Assembly: GCA_020831585.1 (NCBI GenBank)
Contig: JAFIGE010000019.1
Location: 1-50,925, forward strand
Length of the DNA stretch: 50,925 nucleotides
Origin: Opitutales bacterium
Lineage (GTDB): Bacteria > Verrucomicrobiota > Verrucomicrobiia > Opitutales > Oceanipulchritudinaceae
Reading direction: 5' to 3'
This document shows, in pieces, positions 1 to 50,925 of this stretch (the stretch's first letter is position 1; each line of letters opens with the position of its first letter). The notes beneath the pieces are model-generated. The model saw nothing but the letters and a program-made list of their open reading frames with translations, was not told the origin of the DNA and did not search any database. Made by a program: the position numbers and the translations under genes.

Positions 1-359
1 CCATGGGCGGGGGGAAGGCCGCGCGGGCGGGGATTGCGGCGCTGGTGAACGGGCGTGCGTGGAAGGAGGCGCAGGGGCTCTACCGGGAGTTGTTGCTGGG
101 GAAGGGGCGTGTGGCCAAGGCGCACGGGGGCCGCATTGGCCGGGATGTGAAGGAGCGGCTGGGTTTGGCGGATCTGGTGCGGTGCCGGGTGCGCTACTTC
201 ACGGATGGCGCGGTGCTGGGGAGCGCGGCGTTTGTGAAGGGGTGGTTGAGCCCGAGCGGGCGTTCCGCGGCCCATGCGTTGAAGGGCGGCGACTGGGGCG
301 GTCTCCACGCCCACCGCAATCTCCGCGTGCGCGCAGTGGAAGCTGTGGAAAATCCGTGA
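1..359 (+). CDS. RAYT-type transposase, C-terminal part (cut by window edge)
   Basis: This is the last ~118 codons of a gene that begins left of the window; the frame is open from base 3 to a TGA at 357-359. The motif VRCRVRYFTDGAVLGS followed by FVKGW matches the C-terminal part of the two full RAYT proteins in this window (LRCRLRYMTQGAIIGS in the 17.0 kb gene, LRCRIRYMTEGALIGS in the 34.7 kb gene). Its tail KGGDWGGL resembles KGGDFGGL of the 34.7 kb protein. RAYTs are single-domain HUH (Y1) transposases related to the IS200/IS605 enzymes and move or maintain REP palindromes. The catalytic HUH motif and tyrosine would lie outside the window, so activity cannot be judged. The family call rests on similarity to its paralogs. 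Confidence 0.8.
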   Translation, partial: MGGGKAARAGIAALVNGRAWKEAQGLYRELLLGKGRVAKAHGGRIGRDVKERLGLADLVRCRVRYFTDGAVLGSAAFVKGWLSPSGRSAAHALKGGDWGGLHAHRNLRVRAVEAVENP

Positions 360-402
360 ATTTCCATTGTCTAGCGGGGCGAGAGCCTCAACGCTCATTT
401 CC

Positions 403-2478
403 ATGATTGGCTTGCAGGACGGGTATGGGTCGGAACCCCCCGAGGCGGCCTTGCCTGAGCCTCCGCCCGCCGAGGCGGTCTTTGGCGAGTCCGGCTGGCT
501 GGCGCATGCCCTGCGCCTCGAACACCGCCCCCAACAGGCCGCAATGGCCGACGCCGTGCAGGAGGCTTTTGCCGAAAACACGCCCCTTTTCTTCGAAGCC
601 GGCACGGGCGTGGGCAAGAGCCTGGCCTATCTCATTCCCGGCATCTTCGAGGCCGTTGCGAAGGAGCGGCCCTTTCTTGTGTCCACGCACACGATCGCCC
701 TGCAGGAGCAGATCCTGAAGAAGGATTTGGAAATCTGCCGGCACCTCTTTCAGACCATTCCGGAGCTGGCGCCATTTCGCGACTTTCGCACGGCGTTGAT
801 GGTGGGCCGGAGCAACTACCTCTGCGGGACCCGCCTGGCCCTCGCGATGGAGTCGCGCCGGGATTTGTTTTCGGAATCAGCCGAGCGCGAACTCCAGCGC
901 ATCGTCGATTGGTCGATGGAGACGGAAACCGGCCTGCTGCAGGAACTTCCCCTTCCGCCCGAGGGCGAGATCTGGGACGCCGTCAATGCCGATGGCCCGG
1001 CCTGCAATCCGCGCAACTGCAAGCCGGATACCTGCTTCTATCGCCGGGCGCGCATTCGGATGGAGCGGGCGCATGTCGTGGTGGTGAACCACAGCCTGCT
1101 TTTCTCCCTGCTCGCCGCAGGCCTCCAGCCCCGCGGCAAGACGCCCGGCATTCTCCGCGCCAACGACTTCGCGGTGCTCGACGAAGCCCACACGGTGCCC
1201 GCCGTCGCAACCGACCACTTTGGCGAGCGGCTCAGTTCTTTCGGCCTCCGCCGGGCCCTCCAGCGCCTCTACCACCAGGATGCGCGGCGCAAGAAGCCGA
1301 GCGGGCTGATCGTGCGCAACGGTTGGAACCGCGATGGCCTCCTCGTGCAACGCGCCCAGGCCGCCGCCGACCAGTTCTTCGACCACATCCGCGAAGCGCT
1401 CCTGCACACCAAAACCGTGGTCCGCCTGCACGAACGCAACTGGGCCCCTCCCCTCCTCGACGAGCCGCTCGCCGAACTCATCACCCGCCTCGGTTCCCGC
1501 ATTGAGCAAATGGAGGAGGGCGCGGCCTGCGACGAAGTCACCGGCGCCCGCAACCTCCTCAAAACCTACCTCCAGTCCATCCGCAACTGCGTGGAGCTGG
1601 CAAACCCGGACGAGGTTTACTGGCTCGAGCGGACCGGCCGCCAAAAAAACATCGTCACCCTTCGCTCGGCTCCCATCGATGTCGCGCCGCACTTGCGCGA
1701 TGCCCTCTTTGCCCGCCAAACCGGGGTGGTGCTGACCAGCGCCACCCTTGCCGCCGGGAAAAACCTCGATTCCTTCATGGCCAGCGTGGGCGCAACCGGG
1801 GCACCGGGCAGAATCGTCACCTCGCCCTTCGATTTTGCACGGAATATGCGCGTCTATGTGGCCGAAGACGCCCCCTTGCCCACGCGCGACACCGCCCGCC
1901 TCGACAGCGCCTACCTCGCCGACATGATTACCTTCTGCGCGAAGGCGTGCGCCGGCGGGTCTCTTGTGCTCTTCACCAGCTATGCGGAGATGAACCGCGT
2001 GTGCGGCCTCGTGGAAGAGGATTTCGCGCGCGCCGGGCGCCCCTTCCTGATGCAGGGCCGCGATGGCAGCCGCACCGATCTCGTCGAACGCATGCGCCAA
2101 CAGGGCAACACCATCCTCTTCGGAACAGACAGCTTCTGGACGGGTATCGACGTAAGCGGCCCCGCGCTCTCGCAGGTCATCATCACCCGCCTGCCCTTCG
2201 AAAACCCCTCGGAACCCGTCGCCCAGGCCAAAGCCGAGCGCTGCGAAGCCGAAGGCGGCTCTCCCTTCACCGAACTCATGCTGCCCGCCGCCCTCATGAA
2301 ATTCCGTCAGGGCATCGGGCGCCTCATCCGCACGCGCAACGATTGCGGGACCATTGTCATCCTCGATGCACGGGTCTTGCGCAAAGCCTATGGCCGCGCC
2401 TTCCTCGACGTCCTTCCGGTGGATAACTGGACGCGCCTCTCCCGCGCCAACCGCTCCAGCCGATTCGAGCCCTTCTGA
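403..2478 (+). CDS. dinG: ATP-dependent DNA helicase, DinG/Rad3 (XPD) family
   Basis: Superfamily 2, Fe-S type 5'-3' DNA helicase of 691 residues, close to the usual DinG length. A Q-like motif (HRPQQAAMADAV, ~41-52) precedes Walker A (EAGTGVGKS, ~65-73) and a DEAH box (DEAH, ~260-263). Four cysteines at ~141, 201, 206 and 211 have the spacing expected for the 4Fe-4S cluster domain of DinG/XPD helicases. The C-terminal motor domain carries LFTSYAEM, FGTDSFWTGID and the motif VI arginines in RQGIGRLIRT. Such enzymes resolve R-loops, D-loops or G-quadruplexes and act in repair. The same frame opens earlier at a TTG (367); the ATG at 403 was preferred although no strong Shine-Dalgarno sequence is seen. 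The next gene starts 45 bp downstream and may be co-transcribed. Confidence 0.9.
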   Translation: MIGLQDGYGSEPPEAALPEPPPAEAVFGESGWLAHALRLEHRPQQAAMADAVQEAFAENTPLFFEAGTGVGKSLAYLIPGIFEAVAKERPFLVSTHTIALQEQILKKDLEICRHLFQTIPELAPFRDFRTALMVGRSNYLCGTRLALAMESRRDLFSESAERELQRIVDWSMETETGLLQELPLPPEGEIWDAVNADGPACNPRNCKPDTCFYRRARIRMERAHVVVVNHSLLFSLLAAGLQPRGKTPGILRANDFAVLDEAHTVPAVATDHFGERLSSFGLRRALQRLYHQDARRKKPSGLIVRNGWNRDGLLVQRAQAAADQFFDHIREALLHTKTVVRLHERNWAPPLLDEPLAELITRLGSRIEQMEEGAACDEVTGARNLLKTYLQSIRNCVELANPDEVYWLERTGRQKNIVTLRSAPIDVAPHLRDALFARQTGVVLTSATLAAGKNLDSFMASVGATGAPGRIVTSPFDFARNMRVYVAEDAPLPTRDTARLDSAYLADMITFCAKACAGGSLVLFTSYAEMNRVCGLVEEDFARAGRPFLMQGRDGSRTDLVERMRQQGNTILFGTDSFWTGIDVSGPALSQVIITRLPFENPSEPVAQAKAERCEAEGGSPFTELMLPAALMKFRQGIGRLIRTRNDCGTIVILDARVLRKAYGRAFLDVLPVDNWTRLSRANRSSRFEPF

Positions 2479-2523
2479 TCCGGCGAGGCCTTCGCCGCCG
2501 GCCGGCTAGCTCCCCTCTTTGAA

Positions 2524-2826
2524 ATGAAACCCACCGACCGCGAAAAAGACGATGCCTGGATCGGCGATGCCATCCTCGCCCTCTTTGCCCGCCGCTATAT
2601 CCTCGCCCACGCGCCGACCGCCGACCGCGTGAAGATGTTCACGCACATGACCTGCAACCAATTCCTCTCCGGCATCGGCGAACCCACCCGCGTGGAAGCC
2701 GCGATCGGGCGAGTCTACATCGAAGAGGGCCTCGAAGCCGCCTTCGCTCACATTGAGGCCAACCTTCTCCCGCTCTTCCAAAAACAATGGACCCGCGCGG
2801 CCAACCTGCGGCGAACGAAGGGTTGA
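2524..2826 (+). CDS. Mini-III-like ribonuclease III domain protein
   Basis: A 100-residue protein made only of an RNase III-like helical domain. AWIGDAILALFAR (~11-23) matches the AYxGDAVYE segment of Mini-III nucleases, including the alanine where classical RNase III has glutamate. VEAAIGRVYIEEGLEAA (~58-74) matches the second signature (VEALIGxxYLxxGxEAA). The aspartate of GDA and the glutamate of VEAAIG, which bind the catalytic metal in this family, are present. No double-stranded RNA binding domain follows. Mini-III matures 23S rRNA ends in Gram-positives; a role in RNA processing is inferred only. It is shorter than typical Mini-III (about 130-140 residues), so it could be a diverged or inactive relative. 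It lies 45 bp after the helicase gene. Confidence 0.65.
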   Translation: MKPTDREKDDAWIGDAILALFARRYILAHAPTADRVKMFTHMTCNQFLSGIGEPTRVEAAIGRVYIEEGLEAAFAHIEANLLPLFQKQWTRAANLRRTKG

Positions 2827-2916
2827 AACAAGGGTTGAGGGGTTTCCGGTCCACGATCCGGGCCGATAGAGCTTGCTGATTGGATTGGGGGGCGGTTAAT
2901 CGGCGTTTTTCCCGCC

Positions 2917-3666
2917 GTGAAACCGCAATTTACATCGTTTCCAAAAGTAATCGGATGGGGTGTCCTTTTCTTTCTTTTCGTTCCGGGCAGTCACCTCTTT
3001 GCCCTGGAAATGACGGGGCACAATGGCCAGCGGGTAACCTTCGCGGGCGTTCCGGAGGCCCACGCGGGCGGCCTGCGGCTTAAAGTCACCCCGGAGGGGC
3101 CGCTCATGGACGTGCCGTGGGACCGATTCGATGCGGAAGCGCTGCGCCGCGAACACCCGCGCATTGAATCAGCGCGTCTGCGAACAATGGGGTCAAACCG
3201 CGTGGCTCCCTTGAAGACGGGGGTGTTCCAAAACGTGCTCAGCCCGGTTGAAACCATTCATGAGATCAACGCCGTCCTGCAAATTGTGCCGATTCGCGTA
3301 GGCCAGGCGCGCTTTTACGGACCCTACCGCTCGCAAACCCTGCTCGACCTCCTGAAAGAAATGGAGGGAGTGGGGCTCAATGAAAAACGCCGCCGGGAGC
3401 GGCTCTTCCGCGCCTTTTCCGATACCCTGCGCAACAGCATCCTGCCCCGCCTCAAGCACATCGAAAGCCAAGTGCCCAACATCGCCTATTGCGAGCGTGT
3501 CGACCGCTACCTCTTTGTGGTGCCCCGGCGTTTGGCCCGCTTCAATGAAACAATGGAAGAAATTTTGCGCTCGGGCGAGATCACCGACGGCCACCGCGCC
3601 CAGTTGCACAGTTTTTTCCGCTACATGGAGACCCAGCTCCACGCCTATCCGCTGGCGGAAATTTGA
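2917..3666 (+). CDS. Secreted protein of unknown function
   Basis: A 249-residue protein starting at GTG. An N-terminal hydrophobic stretch (VIGWGVLFFLFVPGSHLFA, ~11-29) looks like a signal peptide ending near LFA-LE. The next ~50 residues (a short beta-rich stretch with GQRVTFAGV, LRLKVTPEG and VPWDRFDAEALR) resemble the small SH3-like SHD1 module seen in planctomycete and verrucomicrobial envelope proteins; this is a weak resemblance. The remaining ~180 residues are helical, charged and unrecognised. No catalytic motif is evident. It stands alone between the RNase III-like gene and a convergent structured gap. The assignment as exported is fairly safe; the function is unknown. Confidence 0.6.
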   Translation: MKPQFTSFPKVIGWGVLFFLFVPGSHLFALEMTGHNGQRVTFAGVPEAHAGGLRLKVTPEGPLMDVPWDRFDAEALRREHPRIESARLRTMGSNRVAPLKTGVFQNVLSPVETIHEINAVLQIVPIRVGQARFYGPYRSQTLLDLLKEMEGVGLNEKRRRERLFRAFSDTLRNSILPRLKHIESQVPNIAYCERVDRYLFVVPRRLARFNETMEEILRSGEITDGHRAQLHSFFRYMETQLHAYPLAEI

Positions 3667-3694
3667 AGATACCGCTTCGCCGCGCGGAACGGGC

Positions 3695-3840
3695 AAAAAG
3701 TAGTCGGGCGAGATTCATCCCCCGACTTCGCGACGGCCAGCAGCGCGCGATATCCAAAAGCCTTCAGCGACGCGGCAAATGCCCGCCCGTTTGCTGCTTT
3801 CCCGCCGCCCCAAGCTGGGCGCTGAAGGCAACCCAGCTAC
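3695..3840 (-). repeat. Dispersed structured 3'-end repeat, copy A
   Basis: Read on the minus strand, this copy starts with a hairpin of stem AGCTGGG/CCCAGCT (3832-3838 with 3813-3819) enclosing a loop that contains GCCTTCAGC. It ends with AGTCGGG/CCCGACT around GGATGAATCTCG, followed by TACTTTTT (down to 3695). The loop and end sequences match copies B and C, while the stems differ but stay complementary. In this orientation the copy lies downstream of ppc (stop at 4160), so the final hairpin and T-run could terminate its transcript. Confidence 0.65.
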
Positions 3841-3862
3841 CCTTGGAGCAAGGGGTCTTCGT

Positions 3863-3882
3863 CCCTCAGACCTCTCTGAGGG
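3863..3882. terminator. Strong stem-loop, possible terminator
   Basis: Perfect 8-bp inverted repeat CCCTCAGA/TCTGAGGG with a CCTC loop. It sits between the convergent 2917-3666 gene and ppc. No T-run follows on either strand, so a role as intrinsic terminator is uncertain. Confidence 0.4.
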
Positions 3883-4116
3883 GGTTGATCGCGTTTGGAC
3901 AAGCCATCACGCCACCTCTTTACAGGCTCAGGACTCCTCACTTCGGTGAAGCGATCTAGACACTTTCTCGATACGCCACGCGTTTTATCATTTCGCTGCG
4001 TGGAGGGCATCTTCCGTAGCAGGGTGGCCATGTTGGCCCCCTGCTCTGCGGCGCTGGGAGAGCGGAGGTCGCGGAGATTCCCGCATCGCCCCGAAAAGCC
4101 GCAGACGCAACGCGCT

Positions 4117-4132
4117 GACCCCAAATGGGGTC
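4117..4132 (-). terminator. Stem-loop just downstream of ppc
   Basis: Perfect inverted repeat GACCCC/GGGGTC with a 4-nt loop, 28 bp beyond the ppc stop codon. It has no U-tract, so it is a possible terminator or mRNA 3'-end stabiliser only. Confidence 0.35.
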
Positions 4133-4159
4133 GCGCCACCGCGTAGCCGGGCGGGCCCC

Positions 4160-6991
4160 TTACCCCGTGGTGCGCAGGCCGCCGGCGATGGCGTTGATGG
4201 TGAGGAGGGTGTCTTGCAGGAGGGCTTCTTTGCGGGCGGGGTCCTCGCAGGCGCGCCAGCGCGAGAGAAGGTCGATTTGCCGGAGGTGGAGCGGGCGGAG
4301 GGCCTCGGCGCGCGGCTGGAGCGTTTTCTCAAGGCGGGGGCGACGCTGCGCGCGGGAGTTGCCCAGAAGGTCCCCCACGGCCCGGCGGGCGCGGGCGTGT
4401 TCTTCGAGAATGCAGTCGAGGACGGTGCCGCGGGTCTCCGCATCGCGCACAAGGGCCGCGTAACGGCGCATGAGTTCTTCATCGGAACTGAGCAGCGCGG
4501 TTTCGACATTCGTGAGGACGTAGCGGAGGAAGGGCCAGGATTCGATGCCCGCCGCGATTTCCTCCCAGATGCGCGGGTTGTTTTCGCGCAGGGCTTCGAG
4601 GGCGCCGCCGACCCCATACCAACCGGGCAAAAAGAAACGGCTCTGCGACCAGCTGAAGACCCAGGGAATGGCGCGGAGGTCGGCGAGGGTGCGCGCCCCG
4701 GTGCGGCGCGAGGGGCGCGAACCGATGCGGCTCATTTCGAGGGCGTCGATGGGCGTGGCTTCGCGGAAAAAATCGATGAAGCCGGGCATCTCCAAAAGTT
4801 CGCGGTAGACCCGTCGGCTCGACCGCGCGAGATCCTCCATAACGCTTTCGAGCGGATGCGGGCGCGCCTCGGCCCCCAGATTGGCGAGGGAATAATAGAA
4901 GGTGCCGGCGACGAGCAGATCGAGGTTGTAGCTCGCCGTGAGGAGGTTGGCATACTTTTGGGCAATGACTTCACCCTGTTCGGTGAGGCGCAGATCAAAG
5001 GCCGCCGACTCGGCCGGGAGGGCTTCGAGGAAACGGTGCGTGGGGCCCGCCCCGCGGCTCACCGTGCCCCCGCGCCCGTGGAAGAAACGGATGCGCACGC
5101 CGCGCTCCGCCGCCACGCCGGCGATGGCGCGCTGGGCTTTGAGGAGCGACCACTGTGCGGCGAGGATACCGCTGTCTTTGTTGCTGTCGCTGTAACCGAT
5201 CATGACCTGCTGGTAGTAGTCATCGAGGCGCTCCATGCCCGCGCTCGGGGGGAGGTCGCGGCCCTTTTTCACCATTTTTCCATGGCGGCGACGGAACCAC
5301 ACGAGGGAGCGGCGGGTCAGCGGGTGATCGAGAAACTCGGCAAGGATGCCCGGACCAGCCTCCAGGTCGTCGATGGTCTCCAACAAAGGAGCCACCGGCA
5401 CCGTGCAGACGGTGCCCTCATCGGTTTGCGCAAAGAGCCCGGCTTCGCGCGCGAGGAAATAGACCCCGAGCAAATCGGAGAGCGAACGGGTCATGCTGAG
5501 AATAATCGTGCCGATGCCCTCTTCGCCATAATGGGCGCGCTGGATGGTAAACTCGCGCAGGGCACCCACCGCCGCCAAGGCTTCACGGTCGGTCAGCTCG
5601 GCGACGTTGAGAAGGGGCTGGGCCGACTTCAGTTGCTCATTGAGAAAAGCGACCCGCCGCGCCTCATCCCAGGAGGCAAAGTCGGCTTCCTTCCAACCGG
5701 CGGTGCGCAGGATTTGACCGATGGCGATCTCGTGGAGACCGCTGTTCTGGCGAATATCGAGGGCGGCGAGGTGAAAGCCAAAAACTTCCGCCGCGCGCAG
5801 GAGCGGATCGATGTCGGCCTGGGCAATGGGTTCCGCGTTGATTTCGCAGAGACAGGCGCGCACCTCCCGCAGGTCGCGGGTGTATTGATAGGCGTAGCGA
5901 TAGAAGCGCTCGCTCAGGGGAGCCGCACGCACGGACGCTTCGTCCGCCGGAGGGAAACGCAAGAGAATGAGGGAAAGCGCCTGCCGCCAGGGTTCGTTGG
6001 GATTGCGGGTGCGCACTTCTTCCAGTGCCGCCGCGCCAACAAGCGCCCCGAGGGCTTCGATTTTCCGTTCGAGGGAGGCCGGAGCGGGGCGGAGAAGGGA
6101 GCTGAGGCTCAATTTGGCCCGCGCTTCCATAAGAAGATTGCGCTGAAGGGCGAGAGCCTGACCGCGCAGCTCCGCGAGGGTCTCGCGGGTGACGGCCGGG
6201 GTCACGAGGGGATGGCCGTCGCGGTCACCCCCCACCCAGGTGCCAAAGCGCAGGCGCGGGAGGACCGCCGGATCGGCAAGGAGCGCGGGATCGAACCCGG
6301 CGGCTTCCCAGGCCGCGCGCAGGTGCGCATCGGTGCGGCGGAGCGTCTCCGGAAAGACGTTGACAAGGTAGTGCAGGAGAGCGGCCCGTTCAGCGGCCAC
6401 GGTGGGCTTCTCCAGGAGGGTCTCCCCGGTGCGCCAGAGGCGTTCGAGGGCGTTGCGCACCTGCCGGTCGATTTCGCGCTGCTCCGAGGGGGTCCACATG
6501 GTGTTTTCCCGCTGCACGAGCGAAAGATAAAGCCCGCGATGCTGCTCAAGCACCGTGACCCGCTTGGACTCCGTGGGGTGGGCCGTGAGGACGGGCTCCA
6601 CGCGCACGTGAGGGAGGGCGGCGGCAAGTTGCTCCGCCGTCCAACCGGCTTCCTTCAGGCGGCGCAAATAGAAACCCCAGAGGCCGGGTTCGGTGAGCAT
6701 GCCCGTCTGGCGTTCGCCGAATCGGCGCATCTGGTTGGCCACATTCTCCTCCACCATGTTGAGGAGTTGGAAGGAAATCGAATAGGCCTGGGCGGTGGAA
6801 TTATCCGGCACGGCGGCTTCCGCCGGAAAGGGTTCGCCATGCCACGGCAGCGCCTCCGCCACCCCGCCGTCCCCGACGCCCTCCAGAACCTCCGCAAAGG
6901 TGCCCATGAGGTAGTGCAGATCGCGGTCGATCTTCTCAAAACCCAGACGGATGCGCTCTCCCGCCGAATCAGCCGGTTGTTGTCTTTCCAT
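4160..6991 (-). CDS. ppc: Phosphoenolpyruvate carboxylase
   Basis: Converts phosphoenolpyruvate and bicarbonate to oxaloacetate and phosphate, refilling the TCA cycle in the cytoplasm. The 943-residue protein has the family hallmarks: TAHPTES (~136-142) with the catalytic histidine, GGDRDGHP, GYSDSNKDSG, the glycine-rich loop FHGRGGTVSRGAGPT with its conserved arginines, and the C-terminus LTINAIAGGLRTTG. The usual bacterial length is about 880-940. An in-frame ATG seven codons upstream (7012) would add MWLPFCA; the inner ATG was chosen because the added residues are hydrophobic and unlike the family N-terminus, but neither start has a clear Shine-Dalgarno sequence. It lies about 100 bp after nadE on the same strand and may be transcribed with it. 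Confidence 0.97.
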   Translation of the reverse strand: MERQQPADSAGERIRLGFEKIDRDLHYLMGTFAEVLEGVGDGGVAEALPWHGEPFPAEAAVPDNSTAQAYSISFQLLNMVEENVANQMRRFGERQTGMLTEPGLWGFYLRRLKEAGWTAEQLAAALPHVRVEPVLTAHPTESKRVTVLEQHRGLYLSLVQRENTMWTPSEQREIDRQVRNALERLWRTGETLLEKPTVAAERAALLHYLVNVFPETLRRTDAHLRAAWEAAGFDPALLADPAVLPRLRFGTWVGGDRDGHPLVTPAVTRETLAELRGQALALQRNLLMEARAKLSLSSLLRPAPASLERKIEALGALVGAAALEEVRTRNPNEPWRQALSLILLRFPPADEASVRAAPLSERFYRYAYQYTRDLREVRACLCEINAEPIAQADIDPLLRAAEVFGFHLAALDIRQNSGLHEIAIGQILRTAGWKEADFASWDEARRVAFLNEQLKSAQPLLNVAELTDREALAAVGALREFTIQRAHYGEEGIGTIILSMTRSLSDLLGVYFLAREAGLFAQTDEGTVCTVPVAPLLETIDDLEAGPGILAEFLDHPLTRRSLVWFRRRHGKMVKKGRDLPPSAGMERLDDYYQQVMIGYSDSNKDSGILAAQWSLLKAQRAIAGVAAERGVRIRFFHGRGGTVSRGAGPTHRFLEALPAESAAFDLRLTEQGEVIAQKYANLLTASYNLDLLVAGTFYYSLANLGAEARPHPLESVMEDLARSSRRVYRELLEMPGFIDFFREATPIDALEMSRIGSRPSRRTGARTLADLRAIPWVFSWSQSRFFLPGWYGVGGALEALRENNPRIWEEIAAGIESWPFLRYVLTNVETALLSSDEELMRRYAALVRDAETRGTVLDCILEEHARARRAVGDLLGNSRAQRRPRLEKTLQPRAEALRPLHLRQIDLLSRWRACEDPARKEALLQDTLLTINAIAGGLRTTG

Positions 6992-7092
6992 GGCGCAGAA
7001 AGGCAGCCACATCCGCGCCCGAAGTCAACCGTCACCGGATGGCCGCGCATTCGGCGCGGATTTGACCGATCCCGCCGTCGATCGGCGGCCGC

Positions 7093-8739
7093 TCACGAAC
7101 TCACATACTTTTGCACAATGGGAATGCGGCGGCCAACCCCGAAGGCCAGCGGGGTGATCTTGAGCCCGGGCGCGGCCTGCTTCCGCTTGTATTCATTCAG
7201 GTCCACCTTGCGCACCACATCCCGCACCACGGCCTCGTTGAAGCCCCGCGCGACGATGTCCGCCGTGCCCTCGCCCTGCTCCACGTAGAGATGCAGGATG
7301 GCATCGAGCACGTCATAAGGCGGAAGACTGTCCTCATCCTTCTGATCCGGCCGCAGCTCCGCCGAAGGGGGCTTCGTGATGGTGTTCCAAGGAATGATTT
7401 CCCGGTCGCGGTTGAGCCAGCGGCAAAGCTCGAAAACTTTTGTTTTCGGCAAATCGGAGATCACTGCGAGCCCGCCGGCCATGTCACCGTAGAGCGTGCA
7501 ATAACCCACCGCGATCTCGCTCTTGTTGCCGGTGGTGAGAAGGAGGGCACCGGTCTTGTTGGAGAGCGCCATGAGCAGGAGCCCGCGCGCGCGCGCCTGG
7601 ATGTTCTCCTCCGTCACATCGCGGGGGCGGCCCACAAAGAGCGGGGCCAGGGTGGACTCCGCCGCCGCGACCACCTCGGCAATGGGCAGCGTCTCATAAC
7701 GAATCCCCAGATTGCGCGCGAGGGCGGCGGCGTCATCCCGGCTGTGCTGGCTGGAAATGGCCGATGGCAGGCTCACCCCGAGCACGTTTTCCGCGCCGAG
7801 GGCCTCTTTTGCCAGAGCTGCCGTGAGCGCCGAGTCGATGCCGCCGCTCAGCCCCACAAGCGCCGAGCGAAATCCGCTCTTCCGGGCATAGTCGCGCAAG
7901 CCCAGAACGAGGGCGTCGTGGATGTCGGCCAGCTCGTCGGCGAAAAACCGCGGATGGGTTTGCGGGTCACCCGCGGAAAAGGGATCCACCACCGCCGTCG
8001 CCTCGGCAAAGCCGCCCAGCCCCGCGGAGACCGTGCCGTCCGCCCCCAGCACCATGCTGTGCCCGTCGAAAATGAGTTCGTCGTTGCCCCCGATGGCATT
8101 CACATAGACGAGGGGACAGCCGACACGTTGCGCCGCCCCGCCCACGATCGCCAGACGCGTGGAATCCTTCCCGTAGTGCCAGGGGCTCGCCGAAAGGTTC
8201 ACCACGAGGTCCACGCCTGCTTCCGCCAGACGGCCCACCGGATCGGTCAGGTAGTGGCGGCTCGTCTCAACCACCGGCCCCGTCCAGATATCCTCGCAAA
8301 TGGTCACGCCAATGCGCCTTCCCGCGTGCGTGAAGATCGCCGGGTCGGCGGCCGACTCAAAATAGCGGTCCTCGTCAAAAACATCATAGGTCGGGAGAAG
8401 GCATTTGCGCGCAACCCCCCGCACCCTCCCCCGCTCACACCAGAAAGCCGCATTCCAGAAACGCCGCCCCTGGCGGGCTTCGTTCACCTCCACGCAGCCG
8501 ATGAGCGCGGGCACATCCCCGGTCTCCGCCGCCACCCTTGCCAGCGCTGCCTGCGCATCCCCCACAAAGCGCCGCTTGAAAAGCAAATCGCGCGGCGGGT
8601 AGCCCGTGATGACCAGTTCCGGAAACACCACCAGCTCCGCCCCGTCCGCGACGAGCCGTGCATACGTCTCCGCCACCTTCGCGGCATTCCCCTCCAGATC
8701 CCCCACCACCGTATTGATCTGCGCCAATCCAACCTTCAT
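7093..8739 (-). CDS. nadE: Glutamine-dependent NAD+ synthetase
   Basis: Last step of NAD+ synthesis: amidation of nicotinate adenine dinucleotide with ATP, using ammonia released from glutamine. The N-terminal nitrilase-type glutaminase domain (~1-260) has the Glu-Lys-Cys triad at E41 ([15 protein letters not shown]), K112 ([11 protein letters not shown]) and C148 (ITICEDIW context). The C-terminal synthetase domain carries the pyrophosphatase loop SGGIDS (298-303), followed by LGVSLPS, TTGNKSE and YGDMAGG. The length of 548 residues fits the bacterial two-domain form. The ATG at 8739 begins [14 protein letters not shown], the expected nitrilase-fold start. It is divergent from the 9150 gene and upstream of ppc. 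Confidence 0.97.
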
Positions 8740-9149
8740 CCGCCCACCAAGACACTTCTATCCTACCTACGCAAGTCCACCGGAGTTTAGAAAAAGGCTA
8801 CCGCGAAGTTTTTTATTGCTTCCCCCCAGATCTCCGCAACCCCACTGACATCGGCATACATGAATCAAATACCTCCCGACGACAAAAACCCGAAGGGAGT
8901 CAACCTACAGTGGAAGTTACCACTTAGTATATTTGCATCCCGGTAAATAATCTTGACTTTTATATGGTTTCACTCATTTCGATGCTGCGTGATAAAGAGT
9001 TTTGAGGTTTACCGTGACGTATCAAATTATATTACCTGGTTAATTATTATTGAAGAAAGTGTGTTTGCGTGGGGAAGCGTGGGGAAATTGTTGGATTGGG
9101 CGGAGGTCTGATTTGCGCTGGGGAGAATTTGCTTTGAAGGTATAGGGAG
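8740..9149. promoter_or_regulatory. AT-rich divergent intergenic region with a short palindrome
   Basis: This 410-bp gap separates nadE (minus) from the vWA gene (plus). Its middle (about 8760-9060) is clearly richer in A and T than its neighbours, as expected for a promoter region. A palindrome AGTGG-AAGTTA-CCACT lies at 8909-8924 and could be an operator. A TTGACT at 8953-8958 resembles a -35 box, but no good -10 box is found 16-18 bp away. No ORF is supported. Confidence 0.35.
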
Positions 9150-11339
9150 ATGTCGATTCAACCGGTCATTCCGATTCTTTGGTTGCTGGGGCTCCTGGGC
9201 CTGGCGGCCGCGTTACTCTTCCTGGGGGCGCGGAGCCATTGGGCGCATTTGCCAGCGCACCTGAACCGGTGGCTCGCGGGTCTGCGAACCGCCGGGCTGC
9301 TGGGAGTGGGGCTGCTTTTGCTCCAGCCCTATTGGCGCGACCGGTCGCCGGATCCCGATGCCGTGGAGGTGGCGCTGCTCGCGGATGCCTCGGGGAGCAT
9401 GGCAGTACGGGATTTGCCGGGTGGCCGCACCCGCATCGAGGGAGTGCAGGCGGTGTTCGATTGGACCGATACGCGCGCCCCCGTGAACCTCCTCGCCAAC
9501 CGCCTACCCGTGCGCACCTTCGCCTTTTCCGATGATGTGCGCCCGCTCTCCGCCGTCGAGCTTCCCGGACCTGCCGCCGGTTCCACCGCGATCGGCGACG
9601 CCCTTCTCGACCTGCTGGACCGCCCGGCGGCGAGCGGTCGGCGCTTGGCGGGCGTGGTGCTCTTTTCAGATGGCAACGAGACCGCAGGCGACACGCCGAT
9701 GCTCGAAGCCGGACGGCGCTTTCGCGAGCGGGGCATCCCCATCAGCACGGTGGGCGTGGGTTCGCAGCTCCCCGTCGGCGACGTGGCGGTCAATTTCACC
9801 CGCCCTCGCCAAACCGTGAGTGCGGGGGAACCGTTCACCCAGGAGGTGCGCGTGCGGAATGGTTTTAACCGGGCGGTCGAGACGACGGTAGAGCTGTTGG
9901 AGGGCAATCGGGTGATCGACCGCCAGCGCATCACGTTGGACCCCAACTCCGAGACGACCGTGTCCTTCGAAGCCACGGCGACAGTCACAGGCATGGAGAC
10001 CTACAGCGTGCGACTTGTGCATGATCTCTCGGAGGGCAATCCGCTCACGGACGAGGATTTCGCAGCGGTGGAAGTAGAGGACCCGGAGCGTTTTCGCGTG
10101 CTTTATCTCGGCTCACGTCTCCACCCGGAGTTCCGCTTCCTCCGCCATGCCCTGGAAACCGAGGAGCGCCTGCAACTGCACGCCCTCATCCGCATGAGCG
10201 AGGACAGCATCCACTGGCGTGCTCCCGATCAACCGGACCGGCGTGGGGCCATTCCCGATCCGGGCGGCTTTCCGGAAGATGGCGCGTTCTTCTTTCGCTT
10301 CGATGCCATCCTCCTCGATCTGCGGGCTATGGACGAACTCACCGAGGCGGCCCTGGAGGCTTTGCAGGACTTTGTGGCCAACCGCGCGGGCGGTCTCTTC
10401 GCCTTTGGTCCGGTGCCGGACAACCCGCTCGTCCGCGCGCTCCTCCCGGTCAATTCCAGCGAACCCTTCCGCAGCCGCGAAGACCGTTTCTTTCAACTGG
10501 AAGCCGACCCGGTCTTCAACGCAGTCGCCCAGGGCCTCCTCTTCCAGCCGCCCGGTCTCGCCGCGCCCGCGCACCAACCGGGCTGGACAGGCGAGCTGAA
10601 ACGCGGCGCGCGCGCCCTCGGGAGTTTCCGTCCGGAGGGAGCCGGGAACGTGCTCGCCCTGCACACCTACGGGGGTGGGCGGGCCATCTGGTTTGGTCTC
10701 GACGATACCTGGCGCTGGCGCCTCGAGAGCGACCGCGGGTTCGAGCAGCACCGCCTCTTTTGGACGGAATCCCTCCTCTGGCTCTCCTCCGGGGCGCGTC
10801 CCCGCGTGCGGGCGGAGCTACAGGGTTCACGGGTAACGGCCGACGCGCCCGTGGACCTCGACATCCGGCTGCGCGGACGCGACTTCCGGCCCGAACGGGA
10901 AGCGCGCGTGGTCGCCGTGCTCACCCGCCCCGACGGCAGCCGCGAAGAGGTCCTCCTGCAACCCGACGCCTTGGAAGCCGGGCGGTTCCGCGGCCGGGCA
11001 CAGGCAACCGGAGCGGGGGTGCATCAGGTCGACTACCGCATGGAGTTCACGGATGGCGAAGTCCTGGAGAGCGACGTGCAATTTTTCGCAGTTCCCGGTG
11101 GGGCGGAGTTTCTCGACACCAGTTTTCGCGAAGCGCCTCTGCGCGACCTCGCCCGGCTCACCGGCGGGCGCTACTTCACCCTCGCGGAGGCCCGCGAAAT
11201 CGTCGACATGCCCCTGGCCGACGAAATCCCCCTGGTCACGGAAAACGTTTTTTGGACGCGCACCTGGCCCTTCTTCCTCGCGCTCGCGGCCATTTTCGGG
11301 GTCGAGTGGTTTACCCGCCGTCGCTTTGGTCTAAAATGA
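9150..11339 (+). CDS. vWA-domain inner-membrane protein
   Basis: A 729-residue membrane protein. Two hydrophobic helices at ~7-26 and ~43-60 precede a von Willebrand A domain beginning VEVALLADASGSM, whose D79-S81-S83 forms a MIDAS metal site. A long periplasmic part follows, with beta-sandwich-like stretches and a segment resembling a glutamine-amidotransferase-like fold (FDAILLDLRAMDELTEAALE), and a last helix (WPFFLALAAIFGVEWFTRR) near the C-terminus. The layout resembles BatA/BatB-like proteins of the aerotolerance-type clusters. The stop overlaps the start of the next gene (ATGA at 11336-11339), so translational coupling with the HEAT-repeat gene is likely. Its molecular role is not known; a part in an envelope complex is inferred. 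Confidence 0.8.
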   Translation: MSIQPVIPILWLLGLLGLAAALLFLGARSHWAHLPAHLNRWLAGLRTAGLLGVGLLLLQPYWRDRSPDPDAVEVALLADASGSMAVRDLPGGRTRIEGVQAVFDWTDTRAPVNLLANRLPVRTFAFSDDVRPLSAVELPGPAAGSTAIGDALLDLLDRPAASGRRLAGVVLFSDGNETAGDTPMLEAGRRFRERGIPISTVGVGSQLPVGDVAVNFTRPRQTVSAGEPFTQEVRVRNGFNRAVETTVELLEGNRVIDRQRITLDPNSETTVSFEATATVTGMETYSVRLVHDLSEGNPLTDEDFAAVEVEDPERFRVLYLGSRLHPEFRFLRHALETEERLQLHALIRMSEDSIHWRAPDQPDRRGAIPDPGGFPEDGAFFFRFDAILLDLRAMDELTEAALEALQDFVANRAGGLFAFGPVPDNPLVRALLPVNSSEPFRSREDRFFQLEADPVFNAVAQGLLFQPPGLAAPAHQPGWTGELKRGARALGSFRPEGAGNVLALHTYGGGRAIWFGLDDTWRWRLESDRGFEQHRLFWTESLLWLSSGARPRVRAELQGSRVTADAPVDLDIRLRGRDFRPEREARVVAVLTRPDGSREEVLLQPDALEAGRFRGRAQATGAGVHQVDYRMEFTDGEVLESDVQFFAVPGGAEFLDTSFREAPLRDLARLTGGRYFTLAEAREIVDMPLADEIPLVTENVFWTRTWPFFLALAAIFGVEWFTRRRFGLK

Positions 11340-12892
11340 ACCCCATGTTCAGAAAGATGTCCAATATGCCCATGTGCCTTCGCCCTTCCGGTATCTTTTT
11401 GGCGGCCCTCGTTTGCCTCGGCAGCGCGGTTGTGGCAGCCGAGCCGTTCCGCATCATCACCGGGGTGCCGGACCGCTCAAACAGTGCCGCGCGCGAGCGC
11501 ACGGTGCAGGAACTCCTCCCCGATCTGGACTCGGAGAACCCGGAAGTGCGCGCCGGCGCGGTCATGCTGTTGGGCAAATACCGCACGCCCGATGCCCAGG
11601 GTGCCGTGGAGAGCGCCTTGCTGGACGAATCCGTGCGCGTGCGCCGCGCGGCCGTCTCGGCCCTGCTCGAAGATCTCGCCCGCATCCCGCCCACGGCAGC
11701 CATCGGCCTCGTCGGGGCGCTGGGCGATGAAGATGCGGAGATCCGTCGCCTTGTTTCGTTCTCCCTGCCCATCATCGTTTCGCACCTGCGGCACTTTGCC
11801 ATGCTCAACCGGCAGTTTTCGACCACCGCCTCCGGACTGAGCGAGCGGCAGCAGACCCTCATCATCCAGGCCTACACCGATGAGGACGTGCAGGTGCGGC
11901 GCAACATGCTCGCCGCCGACCCTCAGCTCATGGTGCGCCCGCCCGCGGAAACCTGGGCCCGCCTGCTCATCGATGAAGACCTGCGCGTGCGCTCCGCCGC
12001 CCTGCCCCTCGCCGCCGGCCGGGCCCGCGCCGACTTCATCCGCATTGCCCCTCAGCTCGCGGAAGACAGCGAGCGCGCGATTCGCCATCAGCTCGCCCGG
12101 CAAATCGGCGATTCGCTCCTGGTCGACCTGGGACCGGTCCTGCGCCACCTCATGGAGGATCCCGACCCCGGCGTAGCCGCCGAAGCCCGCCTGGCCCTCC
12201 TCCGCATTTCCCCGTCGGAAAATCTCGCCGCCGCCATCATCCGGGAAGACCTGCAACACGGCCAGCTCACCCTTGAGCAAACCGAACGCTTTCTCATGGG
12301 CCTCGCACCCCTCATGCCCGCGAGCGGCCACCTTTTTGAGGAAATCCTTGCCCAAGCCACCCCCCCCGTGCGCCTCGCCGCCGCCCGCGCCACGCTGCGC
12401 TTCGATCTGCTGGGCGGCCTGCCAAAAGTCGCCCGCCTTATCCTCGACGATGAATCCGCCAACGTACGCGAACAAGCCGCGCGCTACTTCCGCATGCGCC
12501 CGGACAGCCTCCCGCCCGAGCTCCTCGAAGACCTTGCCTTCAGCCCGCACAGCGACATCCGCGCCCTCGCCGCCGAACTCTCCGCCATGCTGCCCAACGC
12601 CGAAGCCTTTCCTCTGCTGCTCGATTTGCTCCTCGACGACACCCTCTCCGTGCGCATCCACGCCCTGCGCGAACTTCACCGGCGCGAACACCCGCGCCGT
12701 CTTCACTTCCTCGCCCGTTCGCTCCACGCCGACGCCATGGAGGTGCAGCGCGCCGCCGTGCAAATTCTCCTCACCCGCCCAAGCCAGGAAGAACTCGACA
12801 TCCTCCAAAACTACCTGCGCGAGCATCCCTCTGAGCCCCTCGCCGCCTTCATTCGCAACGAGTTCCGCCGACGCGGCCTGCCCGTGGGTTGA
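11336..12892 (+). CDS. Exported HEAT-repeat protein
   Basis: A 518-residue protein. A signal-like N-terminus (SGIFLAALVCLGSAVVAA, ~18-35) is followed by repeated ~30-residue helical pairs of HEAT/PBS-lyase type, for example NPEVRAGAVMLLGKY, ESVRVRRAAVSALLEDL, DEDVQVRRNMLA, DESANVREQAARYFRM and DTLSVRIHALRELHR. The regular (V/I)R-hydrophobic-A pattern supports an alpha-solenoid scaffold that binds other proteins. The frame stays open upstream into the preceding gene, but the ATG at 11336, overlapping that gene's stop by 4 bp, gives the signal peptide and was chosen. It is the middle gene of the vWA-HEAT-DUF4159 trio. It probably acts in the periplasm with its neighbours; the partners are inferred. 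Confidence 0.8.
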   Translation: MNPMFRKMSNMPMCLRPSGIFLAALVCLGSAVVAAEPFRIITGVPDRSNSAARERTVQELLPDLDSENPEVRAGAVMLLGKYRTPDAQGAVESALLDESVRVRRAAVSALLEDLARIPPTAAIGLVGALGDEDAEIRRLVSFSLPIIVSHLRHFAMLNRQFSTTASGLSERQQTLIIQAYTDEDVQVRRNMLAADPQLMVRPPAETWARLLIDEDLRVRSAALPLAAGRARADFIRIAPQLAEDSERAIRHQLARQIGDSLLVDLGPVLRHLMEDPDPGVAAEARLALLRISPSENLAAAIIREDLQHGQLTLEQTERFLMGLAPLMPASGHLFEEILAQATPPVRLAAARATLRFDLLGGLPKVARLILDDESANVREQAARYFRMRPDSLPPELLEDLAFSPHSDIRALAAELSAMLPNAEAFPLLLDLLLDDTLSVRIHALRELHRREHPRRLHFLARSLHADAMEVQRAAVQILLTRPSQEELDILQNYLREHPSEPLAAFIRNEFRRRGLPVG

Positions 12893-12924
12893 TCCCCTCC
12901 CCCCCCTTCCCTCAATTGAGACAG

Positions 12925-13953
12925 ATGACCTCCCTCCCCTTCCGAACAGCCCGCATTTCGCCGATCCCCCCCCTTCTTGCCACCTTTGCCCTCCTCGCCT
13001 TCGCGCCCGGCATCCCGCTCAAAGCCCAAAGCGGCGGACCCAGCGTCGGCGTCGAACCCGGAGCGCTGCAAGTCGCGCAACTCGTCCAGGGAGACCCCTT
13101 GCGCCGCCAATACCCGGATGCCCTCCCGAGCCTCCTGCGCACCGTGGCCGAACGCACCACGCTCCACGTCGATCCCTTTCCCGTCTTCATCGAATCCTTC
13201 GCCGATCCGGCGATGATGCGCTTCCCCATCGTGTATGTGAACCACGCCGACCGGCCCGACTGGACCCTCTCCGAAGAAGAGGTGATCGCTTTGCGGCGCT
13301 TCCTCCGGCGGGGCGGCTTCATCTTCATCGATGCCGGCATCACGGCGGAATTTCTCCGTGGAAACGCGATCTTCGGGCAGCGGCACAGCTTTGCCGATTG
13401 GGAAGTCGCGCCGAGCGTTGACCGCGCTTTCCGCCAAGTCATCCCCGCCGAACGCTTTGAAAAAATTCCCGGCGACCACGATTTCTTCCGCAGCTTTTAT
13501 GTGGGCCTGCCCGATGCCAGCGTCCTTCCGGAAGCTATCCGCGACTATGTCGTGAACGAAAAATGGCCGCAGGGTACCTACTCCACCCTCGCCCTCAAGG
13601 TCGAAGGCCGGCCCGCCGTCTTTGCCATGCCCATCATCGCCATGGGCTGGGGGCGCAACGAGGTCGGCCACTGGAACAACCGCATCAGCTTCCGTGTGCG
13701 CGAAGGAGCGGAAGGCCTCGCCGAACGCCTCCGCGTGGCCTCCTTTGGCGGCGAACGCACCATCGCCCGTCGCGAAGACGGCCTCACCGATATCATCTAC
13801 TCCGAGGAACCCGGCACCCCCGCCTGGGTCGAGGAACCCGATGGCAACTGGCGCCTCTTCCGCTTTTACCACAGCGACGAAATCTCCGACTACGCCCACC
13901 GATTCTACACCCAGCTCGGCGTGAACCTCTTTGTTTGGGCGATGACGCCGTAG
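12925..13953 (+). CDS. DUF4159 family exported protein
   Basis: A 342-residue protein with a signal peptide (IPPLLATFALLAFAPGIPLKAQ, split near KA-QS). The core shows typical DUF4159 features: a MRFPIVYVNHADRPDWTLSE segment, LRRFLRRGGFIFIDAG, a conserved aromatic/acid GDHDFFRSFY region, and the ending YTQLGVNLFVWAMTP. DUF4159 proteins occur with vWA and MoxR-type genes in planctomycetes, verrucomicrobia and bacteroidetes; their biochemical function is unknown. The frame also opens at a TTG overlapping the previous stop (12889). The ATG at 12925 gives a cleaner signal peptide and follows a weak TTGAGAC. Close spacing to the HEAT gene suggests one operon. A repeat copy starts directly after the stop codon. 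Confidence 0.8.
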   Translation: MTSLPFRTARISPIPPLLATFALLAFAPGIPLKAQSGGPSVGVEPGALQVAQLVQGDPLRRQYPDALPSLLRTVAERTTLHVDPFPVFIESFADPAMMRFPIVYVNHADRPDWTLSEEEVIALRRFLRRGGFIFIDAGITAEFLRGNAIFGQRHSFADWEVAPSVDRAFRQVIPAERFEKIPGDHDFFRSFYVGLPDASVLPEAIRDYVVNEKWPQGTYSTLALKVEGRPAVFAMPIIAMGWGRNEVGHWNNRISFRVREGAEGLAERLRVASFGGERTIARREDGLTDIIYSEEPGTPAWVEEPDGNWRLFRFYHSDEISDYAHRFYTQLGVNLFVWAMTP

Positions 13954-14090
13954 GCGACCAGCTTCAGCGGTCGCCCAAGGGCGGAAGCGCGCTCCCGGCC
14001 ATTTGCGCGCCCACCTCGTCGCTTGGGGCACTCGGGCATTCGTAGCCGCCTCTCCGTCGGCGGTCCGGCGATAAATCAGGCGGGCTACTT
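13954..14090 (+). repeat. Dispersed structured 3'-end repeat, copy B
   Basis: Begins at the stop codon of the DUF4159 gene. Hairpin I is GCGACC-AGCTTCAGC-GGTCGC (13954-13974). Hairpin II is CCGCC/GGCGG around TCTCCGTC (~14047-14064). Hairpin III is GTCCG/CGGGC around the GATAAATC segment, followed by TACTT at 14090. Compared with copies C and D, the stems carry paired changes that keep base pairing. Confidence 0.7.
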
Positions 14091-14176
14091 CCCCCCCGCC
14101 TGGTGTCGTCTGTGTTGCCAGAGCCTGCGGCGAATCCGGCATTGCCCCACGCCGAAAAAGCGGTCTGCTTCCTCCC

Positions 14177-15325
14177 ATGCAGTATGACTTCGAAACGATC
14201 CCCGACCGCGCAGGGACCGGCAGCCTCAAATGGGAAAAGTATGCGGGGAAAGACATCCTGCCCTTTTGGGTGGCGGATATGGACTTTTGCTCTGCACCCG
14301 AAATCATCGCCGACCTGCGCCACCGCCTCGGTCACGGCATCTTCGGCTACACCCTCCCCACCCGGGATGCCGTCGGGGCGACCATCGACTACCTCGCGCG
14401 GGTTCATCGGCTGAACGTCGACCCCTCCTGGCTCGTTTGGCTGCCGGGTCTCGTTCCCGCGCTCAACGTCGTGGCCCGCGCCTTTGCCCAACGCGGCGAG
14501 AGCATCCTCACTTGCACACCCGTCTATCCGCCCTTTCTCACCGCACCCGGGAATCAGGACCGCCGCTGCATCAAAGTGCCCCTGGCGACCCGCGAAAACC
14601 GCGCCGTCTTCGACTTCGATGCACTCGAAGCCGCCGTCGAAGCCGACACCCGCGCTTTCATTCTCTGCAACCCGCACAACCCCGTCGGGCGCGTCTTTGA
14701 ACCGGGCGAACTGGAGCAACTCGCCGCCTTCTGCGAGCGCCACGACCTCGTCCTGATCTCCGACGAGATTCATTGCGACCTCCTCCTCGACGAAGACCGT
14801 TCCCACATCCCCACCCTGGCTCTCGGCGATGAAGTGGCCGCCCGCACCGTCACCCTCATGGCTCCGAGCAAAACCTACAACCTCCCCGGCCTCGCCTGCG
14901 CCTACGCCATCATCCCCGACGCCCGCCTCCGCGCCCGTTTCCAGCGGGCCGCGCGCGGTATGATCACCGAGGTCAATTGCTTCGGCTATGCCGGTTGCGC
15001 GGCAGCCTACAACAAAGGAGAAAACTGGCGGCGGGCGCTCATCGGCGTTCTCCGCGCAAACCGCGACCGCGTCTATGCCTTCCTCCGCGAAGAGTTACCC
15101 GGAATCGGCCTCCTCCCCATGGAAGCCACCTACCTGGCATGGTTGGATGTGCGCCCTCTCGGTCTGGCGGACCCTGTGGCGCACTTTGAAGCGGGCGGCA
15201 TCGGCTTGAGCAACGGAGCCGACTTCGGGGCACCGGGCTTCCTCCGGCTCAATTTCGGCTGTCCGTCGGCGCGCCTCGAAGAAGGCCTTGCGCGTCTTGC
15301 GGCGGCGGCGCGGACGCGGCGGTGA
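14177..15325 (+). CDS. patB: PatB/MalY-type PLP aminotransferase (cystathionine beta-lyase)
   Basis: A 382-residue fold-type I PLP enzyme of the MalY/PatB group, which cleaves cystathionine or cysteine C-S bonds. The family start is clear: YDFETIPDR, SLKWEKY and LPFWVADMDF (~29-37). PLP-site motifs follow: LCNPHNPVGRVF (~163-174), LISDEIHCDL (~193-202) and APSKTYNLPGLA with the Schiff-base lysine at ~232. The C-terminal LRLNFGCP holds the substrate-carboxylate arginine. Such enzymes make homocysteine from cystathionine, so this gene may feed the methionine cycle enzymes (metK, ahcY) encoded elsewhere in the window; that link is inferred. It follows a repeat copy and is convergent with the next gene. 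Confidence 0.92.
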   Translation: MQYDFETIPDRAGTGSLKWEKYAGKDILPFWVADMDFCSAPEIIADLRHRLGHGIFGYTLPTRDAVGATIDYLARVHRLNVDPSWLVWLPGLVPALNVVARAFAQRGESILTCTPVYPPFLTAPGNQDRRCIKVPLATRENRAVFDFDALEAAVEADTRAFILCNPHNPVGRVFEPGELEQLAAFCERHDLVLISDEIHCDLLLDEDRSHIPTLALGDEVAARTVTLMAPSKTYNLPGLACAYAIIPDARLRARFQRAARGMITEVNCFGYAGCAAAYNKGENWRRALIGVLRANRDRVYAFLREELPGIGLLPMEATYLAWLDVRPLGLADPVAHFEAGGIGLSNGADFGAPGFLRLNFGCPSARLEEGLARLAAAARTRR

Positions 15326-15512
15326 CAAACGAGGCTGGGCGCAACGCTTGACTCAACAACAAAATGCACAAAGGCGACTAACCGGTAGTATTTCTTGACT
15401 TGTCGGCTGAAACTCCAATAAAGCCGAATGGCTGAAAGCATTTCATTCCGATACGATACGGAAGCAGACGATGCCCGACGACTCCTTGCGCCCCTGCCGC
15501 TGCGGGCAGCCC

Positions 15513-16928
15513 TTAATCCGCCACTCTCACGGGAAGCATAGCGGCGTCGCGCATCCCATGGATGATCTTTTTGTCCGCCGGGCAAAAAGTCGCCAGCACC
15601 CCGCCGAGGCGGGCCTGATCCCCGAGAACAAAATAATACGGGCACAGGCGCACGCGGCCCTCCATCGACTGCACCCGCCCCTGCGGTGAAAAGACCGGGT
15701 GCTTCCGGCGGGCCGGCTTCTTGTATTCCTGGAGTATATAGAGGTTTTCGGGGGCACTTTTCATCGCCTCCAGCAGGCCCTCGCGCCACTCATCGCGCGA
15801 GGCATCACTCCCCAGGAGCACACTCCGCGCTCCCCAGGCATTTTCATGAAAACCGCTCAGCTTCATGATCAGGTTGCGCTCGCGTTGCGAAGCCTCGCTC
15901 AGCTGCTCCCACCGGTGGATCGGTTTGCCCCCGACCAGCGGACCATCCAGCACGGCATTTGGGGGCAGATCGACCGGGTCCATGATCCAACCGCGCGGAA
16001 TGATTCGCCGGAGAATGCGCAGGCTGCGCCTGCTGAGGTTCTCCCGCCAAAAGTCCTCCAAGAGGTGATGATGGAAGAGCGCTAGGTTCAGCTTCTCCTC
16101 CTGAAAAGCCCGCATGGGCGGGGAAACGCTCACCGCCGCACCGTTCTCCAGCATTTCCATGATATACGGAGCCACCGGGATGCGATCATGGTCAAACAGT
16201 TCCCAGAAACGGTAGACCACATCCACTTCTTCCGGGTTCCCCTGCACATCCGCGCAAAGCGCATCACCCAGCGGCATGAGCTGGTCCGGGTCAAAGCAAT
16301 AGACCCGCCGGCCGCGCGCCTGTAACTCCCCCGCCAGCCACTCCATCTCCGGACGATACGTCGCCGCCTCCTCCGAAACAACCAGGGCAATCAACGGCAG
16401 CGAACGATCCGGGCGCAGCGCCGCCAAGCTCTCATAGAAGCCCTCGATCATGGCGTCGCCCTCGCCCACCAGCCCCGGACTACCCGCATACAGGCGGTTG
16501 AGAAAAGCTGTCAAACCCACCCCGCCCGGCACCGAATCCACCTCCGTGAGCGCAAAACCCTCGTCCGTCACCAGCAAATCCGGCCGGATGACCACCGGAT
16601 GGCTCCCCCGCAGACGCGGATGCCGCGCATGCGCCACCAGCGTCGACGGCTTTCCCCGGTCCAGGTAACCCGCCACCCAGGGGGCCTTTAACTCGCGGTT
16701 GCGGAGAATCGTTTTGTCGTCGACAGACCGCCCGTAAAGCAAGTCCACCGCCCGGTAAAACTCCAGACACGCCACCCCGATCTCCTCCAACTCCCGCGCT
16801 TCCGCCGAAGAAAGCAGCCACGCCTCCGGCGAATACCGCCACGTCTTGTTCTCAAAAAGCGTTTGAACCCCGAACGCCTCCCTGAGAGCCTCATACGACT
16901 GAACACACCCCTGCATCTCCCCTACCAA
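15513..16928 (-). CDS. ATP-grasp-like protein of unknown function
   Basis: A 471-residue cytoplasmic protein with no signal peptide or membrane segment. PVVIRPDLLVTDEGFALTEVDSVPGG (split motifs ~109-134) and LIMKLSGFHENAWGARSV (~352-369) look like the nucleotide- and metal-binding parts of an ATP-grasp ligase, possibly in rearranged order as in circularly permuted ATP-grasp enzymes. I cannot name a substrate. The TTG at 16928 has a purine-rich sequence at good spacing (GGGGGA, 5 nt before it); an ATG at 16916 follows GGGGAG too closely. It is divergent from the RAYT gene at 17.0 kb and convergent with the PatB-like gene. Confidence 0.55.
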   Translation of the reverse strand: MVGEMQGCVQSYEALREAFGVQTLFENKTWRYSPEAWLLSSAEARELEEIGVACLEFYRAVDLLYGRSVDDKTILRNRELKAPWVAGYLDRGKPSTLVAHARHPRLRGSHPVVIRPDLLVTDEGFALTEVDSVPGGVGLTAFLNRLYAGSPGLVGEGDAMIEGFYESLAALRPDRSLPLIALVVSEEAATYRPEMEWLAGELQARGRRVYCFDPDQLMPLGDALCADVQGNPEEVDVVYRFWELFDHDRIPVAPYIMEMLENGAAVSVSPPMRAFQEEKLNLALFHHHLLEDFWRENLSRRSLRILRRIIPRGWIMDPVDLPPNAVLDGPLVGGKPIHRWEQLSEASQRERNLIMKLSGFHENAWGARSVLLGSDASRDEWREGLLEAMKSAPENLYILQEYKKPARRKHPVFSPQGRVQSMEGRVRLCPYYFVLGDQARLGGVLATFCPADKKIIHGMRDAAMLPVRVAD

Positions 16929-16968
16929 GCCCTTCCCCCCAAAAAAAGCGAGCCCGATGAGAAAATTT

Positions 16969-16996
16969 TTGTTACCGGTAAGTTTTTGCTTGTGAA
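16969..16996 (+). promoter_or_regulatory. Putative promoter of the 17.0 kb RAYT gene
   Basis: TTGTTA (16969-16974), 16 bp, then TGTGAA (16991-16996), followed by TTGGGATGG at 17002-17010. The same order (TTGACA, 17 bp, TGTGAT, then TTGGGATGG) occurs upstream of the other full RAYT gene. Conservation between two diverged genes is the main support. Confidence 0.45.
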
Positions 16997-17026
16997 TGCG
17001 GTTGGGATGGTGTGGTATCCGCTTTG

Positions 17027-18028
17027 ATGAAGAATTTGATACCAGCGAAGAGTCGGCGACTGCCGCGGGCGGGGGTGAAAAAGGGCGTTCAGGCGGTGCA
17101 CCATGTGGTGAGCCGGGTCTGCGGGAGGGAGTTTCTTCTCACGGATGTGGAGAAGGAGGCGTTTCGGGGGCTGCTGGACCGGGTGGCGGGCTTTTGCGGC
17201 GTGGAGGTGATCACGTATGCCCTCCTCAATAACCACTTCCATCTGCTCATTGAGGTACCGGGAGCGCCGGGGGAGCTGAGCGATGAGGCGCTCCTGGAGC
17301 GGGCGCGGCGGCTCTATGGGAAGGAGCGCAAGCACCAGCCGCTCTCGATGGCGCGGATCGAGGCCGCCCTGCGCGCGGGCGGTGAGGTAAGGGAGGCCAT
17401 GCGGGGGTTGTTGATGGGGCGGATGGCGTCGCTGCCGATGTTTATGAAGATCCTTAAGCAGCGGTATTCGATCTTGTTCAACCGCAAGTATGACCGCGTG
17501 GGGACGCTCTGGGAGGGGCGCTTCCGGAGTGTGCTGGTGGAGAACACGCGGGTGGCGGTGCGGGCGGTGGCGGCGTATATCGATTTGAACCCGGTGCGGG
17601 CGGGCATCGTGGACGACCCGAAGGACTATCGGTTCAGTGGCTATGGGGAAGCAGTGGGATCGGGGAAATGGCGGGATTATGCCCTCTGGGGGCGGATCCG
17701 GGAGAATCGGGAAGACTCGGTGGATACGGTGGCGGCGCGCTACCGGGAGTATCTGTATGTGAACGCGGCGGACCCGCGAAAGGGGCGCACACTGAAGCCG
17801 GAGGCGGTGGCGGCCGTGAAGGAGCAGGGTGGGCGCTTGGGCATGGCGGCTTTGCTGCGGTGTCGCCTGCGCTACATGACGCAGGGCGCGATCATCGGAT
17901 CAAAATCTTTTGTGGAGGAATGGACGCGCGAGCGGCGGGGTAAAGCAACCACACACCGCGAAAAGGCTCCGGCGGTCGCAACCGGATTAGCCGAGGACGG
18001 CCTCTTCACCGCAAGCGCTCGCCTGTGA
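17027..18028 (+). CDS. REP-associated tyrosine transposase (RAYT)
   Basis: A 333-residue Y1/HUH transposase of the TnpA_REP group. It begins VQAVHHVVSRVCG, has the metal-binding histidine motif NNHFHLLIEVP, and carries the helix with the likely catalytic tyrosine in QRYSILFNRKYDRVGTLWEG. RFRSVLVE and YIDLNPVRAGIV follow. All the usual blocks are present, so the enzyme may be active. It ends GLAEDGLFTASARL instead of the KGGD(W/F)GGL tail of its two relatives in this window, so its C-terminus has diverged. The frame also opens at GTG 17012; the ATG at 17027 matches the start of the paralog. A weak hairpin (CCTTG/CAAGG, 18061-18073) lies downstream; no paired REP is evident at its borders. Confidence 0.9.
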   Translation: MKNLIPAKSRRLPRAGVKKGVQAVHHVVSRVCGREFLLTDVEKEAFRGLLDRVAGFCGVEVITYALLNNHFHLLIEVPGAPGELSDEALLERARRLYGKERKHQPLSMARIEAALRAGGEVREAMRGLLMGRMASLPMFMKILKQRYSILFNRKYDRVGTLWEGRFRSVLVENTRVAVRAVAAYIDLNPVRAGIVDDPKDYRFSGYGEAVGSGKWRDYALWGRIRENREDSVDTVAARYREYLYVNAADPRKGRTLKPEAVAAVKEQGGRLGMAALLRCRLRYMTQGAIIGSKSFVEEWTRERRGKATTHREKAPAVATGLAEDGLFTASARL

Positions 18029-18108
18029 TGCGCCACCAGCTCCGCATTGCCCCACGTTGACCTTGCCCCAAGGCGATGGAAACACCCCGCAGAAACCCCC
18101 GGGAGCCA

Positions 18109-20700
18109 TCAAAAATGCCAGCGGGCCTGCAAGCGCCATTGGCGCGGAAGTCCCGGCGTAAGGAGGGTGCCGGCGGCGAAAATCGGGTCCGCCCCCGCCC
18201 AATACGCTTCGTTGAGGGCGTTTTGCACACTCAGGGCAACATCCCACCGCTCCCGCGCGTAGGCCAGCCGGGCATCGACCAGAGTGGCTGAAGGCAATCG
18301 CAGGGTGCGCGCGATATCGCTCCAAAAAGCATCGCGCCAGGAAACCCCGCCGGAGAGGCTCCACCCGTTTTCCCACTCATAGAGGCCGAAGATGCGCGCG
18401 GTGACCTCGGGAGATCCGGCCTGGACGCGGTCGGGGTTATTGGGAAGCTCGGCGCGGTCGCCGGCATTGAGAATGCCTCCGTTGAGCGCCCAGCCCGCTT
18501 CGTCCTGCGGGAACGCGCCAAATCCGATGCGCTCGCTCCGACGGTAAACGCGCTGGGCAGTGAAGTGGGCGGCGAGAGTAAAAGCCGGCGTCAGGTTGGC
18601 ATAAAGCTCCGCTTCCACGCCCTCGCCCCGCAGCGGCTGGGCATAGGCATCGCGGTTGCTGAAGACGGATTGGTTCCACCGGTAAATGGCAAGCGCGGCG
18701 AAGAGGCGGTTATCGAGGAAGCCGCTCTTGATTCCCGTTTCGAGCAAATCCGCTGTGGGCAGACTGGTCTCGCCGAAGAGGGTGCCGCCATCCCCGGGAG
18801 CGAGCGCCCGTCCACGCTGGCCGGAGACATACAGGAAGGTGTCTTCAATAGCTTCGAAGATGACCGATCCGCTGCCGTTTGCAAAAAGCATATCATCTGT
18901 GCCCGTAAGGCGTTCGCGGTCGGCCGCCGACTGGTTGTCGATAAAGGCGGGTAGACTGCGGCGGATACCCACGCGCTCCGCCCGCGCCCCGGCAAGGATC
19001 TGCCAGCGCGCATGCGGCTGCCACTCCAGTTCGGAAAAGAGGGCCGTCTGAAGGGCAAGGGAGCGTCCACTCGCCCCGCCAAACGTCGCCCACAGGTTGT
19101 TGCCATCGAGCCCGCGCTCATCCCCCGCCGCCACAAGCGTGTTGGGGCTGATTTCGCGTCGGCTCAAGTCACGCCGGGAAAAGGGTTCGGCATCAAAATC
19201 CTGCACCATCCGGGCGTGTGAGGCACGCAGGGAGAGGCCCACGGAGAACGCCCCCTCCGCCTCCTCGAAGGCCCGGCGCAGACGGGTCTGGTTCTCCGCA
19301 AGCGCCTGGCGGGAGCTGAAGGCAAAGCCATAGGTGGAGCGCTTGTTTGTGCGCAGCGCCTCAACAAAGGTGCGGTTCGTCCAGCTCCAGGGGGCCGACC
19401 CCCGGCTCTCAAAATCGAGAAAGAAAATGCCGTTGTCGGCATCGGCGAAGTCCTCCGGGGCGACCAAGGTGCGGCTGCGCGGAAGCTCTTCGGTAATCAC
19501 CGGCCCCCCGGCGGCCAGATAAGCCTCGGTGTAGACAAAAAGGTCCTGCGGCCCCCGGCTGACCCCGGCGAGGCTGGCTGCCGCCATCGCCCGCAATTCT
19601 TCGAGCACGGCAGGATTCCCCCCGTAAACAAAACCGGGCACCTCCGCCGCCGGGCGCAGCCGGTAAAGCCCATCGACGTTGGCCGGGTCATTGAGATCGA
19701 GGAGCAGATGGCGAAACTCCGTCGGCACGCGCTCGCGCACCACATGGCCGGGGAGGGCCAGGGCGTGCAGACGCGGGTCCACCAGGAAGGTGAAGGGGTA
19801 TTCCACGAGCGTGCGGGCGACGCGCCCACCCCACTCATCCGAGACCAACGGAGCCGGTTCACCGATCACGTAGCGTCCGGTGTCGATCAGCGCCTGTGTC
19901 GGGCGGTTGATGCCCGGCACCTCGCTGCTCCGGTGCCGGTAAACTTCCCCGCCGACAAACATCCCGACCTGCGGGCTCAGGTGAGAACGCAGCGCGAAGT
20001 AGATCGACTCGAAGTCGTTCGACACATTATCAAAATAGCTGTCGGCCCGCTGCACCGTGACCGAGGCGCGATAAGCCGCCGGACGCCGTCCCCAGACAAA
20101 AGGCGCGCCGTGATCCAACTGGAGACGGTATTCGTCCCAACTCCCGACAGTCAGTTCCAAACGTCCCCGCGCCGCATCAAAGAAAGGTTGCTTGGGCTGA
20201 AGATCGACGAATCCGCCCACCAGCGTGGGGGAGAAGTGAGCCGGAGCCGGCCCGCGCACGAGGCTCAGGGCATCGGCCGATCCGAGGGACGTGGGCATCT
20301 CGTTGCGCTGGTAGGCGCGGAGCATTCCGTTGAAATAGAGCCCTGCCCGCGTGCCCCGCAGGACCGGCGTGCCCGCCAGGCCGAAGTAGTTGATGCGCTG
20401 GGTGCCCGGTCCGGCCTTGGGCAAATCCTCGAGCCCGCGAATCTCCAGACGGCGCATGGCCTCGGGTGTGACAAGCGTGAGCGAACGCGGTGTCTCCGCG
20501 AGGGAGCGCCCCACGCCAAAAAGATTGGGCACGGGCCACTCCACAGGCGAAAAGGACTCCGGTGCAGTGCGGGCACTCTCCTCCACGATGAAGTCATCCA
20601 ACTCCACCACCGGCGTCTCCGCGCGGACAGATGCGGCACCCGCAAACAGGGCACCCAACAGAATCCCCAACACAACGATCAGGCGAAAGGACATCTTCAT
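18109..20700 (-). CDS. TonB-dependent outer-membrane receptor
   Basis: An 863-residue protein. A signal peptide (SFRLIVVLGILLGALFAGAA, cut near VRA-ET) is followed by a short linker (VVELDDFIVEES) typical of verrucomicrobial receptors. The plug domain (~60-190) contains SLTLVTPEAM, GLAGTPVLRGTRAG and LVRGPAPAHFSPTLVGGF. The rest is a beta-barrel of alternating aromatic strands that ends in the terminal phenylalanine of LQARWHF. Such receptors import siderophores, vitamins or glycans using TonB energy. No substrate gene or ExbBD/TonB gene is nearby, so the ligand is unknown. The frame extends to 20772, but the ATG at 20700 gives the signal peptide. It is divergent from htpG. Confidence 0.93.
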   Translation of the reverse strand: MKMSFRLIVVLGILLGALFAGAASVRAETPVVELDDFIVEESARTAPESFSPVEWPVPNLFGVGRSLAETPRSLTLVTPEAMRRLEIRGLEDLPKAGPGTQRINYFGLAGTPVLRGTRAGLYFNGMLRAYQRNEMPTSLGSADALSLVRGPAPAHFSPTLVGGFVDLQPKQPFFDAARGRLELTVGSWDEYRLQLDHGAPFVWGRRPAAYRASVTVQRADSYFDNVSNDFESIYFALRSHLSPQVGMFVGGEVYRHRSSEVPGINRPTQALIDTGRYVIGEPAPLVSDEWGGRVARTLVEYPFTFLVDPRLHALALPGHVVRERVPTEFRHLLLDLNDPANVDGLYRLRPAAEVPGFVYGGNPAVLEELRAMAAASLAGVSRGPQDLFVYTEAYLAAGGPVITEELPRSRTLVAPEDFADADNGIFFLDFESRGSAPWSWTNRTFVEALRTNKRSTYGFAFSSRQALAENQTRLRRAFEEAEGAFSVGLSLRASHARMVQDFDAEPFSRRDLSRREISPNTLVAAGDERGLDGNNLWATFGGASGRSLALQTALFSELEWQPHARWQILAGARAERVGIRRSLPAFIDNQSAADRERLTGTDDMLFANGSGSVIFEAIEDTFLYVSGQRGRALAPGDGGTLFGETSLPTADLLETGIKSGFLDNRLFAALAIYRWNQSVFSNRDAYAQPLRGEGVEAELYANLTPAFTLAAHFTAQRVYRRSERIGFGAFPQDEAGWALNGGILNAGDRAELPNNPDRVQAGSPEVTARIFGLYEWENGWSLSGGVSWRDAFWSDIARTLRLPSATLVDARLAYARERWDVALSVQNALNEAYWAGADPIFAAGTLLTPGLPRQWRLQARWHF

Positions 20701-20854
20701 AAAGGCCCGTGAGAAAACCGCCCGCACCGACCCGCGACAAGGATAAAGGGGGTTCCGGAGTGAAAGCCTCAAGAGTTACCCTTGTCTTTCCCCGGGAGCC
20801 CGACAGCCTGAATCCAGAGTCTCCCCATCCCCGTGCGTGAGGGGATTTCCGGGG

Positions 20855-20882
20855 TTGAAATTTCCCTCAACTGGCCTACTTT
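20855..20882 (+). promoter_or_regulatory. Candidate sigma-70-type promoter of htpG
   Basis: TTGAAA (20855-20860), a 16-bp spacer and TACTTT (20877-20882), 56 bp before the htpG start. No heat-shock sigma (CCCCAT-type) -10 box was found. An AAGGA sequence 9 bp before the ATG serves as the ribosome binding site. Confidence 0.35.
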
Positions 20883-20938
20883 TCTGCGCCATTTTTCAGC
20901 ATTTCAAATAAACGACAAACCCACCAAGGATTCAAACC

Positions 20939-22807
20939 ATGTCCACACAAACCGCCGAAAACCATACGTTTCAGGCCGAGGTGCAGCAGCTCCTCGACAT
21001 CGTTATTCACTCCCTCTACACGGATAAGGAAATCTTTGTCCGCGAGCTCGTTTCCAACGCAGCCGACTCCCTCTCCAAGCTCCGCCACCACGAGCTCAAG
21101 GGCGAGACAATCTACGACGCCTCCCTGAAGACGGAGATCAATCTCACCACCGACGATACCGCCGGCACCCTCACGATTCAGGACTTCGGCATCGGTCTCA
21201 CGCGGGAGGAACTTCTCGAAAACCTCGGCACCATCGCCCACTCTGGATCCAAAGCCTTCAAGGCCGCTCTCGCCGAAGCGAAAGGCGATGCCGCCAACAC
21301 GCTGGAACTCATCGGGCAGTTCGGGGTCGGCTTTTACAGCGTCTTTATGGTCGCCGAGGAAGTGAAGGTCTATACCCACTCCTGGCGCGAAGACGGGGAA
21401 AACCTCTGCTGGATCAGCGACGGTAAAGGCAGCTACCGCATCGAAACGACGCCCGATACCCAGCGCCGCGGGGCAAAGATGGTCATCAAGCTCAAGGAAG
21501 ACGCCAAAGAGTTCGCCAAGAAGGAGCGCATCGAAGGCATTCTCAAGCGTTACAGCAGCTTCGTTCCCTACCCCATCAACCTCAACGGCACCCAGGTCAA
21601 CACCATCCAGGCCCTCTGGACGCGCTCCGCCTCGGAGATCAAACCCGAGGAATACACCGAGTTCTACAAGTTCCAGGCCAACGCCTTCGACGAACCTCTC
21701 CAGACTTTCCATTTCTCGGCCGACGCGCCCCTCGCCATCCAGGCCCTTCTCTTCACGCCCAAGCAAAACATCGAGCGCTTCGGCTTCGGACGCATGGAGC
21801 CGGGGGTCGCGCTGTATTGCAAACGCGTTCTCATCGACCCCCATCCGCGCCATCTCCTCCCCGAGTGGCTGCGCTTCCTCCGCGGGGTCATCGACAGCGC
21901 CGACCTCCCCCTCAACATTTCCCGCGAGAGCATGCAGGACAGCACCCTCGTGCAAAAGCTCTCCAAGGTGATCACCGGGCGTTTTCTCAAGTTCCTCGCC
22001 GACGAAGCCAAAAAACGCCCCGAGGCGTATCGGGAATTCTATGACACCTTCTCCATTTACCTCAAAGAAGGCGTCACCTCCGACCACACCCACCAGGAAA
22101 AAATCGCCCCGCTCCTGCGCTTCGAAAGCTCCCTCACGGAAGCCGGCCAATACACCTCGCTCGATGAGTATGTGGAGCGTATGCGCGAAGAACAGAAGGA
22201 AATCTACTTCCTCCACGCGCCCAAGCGCTCGACCATCGAGAGCGGCCCCTACCTCGAAGCCTTCAAGCAGCGCAACCTCGAAGTCCTCTTCCTCTACGAC
22301 CCCATCGACGAGTTTGTCACCAACCACCTCGGCGAATACAAGGGCAAGAAACTCGTCGCCGCGGACTCGGCCGATCTCGACCTAACCGACGCCCCCGAGC
22401 AAAGCGGTGAGACTCTCTCCGAGGAAGAAGCCAAGGCCCTCTGCACCTGGCTCAAAGAACGCTTTGGCAAACGCGTGGACAGCGTGGACAGCTCCAAGCG
22501 CCTCGTCGAAAGCCCGGCCGCCGCCCTCAACGCCGACCGCTTCATGACAGCTTCGATGCGGCGCATGCTCAAGTCAATGAACCAGGATGCCGGAGCCGCG
22601 CCCTCGGTGAAGCTGGAAATCAACCCCCGCCATGGCCTCATTCGCAACCTCGCCGGGCTATCTCAGAGCGACCCCGATCTCGCCGGAGTGATCGCCGACC
22701 AGCTCCTCGACAACAGCCTCATGGCCGCCGGCCTTGTGGAGGATACGCGCGAATTTGCCTCCCGTCTGAACGGCCTCCTGGAGCGACTCGCCGGCAAGAA
22801 AAGCTAA
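20939..22807 (+). CDS. htpG: Hsp90-family chaperone HtpG
   Basis: A cytosolic ATP-dependent chaperone of 622 residues, the usual bacterial length. The N-terminal GHKL ATPase domain holds ELVSNAADSLSKLR (~35-48), DFGIGLTREEL (~82-92), and GQFGVGFYSVFMVAEE (~124-139). The middle domain has the conserved RGVIDSADLPLNISRE, whose arginine contacts ATP. The C-terminal dimerisation domain includes RMLKSMNQ and NPRHGLIRNL, and there is no eukaryotic MEEVD tail. The ATG at 20939 follows AAGGA at good spacing. It stands alone, with a structured repeat copy 60 bp after its stop. Confidence 0.98.
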   Translation: MSTQTAENHTFQAEVQQLLDIVIHSLYTDKEIFVRELVSNAADSLSKLRHHELKGETIYDASLKTEINLTTDDTAGTLTIQDFGIGLTREELLENLGTIAHSGSKAFKAALAEAKGDAANTLELIGQFGVGFYSVFMVAEEVKVYTHSWREDGENLCWISDGKGSYRIETTPDTQRRGAKMVIKLKEDAKEFAKKERIEGILKRYSSFVPYPINLNGTQVNTIQALWTRSASEIKPEEYTEFYKFQANAFDEPLQTFHFSADAPLAIQALLFTPKQNIERFGFGRMEPGVALYCKRVLIDPHPRHLLPEWLRFLRGVIDSADLPLNISRESMQDSTLVQKLSKVITGRFLKFLADEAKKRPEAYREFYDTFSIYLKEGVTSDHTHQEKIAPLLRFESSLTEAGQYTSLDEYVERMREEQKEIYFLHAPKRSTIESGPYLEAFKQRNLEVLFLYDPIDEFVTNHLGEYKGKKLVAADSADLDLTDAPEQSGETLSEEEAKALCTWLKERFGKRVDSVDSSKRLVESPAAALNADRFMTASMRRMLKSMNQDAGAAPSVKLEINPRHGLIRNLAGLSQSDPDLAGVIADQLLDNSLMAAGLVEDTREFASRLNGLLERLAGKKS

Positions 22808-22866
22808 GCGCTCTTCAGTAAAAATCCGAAAGGTGTTGCCGGGGAGCGCCTTGCGGCTTTGCAGTT

Positions 22867-23004
22867 GGCCTGCTTCAGCGGTCGACCTGCAGCGGAAGCG
22901 CGCACCCAAAACCTTCGCACGCCTACCTCGTCGCCCAATGTGCCCGAAAATGCGGTGCCGCGTCTCCGTCGCGGTCCGGGGATGAATCGCCCGGACTACC
23001 TTTT
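22867..23004 (+). repeat. Dispersed structured 3'-end repeat, copy C
   Basis: Downstream of htpG. Hairpin I pairs TTGGCC with GGTCGA through two wobbles around TGCTTCAGC. Hairpin II is CCGCG/CGCGG around TCTCCGT. Hairpin III is a perfect 7-bp GTCCGGG/CCCGGAC around GATGAATCG, followed by TACCTTTT, which looks like an intrinsic terminator for htpG. Confidence 0.7.
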
Positions 23005-23071
23005 CGCGTTCGTCCTCACTGTCGGCTGTTACTTTGCGGTTTGATCCCTGCGCCGCGCCAAGGGCAGACGC

Positions 23072-23485
23072 TCAGATATAATACATCTCGTGCGCGGCGG
23101 CCTGCATTAGGTCGTCCACCGTGTGTCGGCGAAGGTTCTCGGAAAGCCCTTTGGCGATGCCCCGCCAAATTGCGTGCGTGCGCGCCCCGGAAGCCCCGGT
23201 GCCCTCGCCGCTCAGCTCCAGCACGTCCCCGTCAACCGCCCGCACGATATCCAGCATGGAGATCGCGCGCGGCTCCCGGGCGAGCGCATAGCCCCCCATC
23301 TTTCCGCGTCGGCTGACAATCAACCCACTGTTGCGCAACTCATTGAGAATCTGCACGAGGTAGTTGGCGGGGATGCTCTCCGCCTGGGCCAATTCATCGA
23401 TGTGCGGCAGCTCCGCCTTTCCAAAAGTGTGCCCCAATTGCGCCAACACCTGGCACGCATACTCCACCTTTAAGGAAAGTTTCAT
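23072..23485 (-). CDS. Rrf2-family transcriptional regulator
   Basis: A 137-residue winged-helix regulator. MKLSLKVEYACQVL matches the Rrf2 start, and IPANYLVQILNELRNSGLIVSRRGKMGGYALAR is the recognition helix plus wing. The region where IscR and NsrR carry three cluster-binding cysteines (here ~85-105, around ELSGEGTGASGARTH) has none; the only cysteine is in YACQVL. It is therefore probably of the CymR-like kind, or senses something other than an Fe-S cluster. The frame extends nine codons upstream, but the inner ATG at 23485 gives the family N-terminus. Direct and inverted repeats in its upstream region suggest autoregulation. It is convergent with htpG. Confidence 0.88.
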   Translation of the reverse strand: MKLSLKVEYACQVLAQLGHTFGKAELPHIDELAQAESIPANYLVQILNELRNSGLIVSRRGKMGGYALAREPRAISMLDIVRAVDGDVLELSGEGTGASGARTHAIWRGIAKGLSENLRRHTVDDLMQAAAHEMYYI

Positions 23486-23533
23486 GCTTCCCAGCAAATC
23501 CTCGGCATCCAAGGTCGCAAACCTATAATGCGT

Positions 23534-23652
23534 ACAGTTGACTGTTGACTACCGCATAAATTTTAATTGACCAGAAAGCGCCCAGCAAAGCCAATGGACG
23601 TGAATAGAAATTAATGGCACAGTTACGAGCTACCGTATAGATTTTTGTTGAC
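23534..23652 (-). promoter_or_regulatory. Repeated motif and palindrome upstream of the Rrf2 gene
   Basis: A perfect palindrome ACAGT-TG-ACTGT (23534-23545) lies 49 bp upstream of the Rrf2 start. Two 21-bp direct copies of ACCG(C/T)ATA(A/G)ATTTT..TTGAC occur at 23551-23571 and 23632-23652, 81 bp apart with four mismatches. The sequence is AT-rich and noncoding. These are plausible operator sites for the regulator itself; the pairing with Rrf2 is inferred. Confidence 0.4.
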
Positions 23653-23701
23653 GCGAGCACCGCATCGCAGACGGCTTGATTATGTATGGGAGCATTCGTG
23701 C

Positions 23702-24400
23702 CTACCCGAGTTTGAACTTGTAGCCGAACTCGCGGACGGTGTGAATGAAAGAGGGTTGGCGGGGGTTTTCCTCGATTTTGGTGCGGAGGGTGGTGACGAA
23801 GCGGTCCACGGTGCGGTCGGTCACGGTGACGTCGTAGCCCCAGACGGCATTGAGGATGGCTTCGCGGCTGTGGGCGCGGTTGGGGTTTTCGAGGAAGTAG
23901 GCGAGGAGGTTGAACTCGGTGGGCGAGAGGGGAATTTCCTCGCGGCCGCGGAGGAGCTGCCGGGACTCGAGATCGAGCGTGAAGGGTCCGAAAGTGATGG
24001 CGGGGGCCTTTTCCTGGCGCTGGCGGCGGAGGATGGCCTCGGCACGGGCGAGCAATTCGCGGATGCTGAAGGGTTTGGTGACGTAGTCATCCGCCCCGAG
24101 CTTGAGGCCCATGACAACATCGGATTCCTGCCCCTTGGCGGTGAGCATGATCACCGGCATGGCATGGCCGCGCTCACGCAGCACCTGGAGCACTTCGTAG
24201 CCATTCATCTTGGGCATCATGATGTCGAGGATGATGAGGTCGGGCTTGGCCGAGAGAGCGATTTCCAGTCCGCGTTCGCCGTCCTGGGCGGTCTTCACCC
24301 GGTAGCCGCTGAACTCAAAATTGTCTTTGAGCCCCCGGAGCATGACGGGGTCGTCTTCCACGATGAGAATAAGGGCGTCGATTTCTGAAGATGCGGACAT
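23702..24400 (-). CDS. OmpR/PhoB-family response regulator
   Basis: A 232-residue two-component regulator. The receiver has acidic residues E15-D16-D17, phospho-acceptor D59 (LIILDIMMP), T87 (VIMLTAKG) and K109 (VTKPFS). The C-terminal winged helix (~130-232) includes LSPTEFNLLAYFLENPNRAHSRE and TVDRFVTTLRTKIEENP, with IHTVREFGYKF at the end. The gene starts 26 bp after the histidine kinase stop on the same strand, so the two form a pair. The PhoB-like type often responds to envelope or phosphate signals; the real stimulus is unknown. Confidence 0.95.
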   Translation of the reverse strand: MSASSEIDALILIVEDDPVMLRGLKDNFEFSGYRVKTAQDGERGLEIALSAKPDLIILDIMMPKMNGYEVLQVLRERGHAMPVIMLTAKGQESDVVMGLKLGADDYVTKPFSIRELLARAEAILRRQRQEKAPAITFGPFTLDLESRQLLRGREEIPLSPTEFNLLAYFLENPNRAHSREAILNAVWGYDVTVTDRTVDRFVTTLRTKIEENPRQPSFIHTVREFGYKFKLG

Positions 24401-24426
24401 GGTAACGTCAACGGTGATTGGGAGGG

Positions 24427-26379
24427 TCAGGAAACGGCGGCGGTCTCGGGCTCGCGCCCGCGCGCACGACGGGAAGCAAAAGTGGGCAGGCGGACGCGAA
24501 AGGTGGAGCCCACGCCTTCCTGGCTCTCCACGGTGATTTCACCCCCGTGGGCGCGGACGATGTGCTGGTTGATACTCAGGCCGAGCCCACTACCCTCGCT
24601 GCGGCGGGCTAGGCGCTGGTCGACTTGGTAAAACTCTTTGAAAATCTGCTTCAGCTCGCGAGCGGGAATGCCGATGCCGTTGTCCTCCACCGTAATGACA
24701 ACGCTTTGACCGCAGGCCGCCACATCGAGGTGGATGCGTTTGTCTTCGGTGGTATATTTGTAGGCGTTTTCGAGGAGGTTGATGACCACGGTGACGAGGG
24801 CATCCTCGTCGCCGGCGAGGGTCGGCAAATCGGGCTCAATGCTCTTGGTAAAACGCACCCCCTCCGACTCCAGGTGCGGCCGGGTGGCGGCGAGGGCGGC
24901 CTGAAGAATCCCGTCCAGCTGGACCTCCACCATTTTGAACTGGCTGCGCCCGCGCTGCATGCGGGAGAAAGTGAGGAAGTTTTCCACCAGCCGGCTCAAG
25001 CGTTTGTTTTCGCTGGCCACCATAGAAAGGTATTCGCGCAGCGTTTCCTCGTCGCGGTAGCGCCCTTCGAGGAGTGTTTCCACAAGCATGCGCATGGAGG
25101 CGAGGGGCGTGCGCAACTCATGGGAAACGAGCCCGATGAAATCGTTCTTGAGTTTGTTGAGATGGATTTGCCGGGTCACTTGGCGGAGGGCAAGAATCCC
25201 CGCGACGGCAATGAGGAGGACAAGCACCACCCCCACAGCCAGGGTAACGAGGGTCTGCTGCTGCGTCGTGCGGGCGAGGAACCCCTCATCCTGAAATCCC
25301 ACATGCACTTTCCAGCCGTAGAAGGGCGGAGGCAGATCAATGATAGCGAAGGCATCATCCGGGCGGTGCCCGGGATCGCCGAAGAGCGTGCCGCCGAGCG
25401 AACGCACATTCACCCAAAGATGATCGGGCAGCGAAGCTTGCCGCCAAAGGGGAATGAAACGCTCGGCGAAAACCGATTCACGTATCTGCAAAATCAATAC
25501 ATCGCTTTCATCCCGACGGACGTGGGTATAAATCGTGTCTCCGTTGACCTGGTGATTCGGGCGCATCAGGAGCCATCGGTCGAGGGTCTCACCGCTCGTC
25601 CAATTCTGCTCAAAGTAGGTGCGTAAGAGCTGATCTTGCTGGTCAAACCGATGGCTCTCCCTCGTGAGGAGGGAACGGAACCCGGGGGACAGGGCGTCCG
25701 CTTCAATCCGGAGGAGACGGTGGGCGAGGAAACCGCGTTCCCGCCACGTCAAATGCGAGACGCCCCGCAACTGCGTGAAGAGATTTTTCCAAAAGACCTC
25801 CAACTCCGGCCGCCAGATAGCATGGGACGGGGCCAGCTCGGTGAGGCGAAGGAGCCACCGGCGAACAACCGCATCCGTCCGCGCCGCCGCCAAGACTTCC
25901 TCCAGATCCGCAGAGGCGACAGTTACCGACGTCACCGACGCCCCTGCCTCGTGCGATGGTGCTCCACTGAGCGCATCCACCCAACCCCGCAGGAGCGCCA
26001 GAACTTCCCCACCCGCCAACCCCCCAGGGAGCCCGGCTTCCGGTTTGAGCCGCGGGTAAATGAGTTCGCCCGAATCATTGAAGAGGACCATCGCCTCCAG
26101 GTCGCCCTCCTGCATCCACTCAAAAAAAGCCTGTGGCGAACCGCTTTCACCGGGTGCGCGGGCGAGAAAATTGCGCCACTCTGCACTGCGTTCTTGCGCA
26201 AGTGCCTCCAACTGCTGCCGGTAGGCCGCCATGAGCTCCTCCCGAACGGAAGTCCTCTCCGCCACGACATTTTTCAGCAGCAGCCAAATCACGACCACGA
26301 GCGGTAGTAAAAGGGCGATAAGCATGAAGCCGAAGGCCAGCCGCAGAGGCTCGTCGGCGTTGCGCAAGACCGATTTCAT
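24427..26379 (-). CDS. Membrane sensor histidine kinase
   Basis: A 650-residue kinase. A first membrane helix (~15-35) and a second (~377-398, LVTLAVGVVLVLLIAVAG) enclose a large ~340-residue extracytoplasmic sensor region of no recognised type. The HisKA domain has the phospho-acceptor in LVSHELRTPLASM (H420). The ATPase domain has the N box VINLLENAYKYT, G1 VEDNGIGIP and G2 GSGLGLSINQHIV. The frame opens earlier (26463), but the ATG at 26379 overlaps the stop of the upstream gene by 4 bp and starts MKSVLRNADEPL, giving a clean membrane anchor. The overlap suggests translational coupling with the exported protein at 26376-27899. Confidence 0.93.
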   Translation of the reverse strand: MKSVLRNADEPLRLAFGFMLIALLLPLVVVIWLLLKNVVAERTSVREELMAAYRQQLEALAQERSAEWRNFLARAPGESGSPQAFFEWMQEGDLEAMVLFNDSGELIYPRLKPEAGLPGGLAGGEVLALLRGWVDALSGAPSHEAGASVTSVTVASADLEEVLAAARTDAVVRRWLLRLTELAPSHAIWRPELEVFWKNLFTQLRGVSHLTWRERGFLAHRLLRIEADALSPGFRSLLTRESHRFDQQDQLLRTYFEQNWTSGETLDRWLLMRPNHQVNGDTIYTHVRRDESDVLILQIRESVFAERFIPLWRQASLPDHLWVNVRSLGGTLFGDPGHRPDDAFAIIDLPPPFYGWKVHVGFQDEGFLARTTQQQTLVTLAVGVVLVLLIAVAGILALRQVTRQIHLNKLKNDFIGLVSHELRTPLASMRMLVETLLEGRYRDEETLREYLSMVASENKRLSRLVENFLTFSRMQRGRSQFKMVEVQLDGILQAALAATRPHLESEGVRFTKSIEPDLPTLAGDEDALVTVVINLLENAYKYTTEDKRIHLDVAACGQSVVITVEDNGIGIPARELKQIFKEFYQVDQRLARRSEGSGLGLSINQHIVRAHGGEITVESQEGVGSTFRVRLPTFASRRARGREPETAAVS

Positions 26380-27899
26380 GGCGCACCCTCCCAAGATGCC
26401 GGGTCTTCCAACGGGCGGATACTTTCGAGAAAGGTGAGCGCCTCGGGCAACTGGGTCTCCCATGCGCTCTCCTGACCGCGAATCACGACCCAGTGGATCT
26501 TGTCATTATCTTTCCAATACACACGGAGGGACCGCGCGGGAACTCCCCGATCAAGAAATTGACCTTCAATGCGGCGGGCGGGTCGCCCATGTATTTTGAT
26601 TTCCGTTTCGCTCCCCTCGACCACAGTGAAATCCTGCAGGAAAGAACGGAGGCGCCGCACATCGGCTTGCACAGCCTCTTCCAGGGTGCGGTCAGGATTG
26701 GGCGGGTTCACCAACCATACGGCGAAGGTCCGGCCGTCGCCGGACAGGACGTGCACTTGGTTGAGGTGGTTATCCACTCGCCCGAAATCCATGCCACTCC
26801 ACCCATCCGGCACCGTATACGCCCAACCCAGGGCATCGATTTCTCCCTCGTAAGGTGCCATCTGCGGTCGCTCCTTTGCCCGCGCAAGCTCAATGCTCAT
26901 GTGGCTCGACCGCATGCGAACGACCCTGCGGGGGCCATCCGGATCGACCCAAACCGTGGCGTTGTAAACAGAAAACTGCGCATCCCTCATCTCAAAGTCC
27001 CATCGCTCAAATAGGCCGTCGGCATCGCGCCCCTCGAGCGCTTCCATCCCGATAAACCGGTAAACCGCCTCCCCTGAAAGCCCAACCGGAAAAAGAATAT
27101 GGACCGGGAAGACCGGATTCTCCCGGCGATCCAGCGCGCGAGGCAGATGCATCGTCTGCTCGTTATCGACGTAAAGGTTCCCCGCCGGCAAAGTGATCGC
27201 ACGCTCGGCTCCGTTCTCCTCCCAAGACCACACGCGCGAAGCGGGATCAAAGGTGGCCGAAAACCGGTCCGCCACGGGGTTTCGCCCGGTGATGCGCAAA
27301 AGTCGGAAGCCGTCTTCCACCCGTTCGCTCACCAAATCGTGGACCATAGCGACCTGACTCAAATCAACGTGCAACCAACTGCGCAGTCGAAAAACGGGTT
27401 GCCCATCGAAGTAGTCATCCGCCGACCATGAACTGTAATACCCGATGACACTTCCACCCAGCGAGCGGATCTGGTAGAGGAGATATTCGTCGTTGGGCCA
27501 GGGCCGGACGGTGGGCGGGAGGCGGCTGGTCCGGGTGAGGAGTTCCATCGCCCGTCCGCGCCAGGGCTGGGGAATCCCTCCCTGATCACGCAGTGTCTGC
27601 GCGAGGCGGCGCCCCTCGGCCGTCTCCCCTTTGCCAAAGAGCAACTCCGCCAAGCGGAAAGTGGCCTCCGCCCAGACCGGTGGCAAAGCCTCCCCCGGAC
27701 GCGCCTGAATGGACTCCAGCAAACGCCGGGCGGCCTCACGGTCACCGCCAACCTCAAGTTCGAAAACGGCTTCTTCCAACTGAAGGCTTGCGGGCAAATC
27801 CCGACCCTCCGGAGAGGGAATCCCCGCACCCAGCAAAAGGATGCCCGGGAACACCCCAAGCATCACGGTGAGCAATGCAGTCGTACGGAAAAAGTTCAT
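26376..27899 (-). CDS. Exported protein coupled to the histidine kinase
   Basis: A 507-residue protein of unknown function. A signal-like segment (TTALLTVMLGVFPGILLLGAG) precedes a short helical repeat region (LEEAVFELEVGGDREAARRL, VWAEATFRLAELLFGKGE; TPR-like, ~35-100). A beta-rich body resembles outer-membrane lipoprotein-sorting-type folds (RLLRITGR, FIGMEALEGRDADG). The C-terminal ~140 residues (WAYTVPDGWSGMDF...FLESIRPLED) look like a PsbP-like fold. GGGAG-type sequence (GGGAG, 8 bp before ATG 27899) supports this start over 27914. It overlaps the kinase gene by 4 bp. A periplasmic partner that feeds signals to the kinase is a reasonable inference. Confidence 0.6.
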   Translation of the reverse strand: MNFFRTTALLTVMLGVFPGILLLGAGIPSPEGRDLPASLQLEEAVFELEVGGDREAARRLLESIQARPGEALPPVWAEATFRLAELLFGKGETAEGRRLAQTLRDQGGIPQPWRGRAMELLTRTSRLPPTVRPWPNDEYLLYQIRSLGGSVIGYYSSWSADDYFDGQPVFRLRSWLHVDLSQVAMVHDLVSERVEDGFRLLRITGRNPVADRFSATFDPASRVWSWEENGAERAITLPAGNLYVDNEQTMHLPRALDRRENPVFPVHILFPVGLSGEAVYRFIGMEALEGRDADGLFERWDFEMRDAQFSVYNATVWVDPDGPRRVVRMRSSHMSIELARAKERPQMAPYEGEIDALGWAYTVPDGWSGMDFGRVDNHLNQVHVLSGDGRTFAVWLVNPPNPDRTLEEAVQADVRRLRSFLQDFTVVEGSETEIKIHGRPARRIEGQFLDRGVPARSLRVYWKDNDKIHWVVIRGQESAWETQLPEALTFLESIRPLEDPASWEGAP

Positions 27900-27991
27900 C
27901 AGTGCGACTCCCATTGGAGGTGGGGAAGGCGACGGTGGCAAGCTGTCCGTCAATTCTCCGTTCCCCCGTCGGGCGGTCCGGCAGGGCCAAT

Positions 27992-28318
27992 TCAGCAGCC
28001 AGCCTTGGCCAAACGCGTGCGGCGTGTGGGAACCCGACGCCGCATCACGCGGACCGGCTCCGTCCTTGCCGGAGACACTTCCACCGCATCAGGCCGCACA
28101 TCGCGGGAAACCCGATAGGCGTGCAGGCGGACGGGTGCCAGCTCCTGGCCGAGAACGGCGAGGAGAAGAAGCGCCCCCGCCCCGAAGGCCGCCGGTCCGA
28201 TGACTGTCGGGCCAACCAGCAAAGCCCCGAGGGCCATCGAACCAACGGTGATCAGAGACAGGGTCGAGAAGAAGAAGACGCTACGGGCAGTGGATTGAGC
28301 AGAACGATTTGTTTTCAT
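27992..28318 (-). CDS. Small membrane protein, unknown
   Basis: A 108-residue protein with two hydrophobic helices (SVFFFSTLSLITVGSMALGA, ~13-32, and a second to ~61) and a basic, arginine-rich C-terminus (RRRVPTRRTRLAKAGC). No family is recognised. It is on the same strand as the exported protein and two-component genes, 93 bp upstream of them, and may be the first gene of that operon. It is divergent from the pyrophosphorylase gene. Coding is supported by the hydrophobic pattern and by filling the gap; confidence is moderate. Confidence 0.5.
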   Translation of the reverse strand: MKTNRSAQSTARSVFFFSTLSLITVGSMALGALLVGPTVIGPAAFGAGALLLLAVLGQELAPVRLHAYRVSRDVRPDAVEVSPARTEPVRVMRRRVPTRRTRLAKAGC

Positions 28319-28454
28319 AGTGCCGCCGAGTCTACGCCATCTGTGTTACCGGATTATTACGGTCGCGTTCTCATTTCTGGAAACCGCTCTTTTGCCGGAT
28401 TCCCGCGTTTTTCGTCGTGACGCTTTGCACGCGAGCGCCCATCTTCGGGCCACG

Positions 28455-29903
28455 ATGGAAAAACCCTCCCCCAGCGACATCCGCCGGGCCTTTGAAGAGG
28501 CCGGACAGGGCCACGTCTTCGCACATTTCGAGAAGCTTGGCGAAAAGGAGCAGGCCCATTTCATTGCACAACTCCGAGAAATCGATCTTGCCGAACTCGA
28601 CCGGCTGATCGCCGAGCATGCGGGCGAAGCGCACGACGCCACCGACTTCTCCGATCTCCAGCCCGCCCCCTATGTGCGCCACCCGGCGAACGGCGGTGAT
28701 CCCGATCAATGGAACAGCGCCCGCAAAGCCGGCGAAGCTGCCCTGCGCGCGGGCCGCGTGGCCGCTTTTGTTGTCGCCGGGGGCCAGGGAACCCGCCTTG
28801 GCTACGATGGCCCCAAAGGCACCTTCCCGGTCACACCGGTTTTGCAAAAACCCCTCTTTCAGGTCTTCGCGGAGAAAATTCTCGCCGCCCGCCGCCGCTA
28901 TGGCGCGCCCGTTCCGTGGTTCATCATGACGAGCCACGCCAACCACGCCGCCACCGAAGCTTTCTTTGAAGAATCGGATTATTTTGGCCTCGGAGCCGGT
29001 TCCGTGCACTTCTTCACCCAAGGGCGGATGCCTGCGGTGGACTTCTCCGGAAAAATCATCCTCGAAGACAAGGGCCGGATCGCCATGAGCCCAGATGGGC
29101 ACGGCGGGAGCCTGCGCGCCCTCGTGCGCAGGGGCGCTGTCGATACCATGCGAGCGGCCGGGGTCGACATCCTCAGCTACTTTCAGGTGGACAATCCCCT
29201 CGTGCGCGTGATCGATCCCGCCTTTATTGGATTTCACGTGCAGAGCGGCTCGGAGATGTCCAGCAAGATGATCCCAAAGGCTTATCCGGAGGAAAAAGTG
29301 GGGCACTTTTGCAAGCGGGGTGACCGCCTCCTTGTTGTCGAATACAGCGATCTTCCAGCGGAGATGCAGGCCGAGCGCACCGCAGACGGCGAACTGCGCT
29401 TCCTCGCGGGGAGCATTGCCATTCATATCCTCTCAGTGGACTTCGTGCATCGCGTCGGAAGCGGGTCCGTGGACACCCGCCTACCCTTCCATCGCGCGGA
29501 AAAGAAGATCCCTACGATCGATGCGGCGGGCCATGCCGTTCGCCCGGAGAAGCCCAACGGCATCAAGTTTGAGATGTTTGTCTTCGACGCCCTGCCCCTC
29601 GCGAAGAACCCCATCATTATCGAGACGCTCCGCAGCGACGACTTCAGCCCAGTGAAAAACGCCGAGGGCTTGGATTCACCCGCGACCTGCCGGGACGACC
29701 AGCTCCGCCAATTCGCCCGCTGGGCCCAGACCGCCGGGATCGACCTGACCACCGACGAATCCGGCCTGCCCGCCTTTGCCTTCGAGGTGAGCCCGCTCTT
29801 TGCGGAAGACGCGGAGACCTTCGCGGCGAATTGGAAGCGACCGGCTTCTCCCCAAACCCTTACAGCCGGCACTTGCCTCGGGGAAGCGGACCTTCCCGAG
29901 TGA
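28455..29903 (+). CDS. UDP-N-acetylglucosamine/UDP-sugar pyrophosphorylase, eukaryote-type
   Basis: A 482-residue cytoplasmic UDPGP-family enzyme that makes a UDP-sugar from UTP and a sugar 1-phosphate. The nucleotide-binding signature VVAGGQGTRLGYDGPKGTFPV is at ~106-126 (LAGGQGTRLG...PKG in the family). VPWFIMTSHANH, FFTQGRMPAVD, DGHGGSLRAL, YFQVDNPLVRVIDP and PNGIKFEMFVFDALP follow in the order of eukaryotic UAP1, and not of bacterial GlmU. The frame extends upstream, but the ATG at 28455 starts the family-like N-terminus. The phosphohexomutase begins 67 bp after its stop, so the pair probably makes and consumes sugar phosphates for envelope glycans. Confidence 0.88.
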   Translation: MEKPSPSDIRRAFEEAGQGHVFAHFEKLGEKEQAHFIAQLREIDLAELDRLIAEHAGEAHDATDFSDLQPAPYVRHPANGGDPDQWNSARKAGEAALRAGRVAAFVVAGGQGTRLGYDGPKGTFPVTPVLQKPLFQVFAEKILAARRRYGAPVPWFIMTSHANHAATEAFFEESDYFGLGAGSVHFFTQGRMPAVDFSGKIILEDKGRIAMSPDGHGGSLRALVRRGAVDTMRAAGVDILSYFQVDNPLVRVIDPAFIGFHVQSGSEMSSKMIPKAYPEEKVGHFCKRGDRLLVVEYSDLPAEMQAERTADGELRFLAGSIAIHILSVDFVHRVGSGSVDTRLPFHRAEKKIPTIDAAGHAVRPEKPNGIKFEMFVFDALPLAKNPIIIETLRSDDFSPVKNAEGLDSPATCRDDQLRQFARWAQTAGIDLTTDESGLPAFAFEVSPLFAEDAETFAANWKRPASPQTLTAGTCLGEADLPE

Positions 29904-29970
29904 ATCTACCCTGCTCTCCCGCGTATCCAACCGATTCCTTGATCCACTTAACCGCATTCATCACAGCATC

Positions 29971-31935
29971 ATGAGCCTGACCGCATCCATCAAAACCGCC
30001 GCTGAAAAGGGCGACCTCCTCGCCTCCGCCTCCGAAAACATCCTCTCCTGGCTGGAGAGCGATGTGCTGCCCGATTGGGCCACGGCCAGTGTCGCCGAAC
30101 TCGTCGAGGGAAGCCACTGGAGCGAACTCAACGACCGGTTCTACAAGCAAATCGAGTTCGGCACAGGCGGGATGCGCAACCGCACTGTCGGCCAAGTCGT
30201 GACACAGGCCGAGCGCGGCTCCACAACGGAAGGGGAACCGGCTCACGCCGCTGTCGGCACGGCTGTTCTCAACGATTTCAATGTCATCCGCGCCACCATT
30301 GGTCTCTTCCGTTACTGCGCCCGGCACCTCCGCCAGGCAAATGGCCGCGAAGATGTGCCCCGGCTGGTAATCGCCCACGATGTGCGCTACTTCTCCCGCC
30401 ACTTTTGCGAGCTGACGGCTTCCACATGGACCCGCCTCGGCGGCTATGCCATGATTTTCGATGGGCCCCGTTCGACCCCCCACCTGAGCTTCGCCGTGCG
30501 CGCCACCAAAGCCACCGCCGGCATCGTCATCACGGCCAGCCACAACCCGCCCCACGACAACGGTTACAAAGTTTATTTTGAGGATGGCGGACAGGTCGTC
30601 TACCCGCACGCCGAAGGCATCATTCACGAAGTCTACCAAGTGAAACTTGCCGAGGTCGCCAAATACCTCGACATCCAGCCGGCAGGCACTGTCACCCTCC
30701 CCGCTTCCCTCGACGACGCCTACGGGCACCACCTCGAAGACAACCTCCTCGACCGCGAGGTCCTCCGCGCTCACCCGCCCAAGATCGTCTTCACGCCAAT
30801 TCATGGCACAGGCGGCACGATGGCACCCAAGGTGCTCGCGGCGGCCGGTCTCACCGTCGATACGGTGCCCGAGCAGATGAAGCAGGACGGCGGCTTCCCC
30901 TCCGTCAAATCGCCCAACCCCGAAAACGCCGAAGCCCTCGCCATGGGCCTCGCGCGGGCCAGGGAAACCGGGGCCGACATTGTCATGGCGACCGACCCCG
31001 ATGCCGACCGCATGGGCGTCGCCGTACGCGATGAAAACGGGGAAATGGTCCTTCTCTCGGGCAACATGATCGGCTCCCTTATCGCCGAATACCGCGTGCG
31101 CCGCATGAAGGAAATGGGCTGGTTGCCACGCGAAGGCACGCAGCGCGCCGCCCTCATCAAGACCTTCGTTACCACGCCGCTCCAAGCCGCCATCGCCCGC
31201 CAGCACGGCCTCAAGTTAATCGACACCCTCACCGGCTTTAAGTGGATCGGCAGAAAACTGGCCCGCTACGAAGCCGAACTTCAGGAGAAGCTTTTGCGAG
31301 AGCAGGGGATCGTCCTCGATTACGATGCCTGTACCCCCGAAGCCCGTCGCCGCCTCCTCCTCGAACACAGCACCTTCTACGTCTTTGGCGGCGAAGAGAG
31401 CTACGGCTACCTCGCCTCCGATGTCGTGCGCGATAAAGACGCCAACGCCGCCGCCCTCATGTTTGCTGAAGTCGGAGCATGGCTCGCCTCCCGGAAACGA
31501 AGCTTCCCCGACTTCCTCGACGAAATCTACCTTCGCTACGGCTACTACCTCGAAGGTCTCGTAAACATCTATTACGAGGGGGCTGCCGGCTCCAGCAAGA
31601 TTGCCCGCATCCTCGCCTCCTACCGCGACAACACCCCGGAGAAAATCGGTGAATTCGGCGTAACACGCTTCCAGGACTTCGGCCGCGAAGATATTGAAGA
31701 TGCCGACGGCGAAGCCATCCCAAAGCAGGACTTCTATTTTCTCGAACTGGAAAACGGTTATCAATTCGCCGTGCGCGGAAGTGGAACGGAACCCAAGATC
31801 AAGTTCTACGTCTTCGCCCGCGAGGATGTGCCCGAACCTGCCGCCTTGGAAGACGTGAAGGCGAGCACCCGCGCCACCCTCGAAGCACTGAAAGCCGCCA
31901 TCGAAGCCGACGCCCGCGCCCGCGCCGAAGGCTGA
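29971..31935 (+). CDS. Phosphohexomutase (phosphoglucomutase/phosphomannomutase)
   Basis: A 654-residue alpha-D-phosphohexomutase that shifts phosphate between carbons 6 and 1 of a hexose. Domain 1 has FGTGGMRNRTVG (~63-74) and the phosphoserine loop TASHNPPHDNGYK (~188-200, Ser190). Domain 2 has the metal loop DPDADRMG (~342-349). Domain 3 has GGEESYGY, and domain 4 the phosphate-binding RGSGTEPKIKFYV near the end. The length is a little above PgcA-type enzymes (~580). The frame opens earlier within the preceding gene; the ATG at 29971 was chosen because it gives the family N-terminus. It follows the UDP-sugar pyrophosphorylase. A truncated repeat copy starts 11 bp after its stop. Confidence 0.93.
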   Translation: MSLTASIKTAAEKGDLLASASENILSWLESDVLPDWATASVAELVEGSHWSELNDRFYKQIEFGTGGMRNRTVGQVVTQAERGSTTEGEPAHAAVGTAVLNDFNVIRATIGLFRYCARHLRQANGREDVPRLVIAHDVRYFSRHFCELTASTWTRLGGYAMIFDGPRSTPHLSFAVRATKATAGIVITASHNPPHDNGYKVYFEDGGQVVYPHAEGIIHEVYQVKLAEVAKYLDIQPAGTVTLPASLDDAYGHHLEDNLLDREVLRAHPPKIVFTPIHGTGGTMAPKVLAAAGLTVDTVPEQMKQDGGFPSVKSPNPENAEALAMGLARARETGADIVMATDPDADRMGVAVRDENGEMVLLSGNMIGSLIAEYRVRRMKEMGWLPREGTQRAALIKTFVTTPLQAAIARQHGLKLIDTLTGFKWIGRKLARYEAELQEKLLREQGIVLDYDACTPEARRRLLLEHSTFYVFGGEESYGYLASDVVRDKDANAAALMFAEVGAWLASRKRSFPDFLDEIYLRYGYYLEGLVNIYYEGAAGSSKIARILASYRDNTPEKIGEFGVTRFQDFGREDIEDADGEAIPKQDFYFLELENGYQFAVRGSGTEPKIKFYVFAREDVPEPAALEDVKASTRATLEALKAAIEADARARAEG

Positions 31936-31946
31936 GGGAGATCCCC

Positions 31947-32030
31947 AAAAGTAGTCGACCTGCTTCAGCGGTCGACCTGCGGCGGAAGGGGGCGCTCTGT
32001 TCTTCGCACGCGCGCCCCGTCCCCCGGCAT
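31947..32030 (+). repeat. Dispersed structured repeat, copy D (5' half)
   Basis: Hairpin I, TCGACC-TGCTTCAGC-GGTCGA (31955-31975), is perfectly paired and is followed by GCGGAAG and CTTCGCACGC, matching copy C. Hairpins II and III are missing, so this is a truncated copy. Its left edge AAAAGTAGTC is the inverted form of the 3' end (GACTACTTTT) of copy A. Confidence 0.6.
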
Positions 32031-32094
32031 CATTTCCCTTCTCTCGAAAAGGCTTTGCCTGCCCCTACGGGTTCGCCATCCTCCCTCCTTTTCC

Positions 32095-34662
32095 ATGGCC
32101 GCCCAAGCGAACAAACTCACCCCGATGATGCAGCAATATATGGAGGTGAAGCGTCAGCTTCCTCCCAACTCGCTGCTCCTCTTCCGCCTCGGGGACTTTT
32201 ATGAGATGTTCGACGACGATGCCCGCATGGGGGCGGAGGTCCTCGGCATCACCCTGACCATGCGCAACGGCCAACCCATGGCCGGGATTCCCTACCATGC
32301 CGCTGATTCCTACATCCCCAAAGTTCTCGCTGCCGGAAAAAAAGTCGCCATCTGCGACCAAGTCGAGACGCCCCGCCCCGGGCAACTCGTCAAACGCGCC
32401 CTCACCCGCATCCTTACGCCCGGCACCACGCTCGAAGACCACCAGCTCGAATCCCGCCGCAACCACTACCTGCTCGCCTGCGACTTTTCCCCAAAGGGGC
32501 AGCTCACCGCCGCCTGGCTTGACCTCAGCACGGGCGATTTTGCCGTCGCTGCCGAAACCAAGGTCGACGCCCTCACGAGCACTTTCGCCAGTCTCGACCC
32601 CCGGGAAGTCGTCCTCCCCGAAGACGCGCGCGCCCATTGGCTGCGCGCAGGTGTAGACGAGCGCGCGATCTCCGCTCTCTACGAATTCCTCGCCAACCGC
32701 ACCGTTTCCGAAGTCTCCGGCTTCCACTTCGACCCATCGGAAGGCTGCCGCTCCGTCCTCGAAACCCTTGGCGTGCTCAATCTCGACGGCTTTGGCGTGG
32801 CCAAGGATCACCCTGGCCTCGGGCCCGCCGGAGCCCTCCTGCGCTATGCCACCGACAGCCTCCGCGCACCCCCGCAAAACCTCTCCCGACTGCGCGCCCA
32901 TCGGGTTGATCAGACCCTCCTTCTCGACCCCGCCACCCTGCGCAACCTCGAAATCTTCAGGTCCTCCACGCACACCCGCGAAGGCAGCCTCCTCCACGCC
33001 ATGGACCGCTGCGTCACCGCCCCCGGTGCGCGCCGCCTCGAAGCCGTCCTCGCCGCCCCCGCGCTCGACCTCGAACTCATTCACTTCCGCCAAAACTGCG
33101 TCGGCGAGTTTTTGGAAGCACCCGCCATCGCGGGCGAACTCCAGGATTACCTCAAGGGCATCCGCGACCTTCCCCGCATCCTCGGCCGACTGCGCAATCG
33201 CCTCCGCAATCCCCGCGAGCTCGGGGCCATCCGCGATACCCTCCTCCAGCTCCCCTCTATTCGCGAAACCCTCGCCACCCTCGACGGCCCCCACCTTGCC
33301 AACCTCGCCGCTGGAATCGAAGAATTCCCCCATCTCTTCGATCTCCTCCACCGCGCTCTCGCCGAAGATCTCCCCAACCAACTTCAGGAAGGCGGTTACA
33401 TAGCCGATGGTTACGACACCGACCTCGACCGCATCCGCTCCCTCACCCGCGACTCCAAGACCTGGATCTCCGACCTCGAAGCCAGCGAAGCCGCCCGCAC
33501 CGGCATCAAAAAACTCAAGATTCGCTTCAACAATGCCTTCGGCTATTTCATCGAAGTCACCAAGGCCAACCTTCACCTTGTCCCCGACGACTACATCCGC
33601 AAGCAAACCACCGTCAACGCGGAGCGCTTCTACACCCCGGAACTCAAAGAAAAGGAACGCGAAATCCTCCACGCCGACGAAAAGGCCATCGCCCGCGAAG
33701 AGGAGCTCTTTCGCGGAATCGTCGACAGCGTCCTCGAACACGCCACCGCCCTCGAAGCCACTGCTGCCACCCTCGCCGACCTCGACCTCCTCATCGGCTG
33801 GTCCGTCCTTGCCCGCGAATGGAATTATGTACAACCCATCGTCGACGACAGCGATAAGCTCGAAATCGAGGGCGGCCGCCATCCTGTGGTCGAGCAAATG
33901 ATGCGCCGAGAGCGCCTCAAAGGCCTCCCTGGAGAGCACGATTTTGTGCCCAACGACACCGCCCTGAGCGCCTCCGGCGAGCAAATTGCCGTCATCACCG
34001 GCCCCAACATGGCCGGAAAGAGCACCTACATCCGGCAGGTCGCCCTCATCGCCCTGATGGCGCAAGTCGGCTCCTGGGTGCCCGCCGCCAAATGCCGCAT
34101 CGGCCTCGTCGACCGCATCTTCTCCCGCGTGGGCGCCAGCGATGAACTCTCGCGCGGCAACTCCACTTTCATGGTGGAGATGAACGAAACCGCCAACATC
34201 CTCAACAATGCCACCGCACGCAGCCTCATCATTCTCGACGAAATCGGGCGCGGCACCAGCACCTACGACGGCCTGAGCATCGCCTGGGCCGTGGTGGAGC
34301 ACCTTCATGGCGATGGCACCGCCGGCCCCCGCACCCTCTTTGCCACCCACTACCACGAACTCACCCAAATCGACCAGCAACTCCCCCGCGTGGCCAACCA
34401 CTGTGTCGCCGTGAAGGAGTGGAACGACCGCATCATCTTTGTGCGCCAAGTCGTGAAAGGGGCCGCCGACCGCAGCTACGGCATCCAAGTCGCCCGCCTT
34501 GCCGGTCTGCCGCCCACCGTCATCGACCGCGCCAAAGTCATCCTTTCCAAACTCGAAAGCGAAGACTCCAGCCACAACCTCCTGCGCCTGCGCCTGAAAG
34601 AGCGCCGCAAGCGCCAGGCCGCGGGCGAAGATCCCGACGAGGCTCAACTGAGCCTCTTTTGA
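32095..34662 (+). CDS. mutS: DNA mismatch repair protein MutS
   Basis: An 855-residue MutS of the usual length. The mismatch-recognition domain has FRLGDFYEMFDDDA (~35-48), whose Phe-x-Glu stacks at the mispair. The ATPase domain has Walker A GPNMAGKSTYIRQ (~635-647), the ABC signature region DELSRGNSTFMVEM, Walker B IILDEIGRGTSTYDG and the switch histidine in FATHYHELT. The C-terminal region is short and ends AQLSLF. It recognises mispairs as a dimer and recruits MutL. It starts at the ATG of MAAQANKLTPMMQQY. A RAYT gene ends 2 bp beyond its stop on the other strand, leaving no room for a separate terminator. Confidence 0.98.
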   Translation: MAAQANKLTPMMQQYMEVKRQLPPNSLLLFRLGDFYEMFDDDARMGAEVLGITLTMRNGQPMAGIPYHAADSYIPKVLAAGKKVAICDQVETPRPGQLVKRALTRILTPGTTLEDHQLESRRNHYLLACDFSPKGQLTAAWLDLSTGDFAVAAETKVDALTSTFASLDPREVVLPEDARAHWLRAGVDERAISALYEFLANRTVSEVSGFHFDPSEGCRSVLETLGVLNLDGFGVAKDHPGLGPAGALLRYATDSLRAPPQNLSRLRAHRVDQTLLLDPATLRNLEIFRSSTHTREGSLLHAMDRCVTAPGARRLEAVLAAPALDLELIHFRQNCVGEFLEAPAIAGELQDYLKGIRDLPRILGRLRNRLRNPRELGAIRDTLLQLPSIRETLATLDGPHLANLAAGIEEFPHLFDLLHRALAEDLPNQLQEGGYIADGYDTDLDRIRSLTRDSKTWISDLEASEAARTGIKKLKIRFNNAFGYFIEVTKANLHLVPDDYIRKQTTVNAERFYTPELKEKEREILHADEKAIAREEELFRGIVDSVLEHATALEATAATLADLDLLIGWSVLAREWNYVQPIVDDSDKLEIEGGRHPVVEQMMRRERLKGLPGEHDFVPNDTALSASGEQIAVITGPNMAGKSTYIRQVALIALMAQVGSWVPAAKCRIGLVDRIFSRVGASDELSRGNSTFMVEMNETANILNNATARSLIILDEIGRGTSTYDGLSIAWAVVEHLHGDGTAGPRTLFATHYHELTQIDQQLPRVANHCVAVKEWNDRIIFVRQVVKGAADRSYGIQVARLAGLPPTVIDRAKVILSKLESEDSSHNLLRLRLKERRKRQAAGEDPDEAQLSLF

Positions 34663-34664
34663 CT

Positions 34665-35744
34665 CTATTCCAAGGGCTCCTTCAGGTCCCGCAGCGAGCA
34701 GAGCCCGCCAAAGTCTCCGCCCTTCATCGGCCGCGCACCCGTTTGTCGCCCACCAAACGCCCCCTGCACCCCTGCGAACCAATCCTCCACAAAGGCCCGG
34801 CTCCCGATCAGGGCGCCCTCTGTCATATACCTTATCCGGCAGCGCAAAAGTTGCCCCCGCGTCAAACCACCCCCTGCCGCATCCACCTTCCAAAAAGCCG
34901 CCTTCGGCAACACCCGCCCCTTCTCCGAAGCACTCCCGTCCGTCGCCTGCTCAAACATCAGCAACCGATACAAACGTCCCGCCGCTTCCACACACGCGTC
35001 GGTGTCCGCTCGATCCACGCCCTTCCCCAGCAACTCCGCTCCAAACCCCATCCCCGCCAACCTCTTCAACAGCGGATACTCCCCCAGCTTCCCCTTCCCC
35101 ACCGCCTCCCCATAGCCGCAGAACCGGTAATCCTTCGCATCCTCCACAATCCCCGCACGCACCGCGTTCAGATCGATATACGCCCCCACCAGCGCCAAAG
35201 CCTCCCGCGAGTTCTCCACCAACACGCTCCGAAACGGCCCCTCCCACAGCGTCCCCTTGCGCTCATTCAACCGGTTATACCCGATCGAAAACCGCTGCTT
35301 CAGCACCTTCACAAACATCGGCAAGCTCCCCATCCGCCGCAGCAGCAAGTCCCGCATATAGACCCGCGTCGCCCCGCCCTCCGCCAGCGCACCCTTCACC
35401 ATCGACAATGTCAGCGGCTGACCCGGACGCACCTTGCCCCCATACAGAAACCCCGCCCTGCGGATCAACTCCGCATCGTCCAGTTCCCCCACCGCCCCCG
35501 GCACTTCCACCAGCAAGTGGAAGTGGTTGTCCAGGATACAGAAAGTCAGCAGCTCCACCCCGCAAAACGCCGCCACCCGGCCAATCAAGTCGCGCATCCG
35601 CTCCTTCTCCACCGCCCCCAGCAAAAACTCCTGCCCACACGTCCGGCTCACCACATGATAAACCGCCGCCCTCCCCGGCCTCGCCAATACCCGCGCCCGC
35701 CGCCGCCCCTTCTTCGGCAAAAGCCCCTTCGCAAATCCAATCAT
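34665..35744 (-). CDS. REP-associated tyrosine transposase (RAYT)
   Basis: A 359-residue Y1/HUH transposase. AAVYHVVSRTCGQEF is the N-terminal block, DNHFHLLVEVP is the HUH motif, and QRFSIGYNRLNERKGTLWEG lies where the catalytic tyrosine helix should be. YIDLNAVRAGIVEDAKDYRFCGYGEA and LRCRIRYMTEGALIGSRAFVEDW complete the family pattern, and the tail KGGDFGGL resembles the partial gene at the left edge. The ATG at 35744 has GGAAG 8 bp upstream; further in-frame starts exist at 35759 and 35780. It is clearly diverged from the 17.0 kb paralog, so this is not a recent duplication. It converges on mutS with a 2-bp gap. Confidence 0.9.
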   Translation of the reverse strand: MIGFAKGLLPKKGRRRARVLARPGRAAVYHVVSRTCGQEFLLGAVEKERMRDLIGRVAAFCGVELLTFCILDNHFHLLVEVPGAVGELDDAELIRRAGFLYGGKVRPGQPLTLSMVKGALAEGGATRVYMRDLLLRRMGSLPMFVKVLKQRFSIGYNRLNERKGTLWEGPFRSVLVENSREALALVGAYIDLNAVRAGIVEDAKDYRFCGYGEAVGKGKLGEYPLLKRLAGMGFGAELLGKGVDRADTDACVEAAGRLYRLLMFEQATDGSASEKGRVLPKAAFWKVDAAGGGLTRGQLLRCRIRYMTEGALIGSRAFVEDWFAGVQGAFGGRQTGARPMKGGDFGGLCSLRDLKEPLE

Positions 35745-35765
35745 AACCGTATCTTCCATCCCAAA

Positions 35766-35794
35766 ATCACAAACGCACATGTGAGCACTGTCAA
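35766..35794 (-). promoter_or_regulatory. Promoter of the 34.7 kb RAYT gene
   Basis: On the minus strand: TTGACA (35794-35789), a 17-bp spacer and TGTGAT (35771-35766), followed by TTGGGATGG (35764-35756). The -35 box is perfect and the spacing ideal. The same box order is found before the 17.0 kb RAYT gene. Confidence 0.55.
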
Positions 35795-35832
35795 CAACTT
35801 TTTTCGTTGAAAAATATAGGAATGGAAAGGAA

Positions 35833-36849
35833 CTAGGGATCAGGGAGGAACTGTGTGGAGAAAGTGCTGGAAATATCGAGCTCGGGTGGGAGGAGGTGGA
35901 GGTGGCGAAGATCGCTGTGGAGGTGGCGGATGCGCTCCGGGTCTATACGGCCTATATTTTCCAGGGATTGACCCCGACCGACTACGATTTGCTCATCGAG
36001 CAGCTTCCGGTGGGAGAAAGCCATGAAACTTGGCACCATACGACGGTTGCGTTCCGAAATGAGGCGAAAGGCGGGCTCGGGGTCCCCTTCGACAAAATCT
36101 CTCCACCCGCGAACCGATGCTTGGACAAACCGGCGGACGACGTCGGGATGGTCGCGCGCGAAATCCCGATGAAGGTAAATCCCGTGAAAGGGGTTGAATC
36201 CACTGTCCGAGAGGCGAAGGACCCGCACGGGTGCGCCTTGGCGCTCCATATAGTAGGGCTCATTCGTAATGAGGCATTGCTGGATCAGCCGCCTATCCGA
36301 GAGAAATCGATCCATCCCAAAATCATGTGGCAAAATATCCATGGTGATACCAAACCTCCGCTCGACGTAGCGGATCCATGTCAGGCCGGGGACCGCCATG
36401 ACCCGCCGACCATCCAGATCGGCAAAGTTCTGCGCAGGATCATCGGCGTGTAGAAGGATGCCTTGGGGGTCGTCTTGCAGCGTGACCATCACCATTTTCA
36501 ACGGAAGACCTTGGGCAACAAGCGTCATGACCGTATCCATGCGGTTCATCGCAAAGTGGGCGCGACCGCTCAAAACCTGGGCTGTGGTCATCGCATTGGG
36601 TCCACCTTCGAGGATGGTGACGCGCAGCCCGGCTTCTTCGTAGAATCCCCGCGCAAGGGCCTGATAGAACCCACCATGCTCGGGCTGAGCGAACCAGTCC
36701 GTTTGGAGGACCAGTGGGATCAAGCCATCTTCCGCAGGTTCGAGATCCCCGGGCGACGGATTGCAACCCATAAGAATGCCAATGAGGGTGACGGCCGAGA
36801 GGGCCCGTGCATACCGCCGAAAAGTTCGCCAAACAAACCCAGTGAACAT
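35833..36849 (-). CDS. NMT1/THI5-like substrate-binding lipoprotein
   Basis: A 338-residue ABC-type solute-binding protein. The N-terminus (RALSAVTLIGILMGC, lipobox LMGC with Cys ~29) marks a lipoprotein. The body is typical of the NMT1/THI5/SsuA family: QTDWFAQPEHGGFYQALARGFYEEAG, VTILEGGPNAMTTAQVLSGRAHFAM, then the domain-crossing LDGRRVMAVPGLTW and FGMDRFLSDRRL. Such proteins bind pyrimidine precursors, taurine, sulfonates or nitrate. No permease or ATPase gene is adjacent. It starts 4 bp after the stop of a lone receiver-domain gene on the same strand, so it may work as a sensor component rather than for transport; this is inference. Confidence 0.85.
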   Translation of the reverse strand: MFTGFVWRTFRRYARALSAVTLIGILMGCNPSPGDLEPAEDGLIPLVLQTDWFAQPEHGGFYQALARGFYEEAGLRVTILEGGPNAMTTAQVLSGRAHFAMNRMDTVMTLVAQGLPLKMVMVTLQDDPQGILLHADDPAQNFADLDGRRVMAVPGLTWIRYVERRFGITMDILPHDFGMDRFLSDRRLIQQCLITNEPYYMERQGAPVRVLRLSDSGFNPFHGIYLHRDFARDHPDVVRRFVQASVRGWRDFVEGDPEPAFRLISERNRRMVPSFMAFSHRKLLDEQIVVGRGQSLENIGRIDPERIRHLHSDLRHLHLLPPELDISSTFSTQFLPDP

Positions 36850-36853
36850 TGTC

Positions 36854-37318
36854 TCAATCACGGCGAAACCTGTCAAAAATCCCACGCAACCACCCGGTGG
36901 AGCCGGACTCGCGTTCATCGTCGTCCGCATAGTCGCCGTCATAACTCTTGGAATCGCCATCTACGGGTGGAGCTTGGCGGAGCTTTCGGACCACGTGCGA
37001 GTAGAGCACCGGTTTGCGAAAGTAAGGAATGCCCATTCGAGTCAAAAGAGCGGCATCCGCAGCCGTCAGGCAGCCAGAAACGATTACAGAGGGAATTTGC
37101 GGAGACACTTTCGTTTGGTGAATGAGAAAATCGATTCCAAATCCGTCAGGCAGACGATGGTCAGCGATAATCAAATGAAATTTTAGAGTAGGATCGTTAA
37201 GGTAGATGCGTGCCGTCTCTAAATCCGGAGCCTCAAAGACCTCATGCCCCATGCTGCGGAGCTGCTCCGCGCCCAGTGCACTCAGGTCTTCCTCGTCCTC
37301 GATGAAAAGAATTCTCAT
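36854..37318 (-). CDS. Stand-alone receiver-domain protein
   Basis: A 154-residue CheY-like receiver with no DNA-binding output domain. Acidic residues E7-D8-E9 begin the fold; the phospho-acceptor is D53 (LIIADHRLPDG), S81 is in the switch position (VIVSGCL) and K102 is in FRKPV. The last ~35 residues are an acidic, low-complexity tail (DGDSKSYDGDYADDDERE) ending in WLRGIFDRFRRD. A purine-rich GAAGGGG precedes the ATG. It is followed after 4 bp by the substrate-binding lipoprotein; a histidine kinase partner is not encoded here. Confidence 0.85.
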   Translation of the reverse strand: MRILFIEDEEDLSALGAEQLRSMGHEVFEAPDLETARIYLNDPTLKFHLIIADHRLPDGFGIDFLIHQTKVSPQIPSVIVSGCLTAADAALLTRMGIPYFRKPVLYSHVVRKLRQAPPVDGDSKSYDGDYADDDERESGSTGWLRGIFDRFRRD

Positions 37319-37687
37319 ACAAAAAATGCCCCTTCAGCCTTCACTTTTCCAGCCACACCCGCCCTCTCGCTTGGGAAACCATCCACCGACCACCCAACAA
37401 AATCCTGGAAAAACCACAAGGCAATTTCAGGATGGCGGAATCAGCCCCCTAAATGCAAATCTTTAGGCGAAAAAAGCCGCTTATGTCTCTAAAAAAGAGT
37501 AACAAGGGAAACTGTATAGGCTGACTGCAATCAATAATTCGACGGCCTCACCGATCAAGGAGAGTCAACTTATCCAACGGAAACCAGTCCAGACGCGGAA
37601 TCCAAGTTGCATCACCCTTACCGAAAATTTGGGGAAATTGTGGATGACCATTTTGCGCGGGGTGCCCGACCGCCACGGGCGGATGGG
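37319..37687. other. Intergenic region upstream of the receiver gene
   Basis: This 369-bp gap holds no supported gene. It is AT-rich in its middle (37400-37520), with CTAAA/TTTAG (~37450-37467) and GGC-GAAAAAA-GCC inverted repeats that may form the receiver-gene promoter region. Near its right end, GCCCG/CGGGC (37664-37680) lies 8 bp beyond the stop of the lyase gene on the minus strand and is a possible terminator. Confidence 0.35.
37664..37680 (-). terminator. Stem-loop after the lyase gene
   Basis: Inverted repeat GCCCG-N7-CGGGC immediately downstream of the lyase stop (37688) on the minus strand. No T-run follows, so the terminator call is weak. Confidence 0.3.
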
Positions 37688-40600
37688 CTATCTCTCCTCC
37701 GCCCGCAAGCGCAAAAAGGCGTTGCCCGCCGGGTGGCTGGGTCGGACGGTGATGTGGTGGAGGTAGCCATCGATCTCGCAGTCGACTTCCTCGAGATGAG
37801 TTTCTCCAGAATGCCATGTTTCCAGATCGATGGACACTTCGGGGATGAGGGCGACATCGTCCACACGGCTGTCCCAGGTGTAGGTAAGGGATAAGCCGCC
37901 AGAGTCAGAGACCGCGACGGGCAGGAGGTGGGCGGAGGGTGCGAGCGGATCGGGCCAGCCCATGGCGTATTTGAGCCCGTTGGCGATGCCGTCGCGCGCC
38001 GGGGTGGCGGCAAACCCGGCAATGGCCTCGTCATCCGCATGATGGCCAAAGGCGTTGGCCCGCCAAGCGGCAAAACCCTCAAGCGGGGGCTGCGGCCCCA
38101 CGAAGTCCTTTGCGTAGAGGTGGAGTTGATCGAGGCGCGCCCATCGCTCGTTGAGGGGCCATTGGGCGCGAATGCCGATACCGCGGATGTCCGCGAGGTC
38201 CTCCGGGCTCAGAGTGGTGGATGCGCCGGTGGAGAGGGTGGAAACATCATAGAAATTCCATGCGGTGATCGACGGGATGGACCAACGCTGCCGGTGCCAG
38301 GAAGTGCGGGAGGCAATGTGGGCTTCTGCGGAGGTGCGCACCCATTGACCACTGGCGAGCTTGAGCAGAAGGGAAAAACGAATGGTGCCCTCGGTCTGGA
38401 TGTCCACCTCCACCGCCGCCGAGGGGGTGGACAGGTCGGCGCGGATTTCATCGGTGAAAAAGATGTTTTGGAAATTGATGCGGGTGCGCCCGGTCGTCGC
38501 CATTTCGCCGATGGGATTGGCCGCGTTGCGGGGAGAGCCCTCTGTCGCACGCAGGGCCCAGCCGCGGTCCTGATTCACCATCTGCCAGTTGGCGATGGCG
38601 TTGACTGAGGGGAGTTGACCGTTCACACGGGGAGCGAAGTCCTCGACATACACGGCGACGCCCGATTCGAAGGTTACCGCGGTGACTTCGTTGGATGGCG
38701 CGCTGCTGATACCGTTGGCTGCGGCGACCACGCGGATGGTGTAGCTGCTCTGGGGAGCGAGGCCCTGAAGGTCATAGCCCGAAACCGATCCTCCCACCGT
38801 GGCAACGGGGGTGAAGTCCGGTTCGCCGGGACCGCGTTTTTCGATGATGAAGCTGGTCGCTCCGGAGTCTGCCGGGAGCCAGTTGAGCCGGATCGCCCGA
38901 TCGGAGAGGGTGCGCGCGCTCAAGCCGAGCACGGGCAGGGGGGCGGCGTGATCCAGATCGAGCGATTCCGCGTCACCGCCCCGCAGGAGGACCCCATTCA
39001 CACGGTCGAGGGCGACGGTTTTGTCGCCCAGGCGCACAATCGTTCCGCCGTTTCCATGATTGAGCACTTCGAGCGGAGGTGTGGTCTCCGGCTCGACGCT
39101 CATGACGACAAAGAAGTCCTCGGTGTAACCGGTTTTGTCGATCGTCAGGCGTTCGCCGGGCACATGATTGAGGATCGCCCCGGCCGGCGACAAAACCCAA
39201 CCCTTGACCGTGCCGCCATTGGGGCTAACGAGCGTGAAGGTGGGAAAGCCCTGGTCCTCGCCAATCGAGCTGACAATGCCAAAATCGGCTGCATGGCTGC
39301 CTACATTGGCGTTCCAGGTGTACTGACTTTGTGAATACGAAGCAACGCGATCGAACATCGCGATGACGGCGTTGTTATCTTCGGGATCGCCAAAATCTGT
39401 GAGCAAATGGCGCTGGTAGAGAGCCGCTCCCATATTGGCGTATTGGGTGTGGCCGTCGACGACGACGTAGGCCCCGCTTTCGAAGGTTTCAAGGTGCTGT
39501 CGGCGGCCGGGATCGGGATCGTTGCCCCGCTGGCCGTTGATGAGCATGCGTGTGTAGTGTCGCGGTTCGCGGCTGGTGCGCGGTCCGCTGAAAAACATTG
39601 TGCCGTAGGCGATGAGGCCGGTCTGCCCGGCTTCCGATTGCGCCCAGGCATTTGGATGGTGGCGCAGGTCGGCATGAATGGATACGGATATGTCCTGCGT
39701 GTCCCGCCAGCGCGCCCGCAGGTAATGACGGCCCTGCTCGCCGGTGACGACGAAGGGAAGCTGGCCCGTGGGATCGGCGGGCGTCACATCGTCGGGATAG
39801 AAGAGCAGGGCCCACATGGTTCCCTGGCGGGAGTGATCGAAGCGCAGGTCGGGACGGTCCGCGGGTTCGGCAAGCCGACCAAGGTGCCGGTCATACCACC
39901 AGAGGAAGTGAGGCCGGTCGGCGGGCGGCACGCTTTCGAGGATGAGGCTGGCCCAGCCTTCGTCGTTGGTATTGGGCCCACCCACGCCGGAAGCCTGCCA
40001 CATTCTGCGGTCGGCGAGGCTCGTTGACCCGGGGATCAGGGCAAACGACCCGGAATACATGGCCTTTTTGTGCCATTCGCGGGGCGTGTTGCGGACGAAG
40101 TCCCAGAGCAGGTTGAAACCCGCGTCGCGCGAGGCGTAGATCGCGGGCAGGAGAAAGATGCCACCGTAGCCCGCATAACCCACCCCTTCCTAGGTGCCGC
40201 CAATGACATCATGGCCGTTCAACAGGTGGGTGCGGAGGTCGTTAAGGAGGGTGTTGACGCGCGCGGAGCGGCTCGCCTGTTCGCCGATGCCGAGAATCAT
40301 CATGAGTTCGCCGCCCCGGCAAACCGCCACCCAGTTGGAACCGCGCAAATTTTGGGTGATGTTCGGGTGGGAGTAGCTGAGCCACATGTTCAGGGCAACG
40401 TGCACGCGGTTGCGGATATAATCGCGTTGTTCCGCCGTCCACGCCTCGTAAGCCCAGTTGTAGGCGAGCCCGAACCCCAACCCCACGGTGGCGCGGGAGA
40501 GACCGGCGGAGTCGGCGGGGGCACCGCTCTCGGGCAGACGGCCATCCGGATCGATGTCGTTGTGCACATCATAAAGGGCCTCGAAGGCCCACTCGGCGTA

Positions 40601-40900
40601 GACGGGATCGCCTGTCACGCGGTAAACGAAAGCGGCGGCCTGGGCATAGTAGGAGCGTGCGTAATTCCAGTTTGTCGCGGTGCGGTTGAAGAGATCCAGA
40701 TCCCGCGAATCCACCCGCGCCCGCAGTTGGGCAAAGGCTTGGGCGTAGTGGGAGTCGGGATTGTCCAAACCCGCTTGAATGCGGGCGAGTCGGTCCGGGG
40801 TCAGCAGAATCGGCGCGGGCGCTTGGGCGACAGCGGAAAGAGCGAAGACCAGAAAGCCGAAGAGCGTAAAAATGAGGGCCTTGGGAAGTGTCACAGGCAT
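37688..40900 (-). pseudogene. Heparinase II/III- or alginate-lyase-type secreted enzyme, interrupted by an in-frame TAG
   Basis: Two pieces in the same frame make one ~1070-residue secreted enzyme. The upstream piece (40190-40900) has a signal peptide (ALIFTLFGFLVFALSAVAQ) and an alpha/alpha-toroid lyase start (ILLTPDRLARIQAGL). It ends NGHDVIGGT at TAG (40190-40192). The downstream piece (37688-40183) continues EGVGYAGYGGIFLLPAIYA without a shift. Its middle has the beta-sandwich second lyase domain (GRHYLRARWRDTQDISVSI, YGTMFFSG), a fibronectin III-like domain (SARTLSDRAIRLNWLPADSG), a carbohydrate-module-like region, and a C-terminal module shared with the 41.9 kb gene. A tyrosine codon (TAC/TAT) changed to TAG by one base is the simplest explanation. 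Polyanionic polysaccharide degradation is inferred from the family; the substrate is unknown. Confidence 0.8.
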
Positions 40901-40940
40901 GGGGGCATGGGGGGATTGGGGGATGGGGAGTTGGGGCGGG
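40901..40940 (+). other. G-quadruplex-forming sequence at the start codon of the lyase gene
   Basis: Six runs of G (5, 6, 5, 4, 4 and 3) separated by 1-4 nt lie on the plus strand directly against the ATG of the minus-strand lyase gene. Four or more G-tracts with short loops meet the usual quadruplex criterion. The mRNA of the gene is C-rich here and has no Shine-Dalgarno sequence. Confidence 0.6.
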
Positions 40941-41300
40941 ATTCGAAGCGAAGTGATCCTTTTCACCAAAGGATAAGCCGACAAAATCAATGTGCCTCGA
41001 AATGTCCAGACGGAAGCAACTGGGATTGATCGCGCCCTCTCGCAATGTCTTGGAAAAAACCCGGCGGCGCGCAATTCTCCTGAAAGACAAAAGCAGCCGG
41101 GAGGAGATGGATTACGGCACAATTTCACGGCTGCGGGGTCTACAAAGCGGGACGCGGGCAGGGCTCGCCGGTTCACACCCAATAGCGGACCATTGAATCC
41201 GTCGCGGCTTGCTGCGGGCCATGGTCCAACAGGTCACGCCGTTAACCAATGGTGGTCCCAGACGGAGCCCTGCTCCCCCACCCTTGACAACCAGCTGCAT
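40941..41300. other. Intergenic region between the ssb-like and lyase genes
   Basis: About 360 bp with no convincing gene between the ssb-like stop (41301) and the G-rich tract. A long-loop inverted repeat GCAGCCG/CGGCTGC occurs at 41093-41099 and 41128-41134. In-frame extension of the lyase ORF upstream of its ATG gives low-complexity sequence, so the region is treated as noncoding. Confidence 0.4.
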
Positions 41301-41732
41301 TCAGCCTCTGCCCCGGGCTGGCGAGCGTGTGGCGGCACGGCCTTTTTGCCAGCTTCCTTTTCCGGCGGGGGGCCGCTGACCGCGTTGAGCGTGGCCGCCG
41401 TCTGGTTCCGCGCTTGCCCCACGCCGCCGAACCTCCGCGGCTGCGCGGGTTTCCAACAATTCGAGCAAGCGCGCCGAGACGACAACGCGACTGCGTTTTT
41501 CCCCGTTGTCCGCCGTCCATTGATCTTGTTTGAGGAACCCCGACACCAGGACGGGGGCTCCTTTTTCGAGAAGATCGACCACGCCGTTGGGATTCCAATA
41601 CTCGACGGAGAAGAAGTCGGCACGGTCTGGACCGGCGGATACAGCGAGTGAGAAGCGACAGAGCGTGCGATCATCAAACTCGCGGATTTCGGGATCGGAC
41701 GCGATGCGTCCGGACAGATGCACTGAGTTCAT
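41301..41732 (-). CDS. ssb: Single-stranded DNA-binding protein-like OB-fold protein
   Basis: A 143-residue OB-fold protein. MNSVHLSGRIASDPEIREF is the SSB start, and DFFSVEYWNPNGVVDLLEKGAPVLV plus VVVSARLLELLE continue the fold, about 95 residues in all. The C-terminal ~45 residues are basic and low in complexity (KGRAATRSPARGRG). The acidic tip (D-D-D-I-P-F type) that recruits partner proteins in bacterial SSB is absent in this frame, and I do not see it in the other two frames. It may be a paralog, or its tail may have been lost to a frameshift. The frame extends upstream; the ATG at 41732 matches the family start. Confidence 0.8.
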   Translation of the reverse strand: MNSVHLSGRIASDPEIREFDDRTLCRFSLAVSAGPDRADFFSVEYWNPNGVVDLLEKGAPVLVSGFLKQDQWTADNGEKRSRVVVSARLLELLETRAAAEVRRRGASAEPDGGHAQRGQRPPAGKGSWQKGRAATRSPARGRG

Positions 41733-41790
41733 GCGTAATCTACTGGTTAAGGATGGACAGAGTGGCCGCGACAGCAGCCAAGAGAAACTC

Positions 41791-41816
41791 AAAAGGTGTT
41801 TATTTGTTCACCTTTT
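41791..41816. promoter_or_regulatory. Palindromic hairpin upstream of the ssb-like gene
   Basis: Perfect 8-bp inverted repeat AAAAGGTG/CACCTTTT around a 10-nt A/T-rich loop. It lies 59 bp upstream of the ssb start and 108 bp beyond the stop of the large secreted-protein gene. It could be an operator for ssb or a weak terminator for the large gene. Confidence 0.4.
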
Positions 41817-41923
41817 GCAAGAAAAAAATAGCTGTTCTTGGAAACCTCTCAAAAAAACTCCTAAAACCGCGCCCATCAACATCTTGAAGTTTTGCCTGAC
41901 AGGCCGATCAAGAGCCCTGAAGC

Positions 41924-44900
41924 TCAAGGGACCCGCTGCACCCAATCGAGGCGATAAAAGGCGGGGCGTCCATCGACTTCTCCCGGCAAGTGCAAATCCC
42001 AAATCTCAGGAAGCTGACCGTCGGAAGGTTCGAGAAGGGTCCAGTTTTCGCCTTCGAAAGTCCGCCATTCGGAAAAATCGGCGGTGTGGCGGATGATGAG
42101 TTCAACGTCTTCCGCCGCCGGATTGAGGGGGAGTCGGAAGCGGATGTCGCCGGCTTCATCCAAGGTAGGTTGCGGATGCCGGGCGGTGAAAGGTCGCTGC
42201 CCTGTGGCGTATGCGATGAGATTGGGCACGCTGTTTCTGCCGGGCGCGGCACTTTGTCCCCAGATGGAGGATTCGAGCAAGTCGTCGAGGAGATCGAGGC
42301 CCCGGAAATTTTGCGTTTGCCAAACCAGGAAAGGCGGCGGGGCGACGCGCTCAGTCACAAACACAGTAAAGTTGTCGATCTCATTCACATACCAGGCATA
42401 GTCCTTGTAGAAATAGAGGCCGAAGGCATCGACATCACCGGGTGGGAGGGTGATGGGCTCCGCCCGGAGAATACTGAAGGTGGGCGAAGGCTCAAACCGG
42501 TACCAACCACCCGTGGCAAAGTTGATGGTATAGAGGCGCCACCAACTGGTTTGGAGGGACTCCACACGGCCATCCCAAAAGATATACCATTCACCGTCGA
42601 TGCGCACGGCGAGGGAGTTCTTCACGCGTTCGGGGCTCTTATCGGTGGCATGGAACTGGACCGAGTGAATCTCGTAGGTCGTGCGGTCGATGGTGTATTC
42701 CTCCGTCCACAACATCCACTCGGCGGGGCTTACATTGAGGGCGGGCATTTGATTCATCCACATGTGGCCGCGGGCGTTGGGAGAGTCATATTCAGTTCCG
42801 GTAGGGTCGGCGTTCACTTTGGGGAGATAGATCGCCGAAACATTAGTTGACAGCGAGCGATGCGCATTGCCGTCCCACTTTACGGATGGAACCGGCTCGC
42901 CGTCGAAACGCATGAGATCCCATCCGACATCCCAGGGGCCCCGCTCCCCACCCGTCTGTGGACGGGAGAAATTCTCGCGGTAGATGACCACCGGCGTGGA
43001 GGAGGCGGGGGTGCTCACCTGAATACGGGCGGTATCCGTGCCCATCGCTCCTTCGTTATCGATGACCCGCAGTTCGAAGACGTGAAGGCCCACAGGCAGA
43101 GCCAACTCGATACGGGGAGAGGGTCCACCGGAGAGCAGTCGGCTGCCCGGTTGGCGGTACCATTCGTAGCGCACGATTTCGCCGTCGGGGTCGATCGATT
43201 GGGAGGCATCGAGAGTGACACCAGCGAGGAGGCGCTCATTGGCAGTTACATTGCGGTCGCCGCCGGCGCGGGCGATGGGACGGAGGTTCCCGGGGGTCAC
43301 CGTGACCGCTCGTTCCTCCATGCTCACATTTCCAAAGGCATCGATGACCCGCAAGGTGACCGTGCGCTCACCGACCGTGAGACGCGCGGCGGTGACGGGC
43401 GAGGTCGTGGAACCGACAGGCACGCCGTCGACAAACCATTGAAAGAGAAGGGCGTCCCCCTCCGGATCAATCGTGCCGGAAGCGTCCAGCCGGATGGCTC
43501 CCTCCACGCCGTTTGTGATTTGGAGAATTTCGGGTAGGTGGAGCGTGATCTCCGCGGGCTGGTTGGTATTCACGGTGAGGCGAAGGTGATCGATATAAAC
43601 TTGGCCCGTCTCCGGGTTAGCACCCTCCGAACCTCCATTCCAAAAGAGGCGCAACCCTTCGATCGTCTCGAAATAGCGGTAGAACGGAGCTGTGCTCTCC
43701 ATCGGGAGGGGCATGACGGCTTTGAGCTCATCGGGTTCGAAGAGACCGTTGCCATTATCGTCGCGCCAAACTTCCTGCCGGTCCGGGTAGATGACGTATC
43801 GGTAGAGCGTAAATGCGTCACGGGCAATGCCGACGGGAGTGCGCGTCCAACTGTTTGCCGGGAAGTCCAAACCGGCACCGGGGGCGACGCCGCCCGCACC
43901 GGAAATGAACCCTGGGAGCCACCAATTGTCCTCGCGCTCGTATTCACCGAGATCGGTGGGCCCGCCGCCGTATTGAAGAAAGGCGGAGCCGGCCCCGGTG
44001 GTTCCGTTGCGGATGCGCAAGTGATAAGCCGGGCGCGCCCACCACTCCTCGGAGAAGTCATTCAGGCGCGTGCCCGGGGAGCCCTCTGGAGTGAGATCCA
44101 AGCCGCCTGCCGGATAACTGTGATTGAACGCAAAAATGAAGCGACCGGCCTCCCCGCTGGAGCTGGTGGTGGCGCCCCAGCGCATACGTGCATCCAAGGT
44201 GATCACGGCACCCGCCCGGTCAATGGCGTCGGGAAAGCGGAAGTCGAGGGCGGTGAAGGTTTTCAAGCCGTCGGCTGCCGCATAGCCTGTGAAGCCTACG
44301 GTTGAATCGGATCCTTCGCGAACGAGGTGCACAGCCCCGCCCTCTGTCGTGAAAGCTGAGCGTTGGCGCTGCGGTTGACCCCAGAGCGGCACGGTCGAGA
44401 GGTCATGCCACCGTCCGAGATCGGCAAAATCATCGTCCAGGAGAACATCGCCCGGGGCATCCGTGGCGGCTTGGCTGGTCTCCACCCAAACCGAGGAGCC
44501 ATCGGCGTGCAAGGTGAGCCCCAGGCCGGTAAGATCATCCAGCTCCCAACTCCCGCTGAGGCTGGAATCGGCCACGAGGAGGTCAATCCGCGTGCCGGGA
44601 ACCGGCGCGAATGCGGGATCCCGCCAAAGCCGGACACGCCCGTCAAGCAGAGCCGCCCAGTCAGCGGTAATCCACGGGACCTCTTGCGCGGTGAGCACAA
44701 TCTCGGTGACCGAATCCTCCCCGAACCATGCCCCATCCGCGCCCCCCAGGCGAATGGGCCCGGAGAGCATCAGGCGACCAAAATTGAAAATGTAATCGAT
44801 GTGCGCGGATGTGCGAAAGGTCGCCTCCGCCCCGGGTTCGATTTCCAGCATGAGGGTGCCGGTGCGCGTGGTTCCGTCGCGAAAATGACGCCCGGCGGAG

Positions 44901-46039
44901 GGATCGGTGACAAACTCCACCCCGCCCTCTTCCACAAAGAACAAGGAACCGGCATCGTAGCTTTGCTCCCCGGCGAGAATGAGACGGGCGGGTCCGGTCT
45001 TGCGCACGACGCCACCGAACACACTCCACCCATTGAAGGCCGTGTAATCGCTGGCTGCCTCGGTAACTCCCGTGTGGGTCAGATTCGCTTCCGTCCGCAC
45101 CTCCATGCCTCGGTAGATCCAAACCGCCCCCGGATACACTTGATCGTTGGAACGCACAATCCAGCGGCTGCCCGGATTGTTTTCAAACGCAAGGTGGCCA
45201 TTCGCCTGCAACGCCTCCGACGATTTCGGGCGGTAACCCAACGGAAGATTGCGCGTGTGATGGGTGATAAAGGTTGTATTGCTCAGGCGGATCGAACCGA
45301 TTCCGAGACTCTGCTGCGCTCCAGCTGTGCGGTCGGCCTGGAAGCCTTCTTCGATTTCAAGCGTGCCCGTGCCATCCCCCTGCACCCAAAGCTGAAGGGT
45401 GTAGTAGTCGTCCTTGATGAAGCGCATGTCGGCGTCGGCTCCAATGCGGAAAGTCGCTCCCTCCAGAGGCATGAGCCAGGAAATGATGGAGCCCGTGTCA
45501 GCCACCCATGTTCCGTTAAAGGTCACATCGCTCGCTTCTCCCCTGATGATGAGAAAAGGAGAGCCTCCGAGGAAAGCTTCGAGGCGCGCATTCAGTTCGA
45601 CGGGAGCCTGCGGGGTAAGCGTGAGACCCCGTTCGAGCTGCGAAGCAAAAGCGGGGTAGTTATTGGCCTGCGCGGGCACCACGCCCTCAAAACGGAAGGT
45701 GGGTTGGCCCGTTGCCTGTTCGATAGACAAACGGTCGCCGCTGTTGTGATTCATGAGCAGAACCGTTTGATTATTGGCAAAGGAAAGCGTGCCGGCCCTT
45801 AGTGCGCCGCTGAGGCGAACGAGGCCCCCCACCCCCTCGAATCGCGCATCCGCCCCGGCAGACCAGGTCACCGCGTTGCCGTTCAGCGCCCAAGTCACCC
45901 CTGCACTGCTCCAAGTCCCGTCACCGCCCGGGCTCGACGGCCCCAGAGGCGACCAAACCAGTGGCGAAGCCAGAACAATTGAAGGAAAAACGGCAGGTAA
46001 AACGAACCTCCGGAGAAATGAGGGAAAACTCGGTAACAT
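41924..46039 (-). CDS. Very large secreted protein with PKD-like domains
   Basis: A 1371-residue exported protein. The signal peptide is FVLPAVFPSIVLAS. Residues ~30-520 are repetitive beta strands with the look of autotransporter-associated repeats (GTLEIEEGF, RLILAGEQSYDAGSLFFVEEGGV). Residues ~530-820 and ~1012-1240 resemble jelly-roll carbohydrate-binding modules. Two PKD-like domains lie at ~830-1010 (LDASGTIDPEGDALLFQWF and LDASQSIDPDGEIVRYEWY). The C-terminal ~130 residues (SVPNLIAYATGQRPF, ADFSEWRTFEGE) match the end of the lyase gene at 37.7 kb. No catalytic motif or membrane anchor is seen. It probably binds or coats polysaccharide; the exact role is unknown. It is divergent from the ECF sigma gene. 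Confidence 0.75.
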   Translation of the reverse strand: MLPSFPSFLRRFVLPAVFPSIVLASPLVWSPLGPSSPGGDGTWSSAGVTWALNGNAVTWSAGADARFEGVGGLVRLSGALRAGTLSFANNQTVLLMNHNSGDRLSIEQATGQPTFRFEGVVPAQANNYPAFASQLERGLTLTPQAPVELNARLEAFLGGSPFLIIRGEASDVTFNGTWVADTGSIISWLMPLEGATFRIGADADMRFIKDDYYTLQLWVQGDGTGTLEIEEGFQADRTAGAQQSLGIGSIRLSNTTFITHHTRNLPLGYRPKSSEALQANGHLAFENNPGSRWIVRSNDQVYPGAVWIYRGMEVRTEANLTHTGVTEAASDYTAFNGWSVFGGVVRKTGPARLILAGEQSYDAGSLFFVEEGGVEFVTDPSAGRHFRDGTTRTGTLMLEIEPGAEATFRTSAHIDYIFNFGRLMLSGPIRLGGADGAWFGEDSVTEIVLTAQEVPWITADWAALLDGRVRLWRDPAFAPVPGTRIDLLVADSSLSGSWELDDLTGLGLTLHADGSSVWVETSQAATDAPGDVLLDDDFADLGRWHDLSTVPLWGQPQRQRSAFTTEGGAVHLVREGSDSTVGFTGYAAADGLKTFTALDFRFPDAIDRAGAVITLDARMRWGATTSSSGEAGRFIFAFNHSYPAGGLDLTPEGSPGTRLNDFSEEWWARPAYHLRIRNGTTGAGSAFLQYGGGPTDLGEYEREDNWWLPGFISGAGGVAPGAGLDFPANSWTRTPVGIARDAFTLYRYVIYPDRQEVWRDDNGNGLFEPDELKAVMPLPMESTAPFYRYFETIEGLRLFWNGGSEGANPETGQVYIDHLRLTVNTNQPAEITLHLPEILQITNGVEGAIRLDASGTIDPEGDALLFQWFVDGVPVGSTTSPVTAARLTVGERTVTLRVIDAFGNVSMEERAVTVTPGNLRPIARAGGDRNVTANERLLAGVTLDASQSIDPDGEIVRYEWYRQPGSRLLSGGPSPRIELALPVGLHVFELRVIDNEGAMGTDTARIQVSTPASSTPVVIYRENFSRPQTGGERGPWDVGWDLMRFDGEPVPSVKWDGNAHRSLSTNVSAIYLPKVNADPTGTEYDSPNARGHMWMNQMPALNVSPAEWMLWTEEYTIDRTTYEIHSVQFHATDKSPERVKNSLAVRIDGEWYIFWDGRVESLQTSWWRLYTINFATGGWYRFEPSPTFSILRAEPITLPPGDVDAFGLYFYKDYAWYVNEIDNFTVFVTERVAPPPFLVWQTQNFRGLDLLDDLLESSIWGQSAAPGRNSVPNLIAYATGQRPFTARHPQPTLDEAGDIRFRLPLNPAAEDVELIIRHTADFSEWRTFEGENWTLLEPSDGQLPEIWDLHLPGEVDGRPAFYRLDWVQRVP

Positions 46040-46383
46040 GGAGAAAGGGGGGATTGTCCGCCGAAGGAACGGGAAGGCTCCAAAAATGGCAAAGGTAAAA
46101 TCGGATCTGAGCGCCGGACCGGTGGCGGAGTGGCGGCGGCAAACGTTCCCCCGCCCCGGGCAACGGAGCCGGCGCGGGAACCGCTGAAAGCCCGTTTCCG
46201 CCCGGGTCGACCGGTGAACCTTGGCCGACTCCATAAAGCACGGAGGTATTCGTCGGCAGGATTCAGATCGCGACACGAAGGGATGAGCGGTTTTTTGGCT
46301 AAATCATTTCAAAACCTATCGATCCCTTCAAAAGGAACCTCTCGACATGGACCTCCAGGCTCGTATAGCCTCTAAAGTGGAAA
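46040..46383. promoter_or_regulatory. Divergent promoter region between the large gene and the ECF sigma gene
   Basis: A 344-bp gap. GGAACC at 46335-46340 is followed by CTCGTATA about 20 bp later, which recalls an ECF-type promoter, but the spacing is longer than usual. The minus-strand frame of the large gene extends through here without looking coding. No gene is supported. Confidence 0.3.
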
Positions 46384-46986
46384 ATGACCGATTGGACAAC
46401 GAACCCCTCTCTGCTGCAGAGGTTATCGGCCAAACAGCCGGATGAAGCGTGGACACTGTTTTTCAACCAGTACGCCCTCGCCCTTCATGTTTATGCTGTC
46501 CGTCTCGGTCTCTCTCCCAGCCTCGCGGAGGAGGTGGTGCAGGAGACGATGATTGAGATGATGCGCATTCTCCCCGAGTTCGTCTACAACCCGGAAAAGC
46601 GCTTTCGGAATTTCCTGCTCACCGTGGCACACCGCAAAGCCCTCCGCCATATGCGCCGGGAGAAAAAGCGCCACGTCGTTCAGGAAACCTACGGGCAGGA
46701 ATGGACCCGCTTGGTCGAGGAAAGGACACGGGGAGAATTCGAGTCAGAAGAAGAGCGTTCCTGGCGGTGGTCCCTCTTTCTAGCCGCATGGAAGGAACTG
46801 CAGATGACCAGCCGGGCAAAAGCCAGCAATCTGGAAATTTTTGAAGCGGCCGTCATTCGCGGAGAGGCGGTGGCTTCCGTAGCCGACCGGTTTGGCGTTA
46901 CGCCCAACGCCATTTATCAAATCAAAATCCGCACCTCCCGTCGCCTCCGCATGATTGTGGCCGACCTCGAAGCAGACTTGCAATAG
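46384..46986 (+). CDS. ECF-type RNA polymerase sigma factor
   Basis: A 200-residue sigma-70-family factor with only regions 2 and 4. Region 2 (~22-95) has WTLFFNQYALALHVYA, LAEEVVQETMIEMM (the 2.2/2.3 helix) and RFRNFLLTVAHRKALRHMRRE (2.3-2.4). Region 4 (~148-192) has AVASVADRFGVTPNAIYQIKIRTSRRLRMI, a helix-turn-helix for the -35 element. The middle linker is acidic. No anti-sigma gene is adjacent. The next gene (46997) encodes an FHA protein that starts 10 bp after its stop, so control may be through phosphothreonine binding; this is an inference. Confidence 0.9.
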   Translation: MTDWTTNPSLLQRLSAKQPDEAWTLFFNQYALALHVYAVRLGLSPSLAEEVVQETMIEMMRILPEFVYNPEKRFRNFLLTVAHRKALRHMRREKKRHVVQETYGQEWTRLVEERTRGEFESEEERSWRWSLFLAAWKELQMTSRAKASNLEIFEAAVIRGEAVASVADRFGVTPNAIYQIKIRTSRRLRMIVADLEADLQ

Positions 46987-46996
46987 TCGCTGCTTG

Positions 46997-47626
46997 ATGA
47001 GACCCGAAAATCATCCTTTCGAGCGTAAGACCGGACCGTTTGGAGGCAATACCCCCGCGAATGGTTACCCATCATCAGCGGTCTTCCTCTTCGATCCCCG
47101 GAGGCTCCCCAGCGAACGCTTCCTTACCGGGAGTGGCCTCATGAGCGGGAAAGGAAAGGAGCCCCTTGAGCGTTTTCCGGGCGAGCCGATGCTCCGGTTG
47201 CGGCTGCGGATCGCGGCGGGTCTCCTTTCCCGTATTCCTCCCGAAGAGCGAACAACCGTGGCTTGGGCATGGGTCGATGAAGGGGGTGACGTGCGTTGGC
47301 AGCAACGGCTCCCGGAATATCTCATCGGGCGCGGCGAGAACTGCGCTCCACGCCTCGAAGGCTCATCCATCTCGCGCCAACATGCAAGGGTCCACCGGTG
47401 CCCCGCCGGGTTCTTCATCATCAAAGACCTCGCTTCCAAAAACGGCCTACGGGTAAACGAGCGCGTGGTTACCGAGTCCTCACTCTTCGCTGGCGACTTG
47501 GTGGAAATCGGCGGCACCGGCCTCGTCTTTTTTGGTGATCACGAACCAACTCAACTCCCCCGAGCAGAGACAGACGAGAGCCTCCTTTGGAGGAATACAA
47601 GCCCTGCCCCTTCCTCGCCAAACTGA
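46997..47626 (+). CDS. FHA-domain protein
   Basis: A 209-residue protein with a forkhead-associated (FHA) phosphothreonine-binding domain at ~107-175. EYLIGRGENCAPRLEGSSISRQHARV holds the GR, SxxH-type and NG residues expected (GR ~111-112, SRQHA ~126-130, KNG ~148-150), and GDLVEIGGTGLVFF closes the sandwich. The first ~100 residues are unlike known domains and include RFPGEPMLRLRLRIAAGL. It starts just after the ECF sigma gene and probably shares its transcript, so it may bind a threonine-phosphorylated partner. No Ser/Thr kinase is in the window. A short overlapping frame at 47587-47814 is not counted as a gene. Confidence 0.85.
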   Translation: MRPENHPFERKTGPFGGNTPANGYPSSAVFLFDPRRLPSERFLTGSGLMSGKGKEPLERFPGEPMLRLRLRIAAGLLSRIPPEERTTVAWAWVDEGGDVRWQQRLPEYLIGRGENCAPRLEGSSISRQHARVHRCPAGFFIIKDLASKNGLRVNERVVTESSLFAGDLVEIGGTGLVFFGDHEPTQLPRAETDESLLWRNTSPAPSSPN

Positions 47627-47789
47627 TCGAAAGCAAAAGGCCCGGCCGTGTCTGCTCCGAAATCATCGACTGCCAACCCACGCCCCCTGCCTGCCTCCCG
47701 CCAAGACCGAAACCAACCTCAGGAGAACTTTCCGCAGAAAGCGGATTGACAAGAAGCCGATCCCCTTCTTTCTCCTCTCTCCTATCTTT

Positions 47790-47868
<79 letters not shown>

Positions 47869-48153
47869 CCCTCCACACCCGCAGGGTCAGCGAATTTTGT
47901 TGAAGCACTTGAGGGTATCACAACGCCGGGATGTTGGTGATCCAGCGGCACATAAGTTCACTCGCCACAGCGGTGCCCCTTGCTCTGGCCCGCGCTGCAC
48001 GGGCACTCGAGCTGTTTTCCCGCAGTGGAGGCTATGCTCAACCCGTTTAGCCCTATCCGCGATCCCGCCGCGCAAGGAACGCATCAAAAAATCCGGATGC
48101 GTTGATGTTTGCCCTTGTCAGATGAGAGAAAGTGACTTTGTTTGCGGAAGACT
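47869..48153 (+). other. Leader/intergenic region between tRNA-His and metK
   Basis: A 285-bp noncoding stretch. It contains AACGCATC/GATGCGTT (48078-48085 with 48096-48103, 10-nt loop) and GCCCG/CGGGC (~48019-48035). It could be the metK leader. I checked for known SAM and SAH riboswitch consensus motifs and saw none. GGAAG 5 nt before the metK ATG is the ribosome binding site. Confidence 0.4.
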
Positions 48154-49332
48154 ATGGCAAAGCACTTCAAGTTCTCATCGGAATCCGTGGGCGAAGGCCA
48201 CCCCGACAAGGTGGCGGATTTTATCTCGGACAGTATTCTCGACGCCTGCCTGGCGCAGGACCCCAAAAGCCGCGTGGCCTGCGAAACGCTCGTGAAGAGC
48301 AACATGGTGACCATCGCCGGCGAAATCACGACCAAGGCGGTGTTTGACGTGAACACGGTGGTGCGTGACGCCATCCGCGAGATCGGCTACATCAATCCAA
48401 AGGACGACGCCGTCTTCCATGCGGACGATGTCTTCATCGCCAACTACCTTACCCAGCAGTCGCCGGATATTGCCCAAGGGGTGGACGCCGCCGCCGCCGA
48501 GGGCAAAGACACCGCCGAACAGGGTGCGGGCGACCAGGGCATCATGTTCGGGTATGCCTGTAACGAGACCGACGAGTATATGCCGGCGGCGATCATGTTT
48601 GCCCACCGTGTCCTCCGCCGCCTCGCCGAAGCCCGCAAGTCCGGCGAGATCGCCTGGCTGCGCCCGGACGCGAAGAGCCAGGTGGCCGTGAATTACGACG
48701 ACGGCCGGATCACCCACATCGACAACGTGGTGGTGTCCACGCAGCATACGGAGGGTGTGACGCACGCGGAAATCCGCCAAACCATTATCGAAAAGATCAT
48801 CCGCCCAGTTCTGCCCGCCGAACTGCTCAGCGACCAGACGGAGTTCCTCATCAACCCGACGGGCAAATTCGTTGTCGGCGGTCCCCACGGAGATGCCGGC
48901 CTGACGGGCCGCAAGATCATCGTCGACACCTACGGAGGCTGGGGCCGCCACGGGGGCGGCGCGTTCTCCGGCAAGGACCCCTCGAAGGTGGACCGTTCCG
49001 CCGCCTACATGTGCCGTTGGGTCGCGAAAAACGTCGTCGCAGCGGGCCTCGCCGACATCTGCGAACTCCAGGTGGCCTACGCCATCGGCTATCCCAACCC
49101 CACTTCCATTCACATCGAAACTTTCGAGACCGGCAAAGTTGCCGACGAAAAAATCATCGAGGCCATTAAGTCTGTCTTCGGGTTCAAGCCCGCCCAAATC
49201 ATCGAACAACTCGACCTCCTCCGCCCGATCTACCGCGAGTCCACCAACTACGGTCACTTCGGCAAGGCCGGTCTGCCCTGGGAAGCCACCAACAAGGTCG
49301 ACGCCCTGCGCAAAGCCGCCGGGCTCGCCTAA
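48154..49332 (+). CDS. metK: S-adenosylmethionine synthetase
   Basis: Makes S-adenosylmethionine from methionine and ATP with loss of triphosphate. The 392-residue protein has [20 protein letters not shown] (~7-26), [50 protein letters not shown], and the P-loop-like [19 protein letters not shown], all in family order and at normal length. The start at 48154 ([13 protein letters not shown]) has GGAAG upstream; a few upstream in-frame codons exist but add nothing typical. It is followed 49 bp later by ahcY, so the two form an activated-methyl-cycle operon. Confidence 0.98.
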
Positions 49333-49381
49333 CCCACCCCTCACCCTGGCCTTCCGCCCCCCAACCAACCAACCATTTAGT

Positions 49382-50806
49382 ATGCCTACCGAGACCGTCA
49401 CCCGCGAAGACTATAAAGTCGCCGACATCACCCTTGCCGATTTTGGTCGGCGCGAAATCGAGATCGCCGAGCACGAAATGCCCGGCCTTATGGCCACCCG
49501 CGAAAAATATGCCGCGCAACAACCCCTCGCGGGCGTGCGCATCATGGGATCGCTGCACATGACGGTGCAAACCGCCGTGCTCATCGAAACCCTGCGTGAC
49601 CTCGGTGCCGACGTGCGCTGGTGTTCCTGCAATATTTTCTCCACGCAGGATCACGCCGCCGCCGCCATCGCCGCCGCCGGAGTGCCCGTCTTTGCCTGGA
49701 AGGGCGAAACCCTCGAAGAATATTGGTGGTGCACCCACCAGGCCCTCACCTGGCCGGACGGCAAGGGACCCAACCTTATCGTCGACGACGGCGGCGACGC
49801 CACCCTCCTCATCCACAAGGGCTACGAACTGGAAAACGGTAGCGACTGGGTGCATACCGACTCGGAAAGCGAAGAAGAGGCCATTATCAAAAACCTCCTC
49901 AAGGAGATCCACAGCGAAGATCCGATCCACTGGCACGAGGTGGTCAAGGATTGGAAGGGCGTCTCCGAAGAAACCACCACCGGCGTGCACCGCCTCTATG
50001 AGCGCCAGAAAGCCAACACCCTTCTCGTGCCCGCGATCAACGTCAACGACTCGGTGACGAAGAGCAAATTTGACAACCTCTACGGCTGCCGCGAATCCCT
50101 GATCGACGGCATCAAGCGCGCCACCGACGTGATGATCTCCGGCAAGGTCGCCGTGGTGTGCGGCTATGGCGATGTGGGCAAAGGCTGCGCCGCCGCTCTG
50201 CGCGGAATGGGTGCCCAAGTTGTGGTAACGGAAATCGACCCCATTTGCGCCCTGCAGGCCGCCATGGAGGGTTACCGTGTGCTCACCATCGAAGACACCC
50301 TCGGGTGGGGCAATATCTACGTCACCACCACCGGCAACTACGATATCATCCGCCTCGATCACATGGAGAAAATGGCCGACCAAGCCATCGTCTGCAATAT
50401 CGGTCACTTTGATAACGAGATCCAGGTCTCGAAACTCAAGAAGCTGCCCGGCCTCACGATCACCAACATCAAACCGCAGGTGGACAAATACTCCTTCGCC
50501 GACGGCCACAGCATTTACCTCCTTGCCGACGGGCGTCTGGTGAATCTCGGTTGTGCCACCGGGCACCCGAGCTTTGTCATGTCCAACAGCTTTACCAACC
50601 AGGTCCTCGCGCAAGTGGAGCTGTGGAAGAACCTCGAGAAATACACCCCGGGCGTTTACATCCTTCCGAAGCACCTCGACGAAGAGGTCGCGCGGCTGCA
50701 CCTCGAAAAGATCGGCGCGAAGCTGACCAAGCTCACACCCGCCCAAGCCGAATACATCGGCGTGAAACCCGAGGGTCCCTACAAGAGCGACCACTACCGG
50801 TATTGA
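49382..50806 (+). CDS. ahcY: S-adenosylhomocysteine hydrolase
   Basis: Reversibly splits S-adenosylhomocysteine into adenosine and homocysteine using bound NAD+, relieving inhibition of methyltransferases. The 474-residue protein has [34 protein letters not shown] and the NAD-binding [18 protein letters not shown], and ends [10 protein letters not shown], the family terminus. It starts with [10 protein letters not shown] at 49382, 49 bp after metK, and acts in the same cycle. A hairpin-containing repeat begins 38 bp after its stop. Confidence 0.98.
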
Positions 50807-50844
50807 GGATTGGTTGGAGTGAAGAACCGGACAGGCGTTCTCCT

Positions 50845-50925
50845 GTAACCTCGAATCTCTGATTCGGGGTCACCCAACGCGCCCGCTCCCCAAACCCGCA
50901 CCCGTAACCTCGAATCTCTGATTCG
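50845..50925 (+). repeat. Hairpin-containing direct repeat cut by the window edge (CRISPR-like or REP-like)
   Basis: A unit of about 29 bp (50845-50873) contains the palindrome CGAATC-TCT-GATTCG; with flanking bases the stem reaches 10 bp including one wobble. The first 22 bp reappear exactly at 50904-50925, where the window ends. The period is 59 bp, giving a unique stretch of about 30 bp between copies. This size is CRISPR-like but only two partial units are seen, and no cas gene lies in the window. A REP-type repeat is the main alternative. Confidence 0.45.

Follow-up and report, generated by a model that had tools for sequence, protein, structure and literature searches.

The window analysed here is a stretch of 50,925 nucleotides from a soda-lake-type Opitutales bacterium, and it carries on its minus strand a gene for a secreted sugar-polymer-cutting enzyme (37688-40900) of 1070 codons plus a stop, with a single in-frame interruption. 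Its ATG at 40898-40900 is followed by 236 codons, a premature TAG at codon 237 (40190-40192), 833 further sense codons and the natural terminal stop, also a TAG, at residue 1071 (37688-37690). The upstream fragment of 236 aa (40193-40900, minus strand) comprises a probable signal peptide, MPVTLPKALIFTLFGFLVFALSAVAQ (40823-40900, minus strand; judged from the sequence alone, without a predictor), and the first part of an alpha/alpha toroid, and ends short of the putative catalytic tyrosine, Tyr242. The downstream fragment of 833 aa (37691-40189, minus strand), which has no signal peptide, holds the rest of the catalytic region, a fibronectin type III (fn3) domain (38681-38935, minus strand; Pfam PF00041, E 1.4e-8) and a C-terminal module.

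A preliminary description of this DNA had placed the TAG in an unshifted frame with coding sequence on either side, and both points are borne out; it gave no strand, and the gene proves to lie on the minus one. The TAG is the sole interruption of the lyase frame, which reads DVIGGT*EGVGYAGYGG on the minus strand with no change of frame. Under a model trained on this genome, the 50-codon flanks of the TAG have coding scores of 15.3 upstream and 16.2 downstream, whereas the best alternative frame reaches only 9.1 and 3.5, respectively. Four homologues can be aligned across the site without a break and have no stop there; hence, the lyase frame is not made of two ORFs that merely happen to adjoin. 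The gene thus presents the picture expected of a nonsense pseudogene, namely an in-frame premature stop that lies in a conserved coding frame and is absent from the homologues.

The catalytic part of the protein has no match in Pfam above the curated cut-off and none in NCBIfam. A profile of 15 members matches the PL35 chondroitinase 9O3Q (E 1.1e-11) as well as the GAGases 8KHW and 8KHV, with E-values ranging from 1e-11 to 4e-9 over the toroid. Foldseek searches with a predicted model of the protein (mean pLDDT 77.8) recovered PL15 alginate lyase, PL35, PL21 and related folds. The best match is the PL15 exo-alginate lyase Atu3025 (3A0O; E 4.6e-20, TM-score 0.63), which, however, is just ~15% identical to the protein, and the PL35 glycosaminoglycan (GAG) lyases, i.e. 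GAGase II (8KHV), GAGase VII (8KHW) and the chondroitinase 9O3Q, are matched at E 2e-19 to 1e-18. By these PL35 matches the model displays the (alpha/alpha) toroid and antiparallel beta-sheet of the PL35 fold, and the predicted structure as a whole supports a toroid polysaccharide lyase fold of the PL15, PL35 and PL21 type. PL35 is a candidate family for the lyase, with residue equivalents assigned by profile mapping. In PL35, Asn192 acts as the neutraliser and Tyr246 as the general acid (PMC12088678); their probable counterparts here are Asn189 (40334-40336, minus strand) and Tyr242 (40175-40177, minus strand), both of which are invariant in the family. In contrast, no convincing counterparts of the general-base histidine and the Mn ligands (His/Asp) could be recognised at the positions expected from PL35; an invariant tryptophan, Trp419, aligns with PL35 His401 in a part of the alignment that has weak statistical support. 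The protein further differs from the PL35 enzymes in its extra fn3 and C-terminal modules and in a catalytic part that reaches no curated Pfam cut-off. A haloalkaliphilic Opitutales isolate has been described with many lyases, PL35 being among the common families in its relatives (PMC13274419).

Besides the genome of the window itself, close homologues were found in four genomes (G002, G009, G013 and G004) of a collection with 17 genomes of the window's family. Codon 237 is CAG in the first three of these and CAA in G004, i.e. glutamine throughout, and more distant lyase paralogues have CAG in nearly all cases and a histidine in one. Accordingly, close and intermediate homologues have only sense codons at this position, nearly all of them for glutamine, and none has a stop. 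The codon lies in a [TG]QEGxxY motif, in which glutamine occurs in at least 90% of the 15 family members, and the Glu-Gly after it and the Tyr never vary; Gln237 adjoins the tyrosine for which a catalytic role is suggested by the PL35 lyases. An alignment-based scan of contigs recovered four relatives, the Opitutales MAGs Super_Day6_Bin.11, CSSed165cm_301R1 and CSSed162cmA_196 and the Verrucomicrobia MAG S8C1768; the same scan with one protein as the query returned no relatives, and a scan of viral contigs returned none either. The preliminary description had derived the stop from a tyrosine codon by one base change. The comparison with relatives at this codon upholds the idea that one base changed in a gene of secreted lyase type, and it corrects the ancestral residue: tyrosine is rejected, as all four close homologues have glutamine. 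The sequences are most simply explained, and best fitted, by a one-step CAG to TAG transition.

The gene also appears to have been lost only recently, as had been proposed from the sequence. The protein retains all 44 residues that are invariant across the other 14 aligned members, and comparison with the G002 gene gives dN/dS values of 0.18 for the stretch ahead of the stop, 0.16 for that behind it and 0.17 for the C-terminal part; with synonymous sites near saturation, these values are long-term averages that show only selection until recently. Taken together, the retained invariant residues and the low dN/dS on both sides make the break look recent. Since the nearest relatives in the collection, all from other genera, are only ~62-71% identical, the change can be dated no closer than "since the split from sister genera".

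We consider it probable that the locus is an ordinary recent nonsense pseudogene with a CAG to TAG change at Gln237. The ancestral gene would have encoded a secreted multidomain lyase-type enzyme until its Gln237 codon became TAG through a recent C to T transition. Protein synthesis would now stop after 236 residues, with loss of the putative catalytic Tyr242, the whole beta-sandwich, the fn3 domain and the C-terminal modules. As the product is cut before Tyr242 and these later modules, it should be inactive, and we infer that the enzyme activity has been lost. Such a loss would be borne by redundancy, given that about eight apparently intact paralogues remain in the genome. One nonsense codon, conserved flanks and intact homologues elsewhere are also typical of recent bacterial single-stop pseudogenes (PMC11017572, PMC7918605), from which the present case does not differ in kind, except that several members of one secreted-enzyme family are hit in the same genome. 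Any reconstruction of the polysaccharide diet of the organism should accordingly leave this lyase out of the active enzymes, however conserved it looks.

The main rival to this reading is a consensus error, in which the TAG would be an assembly artefact or a minority allele from collapsed strains and most or all cells would carry an intact gene. The assembly is fragmented (262 contigs), the remainder of the lyase gene appears fully conserved, and assembly problems are known to inflate the counts of internal stops (PMC11017572). Against this, a census of 1.69 Mb of the genome, in which most stops proved to be genuine gene termini followed shortly by another start, left only about five credible mid-gene interruptions (classed by eye), which indicates that the consensus is generally good. 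These are the TAG of the lyase gene in the window, a TAG in C72, a TGA in C255, a TAG in C220 and a TAA in C51. Three of the five or so fall in the lyase family, a concentration that random error would not favour, even if the count is post hoc. In the C72 lyase paralogue (L120 5522, minus strand), a PKD repeat contains a single TAG; the G002 counterpart, which is 87% identical, has tryptophan at this position. Likewise, the C255 paralogue (L143 11153, minus strand) has a single TGA in a PKD repeat, at a position where glycine is frequent in related repeats. The in-frame TAG on C220 (L136 8326, plus strand) interrupts the gene of a large, Ig-like secreted protein, whose 45%-identical paralogue on C227 has tyrosine at this point. 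On C51 (L149 5317, minus strand), an in-frame TAA divides a frame that by eye looks like a sodium/solute symporter, leaving 275 and 399 codons on the two sides. As the lyase-family contigs were picked deliberately and the stops classed by eye, the enrichment of this family among interrupted genes is suggestive only. On balance, we regard an error or strain mixture as unlikely, though as the alternative to be taken most seriously.

Considerably less probable is the possibility, also raised earlier, that a suppressor or near-cognate tRNA allows readthrough of the TAG, with full-length enzyme made at a reduced level. Internal stops with conserved flanks occur widely in bacteria (PMC7918605), the flanks on both sides here bear signatures of purifying selection, and low dN/dS with near-saturated dS is equally expected of a gene still functional through readthrough. 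However, the search for an amber suppressor found no positive evidence: ARAGORN analysis of all 41 tRNA loci recovered both glutamine tRNAs and none with a CTA anticodon, in a set that lacks a few of the expected tRNAs from the assembly. Moreover, TAG is an ordinary terminator in this genome, ending 177 of the 1232 coding-like ORFs (~14%) in 1.69 Mb and the lyase gene itself, and a stop at codon 237 is kept in no homologue. The residues beneath the interrupting TAGs also vary, being glutamine in the present gene, tryptophan in C72 and probably tyrosine in C220, such that a single decoding rule would not explain them. Amber reassignment as a general code is rejected on the same grounds, namely the lack of a CTA anticodon among the 41 tRNAs, the usual use of TAG as a terminator and the differing ancestral residues. 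A more elaborate proposal, that stops in several large secreted lyases reflect no decay but act as an on/off switch, or a means of low-level readthrough, for enzymes that are expensive and exported, and are kept polymorphic in the population, strikes us as a long shot. Finally, an 831-aa GTG ORF is listed directly after the stop, and yet a second separate protein from GTG 40181-40183 or a later start is scarcely credible, because the split falls inside the toroid domain, the downstream piece has no signal peptide and the close homologues are single continuous proteins across the site, which rules out relatives with two separate proteins among them.

The lyase gene in the window is ~69-70% identical to that on contig C165 of G002 and also close to those in G013 (C212) and G009 (C289). 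A second close copy in the genome, on C160, shares 84% identity with the G002 gene across the portion that remains. When the C-terminal sequences are grouped by eye, the lyase gene in the window falls with G004 (C64), whereas the C160 copy joins G002 and G009; the two are therefore probably sister copies. Where the C160 copy starts, at a contig end, lie ~50 bases of a repeat (L107 7366-7420). The other half of this gene copy could not be located in the assembly, and the copy was likely hit by an insertion or rearrangement. Apparent breaks are seen in relatives as well: a lyase paralogue in G013 has a TAA in the catalytic region, and the G004 homologue has two apparent frameshifts, which may be errors as the coverage of its contig is about sixfold. 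A TAG on contig C6 of G004 was discarded as an interruption, for it lies upstream of the start Met. With several members of the lyase family broken and others intact, this one genome would offer a small example of how genes turn over in Verrucomicrobiota that degrade polymers.

The end of the repeat at the C160 copy, CCTAAAAAGAGCAGTTGAGGGCGTAAGCGGTCGCAGCCAACGGACTGTAG, occurs at seven places, mostly contig ends (C160, C139, C174, C185, C198, C203 and C233), and its copy in C185 extends in the direction of a frame that by eye resembles REP-associated tyrosine transposases. The Y1 transposase family PF01797 has 134 matches genome-wide (E <= 0.001), many of them in open frames of ~340 aa, an abundance that is a large expansion of IS200-like or REP-associated transposases. 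Two such frames lie in the window, at 34665-35780 (minus strand) and 17012-18028 (plus strand).
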